From Burkholderiales bacterium (GTDB lineage: Bacteria > Pseudomonadota > Gammaproteobacteria > Burkholderiales > Burkholderiaceae): a stretch of 19,933 bases of DNA. A model generated the notes under the pieces. The model made no database searches. It had not been told where the DNA came from and saw only the letters and a program-made list of their open reading frames with translations. Made by a program: the position numbers and the translations under genes. Shown here one piece after another: positions 1 through 19,933 of the stretch (the stretch's first letter is position 1; the number at the start of each line of letters is the position of its first letter). The DNA lies in NCBI GenBank assembly GCA_947372535.1, contig CANBUA010000053.1:1-19933 (forward strand). Reading direction: 5' to 3'.

Positions 1-906
1 CTGCTGCAACCCATCGCCGATGCCGTCAAGCTGATCTTCAAGGAGATCATCGTGCCGACGGCGGCCAACAAGGGCCTGTTCTTCCTGGGCCCGATCATGA
101 CGATCATGCCCGCGCTGGCGGCCTGGGCCGTGGTGCCCATGGGGCCTGACGCGGCCTTGGCCAACGTCAACGCCGGCCTGCTCTTCCTGATGGCGATCAC
201 CTCGCTGGAGGTCTACGGCGTGATCATCGCCGGTTGGGCGTCCAACTCCAAGTACGCCTTGCTGGGCGCGCTGCGGGCGTCGGCGCAGATGGTGTCGTAT
301 GAAATCGCCATGGGCTTTTGCCTCGTGATCGTGCTGATGACCTCGGGCTCGCTGAACCTGACCGACATCGTCATGAGCCAGAACACGGGCCGCTTCGCCA
401 ACATGGGCGTGAACGTGCTGTCGTGGAACTGGCTGCCGCTGTTCCCCATCTTCATCGTGTACTTCATCTCCGGCCTGGCCGAGACCAACCGCCATCCCTT
501 CGACGTGGTGGAAGGCGAGTCGGAAATCGTGGCCGGCCACATGATCGAGTATTCGGGCATGGCCTTCGCCATGTTCTTCCTGGCCGAGTACGCCAACATG
601 ATCCTGGTCTCGGCCATGGCCGTGCTGATGTTCTTGGGCGGCTGGGGCGCACCGATCACCTTCAAGGCCATCGGCATGACCACGCCGGGCTGGATCGAGC
701 ACTCGATCTGGTTCTGGAACTGGCTGTGGCTGTTCGGCAAGACCTTTGTCGTGGTGACCATGTTCCTGTGGGTTCGTGCATCGTTCCCGCGCTTCCGTTA
801 CGACCAGATCATGCGTCTGGGCTGGAAGATCTTCATCCCCGTCACCCTGGTGTGGCTGGTGGTCGTGGGTCTGTGGATCCAGTCGTCCTGGAACATCTGG
901 AATTAA
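1..906 (+). CDS. nuoH: NADH-quinone oxidoreductase subunit H (5' partial)
   Basis: Membrane subunit of complex I that forms part of the quinone-binding chamber and anchors the peripheral arm to the proton-pumping arm. The reading frame is open from base 1, so the start codon and roughly the first 50 residues lie outside the window; 301 codons remain of a protein usually about 350 residues long. Several hydrophobic helices are visible, with the highly conserved family stretch [20 protein letters not shown] (about 480-540) and [18 protein letters not shown] just after it. The acidic loop between these helices is the quinone-site signature of NuoH/ND1. It ends in TAA, 12 bases before nuoI, inside a continuous nuoH-N run. 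Identity is secure. Confidence 0.97.
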
Positions 907-918
907 GAGGCCGAACCC

Positions 919-1416
919 ATGTCTGCTATCGCGTCCTTCAAGGACTTCCTCACCAGCTTCTTGCTGCTGGACTTCGCCAAGGGTTTTGGTGTCACGGGCA
1001 AGCACTTCCTGTCCAAGAACATCACCATCCAGTTCCCGGAAGAAAAGACCCCGCTGTCGCCGCGCTTCCGTGGCCTGCACGCCTTGCGCCGCTACGACAA
1101 CGGCGAAGAGCGCTGCATCGCTTGCAAGCTGTGCGAGGCGGTCTGCCCGGCCATGGCCATCACCATCGAGTCCGATGTGCGGGACGACGGCACGCGCCGC
1201 ACCACGCGCTACGACATCGACCTGACCAAGTGCATCTTCTGCGGCTTCTGCGAAGAAAGCTGCCCCGTGGATTCGATCGTCGAAACCCACATCTTCGAAT
1301 ACCACGGCGAAAAGCGTGGCGATCTGTACTTCACCAAGGACATGCTCCTGGCCGTGGGCGATCGCTACGAAAAAGAAATCGCCGCCAACCGGGAGGCCGA
1401 CGCCAAATACCGCTGA
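919..1416 (+). CDS. nuoI: NADH-quinone oxidoreductase subunit I (2x[4Fe-4S] ferredoxin-like)
   Basis: Peripheral-arm iron-sulfur subunit that carries electrons through clusters N6a/N6b toward the quinone site. The protein is 165 residues, normal for proteobacterial NuoI. Two classic 4Fe-4S motifs are visible: [12 protein letters not shown] with Cys at residues 66, 69, 72 and 76, and [12 protein letters not shown] with Cys at 105, 108, 111 and 115. The N-terminal amphipathic segment (about residues 7-30) fits the membrane-apposed helix of the family. The ATG at 919 follows a purine-rich GAGGCCGAA and gives the family-typical N-terminus. It lies 12 bases after nuoH and 35 bases before nuoJ, so it is one operon. 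Confidence 0.98.
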
Positions 1417-1451
1417 GCCCTCGTGGCTCAGTGGTTGCGGGTGCAACACCT

Positions 1452-2093
1452 ATGGATACCTTGACCGCTCTGTTCTACCTCTTTGCCTTCGTGCTGGTGT
1501 TCGCGGCTTTCCGCGTCATCACCGCCAAGAGCCCCGTGAGCGCCGCCCTGTACCTGGTGCTGGCGTTCTTCAACGCCGCCTGTGTCTGGATGCTGCTGCA
1601 GGCCGAGTTCTTGGCGATTGCGCTGGTGCTCGTCTACGTGGGCGCCGTGATGGTGCTCTTCCTGTTCGTGGTGATGATGCTGGACATCAACATCGACTCC
1701 ATCCGCCAGGGCTTCTGGAAGTCCTTCCCGCTGGCCGCCGGCATCGGCGTGCTGATCGCGCTGGAGTTGGCCGCCGTGCTGATGAGTGGCTTCCACCTGA
1801 CTGAGGCCAAGGCCTTCGCGCCGGAAGTGGCCAAGCTGCCCAACACCAAGGCCTTAGGGATCGACCTCTACACCAACTACCTCTACCCGGTGCAGATCGC
1901 GGCCGTGATCCTGCTGGTGGCCATCATCGCGGCGATCGCGTTGACGCACCGAGCCCGCAAGGACTCGCGCAGCCAGAAGCCTTCGGAGCAAGTCAAGGCC
2001 AAGAAGGCCGATCGCTTGCGCATCGTCAAGATGGACGCGGTGATCGAGCAACCCTCCGCACCGCCCACGCCCGCTGAAGGAGGCCAGGCATGA
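1452..2093 (+). CDS. nuoJ: NADH-quinone oxidoreductase subunit J
   Basis: Small membrane subunit of complex I, part of the ND6-like hinge region of the proton path. The protein is 213 residues with five predicted membrane helices. The conserved helix [20 protein letters not shown] (about residues 59-78) carries the family pi-bulge glycine region. A charged C-terminal tail of about 45 residues, rich in Lys/Arg and then Pro/Ala, follows the last helix, as is common in betaproteobacteria. The reading frame is open far upstream, but the ATG at 1452 gives the standard [13 protein letters not shown] start; no strong ribosome binding site is visible before it. Its TGA overlaps the nuoK start (ATGA), so the two are translationally coupled. 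Confidence 0.97.
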
Positions 2094-2401
2094 CCCCGAT
2101 CACCCTCGGACATTACCTCTCGCTCGGCGCGATCCTGTTCTCACTGTCGGTCATCGGGATCTTCCTGAACCGCAAGAACCTGATCGTGCTGCTGATGGCC
2201 ATCGAGCTGATGCTGCTGGCCGTCAACCTGAACTTCGTGGCCTTCTCCCATTACCTGGGCGACATGGCGGGCCAAGTCTTCGTTTTCTTCATCCTGACCG
2301 TGGCGGCCGCCGAGTCGGCCATCGGTCTGGCCATCCTGGTGGTGCTGTTCCGCAATCGTTCCTCGATCAACGTGGACGAGCTGGACACCCTCAAGGGCTA
2401 A
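2090..2401 (+). CDS. nuoK: NADH-quinone oxidoreductase subunit K
   Basis: Smallest membrane subunit of complex I (ND4L homologue), contributing conserved glutamates to the proton-translocation path. It has 103 residues and three membrane helices. Both key glutamates are visible: E39 in [17 protein letters not shown] and E75 in [18 protein letters not shown]. The start ATG overlaps the nuoJ stop by four bases (ATGA), and a strong GAAGGAGG lies 7-14 bases upstream, inside the end of nuoJ. It is followed after 22 bases by nuoL. Confidence 0.98.
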
Positions 2402-2423
2402 GCCGCTAGGAGAGACCCACAAC

Positions 2424-4445
2424 ATGTCAGAACTTTCTCTCAACTCGCTGCTGGCGGTGCCTTTGGCGCCCCTGGCCGGCGCCATCCTCGCCGGCCTGTT
2501 CGGCAAGGTCATCGGCCGCCGCGGCGCGCATGCCCTGACCATCCTGGGCGTGCTGATCTCCTTCATCATCTCGGCCATGACGCTCAAGGCAGTGGCAGGC
2601 GAGGGCGCGCACTTCAACCAGACCGTCTACGAATGGATGACGCTGGGCCCGCTCAAGATGGAGGTCGGCTTCCTCATCGACGGCCTGACGGCCATGATGA
2701 TGTGCGTGGTCACGTTCGTCTCGCTGATGGTGCACATCTACACCATCGGCTACATGGAAGAGGACGACGGCTACCAGCGCTTTTTCAGCTACATCTCGCT
2801 GTTCACCTTCTCCATGCTGATGCTGGTGATGAGCAACAACCTGCTGCAGCTGTTCTTCGGCTGGGAAGCGGTGGGCCTGGTGTCCTACCTGCTGATCGGC
2901 TTCTGGTTCAAGCGCCCCACGGCCATCTTCGCCAACATGAAGGCCTTCTTGGTCAACCGCGTAGGTGACTTCGGCTTCATCCTGGGCATTGGCCTGATCC
3001 TGGCCTACACCGGCACGCTGAACTACGCCGAGATCTTCGCCAAGGCCGAGACCCTGACCACACCCCTGCTGCCCGGCACCTCGTGGGCCTTGATCACGGT
3101 GATCTGCATCTGCCTGTTCATCGGTGCCATGGGCAAATCGGCCCAGTTCCCGTTGCACGTGTGGCTGCCCGATTCGATGGAAGGCCCGACCCCGATTTCC
3201 GCGCTGATCCACGCCGCCACCATGGTGACGGCCGGCATCTTCATGGTCACGCGCATGTCACCGCTGTTCGAGCTTTCTGACACCGCGCTGAACTTCGTGG
3301 TGGTGATCGGATCGATCACGGCGCTCTTCATGGGGTTCCTGGGCATCATCCAGAACGACATCAAACGCGTGGTGGCTTACTCCACGCTGTCGCAGTTGGG
3401 TTACATGACCGTGGCCCTGGGCGTCTCGGCCTACCCGGTGGCCGTGTTCCACCTGATGACGCACGCCTTCTTCAAAGCCTTGCTGTTCCTCGGCGCGGGC
3501 TCGGTCATCATGGGCATGCACCATGACCAGGACATCCGCAACATGGGCGGCCTGCGCAAGTACATGCCGATCACGTGGATCACGTCTTTGCTGGGCTCGC
3601 TGGCCCTGATCGGCACGCCATTTTTCTCGGGCTTCTACTCGAAGGACTCGATCATCGAGGCGGTGCACGCCAGCCACCTGCCCGCAGCGCATTTCGCGTA
3701 TTTCGCGGTGATCGCCGGCGTGTTCGTGACAGCGTTCTACAGCTTCCGCATGTACTTCCTGGTCTTCCATGGCAAGGAACACTTCCACCACAAGCCTTTC
3801 CCCGGCCCGCACGATCACCATGACGACGAGCATGGCGATGACCATGGCCACGCCCATGATCACACGCCGCACGAATCGCCCTGGGCGGTGACGGCGCCGC
3901 TGATCCTGCTGGCCATACCCTCCGTGGTGATCGGTTTCCTGACGATTCAGCCCGCGCTGTTCGGCGAGTTCCTGCGCAGTGCCATCCACATCGACTTGGA
4001 AAAGCACCCCGCGATGGAAGAGCTGGCCCGTGAGTTTCACGGCGCCACGGCGATGGCCCTGCACGGCGTCACCACGCTGCCCTTCTTCCTGGCGCTGGCC
4101 GGTGTGGTCACGGCCTATGTGTTCTACATGGTGGCCCCGAGCATTCCGGCGGCTTTCGCCAAGGCTTTGCGTCCGCTGATCGTCATTGGCGAGAACAAGT
4201 ATTTCCTGGACTGGATCAACGAGAACATCCTGGCCCGTGGCGCCCGCCTGCTGGGCCGTGGCCTGTGGCAGATCGGTGACGTGGCCATCATCGACGGCAT
4301 CGCCGTCAATGGCTCGGCTCGCCTGGTCGGCCTGATGGGCTCGCTGGTGCGCCTGTTCCAGACTGGTTACCTCTATCACTACGCGCTGGTCATGATCCTT
4401 GGGGTGTTCGGCCTCATGACATGGTTCGTGTTCATGCACCACTGA
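2424..4445 (+). CDS. nuoL: NADH-quinone oxidoreductase subunit L
   Basis: Distal antiporter-like proton-pumping subunit with the long lateral helix at its C-terminus. It is 673 residues, about 60 longer than the E. coli protein. Conserved charged residues of the pump are in place: E148 (FFGWEAVGLVSYL), K238 (GAMGKSAQFPLHVWLPD), K351 (HAFFKALLFLGAGS) and K407 (GFYSKDSI). Residues 453-483 form a hydrophilic loop with 12 histidines mixed with Asp/Glu (coding 3780-3872), which accounts for part of the extra length. Start ATG 2424 follows TAGGAGAG. The stop is followed by nuoM after 20 bases. Confidence 0.98.
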   Translation: MSELSLNSLLAVPLAPLAGAILAGLFGKVIGRRGAHALTILGVLISFIISAMTLKAVAGEGAHFNQTVYEWMTLGPLKMEVGFLIDGLTAMMMCVVTFVSLMVHIYTIGYMEEDDGYQRFFSYISLFTFSMLMLVMSNNLLQLFFGWEAVGLVSYLLIGFWFKRPTAIFANMKAFLVNRVGDFGFILGIGLILAYTGTLNYAEIFAKAETLTTPLLPGTSWALITVICICLFIGAMGKSAQFPLHVWLPDSMEGPTPISALIHAATMVTAGIFMVTRMSPLFELSDTALNFVVVIGSITALFMGFLGIIQNDIKRVVAYSTLSQLGYMTVALGVSAYPVAVFHLMTHAFFKALLFLGAGSVIMGMHHDQDIRNMGGLRKYMPITWITSLLGSLALIGTPFFSGFYSKDSIIEAVHASHLPAAHFAYFAVIAGVFVTAFYSFRMYFLVFHGKEHFHHKPFPGPHDHHDDEHGDDHGHAHDHTPHESPWAVTAPLILLAIPSVVIGFLTIQPALFGEFLRSAIHIDLEKHPAMEELAREFHGATAMALHGVTTLPFFLALAGVVTAYVFYMVAPSIPAAFAKALRPLIVIGENKYFLDWINENILARGARLLGRGLWQIGDVAIIDGIAVNGSARLVGLMGSLVRLFQTGYLYHYALVMILGVFGLMTWFVFMHH

Positions 4446-4465
4446 GCGCGAAAGGCATGCAAACA

Positions 4466-5953
4466 ATGTCCAATATTCTTTCGCTGGCCATCTGGATACC
4501 GGTGGCTTTCGGGCTCTTGCTGCTGGTCATCGGCCGGCAAGAAAATGCCCATGTCTCTCGCTGGATTGCGCTGATCGGCGCCTTGGCCGGCTTCCTTGTG
4601 ACCATCCCGGTCATGACGCATTTCGACACCAGCACGGCGGCCATGCAGTTCGTGGAGCACGCCAGCTGGATTGAGCGCTTCAAGGTCTTCTACCACCTGG
4701 GTGTCGATGGCATCTCCATGTGGTTTGTGCCCCTGACAGCCTTCATCACGGTGATCGTGGTGCTGGCCGGCTGGGAGGTCATCGAAGACCGCCCGCATCA
4801 GTATTACGGCGCCTTCCTGATCCTCTCGGGTCTGATGATCGGTGTGTTCTCCGCGCTGGACGGCATGCTGTTCTACGTGTTTTTCGAGGCCACGCTGATC
4901 CCGATGTACATCATCATCGGCATCTGGGGCGGCCCACGCCGGGTGTATGCGGCCTTCAAGTTCTTTCTGTACACGCTGGCCGGCTCGCTGCTGATGCTGA
5001 TCGCGCTGATCTTTTTGTACTACAAGTCTGGCGGCAGCTTCGACATCCTGACCTGGCACAAGCTGCCCTTGACCAGCCTGGCGCAGTCCCTGCTGTTCGG
5101 CGCCTTCTTCGCGGCCTTTGCCGTCAAGGTGCCGATGTGGCCAGTGCACACTTGGCTGCCCGATGCCCACGTGGAAGCCCCGACGGGCGGCTCCGTGGTG
5201 CTGGCCGCCATCATGCTGAAGTTGGGGTGCTACGGCTTCCTGCGCTTCATGCTGCCCATCGTGCCCGATGCCAGCCATGAGTACGCACCGGTGGTGATCA
5301 CCTTGTCGCTGATCGGCGTGATCTACATCGGCCTGGTGGCCATGGTGCAGCAGGACATGAAGAAGCTGGTGGCTTACTCATCGATCGCGCACATGGGTTT
5401 TGTCACCTTGGGCTTTTTCATCTTCAACGAGCTGGGCATCGCCGGCGGCATCGTGCAGATGATTGCCCACGGCTTTGTCTCGGGTGCCATGTTCTTGAGC
5501 ATCGGCGTGCTGTACGACCGTGTTCACTCGCGTGAGATCGCCAGCTATGGCGGCGTGGTCAACACCATGCCCAAGTTCGCGGCCTTTGCCCTGCTCTTCT
5601 CCATGGCCAATTGCGGTCTGCCGGGTACGGCTGGTTTTGTGGGCGAATGGATGGTGATCCTGGGCGCGGTGCAATTCCACTTCGCCATCGGCCTGCTGGC
5701 CGCGACGGCGCTGATCTTCGGCGCGGCGTACACCCTGTGGATGTACAAGCGTGTTTACTTCGGCGATGTGACCAACGACAACGTGCGGGGCTTGAGCGAC
5801 CTCAACCCGCGCGAGATGTTGATCATGTCGGTGCTGGCCGTGGCGGTGCTGTGGATGGGCGTGGCGCCCAAGCCGGTCACCGATGCGATGCATGTGTCGG
5901 TGAGCGAGCTCATCAAGCACGTGTCCATCAGCAAATTGAGCAAGTCGAATTGA
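4466..5953 (+). CDS. nuoM: NADH-quinone oxidoreductase subunit M
   Basis: Second antiporter-like proton-pumping membrane subunit of complex I. From ATG 4466 it is 495 residues, normal for the family. Visible signatures are E141 (FFEATLIPMYIIIGIWGG), K221 (FAAFAVKVPMWPVHTWLPDA) and the following conserved loop HVEAPTGGSVVLAAIMLKLG. The frame extends upstream to 4421 and contains another ATG at 4457. I chose 4466 because AAAGG at 4451-4455 is 10 bases from it but only one base from 4457, and because MSNILSLAIWIPVAFG is the family-like start. It is preceded by nuoL and followed by nuoN after 13 bases. Confidence 0.97.
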   Translation: MSNILSLAIWIPVAFGLLLLVIGRQENAHVSRWIALIGALAGFLVTIPVMTHFDTSTAAMQFVEHASWIERFKVFYHLGVDGISMWFVPLTAFITVIVVLAGWEVIEDRPHQYYGAFLILSGLMIGVFSALDGMLFYVFFEATLIPMYIIIGIWGGPRRVYAAFKFFLYTLAGSLLMLIALIFLYYKSGGSFDILTWHKLPLTSLAQSLLFGAFFAAFAVKVPMWPVHTWLPDAHVEAPTGGSVVLAAIMLKLGCYGFLRFMLPIVPDASHEYAPVVITLSLIGVIYIGLVAMVQQDMKKLVAYSSIAHMGFVTLGFFIFNELGIAGGIVQMIAHGFVSGAMFLSIGVLYDRVHSREIASYGGVVNTMPKFAAFALLFSMANCGLPGTAGFVGEWMVILGAVQFHFAIGLLAATALIFGAAYTLWMYKRVYFGDVTNDNVRGLSDLNPREMLIMSVLAVAVLWMGVAPKPVTDAMHVSVSELIKHVSISKLSKSN

Positions 5954-5966
5954 GGGCGGACCAGAA

Positions 5967-7448
5967 ATGAACAACATGAATTGGCTCGCGGTGGTGCCCG
6001 AGATGTTCCTGCTCGCGATGGCCTGCGTGGTCTCGTTGGTGGACCTGTGGGTGACCTCGCCGCGTCGTCGCCCCACTTATTGGCTGACCATGCTGACCCT
6101 GGCCACCGTGGCCGGCCTGCACATCGGCTACCTCGACAACTCAGCCTCGGGCTATGCCATGCAGGGGATGGTGGTGACCGATGCCATGGGCCACCTGCTG
6201 GCCCTGAGCGCGACCCTGGCCGTGATGGGCTCGCTGGTCTACGCCCAGCTCTACGCGGGTGACCGCGAGATGCTCAAGGGCGAGCTGTTCACGCTCAGCC
6301 TGTTCTCGCTGCTGGGCATCTCCATCATGATCGCCGGCAACAACTTCCTGGTCATCTACCTGGGGCTGGAGTTGATGTCGCTGTCGCTGTACGCGCTGGT
6401 GGCTTTGCGCCGCGATCACACGCAAGCGACCGAAGCGGCGATGAAGTACTTCGTGCTCGGCGCGCTGGCCAGCGGTTTCCTGCTCTATGGCCTGTCCATG
6501 ATGTACGGCGCCACGGGCTCACTTGACCTGGGCGAGGTCTACAAGGCCACGCTGACCGGCCAGATCAACAAGCAGGTGCTGTCCTTGGGCTTGGTGTTCA
6601 TCGTCTCGGGCCTGGCTTTCAAGCTGGGTGTGGTGCCTTTCCACATGTGGGTGCCTGACGTTTACCAAGGCGCGCCCACGGCGGCCACGCTGCTGGTGGC
6701 CGGTGCGCCCAAGCTGGCCGCATTTGCGATCACCATGCGCCTGCTGGTCGAAGGTCTGATCAACACCGCCACCGACTGGCAACAGATGCTGATGGTGCTG
6801 GCCATTGCTTCGATGACGCTGGGCAACCTGGCGGCCATCGCGCAGACCAACCTCAAGCGCATGCTGGCTTATTCCGGCATCGCGCAACTGGGCTTCATGC
6901 TGCTGGGCTTCGTGCCCAGCGTGGTGGCGGGCAACACGGTCTCGGCCGCGAACGCCTATGGCTCCTCGCTGTTCTATGTGCTGACCTATGTGCTCACCAC
7001 CATGGGCACCTTCGGCCTGATCATGTTGCTGGCACGCCCTGGCTTCGAGTCCGAGCAGGTGTCCGACCTGGCGGGTCTGGGCAAGCGCAGCCCGGCGATG
7101 GCCGCCGCCATGGCGGTGTTCATGTTCTCGCTGGCCGGTCTGCCGCCCACCGTGGGCTTTTTCGCCAAGCTGTCGGTGCTGCAATCGCTGATCACGACCA
7201 ATTCGCCCCTGCTGATCAAGGTGGCCGTGGCGGCGGTGGTGCTGTCGCTGGCCGGTGCGTTCTACTACTTGCGCATCGTCAAGGTCATGTACTTCGATGA
7301 GCCCACCGACACCACACCCATTGCGACCGGTGGCGAGGCGCGCGCCCTGCTGTCCTTCAACGCACTGGCGGTGCTTGGCCTGGGCATCTTGCCTGGCGGT
7401 TTGATGATGTTGTGCATCCGCGCCATCACCCAGTCGCTGGCTGGTTGA
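5967..7448 (+). CDS. nuoN: NADH-quinone oxidoreductase subunit N
   Basis: Third antiporter-like proton-pumping subunit of complex I, adjacent to NuoK in the complex. It is 493 residues with about 14 hydrophobic helices. Conserved features are E135 in YLGLELMSLSLYALVALRRD, K219 in SGLAFKLGVVPFHMWVPDVY, and the NLKRMLAYSGIAQLGF segment. The first ATG at 5967 follows GAGGGCGGA; an in-frame ATG three codons later (5976) is also possible. This is the last canonical nuo gene, and the next genes continue on the same strand with short gaps. Confidence 0.97.
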   Translation: MNNMNWLAVVPEMFLLAMACVVSLVDLWVTSPRRRPTYWLTMLTLATVAGLHIGYLDNSASGYAMQGMVVTDAMGHLLALSATLAVMGSLVYAQLYAGDREMLKGELFTLSLFSLLGISIMIAGNNFLVIYLGLELMSLSLYALVALRRDHTQATEAAMKYFVLGALASGFLLYGLSMMYGATGSLDLGEVYKATLTGQINKQVLSLGLVFIVSGLAFKLGVVPFHMWVPDVYQGAPTAATLLVAGAPKLAAFAITMRLLVEGLINTATDWQQMLMVLAIASMTLGNLAAIAQTNLKRMLAYSGIAQLGFMLLGFVPSVVAGNTVSAANAYGSSLFYVLTYVLTTMGTFGLIMLLARPGFESEQVSDLAGLGKRSPAMAAAMAVFMFSLAGLPPTVGFFAKLSVLQSLITTNSPLLIKVAVAAVVLSLAGAFYYLRIVKVMYFDEPTDTTPIATGGEARALLSFNALAVLGLGILPGGLMMLCIRAITQSLAG

Positions 7449-7483
7449 TTCGACGAAGTCAACTGATCAACACGAAAGCGCAC

Positions 7484-7816
7484 ATGGGCAGTCTGGTTCC
7501 TTCCTGGGCGGTTTATCTGGTGCTGGCGATCTCGCTGGTGGTGGCCAACCTGCCTTTCGTCAATCAGCGCATCTTTCTGGTGGGCCCCCGCAAGTCGCCC
7601 AAGCCGGCTTTGTGGCATGTGGTTGAGCTGGTGGCTTATGCCTTCGTGGCAGGTGCGATCGGGAGGGCTTTGGAAGCTCAGGTCGGCCAAGCCACGCCGC
7701 AGCGCTGGGAGTTCTATGCGATCTGGGGCTGCGTGTTTGTGACCTTTGCGTTTCCGGGCTTTGTCTGGCGCTTTTTGCGGCGCAATGGGCGGGCCTCGCC
7801 CTTGGTCGCGGCTTGA
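7484..7816 (+). CDS. DUF2818 family membrane protein downstream of nuoN
   Basis: A 110-residue membrane protein of unknown function that I recognise as the DUF2818 family, found in betaproteobacteria directly after nuoN. Three membrane segments are visible, at about residues 8-25, 44-63 and 76-95. Family-type blocks are VANLPFVNQRIF near residue 20 and RWEFYAIWGCVFVTFAFPGF near the third helix, and the tail is basic. The frame is open from 7412, inside nuoN; the ATG at 7484 starts the conserved region and is preceded by CACGAAAGCG, a weak ribosome binding site. The 35-base gap from nuoN implies co-transcription and a possible accessory or assembly role in complex I, which is an inference from position only. 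Confidence 0.88.
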   Translation: MGSLVPSWAVYLVLAISLVVANLPFVNQRIFLVGPRKSPKPALWHVVELVAYAFVAGAIGRALEAQVGQATPQRWEFYAIWGCVFVTFAFPGFVWRFLRRNGRASPLVAA

Positions 7817-7847
7817 TGATGCGGATTGACGGTTCGAGCAATTGGCC

Positions 7848-8483
7848 ATGAGCCCGCCTGACGACGACCAACAGGACGCGCACCTGCGCGAAACCTGCTT
7901 GTCCACCGAGCTGGTGCAGCAAGGCAAGTTCCTGCAATGGCGTCAGGACCGCGTGCAACTGCCCGATGGTCGCGAAGCCATCCGCGAGTTCGTGGTGCAT
8001 CCCGGTGCGGTGATGGTCGTGCCCGTCCTGCCTGATGGCCGCCTGGTGATGGAGCGACAGTTCCGCTACCCCGTCGGCATGACGATGATCGAGTTCCCGG
8101 CGGGCAAGCTCGACCCGGGCGAAACCGCTTTGCGTTGCGCTCAGCGCGAGCTGTCCGAGGAAACTGGCTACACCGCCACGCGTTGGGCCAGGGCGGGGTT
8201 GATGCACCCGGTCATCGGCTATGCCACCGAGTTCATCGAGATCTGGTTCGCCGATGGCTTGACGCTGCAGGAACGGCACCTGGACGAGGGCGAGTTCCTG
8301 GACGTGTTCGCCGCGAGCCAGGACGAACTGGAATCATGGATGCAACAAGGCCGGCTCACCGATGCCAAGACCATCGTCGGGATGATGTGGTTGCGGCAAT
8401 GGCGCGCGGGCGCCTGGCCACTGGACTGGCAGGATGCGCCGCCCGCCAGCGGTGATCAAGGCTTGCCCTCGGCGGCGAGCTGA
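7848..8483 (+). CDS. NUDIX hydrolase, ADP-ribose pyrophosphatase-like
   Basis: Cytoplasmic nucleoside-diphosphate-linked hydrolase of 211 residues. The full Nudix box GX5EX7REUXEEXGU is present from G86 to Y108, with metal-binding residues E92, R100, E101, E104 and E105. The preceding IEFPAGKLDPGE and the flanking sequence resemble ADP-ribose/NDP-sugar pyrophosphatases of the NudF group; the substrate cannot be fixed from sequence alone. I use ATG 7848; a TTG two codons upstream is in frame. It sits 31 bases after DUF2818 and is probably the last gene of the nuo transcript. Its last 28 bases overlap the end of the convergent minus-strand gene. The C-terminal 25 residues after the fold are Pro/Ala/Ser-rich and poorly constrained. 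Confidence 0.93.
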   Translation: MSPPDDDQQDAHLRETCLSTELVQQGKFLQWRQDRVQLPDGREAIREFVVHPGAVMVVPVLPDGRLVMERQFRYPVGMTMIEFPAGKLDPGETALRCAQRELSEETGYTATRWARAGLMHPVIGYATEFIEIWFADGLTLQERHLDEGEFLDVFAASQDELESWMQQGRLTDAKTIVGMMWLRQWRAGAWPLDWQDAPPASGDQGLPSAAS

Positions 8484-11122
8484 CGCAGCGTCGCCTGGGC
8501 TTCCGGGCGAGTGGGTTGAAGCCGGACCAGTTCCTGAAGCAATGTCCGAGCAGCGGGTGCATCGTCGCGTGCCAAAGCGGTGGCCATGCGCCACAGCGGG
8601 TCATACGCAGGGCGGAAATCGGGACTGGTGCGCAGCACGGCCAGCAAAGGCGTCTCAACCTGCGCCAGCATCGCGTGCACATCGCCTGAAGGCTGGACGT
8701 GTCGGCCGGCTTCAATGAACGCACGGCGAGCCGACCAGTAGGCGGCCAGGCGACGTGTCCAAGACGCATCAGAGGCGGCTGAAGGGGTGATCAACTCCGA
8801 GGGCGTCACCGACAGCTCATCAAGCAAGGCCATGAGGCGATCGCGTGGCAGCGAATCCGGCGCATAGGTGACGCGTGGCGCGCGGTAGCTCACCACCGGC
8901 AGATCGTCCGTGTTAGCTCGGGCCGATCCAGCGAAGCGCGACAGTGCTGTCGGCCCGGCCATGACGCTGCCCAGCAGCGCGAACTCGTCTTCGATGCCGA
9001 AAGCCGCTGGCGGTGTGGGCCAGGCTGCCTTGGCCAGGCGTTCACGCACAGCGGTGGTTGCCAAGCGTTGCCCATCACGCCTGGCGATCAGCCCGATCAC
9101 CGGCGTCTCCAGGCTGTTGCTGGCCAGGATGGCCCAGCCGCCCGGGTAGACCGTCATGAAGGACTTGACGATGCTGCGCATGGTGGCCAAGTCGAGTTGA
9201 TGCAGCGGCAGCCACTGGCAGAACAGGCCATCGGCGGTCAGCCGGTTTTTGACGGCGTTGAAGTGCTCCACCGTGTACAAAGCGCCTGAGCCGCTGCGTG
9301 CGGGCTGGAAGTTGTCCGAGACGATCACGTCGTAGCTGACCGTGCTGGCTCTGACGTAGCGCCGTGCATCGGCGGCCATGATGTGCAGGCGCGGGTTGGG
9401 CCGCTGGTCATCGAAAACGCGCCTGAAATGCGATGAGGCTTCGATGACCTCGGGCAGCAGTTCGACCGCATCGACCCGCAGCGTCGGGTCTTCGGCGGCC
9501 GCGCCTGAGGTGACACCGGTGCCTAAGCCCAGGAACAAGGCACGCTTGGGTGAGGGGTGCAACAGCAACGGCAACAAGGCCTGCCTGGCATCGACCAGCC
9601 GTGTCGAACTGCTGCCTTCCTGTTGGCGATTGTTGATGCGCAGGCGCGCCACGCCGTCTGCGTCTTCGACCACGCTCACGGCAGCCATGACGCCCTCACG
9701 GTAGCTGAGGACGTGCCCACCTTCCGGCACGGTGACGAACGTCAAGGGCGGTGACCAGGCGACCAGCGCCAGGGTGATGCCGGCCGGCACCCAAGCCCAG
9801 GGCGTGAGCCAGGCACGCCGCGTGGCAAGCACCAGATAGCTGGCGGGGATCAACAACAAGGCGATCTTCGGGCCAAGCCAAGGCGTGAGCAGCACGCCAA
9901 ACAGGGGGGGAGCCGCCGCTGCGCCGAGGGTGTTGATGCCCAGGGCGCGGCCGAAGCTCATGCCCGTCTGGCTGGCGCGCATGCTGAGTTGGCTGAACAA
10001 GGCGCCCATCACGACCGTGGGCAGCGCGAAAGCCAGCATGGCCAGCACCGCTTCTGCGTCCACGGCCACCGTCATGCTGATGCCCCAAGTTGCCAGCATG
10101 ACTTGCCGAACCTGTTCTGCCCCCCATAGGCTGGCTGTGCCGACCAGGCAGGCCGTGGCCAGGGCCTGAAGCAGCCGGTCGGTCAACCGGACTTGGTTGG
10201 TGTGGTGACGCAGCCAGCGCTCGAAGGCGGCGGCGCCCAGGGCCGTGCCCACCAGGTAGACCGCCAGCAGCATGGCGAAGGTGTAGACCGTGTCTTCCGC
10301 GACCTGGCTGATCACCCGCACGACCAGGACCTCGTAGCCAATGCCCAGCAGGCCGGTGAGGGCCAGCCGAAGGCGGGCGGCCGACCGATCTGACGAAAGC
10401 GCCGGCGTGATGAGTTGCGGTGCGCCTGCAACCGGATCGATTTTTGGCGCGAAGACCTTGAGCGCGATCAGGGCGCAGCCCAAGTTGATGAGCATGCACA
10501 GGCCGCCCGTGCGCATCAAGCCGAAAGCCGGCACCACCCAAAAGGTCGTGCTCAGCACGCCCATCACTGCGCCTGCCGTATTGCTGGCGTAATGCGCAGC
10601 GAGGGAGCGTCCCTGGGCCTGCGCCTGGGCCGTGATGCGCTCCATGGCCGGAAGGGTAGCGCCCATGGCGGCGGTGGCTGGCAGCAGCAGGCAGAAGGTG
10701 CCCGCGAATGCCACGGTCCACTGCCAGGCGGGCGAAGGCTGTACACCCGTGAGGGTCAGCAGCCACTGGCTGGCGGGCGACATGGCGGCCATCAACACCA
10801 AGCCCCACAAGGCGATGGCGATCTCGCAGGCCGCGTACCAGCGCACGGGCGTGAGGCTGCGCTCGATGCGTGGCCCCAGCAGCAGGGCACCCAAGGCGAG
10901 TCCGCCGAAAAAGGCGGCGACCACCGCGAGCACACTGGCCGACTCATGGCCAAGCCACAGGGCGCACTGCTGGGTCCAGACGATTTGATAACCCAGGCCC
11001 GCGAAGCCCGAGGCCATCATCATCAGCAACGCCGCTCGGTGGTGCCAGATGGCTGGCGATGGCCCCGACAAGGCTTGAGGCGCGGAGCTCAAGTGACGCG
11101 AAGAGAGCGTGGCATCCGTCAT
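8456..11122 (-). CDS. Polytopic membrane protein fused to a spermidine-synthase-like domain
   Basis: An 888-residue two-part protein. Residues about 30-460 are hydrophobic with a dozen or so membrane segments and the blocks typical of fused MFS/spermidine-synthase proteins (SGFAGLGYQIVWTQQ near 38-52, GATLPAMER, NTAGAVMGV, INTLGAAAAPPLFG). Residues about 465-700 form a Rossmann methyltransferase-like domain: GLGTGVTSG at 532-540 for the nucleotide/SAM site, acidic VELLPE near 553-558, then SDNFQPARSGSG near 602-612. The last 70 residues look like helical repeats. In true spermidine synthases the last block reads SDxTDP; here the second Asp is Gln (Q606), so aminopropyl transfer is doubtful. 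The ATG at 11122 is 10 bases after the upstream oxygenase stop. It is the last gene of a five-gene minus-strand unit. Confidence 0.88.
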   Translation of the reverse strand: MTDATLSSRHLSSAPQALSGPSPAIWHHRAALLMMMASGFAGLGYQIVWTQQCALWLGHESASVLAVVAAFFGGLALGALLLGPRIERSLTPVRWYAACEIAIALWGLVLMAAMSPASQWLLTLTGVQPSPAWQWTVAFAGTFCLLLPATAAMGATLPAMERITAQAQAQGRSLAAHYASNTAGAVMGVLSTTFWVVPAFGLMRTGGLCMLINLGCALIALKVFAPKIDPVAGAPQLITPALSSDRSAARLRLALTGLLGIGYEVLVVRVISQVAEDTVYTFAMLLAVYLVGTALGAAAFERWLRHHTNQVRLTDRLLQALATACLVGTASLWGAEQVRQVMLATWGISMTVAVDAEAVLAMLAFALPTVVMGALFSQLSMRASQTGMSFGRALGINTLGAAAAPPLFGVLLTPWLGPKIALLLIPASYLVLATRRAWLTPWAWVPAGITLALVAWSPPLTFVTVPEGGHVLSYREGVMAAVSVVEDADGVARLRINNRQQEGSSSTRLVDARQALLPLLLHPSPKRALFLGLGTGVTSGAAAEDPTLRVDAVELLPEVIEASSHFRRVFDDQRPNPRLHIMAADARRYVRASTVSYDVIVSDNFQPARSGSGALYTVEHFNAVKNRLTADGLFCQWLPLHQLDLATMRSIVKSFMTVYPGGWAILASNSLETPVIGLIARRDGQRLATTAVRERLAKAAWPTPPAAFGIEDEFALLGSVMAGPTALSRFAGSARANTDDLPVVSYRAPRVTYAPDSLPRDRLMALLDELSVTPSELITPSAASDASWTRRLAAYWSARRAFIEAGRHVQPSGDVHAMLAQVETPLLAVLRTSPDFRPAYDPLWRMATALARDDAPAARTLLQELVRLQPTRPEAQATLRQLAAEGKP

Positions 11123-11132
11123 GCGTGCCGGC

Positions 11133-11759
11133 TCAGCCGCTGAACCTGACTGTGTAGCCCCAGGATTCCAGGCGCTCGGGGATGGCATTGAAGGCCAGCG
11201 AGATGCGGCGCCCGCCAGCGTTCGGTGGCACGGCGTGCATGAGGTAGCTGGGGAAGATCGCCATGTCGCCAGGCTCCGGCGCTGGGCTGATCCACTTGTC
11301 GGCATTGAAGGGGCCTGGCGTGGTGCCGGCGTGGTCGTTCTTGAAGATGAAGTCCGTGCCGCCGGGGGACTTCATGAACACCGTGCGCGAGGACTCGTGC
11401 GTGGGCGTGAGGTAAACCACGCCAGAGGCAAAGCTGTTGGCATGGTTGTGCATGGCCTGGCGCCCGCCCGTGTCCAGGAAGTTGACCCACATCTCCTTGA
11501 TGGACCAGCCCATGCGCTCACCGAACAGCAGTTCCCCAAAATCCACCAGCTTGGGCGTGATCAAGGCGGCCGCTTCGATGAACAGGGGGCTGTCGCCCGG
11601 CTGGAGCAACTCGGTGTGGGACAGGTTGGGCGATGAGTTGTTATCGTTGATCGCCCGCTGGCTGAAGTGCTGGATGAGGCCGGCCACCAGGGCTGGTGGC
11701 AGGGTGCCGGGCGAGCGCATGAAGGGCGTCGGGAAGAGGCTGATGACTTCGTCGTTCAT
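11133..11759 (-). CDS. Putative 2OG-Fe(II) oxygenase (TIGR02466-like)
   Basis: A 208-residue soluble protein resembling the TIGR02466 group of putative 2-oxoglutarate/Fe(II) dioxygenases. It starts MNDEVISLFPTPF, typical of the group, which is why ATG 11759 is preferred over the longer open frame to 11903. Candidate iron ligands are H104/H106 in QAMHNHANSFASGVVYL and H175 in FPSYLMHAVPPN, with R184/R185 in the following GGRRISLAFN positioned like the 2-oxoglutarate-binding Arg. The double-stranded beta-helix spacing of about 70 residues between the histidines fits. The substrate is unknown. It lies 26 bases after the HupE-like gene and 10 bases before the membrane spermidine-synthase-like gene, so co-transcription is likely. 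Confidence 0.85.
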   Translation of the reverse strand: MNDEVISLFPTPFMRSPGTLPPALVAGLIQHFSQRAINDNNSSPNLSHTELLQPGDSPLFIEAAALITPKLVDFGELLFGERMGWSIKEMWVNFLDTGGRQAMHNHANSFASGVVYLTPTHESSRTVFMKSPGGTDFIFKNDHAGTTPGPFNADKWISPAPEPGDMAIFPSYLMHAVPPNAGGRRISLAFNAIPERLESWGYTVRFSG

Positions 11760-11785
11760 TTGGTCGATTCGTTTTTCATGCAGTG

Positions 11786-12739
11786 TCAACTGAAGATCAT
11801 GGCCACGCGTGACCACGACCAGTAGGCGGCCACGCCACCGATGCCGTACAGCGTGGCCGTTCGCGCCAGCGCCACCGAGGGCCATCGTGAGACGGCGCGC
11901 CACAGCGCCCAGGCCGCGGCCACCGTCATCAACTGGCCGATCTCGACGCCGAGGTTGAAGGTCAGCAGGGCGACCAACAGGTGGTTCTCAGGCAGGCCGA
12001 TCTCTTTCAAGGCGCCGGCGAAGCCCAGGCCATGCACCAGCCCGAACAGGAAGGCCACCAGCGCGGGCCAGCGCCGCGACAAGGTCTGCTCCTTGTGCAA
12101 GGCCTCCGCGGCCACGAGCACGATGGACAGGGCGATCGAGGCTTCCACTGGTGGCGAGCGCAAGGTCAGCCAGCCCATGGCGCTGCTGGCCAGGGTCAGG
12201 CTGTGCGCTGCGGTGAAGGCGGTGATGGTCCACATCAGGCGCCGGTTGAAGCCCACCAGGAAGAGCAGGGCGATCACGAACAGCAGGTGATCGATGCCGG
12301 TGAGGATGTGCTCGACGCCCAAGGCCAGGTAGGCCGAGGCGATCTCGCCCATGCCACGCTTGTCATCGGCTGAGCCGTACAGGTGGACCGTGGGTTGACC
12401 GGCCGTCAGCGTGTAGACGCGGAACTGGCCATCGAGCCAGAAGATTTTCACGAGCGCGGCGGAGTAGCCCTTGCCCACGCCGTCGACCGACAGCGTGCCC
12501 TGCATGCCGCCGGGGCCGCAGTGCAGCACGTTGGCCTCGGCCCGGCAGCCCTCGGGCCAACTCGGTTTGAGGATGTCGCCGGCCAGGCCGCCTTTTTCGC
12601 TGGCGGTCCATTGCCAGAGGAACTCGCCGCGCGACATCTCGCGCACTTGCATCTCGGCCATGCTCATCTCGTGGGCGAAGACCTGCTGGCTCAGCAGGGT
12701 CAGGCCGAGCAGCAACACACGGTACAGCCAAGCCTTCAT
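11786..12739 (-). CDS. HupE/UreJ-type membrane protein
   Basis: A 317-residue exported membrane protein. A signal peptide ends near VFA/HEM (residue 22). A periplasmic domain of about 100 residues follows, then six or seven helices of the HupE/UreJ_2 type. Conserved blocks are GVEHILTGIDHLLFV (H144, D150, H151), TAFTAAHSLTL (H179), VHGLGFAGAL (H236) and FNLGVEIGQL (N262, E266); these polar residues inside helices suggest a metal path. Classic HupE/UreJ proteins are nickel permeases, but this subfamily carries an extra N-terminal domain and no hydrogenase or urease genes are nearby, so the substrate is open. Its start overlaps the stop of the PpiC-like gene by four bases, so the two are coupled. 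Confidence 0.88.
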   Translation of the reverse strand: MKAWLYRVLLLGLTLLSQQVFAHEMSMAEMQVREMSRGEFLWQWTASEKGGLAGDILKPSWPEGCRAEANVLHCGPGGMQGTLSVDGVGKGYSAALVKIFWLDGQFRVYTLTAGQPTVHLYGSADDKRGMGEIASAYLALGVEHILTGIDHLLFVIALLFLVGFNRRLMWTITAFTAAHSLTLASSAMGWLTLRSPPVEASIALSIVLVAAEALHKEQTLSRRWPALVAFLFGLVHGLGFAGALKEIGLPENHLLVALLTFNLGVEIGQLMTVAAAWALWRAVSRWPSVALARTATLYGIGGVAAYWSWSRVAMIFS

Positions 12740-13584
12740 GGGGCGGCCTCCTCAAACTTGACCTTGTATTTCTGGGTCAGCACGCGCACAGCGGCGCTGC
12801 GCTGCTCGGCCAAGGTGGCGTCGGTCCAGTCCTGGACCACGACACCGCGCAAGGCCTCGAAGACGGCCGGGCGTGCTTGGCCCACGGCGTTCAGGCGCAT
12901 CGCGCGCCAGCCATCCTTGGTCGACAGTGCACGCCACTCACCGGTCGGCGAGGCCTCGAAGGCCTTGGCGAAGTCTGCGCCATAGCTCTGCACGAGGTTG
13001 CTGTGCGGGCGGCCCTTGAAGACACGCAAGCCCGCTTTGGCATCGCCCGGCATGCCTGCATTCAGGCTGACGACGAAGGCACGCACGGCCAACTCGGAGG
13101 TGTCGTCCGACAGCACGGCTTCTTCGAAATCGTAGCGGGCGGGCTCGTCGTATTTGGCACGGTGGGCTTCGAACCAGGTGCGCAACACCTTGTCATCCAC
13201 GGGTGGCAGCTTGGTGTTGGCATCGACCACACTCAAAGCCTTGAAGATGACGCGCTCGCGGATGGCGGTGTCGCCCTTGTCGACCTGCAAGGCGAGGCCT
13301 TCGCGGTAGAGCACTTCGTTGTCCAGCCAGACCTCGCGCAGGGCGGCCAGTTCCTTGGCATCGGGGTCGTGGCCGCGCGAGGCCTTGAAGACATCCCGGG
13401 CCTCTTTGTCCACGCCTGCGCCCATGACGATGACGTGGGGGTCATCGGCGCGGCTGGCCAGGTGGTGGTCGATGGCGAACAGCAGGCCGCCCAGGATGAT
13501 GAAATGGAGCAAGGGTTCGCGCATCCAGGCGGGCCATGAGGCCATGAACCGGGGTGATGTGGCGGTGGGGGTGATCGTGGTCAT
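12736..13584 (-). CDS. Membrane-anchored PpiC/SurA-like peptidyl-prolyl isomerase family protein
   Basis: A 282-residue protein with a short cytoplasmic N-terminus, one membrane helix (about residues 25-41) and a periplasmic remainder. The helical segment ALREVWLDNEVLYREGLALQ (81-100) and the following IRERVIFKAL match the SurA/PpiC N-terminal type found in proteins paired with HupE/UreJ-like partners. A Rotamase_2-like region follows (about 150-260), with the recognisable pieces GADFAKAFEASPTGEW and a terminal YKVKFEE. Clear catalytic parvulin residues are not obvious, so a chaperone or assembly role may be more likely than catalysis. ATG 13584 is chosen; GTG 13590 is in frame and equally possible, and neither has a good ribosome binding site. 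It overlaps the HupE-like start (ATGA). Confidence 0.82.
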   Translation of the reverse strand: MTTITPTATSPRFMASWPAWMREPLLHFIILGGLLFAIDHHLASRADDPHVIVMGAGVDKEARDVFKASRGHDPDAKELAALREVWLDNEVLYREGLALQVDKGDTAIRERVIFKALSVVDANTKLPPVDDKVLRTWFEAHRAKYDEPARYDFEEAVLSDDTSELAVRAFVVSLNAGMPGDAKAGLRVFKGRPHSNLVQSYGADFAKAFEASPTGEWRALSTKDGWRAMRLNAVGQARPAVFEALRGVVVQDWTDATLAEQRSAAVRVLTQKYKVKFEEAAP

Positions 13585-13635
13585 GGGCACGGAGGTGATG
13601 TCAAGGTCGATGTCGGTGAAGCCGCGTTGAGCGGC

Positions 13636-14085
13636 TCAGTCGTCGTGCAGGTGGTCGATGCTCAGGTCGGCTTCGACGGCGCCGCTTTTCTCGAAGATGA
13701 GGCGCAAGGGGTAGGTGCGGGCAATCTCCAGCGGGTGATTCAGGCCGGTCAGGCGCAGGTGAATGCCGGTCTCGCCGAGATTGGTTTCTTCACCTTTGGG
13801 GATCAGGAAGTCCACTTGGCGGCTGCCGGCGACACCACCCATTTCCGCGCCTTGCGCGACAGGGGTTTCCACGCCGATGAGGCGGTCGGTCTCGAGCACT
13901 TGATCGAATTTGATCGACACAATCGCGGAGGTATCGTCACCTTCGGTGGCCCGTGCCCAAGGGTGGGTGATGCGCAAGGTGGTGGTGAAGAACTCGCAGG
14001 CGCGAGCTGGTTGGGGCAGCACAAAAGAGGCGCCCAGCGCGAGGCCGGCTTGCAGCACCTGGCGTCGATGGAAGCTGGTCTTCAT
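13636..14085 (-). CDS. Exported PCu(A)C-like (DUF461-type) protein with degenerate copper motif
   Basis: A 149-residue exported protein. The leader has a twin-arginine-like start (HRRQVLQAG, residues 6-14) and ends near PQPARA/C (29), so Tat export is possible. The mature part resembles the periplasmic copper chaperone PCu(A)C fold: THPWARAT near 40-46, the beta-strand core, TGIHLRLTGLNHPL near 106-119, then YPLRLIFEKSGAVEADLSI. The usual HxM copper pair reads H109-L-R and only a lone Met (M82) remains of the first motif; the tail ends in DHLHDD. ATG 14085 has a good AGGAG nine bases upstream. It is the first gene of the minus-strand unit; the next starts 51 bases later. No convincing promoter was found in 14086-14133. 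Confidence 0.78.
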   Translation of the reverse strand: MKTSFHRRQVLQAGLALGASFVLPQPARACEFFTTTLRITHPWARATEGDDTSAIVSIKFDQVLETDRLIGVETPVAQGAEMGGVAGSRQVDFLIPKGEETNLGETGIHLRLTGLNHPLEIARTYPLRLIFEKSGAVEADLSIDHLHDD

Positions 14086-14133
14086 GACGTGAAACTCCTG
14101 GTCAATGCGGACATAAGGTAGGCGTTGAATGCC

Positions 14134-14166
14134 AAAAAGACACCGCGCGAAACCGCACGGTGTCTT
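14134..14166 (-). terminator. Intrinsic terminator of the PHP-domain gene
   Basis: Inverted repeat with perfect 9-bp outer arms (AAGACACCG at 14137-14145 and CGGTGTCTT at 14158-14166) and a further GCG/CGC pair inside after one mismatch. On the minus strand it is followed directly by a run of five T (14138-14134). It begins 25 bases after the stop of the PHP-domain gene. It therefore separates that gene from the five-gene unit starting at 14085. There is no T-run on the plus side, so it works in one direction. Confidence 0.85.
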
Positions 14167-14191
14167 CAACGTGATGACGGTCGGGTCAGCT

Positions 14192-16441
14192 TCAGTTGAC
14201 GCCGGCCACCACGGTCGATCCGGTCACTTCAACGTAGATCGGGTTGCTGTAGAACCAGAGGTCTGACCAGGCGGCCACGTCATAGGCCGAGTACTTCACG
14301 CCGCCGACGGTTGGCAGGTGAGCTGGGCAGCCATTGATCGTCGTGCCGGTGTAGGTGCTGCCAGTGGCGGGCACGTTGCTGCCGACTGTGGTGCAAGGGA
14401 TCCTCAGCTTGCTGCTGTCGTTGGCGTTGGTGTACAGGTCAGACAGCGGGTTGCCGTTGGCATCGGTCTCATAAGGCACGGCGGCGGGCAGGTTGGTGCC
14501 GCGCAGACGCACATATTGAGAAGCCGTGACTGCAGGGATGCGGAAGGTCATCTTCAGGAACTTGCTGTTGTCTGCTCCGTAGACCGCGGACCAGGGCGTG
14601 CTGCCCGTGCCGCTGAAGCTCTTGAGCAAGGCGGCCGTGGTGTTCTTGGCACCAGCGGGCACCACCGACAGGCTGGCGGTTGTGCCGTCTGCCTTGAGCC
14701 AGTTGGTGTTGCGTGGCCATTCACCCGAGTACTCAGCCGTGCCAGGCGTCTTGTAGCCGCTGACCAGGCCGCGGATCAGGTCGATGTGGTCCAGCACGGG
14801 TTGGTTGATGAGCTGGTTCACGCCGATCTGCGCCAACGAGGGGTTGGGGAAGGCGTAAGGCGAGTAGTTCGTGCCTTCAGGATCACGGACCACGACGGAC
14901 ACGACGATCTCGGCGCCGGGGCGCACCTTGAGCTTCTCGCCCATGGTGGCGCAGTTGCTGGCTTCGATGTCGGTGTTGTTCGTGGCGGCAGCCACGGCCA
15001 GCGCCTCAACAGCAGCGTTGCTGCGCGCAGCGGGGCCGGCGTAGGAGGCGCAAGCCACGAAGGCCAGGCGGTCGATCAACTGGCCGCTGGCGGCGAAGTT
15101 GTTGCCGGTGCGCAGGCCGTCAACGATGGTTTGCGGACGCAACTTGTCGCTGCCGTTGCGCACCATGGTGTAGTTGCGCTGGTACTCGCCAGGGTAGAAG
15201 TCTTGCGTCGAGCGGCGGTCATCGGGGCCGAAAGAGCCACGGTTGTGCCAATCGGAGCTGGCGAAGAACCAGAAGTTGCGGCCTTCACCCAGCAGCGCGT
15301 CCCACACGCCGCCGATTTGCGCGCCATAGACGCCCGTGCCGCCGTAGGTAGTGCCACCGACGGAGTCGACCAAGCCAGCGGTGCCGCCGAAGTTGTTGCG
15401 GTTGGGCTGGTACTCGCCACGGTTGGACGAGGCGCCATGGCCAGGCTGGGTCTCGAAGCCGAATGCCACGGTGGGTGCCGTGTTGTTGAAGTTACGCAGG
15501 TGCTCGATGTTGTAGCCGTTGTTGCCGTCCGGGTTGAAGGGGCCGGCGCGTTCCAGGTGGGAAGGCACGTAGTAGCTGCCGCTGGCGTGCTTCTCTGCCA
15601 TCCACTTGAGCGCTTCGAGCGTCTTGTTGTGGCCCTTGACGCCAGTGCCGGTGCCGCCGGCGGGGATCAGCTTCTGGGCCGTGGCGTTCCAGCTGGGATC
15701 AGCCGCGTTCAGGCTGCCGGTGACTGAGCAGTTCCAGTTGTTGCCGGTGCTCGAACCCGTGGTGTTGCCACGGCTGGTGTCGGTGTCGCCACGGTCGAAG
15801 CAGTAAGACCATTGCGCTAGCGCCGTGGCATTGCCCAGGGCGGTGTAGCCAGGTGCAGTCGGCAGGACCACGTTGTCCACCGAGTTGGGCATCTGGCCGG
15901 CGATCACGGTCATCGACACGTGTTCATGGCCGGCGGCCACCGATTCCATGCCGATGAACAAAGGCACGTTCTTTTGCGCCGACAAATACTCGATCACGGG
16001 ATATTGGTATTCCTGGATCGACTGCCAGCGCCACATGTTGCCGTTGCCGCCGACACCGCCGCCCGAGCCCTTGATGTTGGCCGCGCCGATGCTGTTGGCC
16101 CAGGTCGTTGTCGGGCCCTTGCCGGCGACATAGGGGTAGGCGGGGGTGCTCAGGCTGGCGTCTTCGACCAGTGTGCAGTTACGGTTGCCGTTGCCGCCGT
16201 GACCGGCTTGAACGAACCAGTCCAGGCCCCAGGGCGTGTCGTTCTTGTCGGTGACCTTCTTGACCAGCTTCTGCATCGAGATGGAGCCGTCCGAGCAGGT
16301 GGTGTGGTTGTGGAAGTCACCAGCCACGTACTTGCCGGGGGTCTTGGTCGCGGCGGTGGCGACCTGTGGCGCGATGGCCAACGTGCTGAGCGCCGTGACG
16401 ACCGCAGCGGCGATCTGGCTCTTGCTGAATCCGAATTCCAT
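14192..16441 (-). CDS. Secreted PHP-fold metallohydrolase (DUF3604 / CehA-McbA-like)
   Basis: A 749-residue exported protein with a signal peptide (about 1-30, ending QVATA/ATK). PHP-fold metal ligands are visible in order: GDFHNHTTCSDGS (H44, H46, D51), QAGHGG (H81), GMESVAAGHEHVSM (E166, H172, H174), VPSHLERAGPFNPD (H295), QPGHG (H335) and FASSDWHNRG (D397, H399). The order and spacing fit polymerase/histidinol-phosphatase-type phosphoesterases, so hydrolysis of a phospho- or related ester outside the cytoplasm is plausible but not shown. The C-terminal 300 residues look like beta-rich accessory structure and contain no PEP-CTERM tail. ATG 16441 has CCTAGGAG at ideal spacing. It is a single-gene unit bounded by a terminator at 14134-14166 and diverges from the PEP-CTERM gene. 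Confidence 0.85.
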   Translation of the reverse strand: MEFGFSKSQIAAAVVTALSTLAIAPQVATAATKTPGKYVAGDFHNHTTCSDGSISMQKLVKKVTDKNDTPWGLDWFVQAGHGGNGNRNCTLVEDASLSTPAYPYVAGKGPTTTWANSIGAANIKGSGGGVGGNGNMWRWQSIQEYQYPVIEYLSAQKNVPLFIGMESVAAGHEHVSMTVIAGQMPNSVDNVVLPTAPGYTALGNATALAQWSYCFDRGDTDTSRGNTTGSSTGNNWNCSVTGSLNAADPSWNATAQKLIPAGGTGTGVKGHNKTLEALKWMAEKHASGSYYVPSHLERAGPFNPDGNNGYNIEHLRNFNNTAPTVAFGFETQPGHGASSNRGEYQPNRNNFGGTAGLVDSVGGTTYGGTGVYGAQIGGVWDALLGEGRNFWFFASSDWHNRGSFGPDDRRSTQDFYPGEYQRNYTMVRNGSDKLRPQTIVDGLRTGNNFAASGQLIDRLAFVACASYAGPAARSNAAVEALAVAAATNNTDIEASNCATMGEKLKVRPGAEIVVSVVVRDPEGTNYSPYAFPNPSLAQIGVNQLINQPVLDHIDLIRGLVSGYKTPGTAEYSGEWPRNTNWLKADGTTASLSVVPAGAKNTTAALLKSFSGTGSTPWSAVYGADNSKFLKMTFRIPAVTASQYVRLRGTNLPAAVPYETDANGNPLSDLYTNANDSSKLRIPCTTVGSNVPATGSTYTGTTINGCPAHLPTVGGVKYSAYDVAAWSDLWFYSNPIYVEVTGSTVVAGVN

Positions 16442-16448
16442 GTAACTG

Positions 16449-16459
16449 CTCCTAGGTGG
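16449..16459 (-). promoter_or_regulatory. Ribosome binding site block of the PHP-domain gene
   Basis: CCACCTAGGAG on the minus strand, seven bases before ATG 16441. The same 11 bases at the same seven-base spacing precede the divergent PEP-CTERM gene (16683-16693). It fixes the start of the PHP-domain gene. Confidence 0.85.
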
Positions 16460-16477
16460 ACTGAATGTGGCGAAACG

Positions 16478-16534
16478 CCTGCTTGGTGTGCCGAAAGGGC
16501 TCGGACCTGACCCTCGTGGTCCGTTAGAAGCAGG
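16478..16534 (-). promoter_or_regulatory. Possible folded 5' leader of the PHP-domain gene
   Basis: In the leader between the promoter-like element and the ATG, nested complementary segments could form a closed structure. An outer stem pairs CCTGCTT (16534-16528, minus) with AAGCAGG (16484-16478). Inside it is a perfect CGGACC/GGTCCG hairpin (16523-16518 with 16507-16502) and a short GCC/GGC hairpin (16500-16490). Together these would make a three-way junction. The outer stem sits very near the predicted transcript start, so it could equally be a protein-binding inverted repeat. No known riboswitch class is recognised. Confidence 0.35.
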
Positions 16535-16568
16535 AGGTTATTGAGCGAAGGTGACATGCGCGTGACGC
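16535..16568 (-). promoter_or_regulatory. Promoter-like element driving the PHP-domain gene (Pho-box-like)
   Basis: Read on the minus strand from 16568: GCGTCAC, four bases, ATGTCAC, then CTTCGCTC and AATAAC. The two GTCAC half-sites are spaced at 11 bp, the geometry of PhoB/OmpR-family sites. They match the enterobacterial Pho box (CTGTCAT-N4-CTGTCAT) only partly, but the -10-like box follows eight bases later. It aligns at 25 of 34 positions with the plus-strand element at 16605-16638, which points the other way. The -10-like box lies about 95 bases upstream of the ATG. Confidence 0.5.
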
Positions 16569-16604
16569 AGCGCAAATCAAACGGCGCAGTGACCTCCATG
16601 CCGA

Positions 16605-16638
16605 CCGTCACACGGCTGTCGCGATCGCTCCATAAGCT
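16605..16638 (+). promoter_or_regulatory. Promoter-like element driving the PEP-CTERM gene (Pho-box-like)
   Basis: CCGTCAC, four bases, CTGTCGC, eight bases ending in TCGCTC, then CATAAG (16631-16636) as a -10-like box. The half-sites repeat at 11 bp. It is a near copy of the minus-strand element at 16535-16568: CGTCAC, TGTC, TCGCTC and ATAA all align with no gaps. It is 62 bases upstream of ATG 16701. The regulator is unproven; PhoB or another OmpR-family response regulator would fit the repeat geometry. Confidence 0.5.
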
Positions 16639-16644
16639 TTGGCG

Positions 16645-16684
16645 GGTCATTTCATGCCTTCTTCCTTTTTCCTTTTGCATGACC
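16645..16684 (+). promoter_or_regulatory. Leader hairpin options upstream of the PEP-CTERM gene
   Basis: Two mutually exclusive perfect 6-bp pairings flank a pyrimidine-only stretch (16658-16676): GGTCAT (16645-16650) with ATGACC (16679-16684), or TCATGC (16652-16657) with GCATGA (16677-16682). Both end at the edge of the Shine-Dalgarno block at 16683-16693. This could tune translation or stabilise the mRNA; it may also be chance. Confidence 0.3.
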
Positions 16685-16693
16685 ACCTAGGAG
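16683..16693 (+). promoter_or_regulatory. Ribosome binding site block of the PEP-CTERM gene
   Basis: CCACCTAGGAG, seven bases before ATG 16701. It is identical in sequence and spacing to the block before the divergent PHP-domain gene at 16449-16459, and it fixes the start here. Confidence 0.85.
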
Positions 16694-16700
16694 TTCCCCA

Positions 16701-17333
16701 ATGAAGTTGTTTCCCACCCTGTCGCTGGCCTTGCTGGCCGCCGCGCCCGCCCTGGCCTCTGCTGCTGCCTTCCAGGTCGATTTCGAAAAGAACTGGGATT
16801 ACGCCAACGGCGGTGTCAATGCCTACTACGGCGGCGGCACGGCTGCTGACGGCAGCAACGGCACCGACCTGGGCGTGACCTTCCTGAACGTCTCTGGTCT
16901 GTCCAACGACGCGGACTTCACGTACTACAGCGGCGCACCTTCTTCGCAAGGCACGGCCTACGCCTACACGGTGGACGCCGGCGACAAGGCCCTGATGAAC
17001 GTGGCCGCCGGGGTCAATGGCGTGCTGTCGTTCTATTACGCCAGCCCCGCCGCTGCGACAGGCGCTGTCAAGGCCTATTCCGGCCTGAATGGCACGGGCA
17101 CTTTGCTGGGCTCTTTCGACCTGGCGGCCAATGGTTCGGCCTATGACGTCTGGACCAAGGTGACCTTCAACTTCTCTGGCACCGCCAAGTCCTTCGACCT
17201 GACCGGCAGCGCCAACCTGGTCGGCCTGGACAACATCAGCGCCGTGCCTGAAGCCAGCAGCTCGCTGCTGGTGTTGCTCGGCGGCTTGCCTGTGGCCGTG
17301 GGCCTGATGGCTCGCCGCCGCCGTGCTGCCTGA
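16701..17333 (+). CDS. PEP-CTERM sorting domain surface/secreted protein
   Basis: A 210-residue exported protein of unknown function. A Sec signal peptide (1 to about 21, MKLFPTLSLALLAAAPALAS) is followed by a beta-rich, Gly/Ala/Ser/Asn-rich domain low in charge and without Cys. The C-terminus has the three parts of a PEP-CTERM tag: VPEAS at 182-186, a hydrophobic helix of about 16 residues and the basic end ARRRRAA. Such tags are cut by an exosortase (EpsH/XrtA type), usually in exopolysaccharide-producing bacteria; the exosortase must lie elsewhere. The gene is monocistronic, with a promoter-like element at 16605-16638, a strong ribosome binding site and a terminator 25 bases after the stop. 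It diverges from the PHP-domain gene with matched control elements. Confidence 0.9.
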   Translation: MKLFPTLSLALLAAAPALASAAAFQVDFEKNWDYANGGVNAYYGGGTAADGSNGTDLGVTFLNVSGLSNDADFTYYSGAPSSQGTAYAYTVDAGDKALMNVAAGVNGVLSFYYASPAAATGAVKAYSGLNGTGTLLGSFDLAANGSAYDVWTKVTFNFSGTAKSFDLTGSANLVGLDNISAVPEASSSLLVLLGGLPVAVGLMARRRRAA

Positions 17334-17357
17334 TGGTTTGATCAGCTGAGATGCAAG

Positions 17358-17382
17358 AAGGGCCGCGACATGCGGCCCTTTT
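17358..17382 (+). terminator. Intrinsic terminator between convergent PEP-CTERM and TonB-receptor genes
   Basis: Perfect 9-bp stem AAGGGCCGC (17358-17366) / GCGGCCCTT (17372-17380), loop GACAT, with TTTT at 17379-17382. It lies 25 bases after the PEP-CTERM stop. On the minus strand the same hairpin is followed by CTTCTTGC, so it may also serve the convergent receptor gene, whose stop is 40 bases away. Confidence 0.88.
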
Positions 17383-17421
17383 CATGAGTGGGCGCAGCTT
17401 GGGCGCCCCGGTCTCAGTGGC

Positions 17422-19458
17422 TCAGAAGCGAAGCTGCCAGGTCACCCGCACTGTGCGAGGTTCGGCAGGATGCACATGGCGATCTTCTACGGGGGCTGTT
17501 TCACCAGCCAGTTTGGATTCATAGAAGTATTCGATGTCGTTGACCTTGCGATCGGCCAGGTTGAAGACATCAAAAGTCAGGTCCATGTCCTTGCTCAACT
17601 GCCGGCTCACGCGCAGGTTGGTCAGCAAGGTGGCCGGTGCCCGCTCGCTGTTGTCTTCGATCAAAGCACGCTGACCGAGGTAACGCCATTGCAGGCTGGC
17701 CGACCAGGGCCCGAGCTCACGCAACGTGACCGCGACCGAGCCCACCTTGGAGACCGCACCGGGGATGTAGCGGCCTGCCGGCGCATCGTCTGAGAAACGC
17801 GCGCGTGTCCAGGCCAGGTCTGCATCGATCAGCAACCAGGGGCGCGGGATCCAGCGATTGTTCCACTCGATGCCGCTGCGCTGGCTGGGTCGGTTGGCCT
17901 CGGTCGTACCGGCATCGCCTACATAAACCAGCTCCGACTTCGAATCCAGCCGCCACAGCGCCAAGGAGCTTTGCAGACCGGCAATGGCCTCCGTGCGTGC
18001 GCCGACTTCATAGCCCTTGCTGGGGACCAGGCCGGGGACCGGGTCGATGGCGTTGGTGGTGCCGCGCGCATCGTTGCTGTGAAAGCCACGGCCCGCATTG
18101 AGGAAAAACTCGGTCTTGGCCCACGGCCCGAAGATGGCCGAGAACTTGGGCGAGACTTGGGTGGACGACGTTTGCCCCGAGTTCACGGGCTGGTTGCTGT
18201 CGACATCGAAACTGGCGTGATCGACACGCGCGCCCAGCACCGTGCGCAGCCAGGGTGTCCAGGTCAAGCCGTTCTGGGCATACAGGCCGATGCCTGTTTG
18301 CCGCACGGCATCGTCGCGCGTGGTGCCGTTGCGCACACGCGCCGTGGTGGTGAACAAGCCCACCTTGATCCGATCATGGCGAAGCTGCATGCCGACCTCG
18401 GTGCTCGACTCATGGCCCCACAGCGTGTGTGTCCAGTCCTTGACTGCAGCCAGGCCAAACACCGTGCGCTGATCGTGCTGCTCGAACTGATCGCCTTGCG
18501 GATCGTGGTCCAGCAGGTAGGTGAAGTTGGAAAACAAATCGAGCTGGTAGTGCATCAGGTAGCTCGACACCTTGATGCCGCCGTCGGCACCACGGTCCCG
18601 CCATTCGCCCGAGAGGCTGTAGCGCGAGGTGTTGCCGCCGTCCGTGGGGTCGATGGCATCGAAACGCCCGATGGCACCGGAGTCGATCGCTCGCTGTGGC
18701 ACCTGGTCGGTCGACGCCCAACTGGCGTCATAGCCCATCAGGCTGGCCGACCAACCACGCGCCACACTGCCTTCGCTGAGCGTCACCACGCCGTTGACTT
18801 TGCGCAGGTTCTCCGGCAAGGTCCAGGGGCCGTCGTTGTGCATGAGCTCCACAGCGCCCAGCAAGCTGCGGTCGGTGCCGATGGTGCCCGAGCCAGCGGC
18901 CACGGCCCGCGCGTACTGGTGCTCGCCCAAGGTCAGTTGCACAAACGGCTGCGACAGACGCTTGCGGTAGAGCATGCTGGCCGCGCCCGCCGCCGCGAAG
19001 TCGCCGTCCTGCGCGAAATAAGGCCCCTTGCGGTAGTCGATGCGATCGACCAGTTCGGGGATGACGAAGTTGAGGTCGGTGTAGCCCTGGCCGTGAGCGT
19101 GCGTCGGCATGTTGACGGGCATGCCGTTGACCGACGTAGCGAAGTCCGTGCCGTGGTCAAGGTTGAAGCCGCGCAGGAAGTATTGATTGGCCTTGCCGTC
19201 GCCGCTGTGCTGGGTGACGATCATGCCGGGCACGAACTCCAGCAACTCACCGGGTCGCAAGGCCGGCCGGCTCTTGAGCAATTCGCTGCGGATCTGCCCT
19301 TCGGAGGCTGCATCTGAGGTGCCGACGGCATTGTCGTAGTGGCCGTGAATCACGACAGGAGGCAACTCGACCGGTTGGGTTTTGAGTTGGGCTTGGGCAC
19401 CAGCGGCCGAAACCAGCAAGGCCACCGCCAGCCAGGCGGGAGAAGGCTGAAAATGCAT
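17422..19458 (-). CDS. TonB-dependent outer-membrane receptor, substrate unknown
   Basis: A 678-residue outer-membrane receptor. The signal peptide is about 1-24 (ending GAQA/QLK), a TonB-box-like ELPPVVIHG is at 31-39, and the plug domain runs about 45-165 with RPGELLEFVPGMIV, NQYFLRGFNLDHGTDFATSV and VDRIDYRKGPY. The rest is barrel strands, ending in an aromatic VTWQLRF as outer-membrane proteins do. The plug carries a His-rich loop NMPTHAHGQGYTDLNF (H120, H122). No FecA-type signalling extension is present. The start is ATG 19458; the frame stays open to a TTG at 19521, but MHFQPSPAWLAVALLV is the better signal peptide. The ribosome binding site is weak. An 11-bp-period repeat like those of the PHP/PEP-CTERM pair lies upstream at 19536-19553. 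Confidence 0.92.
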   Translation of the reverse strand: MHFQPSPAWLAVALLVSAAGAQAQLKTQPVELPPVVIHGHYDNAVGTSDAASEGQIRSELLKSRPALRPGELLEFVPGMIVTQHSGDGKANQYFLRGFNLDHGTDFATSVNGMPVNMPTHAHGQGYTDLNFVIPELVDRIDYRKGPYFAQDGDFAAAGAASMLYRKRLSQPFVQLTLGEHQYARAVAAGSGTIGTDRSLLGAVELMHNDGPWTLPENLRKVNGVVTLSEGSVARGWSASLMGYDASWASTDQVPQRAIDSGAIGRFDAIDPTDGGNTSRYSLSGEWRDRGADGGIKVSSYLMHYQLDLFSNFTYLLDHDPQGDQFEQHDQRTVFGLAAVKDWTHTLWGHESSTEVGMQLRHDRIKVGLFTTTARVRNGTTRDDAVRQTGIGLYAQNGLTWTPWLRTVLGARVDHASFDVDSNQPVNSGQTSSTQVSPKFSAIFGPWAKTEFFLNAGRGFHSNDARGTTNAIDPVPGLVPSKGYEVGARTEAIAGLQSSLALWRLDSKSELVYVGDAGTTEANRPSQRSGIEWNNRWIPRPWLLIDADLAWTRARFSDDAPAGRYIPGAVSKVGSVAVTLRELGPWSASLQWRYLGQRALIEDNSERAPATLLTNLRVSRQLSKDMDLTFDVFNLADRKVNDIEYFYESKLAGETAPVEDRHVHPAEPRTVRVTWQLRF

Positions 19459-19485
19459 GAAGACAGCAATACCAAGGTGAGATGA

Positions 19486-19507
19486 CCGGGCCAACAACTC
19501 GGCCCAG
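19486..19507 (-). other. Hairpin in the TonB-receptor leader
   Basis: On the minus strand CTGGGCC (19507-19501) can pair with GGCCCGG (19492-19486) around an eight-base loop, giving seven pairs with one G-U. No T-run follows, so it is not a typical terminator. It lies 28 bases before the receptor ATG and may be a leader structure or chance. Confidence 0.3.
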
Positions 19508-19535
19508 CATACAGGTCGCAAGGTAGCGGTCCCCT

Positions 19536-19553
19536 GTGACGCCGTGATGACGC
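19536..19553 (-). promoter_or_regulatory. 11-bp-period direct repeat upstream of the TonB receptor (Pho-box-like)
   Basis: Read on the minus strand from 19553: GCGTCAT, CACG, GCGTCAC. Two near-identical 7-base half-sites are separated by four bases, the same geometry as the elements at 16535-16568 and 16605-16638. The GCGTCAC half-site is identical to one before the PHP-domain gene. The TCGCTC and ATAA parts are not conserved here, and no clear -10 box follows. It lies 77 bases upstream of ATG 19458. Confidence 0.4.
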
Positions 19554-19561
19554 TGCTTGCC

Positions 19562-19933
19562 TCAGTCGTGTTGCAACACCCGACCTGGGTTCATCAAACC
19601 CACAGGATCGAGCGCCTGCTTGATGGCCTTCATCATCGACAAGCCCACGGGCGAGGCACGGCGCGCCAGTTCGTCGCGGCGCAGCAGCCCGATGCCATGC
19701 TCGGCCGACAAGGTGCCGCCAAAGCGCGCCACCTGATCGAAGACCACCTCATTGACCTGGCGCTCAAAAGCGAGCAGCGCATCGCCCTGGGCCTGCGCGC
19801 TTGGCGGTTGCACGTTGTAGTGCAGGTTGCCATCGCCCAGGTGCCCAAAGCAGACCACGCGGGCCTGCGGCCAGCGCGCCAGCAGCGCCTGCCCGGTGTC
19901 ATCGACAAACGCCGGGATGGCCGAGCTGGGCAC
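19562..19933 (-). CDS. FAD-linked oxidase, C-terminal part (5' truncated by window)
   Basis: The final 123 residues of a flavin-dependent 2-hydroxyacid dehydrogenase-like protein (GlcD / D-lactate / D-2-hydroxyglutarate dehydrogenase group, usually about 460-470 residues in full). Family motifs of the FAD-oxidase C-terminal domain are clear: CFGHLGDGNLHYNVQPP, TLSAEHGIGLLRRDEL and the ending KQALDPVGLMNPGRVL. The FAD-binding half and the start codon lie beyond base 19933; the GTG at the edge is internal. The exact substrate cannot be told from this fragment. It is on the same strand as the TonB-receptor gene, with 103 bases between them. Confidence 0.93.
   Translation of the reverse strand: MPSSAIPAFVDDTGQALLARWPQARVVCFGHLGDGNLHYNVQPPSAQAQGDALLAFERQVNEVVFDQVARFGGTLSAEHGIGLLRRDELARRASPVGLSMMKAIKQALDPVGLMNPGRVLQHD

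What the first reader, a model, noticed from the sequence alone, without database searches (positions are those of the whole stretch)
16535..16638. Two inverted copies of a ~34-bp promoter-like element in the divergent PHP / PEP-CTERM region
Minus-strand 16568-16535 and plus-strand 16605-16638 align without gaps at 25 of 34 positions. Shared blocks are CGTCAC, CG, TGTC, a C, TCGCTC, ATAA and CT. Each copy has two GTC-containing half-sites at 11-bp period followed eight bases later by an ATAA-type -10 box, and each faces its own gene. This is good evidence that the secreted hydrolase and the surface protein are controlled by the same regulator. The geometry resembles a Pho box (CTGTCAT-N4-CTGTCAT) although matches to that consensus are partial.
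Basis: partly seen in the sequence, partly recalled or inferred. Interest (0 to 1): 0.72.

Follow-up and report, generated by a model that had tools for sequence, protein, structure and literature searches.

The report
Phosphate-starvation switches for surface-protein genes
The two mirrored DNA elements look like a pair of phosphate-starvation switches (Pho boxes), one in front of a secreted-hydrolase operon and one in front of a surface-protein gene; they match the switches of phosphate-uptake genes in related bacteria, which places a little-studied gene set in the response to phosphate shortage.

Summary
The inverted copies match at 25 of 34 positions; 300 shuffles reach at most 22. Each copy reads GTCAY-N6-GTCRY-N10-TANNNT: two half-sites 11 bp apart plus a -10 box, facing its own gene. 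The element recurs in orthologous promoters: GTCA-N6-TGTC is in 23 of 39 non-redundant divergent regions, against at most 7 for any dyad in five shuffled sets. A matrix made without the window ranks these two sites first and second in the window; the same matrix finds the pstS promoter element in 25 of 27 related genomes above the 99th percentile of 587 controls. A matrix from pstS sites alone finds the two copies back, and the module matrix finds E. coli's phoA and pstS boxes in register. The best reading is a pair of back-to-back, PhoB-activated Pho-box promoters. A third, unreported box precedes the TonB receptor gene (19520-19551). Pho boxes are known; the new part is a conserved, uncharacterised surface module placed in the Pho regulon. 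28 of 77 PHP upstream regions lack a strong box. PhoB binding and transcript starts are untested.

The parts
16551..16568 (-). Pho box of the PHP-hydrolase operon (GCGTCACGCGCATGTCAC; half-sites 11 bp apart)
   Evidence: second-best site of the window with the module matrix (32.7 bits), second-best with the pstS-only matrix (15.6)
16535..16540 (-). predicted -10 hexamer TAACCT of the PHP operon promoter
   Evidence: Aligned with the TANNNT columns of orthologous sites; transcript start inferred near 16528, not shown
16605..16622 (+). Pho box of the PEP-CTERM gene (CCGTCACACGGCTGTCGC)
   Evidence: best site of the window with the module matrix (35.1 bits), third with the pstS-only matrix (14.7)
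16633..16638 (+). predicted -10 hexamer TAAGCT of the PEP-CTERM gene promoter
   Evidence: Aligned columns as above; transcript start inferred near 16645, not shown
16449..16459 (-). CCACCTAGGAG with ribosome-binding site of the PHP gene, identical to the one of the PEP gene
16683..16693 (+). CCACCTAGGAG with ribosome-binding site of the PEP-CTERM gene
14192..16441 (-). secreted PHP / CehA-McbA-like metallohydrolase, 749 aa, head of the minus-strand operon
   Evidence: NCBIfam NF038032 43 bits, below its cut-off of 80; no Pfam match at E 0.001; H44, H46, D51, H81, E166, H172, H295, D397, H399 invariant in the 30 aligned sequences (window plus 29 of 80 loci); secretion is read from the N-terminus by eye
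16701..17333 (+). PEP-CTERM-type surface protein, 210 aa
   Evidence: NCBIfam NF038120 24 bits, below its cut-off of 80; C-terminal VPEA...hydrophobic...RRRR visible in the sequence (motif recalled)
13636..14169 (-). PCu(A)C copper-chaperone-like protein, likely operon member
   Evidence: Pfam PF04314
12736..13590 (-). PPIC-type peptidyl-prolyl isomerase, likely operon member
   Evidence: Pfam PF13145
11786..12739 (-). HupE/UreJ_2 membrane protein, likely operon member
   Evidence: Pfam PF13795
11133..11903 (-). 2OG-Fe(II) oxygenase-like protein, likely operon member
   Evidence: Pfam PF13759
8456..11305 (-). fused MFS/spermidine-synthase-like protein, likely operon member
   Evidence: Pfam PF01564, NF037959 above cut-off
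19536..19553 (-). third Pho box (GCGTCATCACGGCGTCAC), before the TonB-dependent receptor gene; not in the finding
   Evidence: Best site of the window with the pstS-only matrix, 15.9 bits; exact pattern match; weaker aligned site in L002 (10.0 bits). Against: the module matrix scores it only 1.3 bits, and 14 of 19 receptor genes in the loci have no site of 10 bits or more
19520..19525 (-). predicted -10 hexamer TACCTT of the receptor promoter
   Evidence: implies the receptor starts at the ATG at 19458, not at the TTG at 19521 (inference)
17422..19521 (-). TonB-dependent receptor
   Evidence: Pfam PF00593 and PF07715

Best explanation
The two inverted copies are two back-to-back Pho boxes, each with its own -10 box 12 bases after the last GTC. 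When phosphate is scarce, phosphorylated PhoB would bind the pair of 11-bp-spaced half-sites in place of a -35 box and recruit sigma-70 RNA polymerase. One copy drives the leftward operon (PHP hydrolase, PCu(A)C, PPIase, HupE/UreJ, 2OG-Fe oxygenase, MFS/spermidine-synthase-like), the other the rightward PEP-CTERM gene; a third box probably serves the nearby TonB receptor. Shown here: the elements, their conservation, their placement and their likeness to the pstS element. Inferred: PhoB binding, activation, transcript starts, the operon, and a role of the module in getting phosphorus from outside the cell.
For: 25 of 34 match, 0 of 300 shuffles reach it. Unbiased dyad search: GTCA-N6-TGTC in 23 of 39 regions, five shuffled sets at most 7. 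Matrix built without the window puts both copies first, 35.1 and 32.7 bits, next 11.3. Same matrix: 25 of 27 pstS upstream regions above the 99th percentile of 587 controls, AUC 0.988. Reverse test: a matrix from 17 pstS sites alone gives three strong sites in the window, 15.9, 15.6 and 14.7 bits, next 7.3. The module matrix finds the E. coli phoA box (11.4, next -0.5) and pstS boxes (18.4 and 4.5, the top two) in the same register. PHP boxes not used in training: 28 of 35 loci; in 6 of the 7 without one, the pstS matrix finds a site at PCuAC, which then heads the gene run. Whole-genome pattern in 9 genomes: 31 hits against 6 for the reversed control; 21 are pstS (9 of 9 genomes) or this module, on which the pattern was modelled, and the other 10 include 2 ppk genes, 2 ABC-transporter ATPase genes that look like phnC and 1 phytase-like gene. 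One PhoB above cut-off in each of 12 of 12 genomes. A pstS gene lies in the module locus of Variovorax, L056.
Against: No binding, expression or transcript data were found for this module. 28 of 77 PHP upstream regions score below 14 bits, 22 of them in loci whose hydrolase is at most 72% identical, and in three loci (L026, L030, L043) neither the PEP gene, which comes first there, nor PHP has a box. 23 of 58 PEP genes examined lack one. Two of 27 pstS regions (L089, L099) fall below the control threshold. Outside pstS and the module the genome-wide pattern gives 10 hits against 6 control hits, and 5 of the 10 (1 fasciclin, 2 LD-carboxypeptidase, 2 unclear) have no plain phosphate function. 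The window's own genome is not held, so its pstS and phoB could not be read.
Confidence: 0.9

Rival explanations
1. The elements are bound by another OmpR-family regulator with an 11-bp direct-repeat site, not PhoB.
For: These genomes carry many regulators that match the PhoB model (68 to 114 matches counted per genome in 12 genomes), and 11-bp-spaced repeats are typical of the family (recalled).
Against: The element is recognised at pstS in 25 of 27 genomes and in the E. coli phoA and pstS promoters. The genome-wide pattern also lands on ppk and other phosphate-type genes.
Confidence: 0.06
2. The two copies are the remains of a recent inverted duplication of one promoter with its leader (an identical 11-bp CCACCTAGGAG precedes both start codons) and need not both be functional.
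For: Exact 11-bp leader match, seen in the window only and in none of the 44 related regions.
Against: Both boxes are present in relatives, each with its own features (PEP side often TGTCG...CTAGACT, PHP side GTCAC...), and the PHP box stays with its gene when a third gene lies between. The likeness is therefore old and kept. The leader match is mostly ribosome-binding site.
Confidence: 0.03
3. Chance similarity of two promoter regions, with a sigma-54/PrsR-type PEP-CTERM promoter as the real control.
For: Other PEP-CTERM genes are known to have sigma-54 promoters (recalled).
Against: No sigma-54 consensus site with up to 3 mismatches lies in 16442-16700; the nearest hits are inside the two genes, and the window has fewer than expected, 32 against 50. 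Shuffles do not give the repeat.
Confidence: 0.01

Closest known systems
Pho box (PhoB operator) of proteobacteria, e.g. E. coli phoA and pstS
   Same: Two direct half-sites 11 bp apart, GTCA-N6-TGTC, -10 hexamer 12 bases after the last GTC in phoA; the box takes the place of -35 (recalled)
   Different: The form here is GTCAC/GTCAC or GTCAC/TGTCG rather than CTGTCAT/CTGTCAT; -10 is mostly TANNNT; gene targets differ
pstS promoters of Roseateles, Aquabacterium, Paucibacter and related Burkholderiales
   Same: Same element and register: 25 of 27 regions recognised by a matrix trained only on the PHP/PEP module
   Different: A promoter before a phosphate-binding protein gene, not the divergent pair; second half usually GTCAC/GTCAT rather than TGTCG
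Predicted Pho boxes before olsB in Burkholderia sensu lato (PMC7814305, passages read)
   Same: Predicted PhoB sites in the same order of bacteria
   Different: Different target (ornithine lipids); matrix seeded from alphaproteobacteria; the passages seen mention no surface-protein module. Its matrices are in figures and supplements that I did not see, so sites could not be compared
PEP-CTERM genes under response regulator DVUA0057 in Desulfovibrio vulgaris (PMC3333781, passages read)
   Same: PEP-CTERM genes controlled by a two-component response regulator
   Different: There the regulator is encoded on a plasmid in an exopolysaccharide-type operon; PhoB (DVU1083) is described separately in that paper

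Membership tests
Pho box / Pho regulon promoter | Two direct GTCA-like half-sites with 11-bp period | tested here: met
Pho box / Pho regulon promoter | -10 hexamer about 12 bases after the last GTC | tested here: met
   Window copies 12 bases; same spacing as E. coli phoA; some PEP boxes of relatives have 13. Whether it acts as -10 is not shown
Pho box / Pho regulon promoter | Same element at undisputed Pho genes of the same bacteria (pstS, ppk) | tested here: met
   pstS 25 of 27 and reverse test; ppk in 2 of 9 genomes by strict pattern
Pho box / Pho regulon promoter | PhoB encoded in the genome | tested here: inconclusive
   12 of 12 relatives have one match above cut-off each; the window's own genome is not held
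Pho box / Pho regulon promoter | Close match to the E. coli consensus CTGTCAT-N4-CTGTCAT | tested here: inconclusive
   10 of 14 and 9 of 14; five and fifty positions of the window score 10 and 9
Pho box / Pho regulon promoter | PhoB binds and activates under phosphate limitation | not testable with these tools
   Needs experiment
CehA/McbA-type PHP metallohydrolase (the divergent gene) | Match to the family model above its cut-off | tested here: not met
   NF038032 43 bits against cut-off 80, E 3e-11
CehA/McbA-type PHP metallohydrolase (the divergent gene) | Invariant metal-ligand-like His/Asp/Glu residues | tested here: met
   H44xH46, D51, H81, E166, H172, H295, D397xH399 invariant in 30 sequences; reading them as ligands is by analogy

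The most novel reading that the evidence does not exclude
The module is a so far undescribed phosphate-scavenging system of PEP-CTERM bacteria: a secreted PHP-type metallohydrolase that frees phosphate from organic phosphorus, matured by its own PPIase, metal chaperone and HupE-like membrane protein, with a PEP-CTERM surface protein and a TonB receptor for the product or metal, all switched on by PhoB.
Probability: 0.4. Interest if true: 0.7.

Novelty: new member of a known kind. Interest (0 to 1): 0.5.

Why it matters
It turns a set of uncharacterised surface and membrane genes, conserved across many Burkholderiales and reaching Steroidobacter, into candidates with a testable condition: phosphate starvation. 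PEP-CTERM proteins mostly have no known function (recalled), and a regulon assignment is a direct handle. It also gives a working Pho-box matrix for this group of bacteria.

Tried and rejected

Caveats on counts. The module matrix uses 30 of the 46 pattern matches, chosen by hand; the 16 dropped were the 2 window sites and 14 near-duplicates, antisense or overlapping matches. The 49 PHP and 35 PEP sites include these training sites. Of 31 genomes searched for pstS, all had a match but 27 were above the family cut-off; only those 27 were scored. The pstS matrix uses 17 of the 27 sites, near-duplicates and weak ones left out. The best 'control' region (27.3 bits) is itself a likely Pho box in L056, so that control is conservative. 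The 35 loci include a few close pairs (such as L014/L015, L013/L025). At its threshold of 10.5 bits the pstS matrix gives 56 unassigned sites in 1.26 Mb of loci, against 19 in mononucleotide-shuffled loci, so single weak hits mean little. The pattern was written after seeing module and pstS sites, and after the third site had been noticed. Two pairs of its hits (L143/L149 and L151/L152) are the same gene in two close Aquabacterium genomes. By that strict pattern 16 of 45 divergent regions (window included) and 25 of 27 pstS regions match. In one search one protein of each such pair was scanned; the second ppk (L148) was read by eye. Of 45 divergent regions found, 44 plus the window were analysed (L064 skipped).

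Literature: full-text searches showed no listed paper that puts a PEP-CTERM or PHP/CehA-like gene under PhoB; two searches returned no paper at all. Passages of PMC7814305, PMC3333781 and PMC2907700 were read; the rest only as listings, and long result lists were shown in part. Most subscription papers are not in that library.

Full report
OBSERVATION. No better inverted 34-mer pair exists in the 259-bp intergenic region, and 300 dinucleotide-preserving shuffles reach 22 at most. A repeat finder lists the same pair. Each copy reads GTCAY-N6-GTCRY-N10-TANNNT. In the 19,933-base window this pattern occurs three times without mismatch, against 0.04 expected even when one mismatch is allowed: the two copies, and a third site at 19520-19551 on the minus strand just upstream of the TonB-dependent receptor gene. 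The pattern was written after module and pstS sites had been seen.

SURROUNDINGS. The left copy faces a minus-strand run of genes: PHP/CehA-like hydrolase, PCu(A)C, PPIC-type isomerase, HupE/UreJ_2, 2OG-Fe(II) oxygenase and an MFS/spermidine-synthase-like protein. The right copy faces a PEP-CTERM-type gene. The hydrolase matches the CehA/McbA model at 43 bits, below its cut-off of 80, so its family is tentative; nine histidine and acidic residues that look like PHP metal ligands are invariant in the 30 sequences aligned. Eighty related loci were fetched, the best of 132. The hydrolase, PPIase, HupE, 2OG oxygenase, spermidine-synthase-like and PEP-CTERM genes recur together in most of them, mainly in Burkholderiales and also in Steroidobacter, which lacks the PEP-CTERM match; PCu(A)C often lies between the PEP-CTERM gene and the hydrolase.

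CONSERVATION. In 39 non-redundant divergent regions (38 relatives plus the window) an unbiased count of all 4-mer pairs puts GTCA-N6-TGTC first, in 23 of 39 (22 without the window); the best pair in five shuffled sets reaches 7. A 36-column matrix built from 30 orthologous sites, without the window, gives the window copies 35.1 and 32.7 bits and the next position 11.3. Over the 80 loci (1.26 Mb) it finds sites of at least 14 bits at PHP in 49 loci, PEP in 35, PCuAC in 7, PPIase in 4 and the receptor in 1, and 16 unassigned sites (training sites included). In 35 loci where PCu(A)C separates the genes, the PHP promoter was not used for the matrix, yet 28 of 35 carry the box; 200 column-shuffled matrices give a mean of 0.1 and a maximum of 3. 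In 6 of the 7 exceptions the pstS matrix finds a site at PCu(A)C instead, which then heads the gene run (checked after seeing the exceptions). Misses: 28 of 77 PHP upstream regions are below 14 bits, 22 of them in loci whose hydrolase is at most 72% identical to the window's. Of 58 PEP genes examined, 23 lack a site of 14 bits. All 11 that point the same way as PHP lack one; in eight of these PEP lies downstream of PHP, where no own promoter is needed, but in three (L026, L030, L043) PEP comes first and a box would have been expected.

WHICH REGULATOR. Of 31 relatives' genomes, 27 have a pstS match above the family cut-off, and the upstream regions of these 27 were scored. The matrix trained on the PHP/PEP module alone exceeds the 99th percentile of 587 control upstream regions in 25 of 27 (AUC 0.988), at 150-178 bases before the first matched pstS residue; L089 and L099 fall below. 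The reverse test also works: a matrix from 17 pstS sites gives in the window 19519-19554 (15.9 bits), 16534 (15.6) and 16604 (14.7), and then falls to 7.3. The module matrix picks out E. coli's phoA box (11.4 bits, next -0.5) and both pstS boxes as its two top hits (18.4 and 4.5). The E. coli phoA sequence shows the same GTCA-N6-TGTC and 12 bases from GTC to TATAGT. The strict pattern in 9 whole genomes gives 31 hits, the reversed pattern 6. Of the 31, 9 are pstS (one in each of 9 genomes), 11 are PHP or PEP boxes and 1 a PCu(A)C box of this module; these were the models for the pattern. The other 10 are: 2 ABC-transporter ATPase genes that look like phnC (Pfam shows only ABC_tran; the name is my reading), 2 polyphosphate kinase genes, 1 phytase-like gene, 1 fasciclin gene divergent from pstS, 2 LD-carboxypeptidase genes and 2 unclear. 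So the pattern is not proof by count outside the genes it was modelled on, but its new targets lean to phosphate functions. PhoB is present above cut-off once in each of 12 of 12 genomes. Together, above all by the two-way pstS test, this is strong comparative evidence that the sites are PhoB operators.

MECHANISM. Most likely, phosphorylated PhoB binds each pair of half-sites and recruits sigma-70 polymerase to the -10 box, giving two separate divergent promoters with 36 bp between the boxes. Predicted starts are about 16528 (minus) and 16645 (plus). The absence of a sigma-70 consensus promoter fits an activator-dependent promoter. Binding, activation and starts are inferred, not shown.

THIRD BOX. 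The site before the TonB receptor scores 15.9 with the pstS matrix but only 1.3 with the module matrix. L002, a close relative with the same receptor gene, keeps a weaker aligned site (10.0 bits); L016, L017 and L079 have sites of 17.5-22.9 bits before their receptor genes and L048 one of 10.3, while 14 of 19 receptor genes have none of 10 bits or more within the stretch examined. I consider it probable, not certain. It implies that translation starts at the ATG at 19458.

COMPARISON AND NOVELTY. The elements are Pho boxes in a Burkholderiales form, so the kind is known. The searches made (open-licence library only) listed no paper that links PEP-CTERM or PHP/CehA-like genes to PhoB. The new content is the assignment of a conserved, uncharacterised surface module to the phosphate-starvation response. 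In a Variovorax locus (L056) a pstS gene lies beside the module. That the hydrolase is a phosphoesterase remains a hypothesis; structure prediction was too weak to help.

Noticed in passing
window 19520-19553 (minus): Third Pho-box-like promoter before the TonB-dependent receptor gene; suggests the receptor belongs to the same regulon and starts at the ATG at 19458.
   Followed up: yes
window 16449-16459 and 16683-16693: Identical 11-bp CCACCTAGGAG in front of both start codons, on opposite strands; mostly ribosome-binding site, found in none of the 44 related regions.
   Followed up: partly
L056 350-1495: A pstS gene lies beside the module in Variovorax sp. J2P1-59; a strong Pho-box-like site (32.7 bits, pstS matrix) lies 371 bases before the estimated receptor start in the same locus.
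   Followed up: partly
L012-L015, L019-L021, L025, L028, L033, L036, L064, upstream of the PPIase gene: Similar weaker site (GTCGTC...TGTCTTG...TAGCAT type) 2-45 bases before the PPIase start in Roseateles-like loci; possibly an internal Pho promoter.
   Followed up: no
L143 and L149 (site at 1500): Perfect, conserved Pho-box pattern upstream of an LD-carboxypeptidase (peptidase S66) gene in two Aquabacterium genomes; no known phosphate link.
   Followed up: no
L138: Pho-box pattern 6 bases before a called start of a phytase-like (PF13449) protein, on the same contig about 9 kb beyond the fetched L014 locus.
   Followed up: no
L015, L023, L040, L072: MAG contigs labelled Methylotenera, Methylococcaceae or Planktophila carry Burkholderiales-like copies of the module; perhaps binning or labelling errors (the intergenic region of L015 is nearly the same as that of L014).
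   Followed up: no
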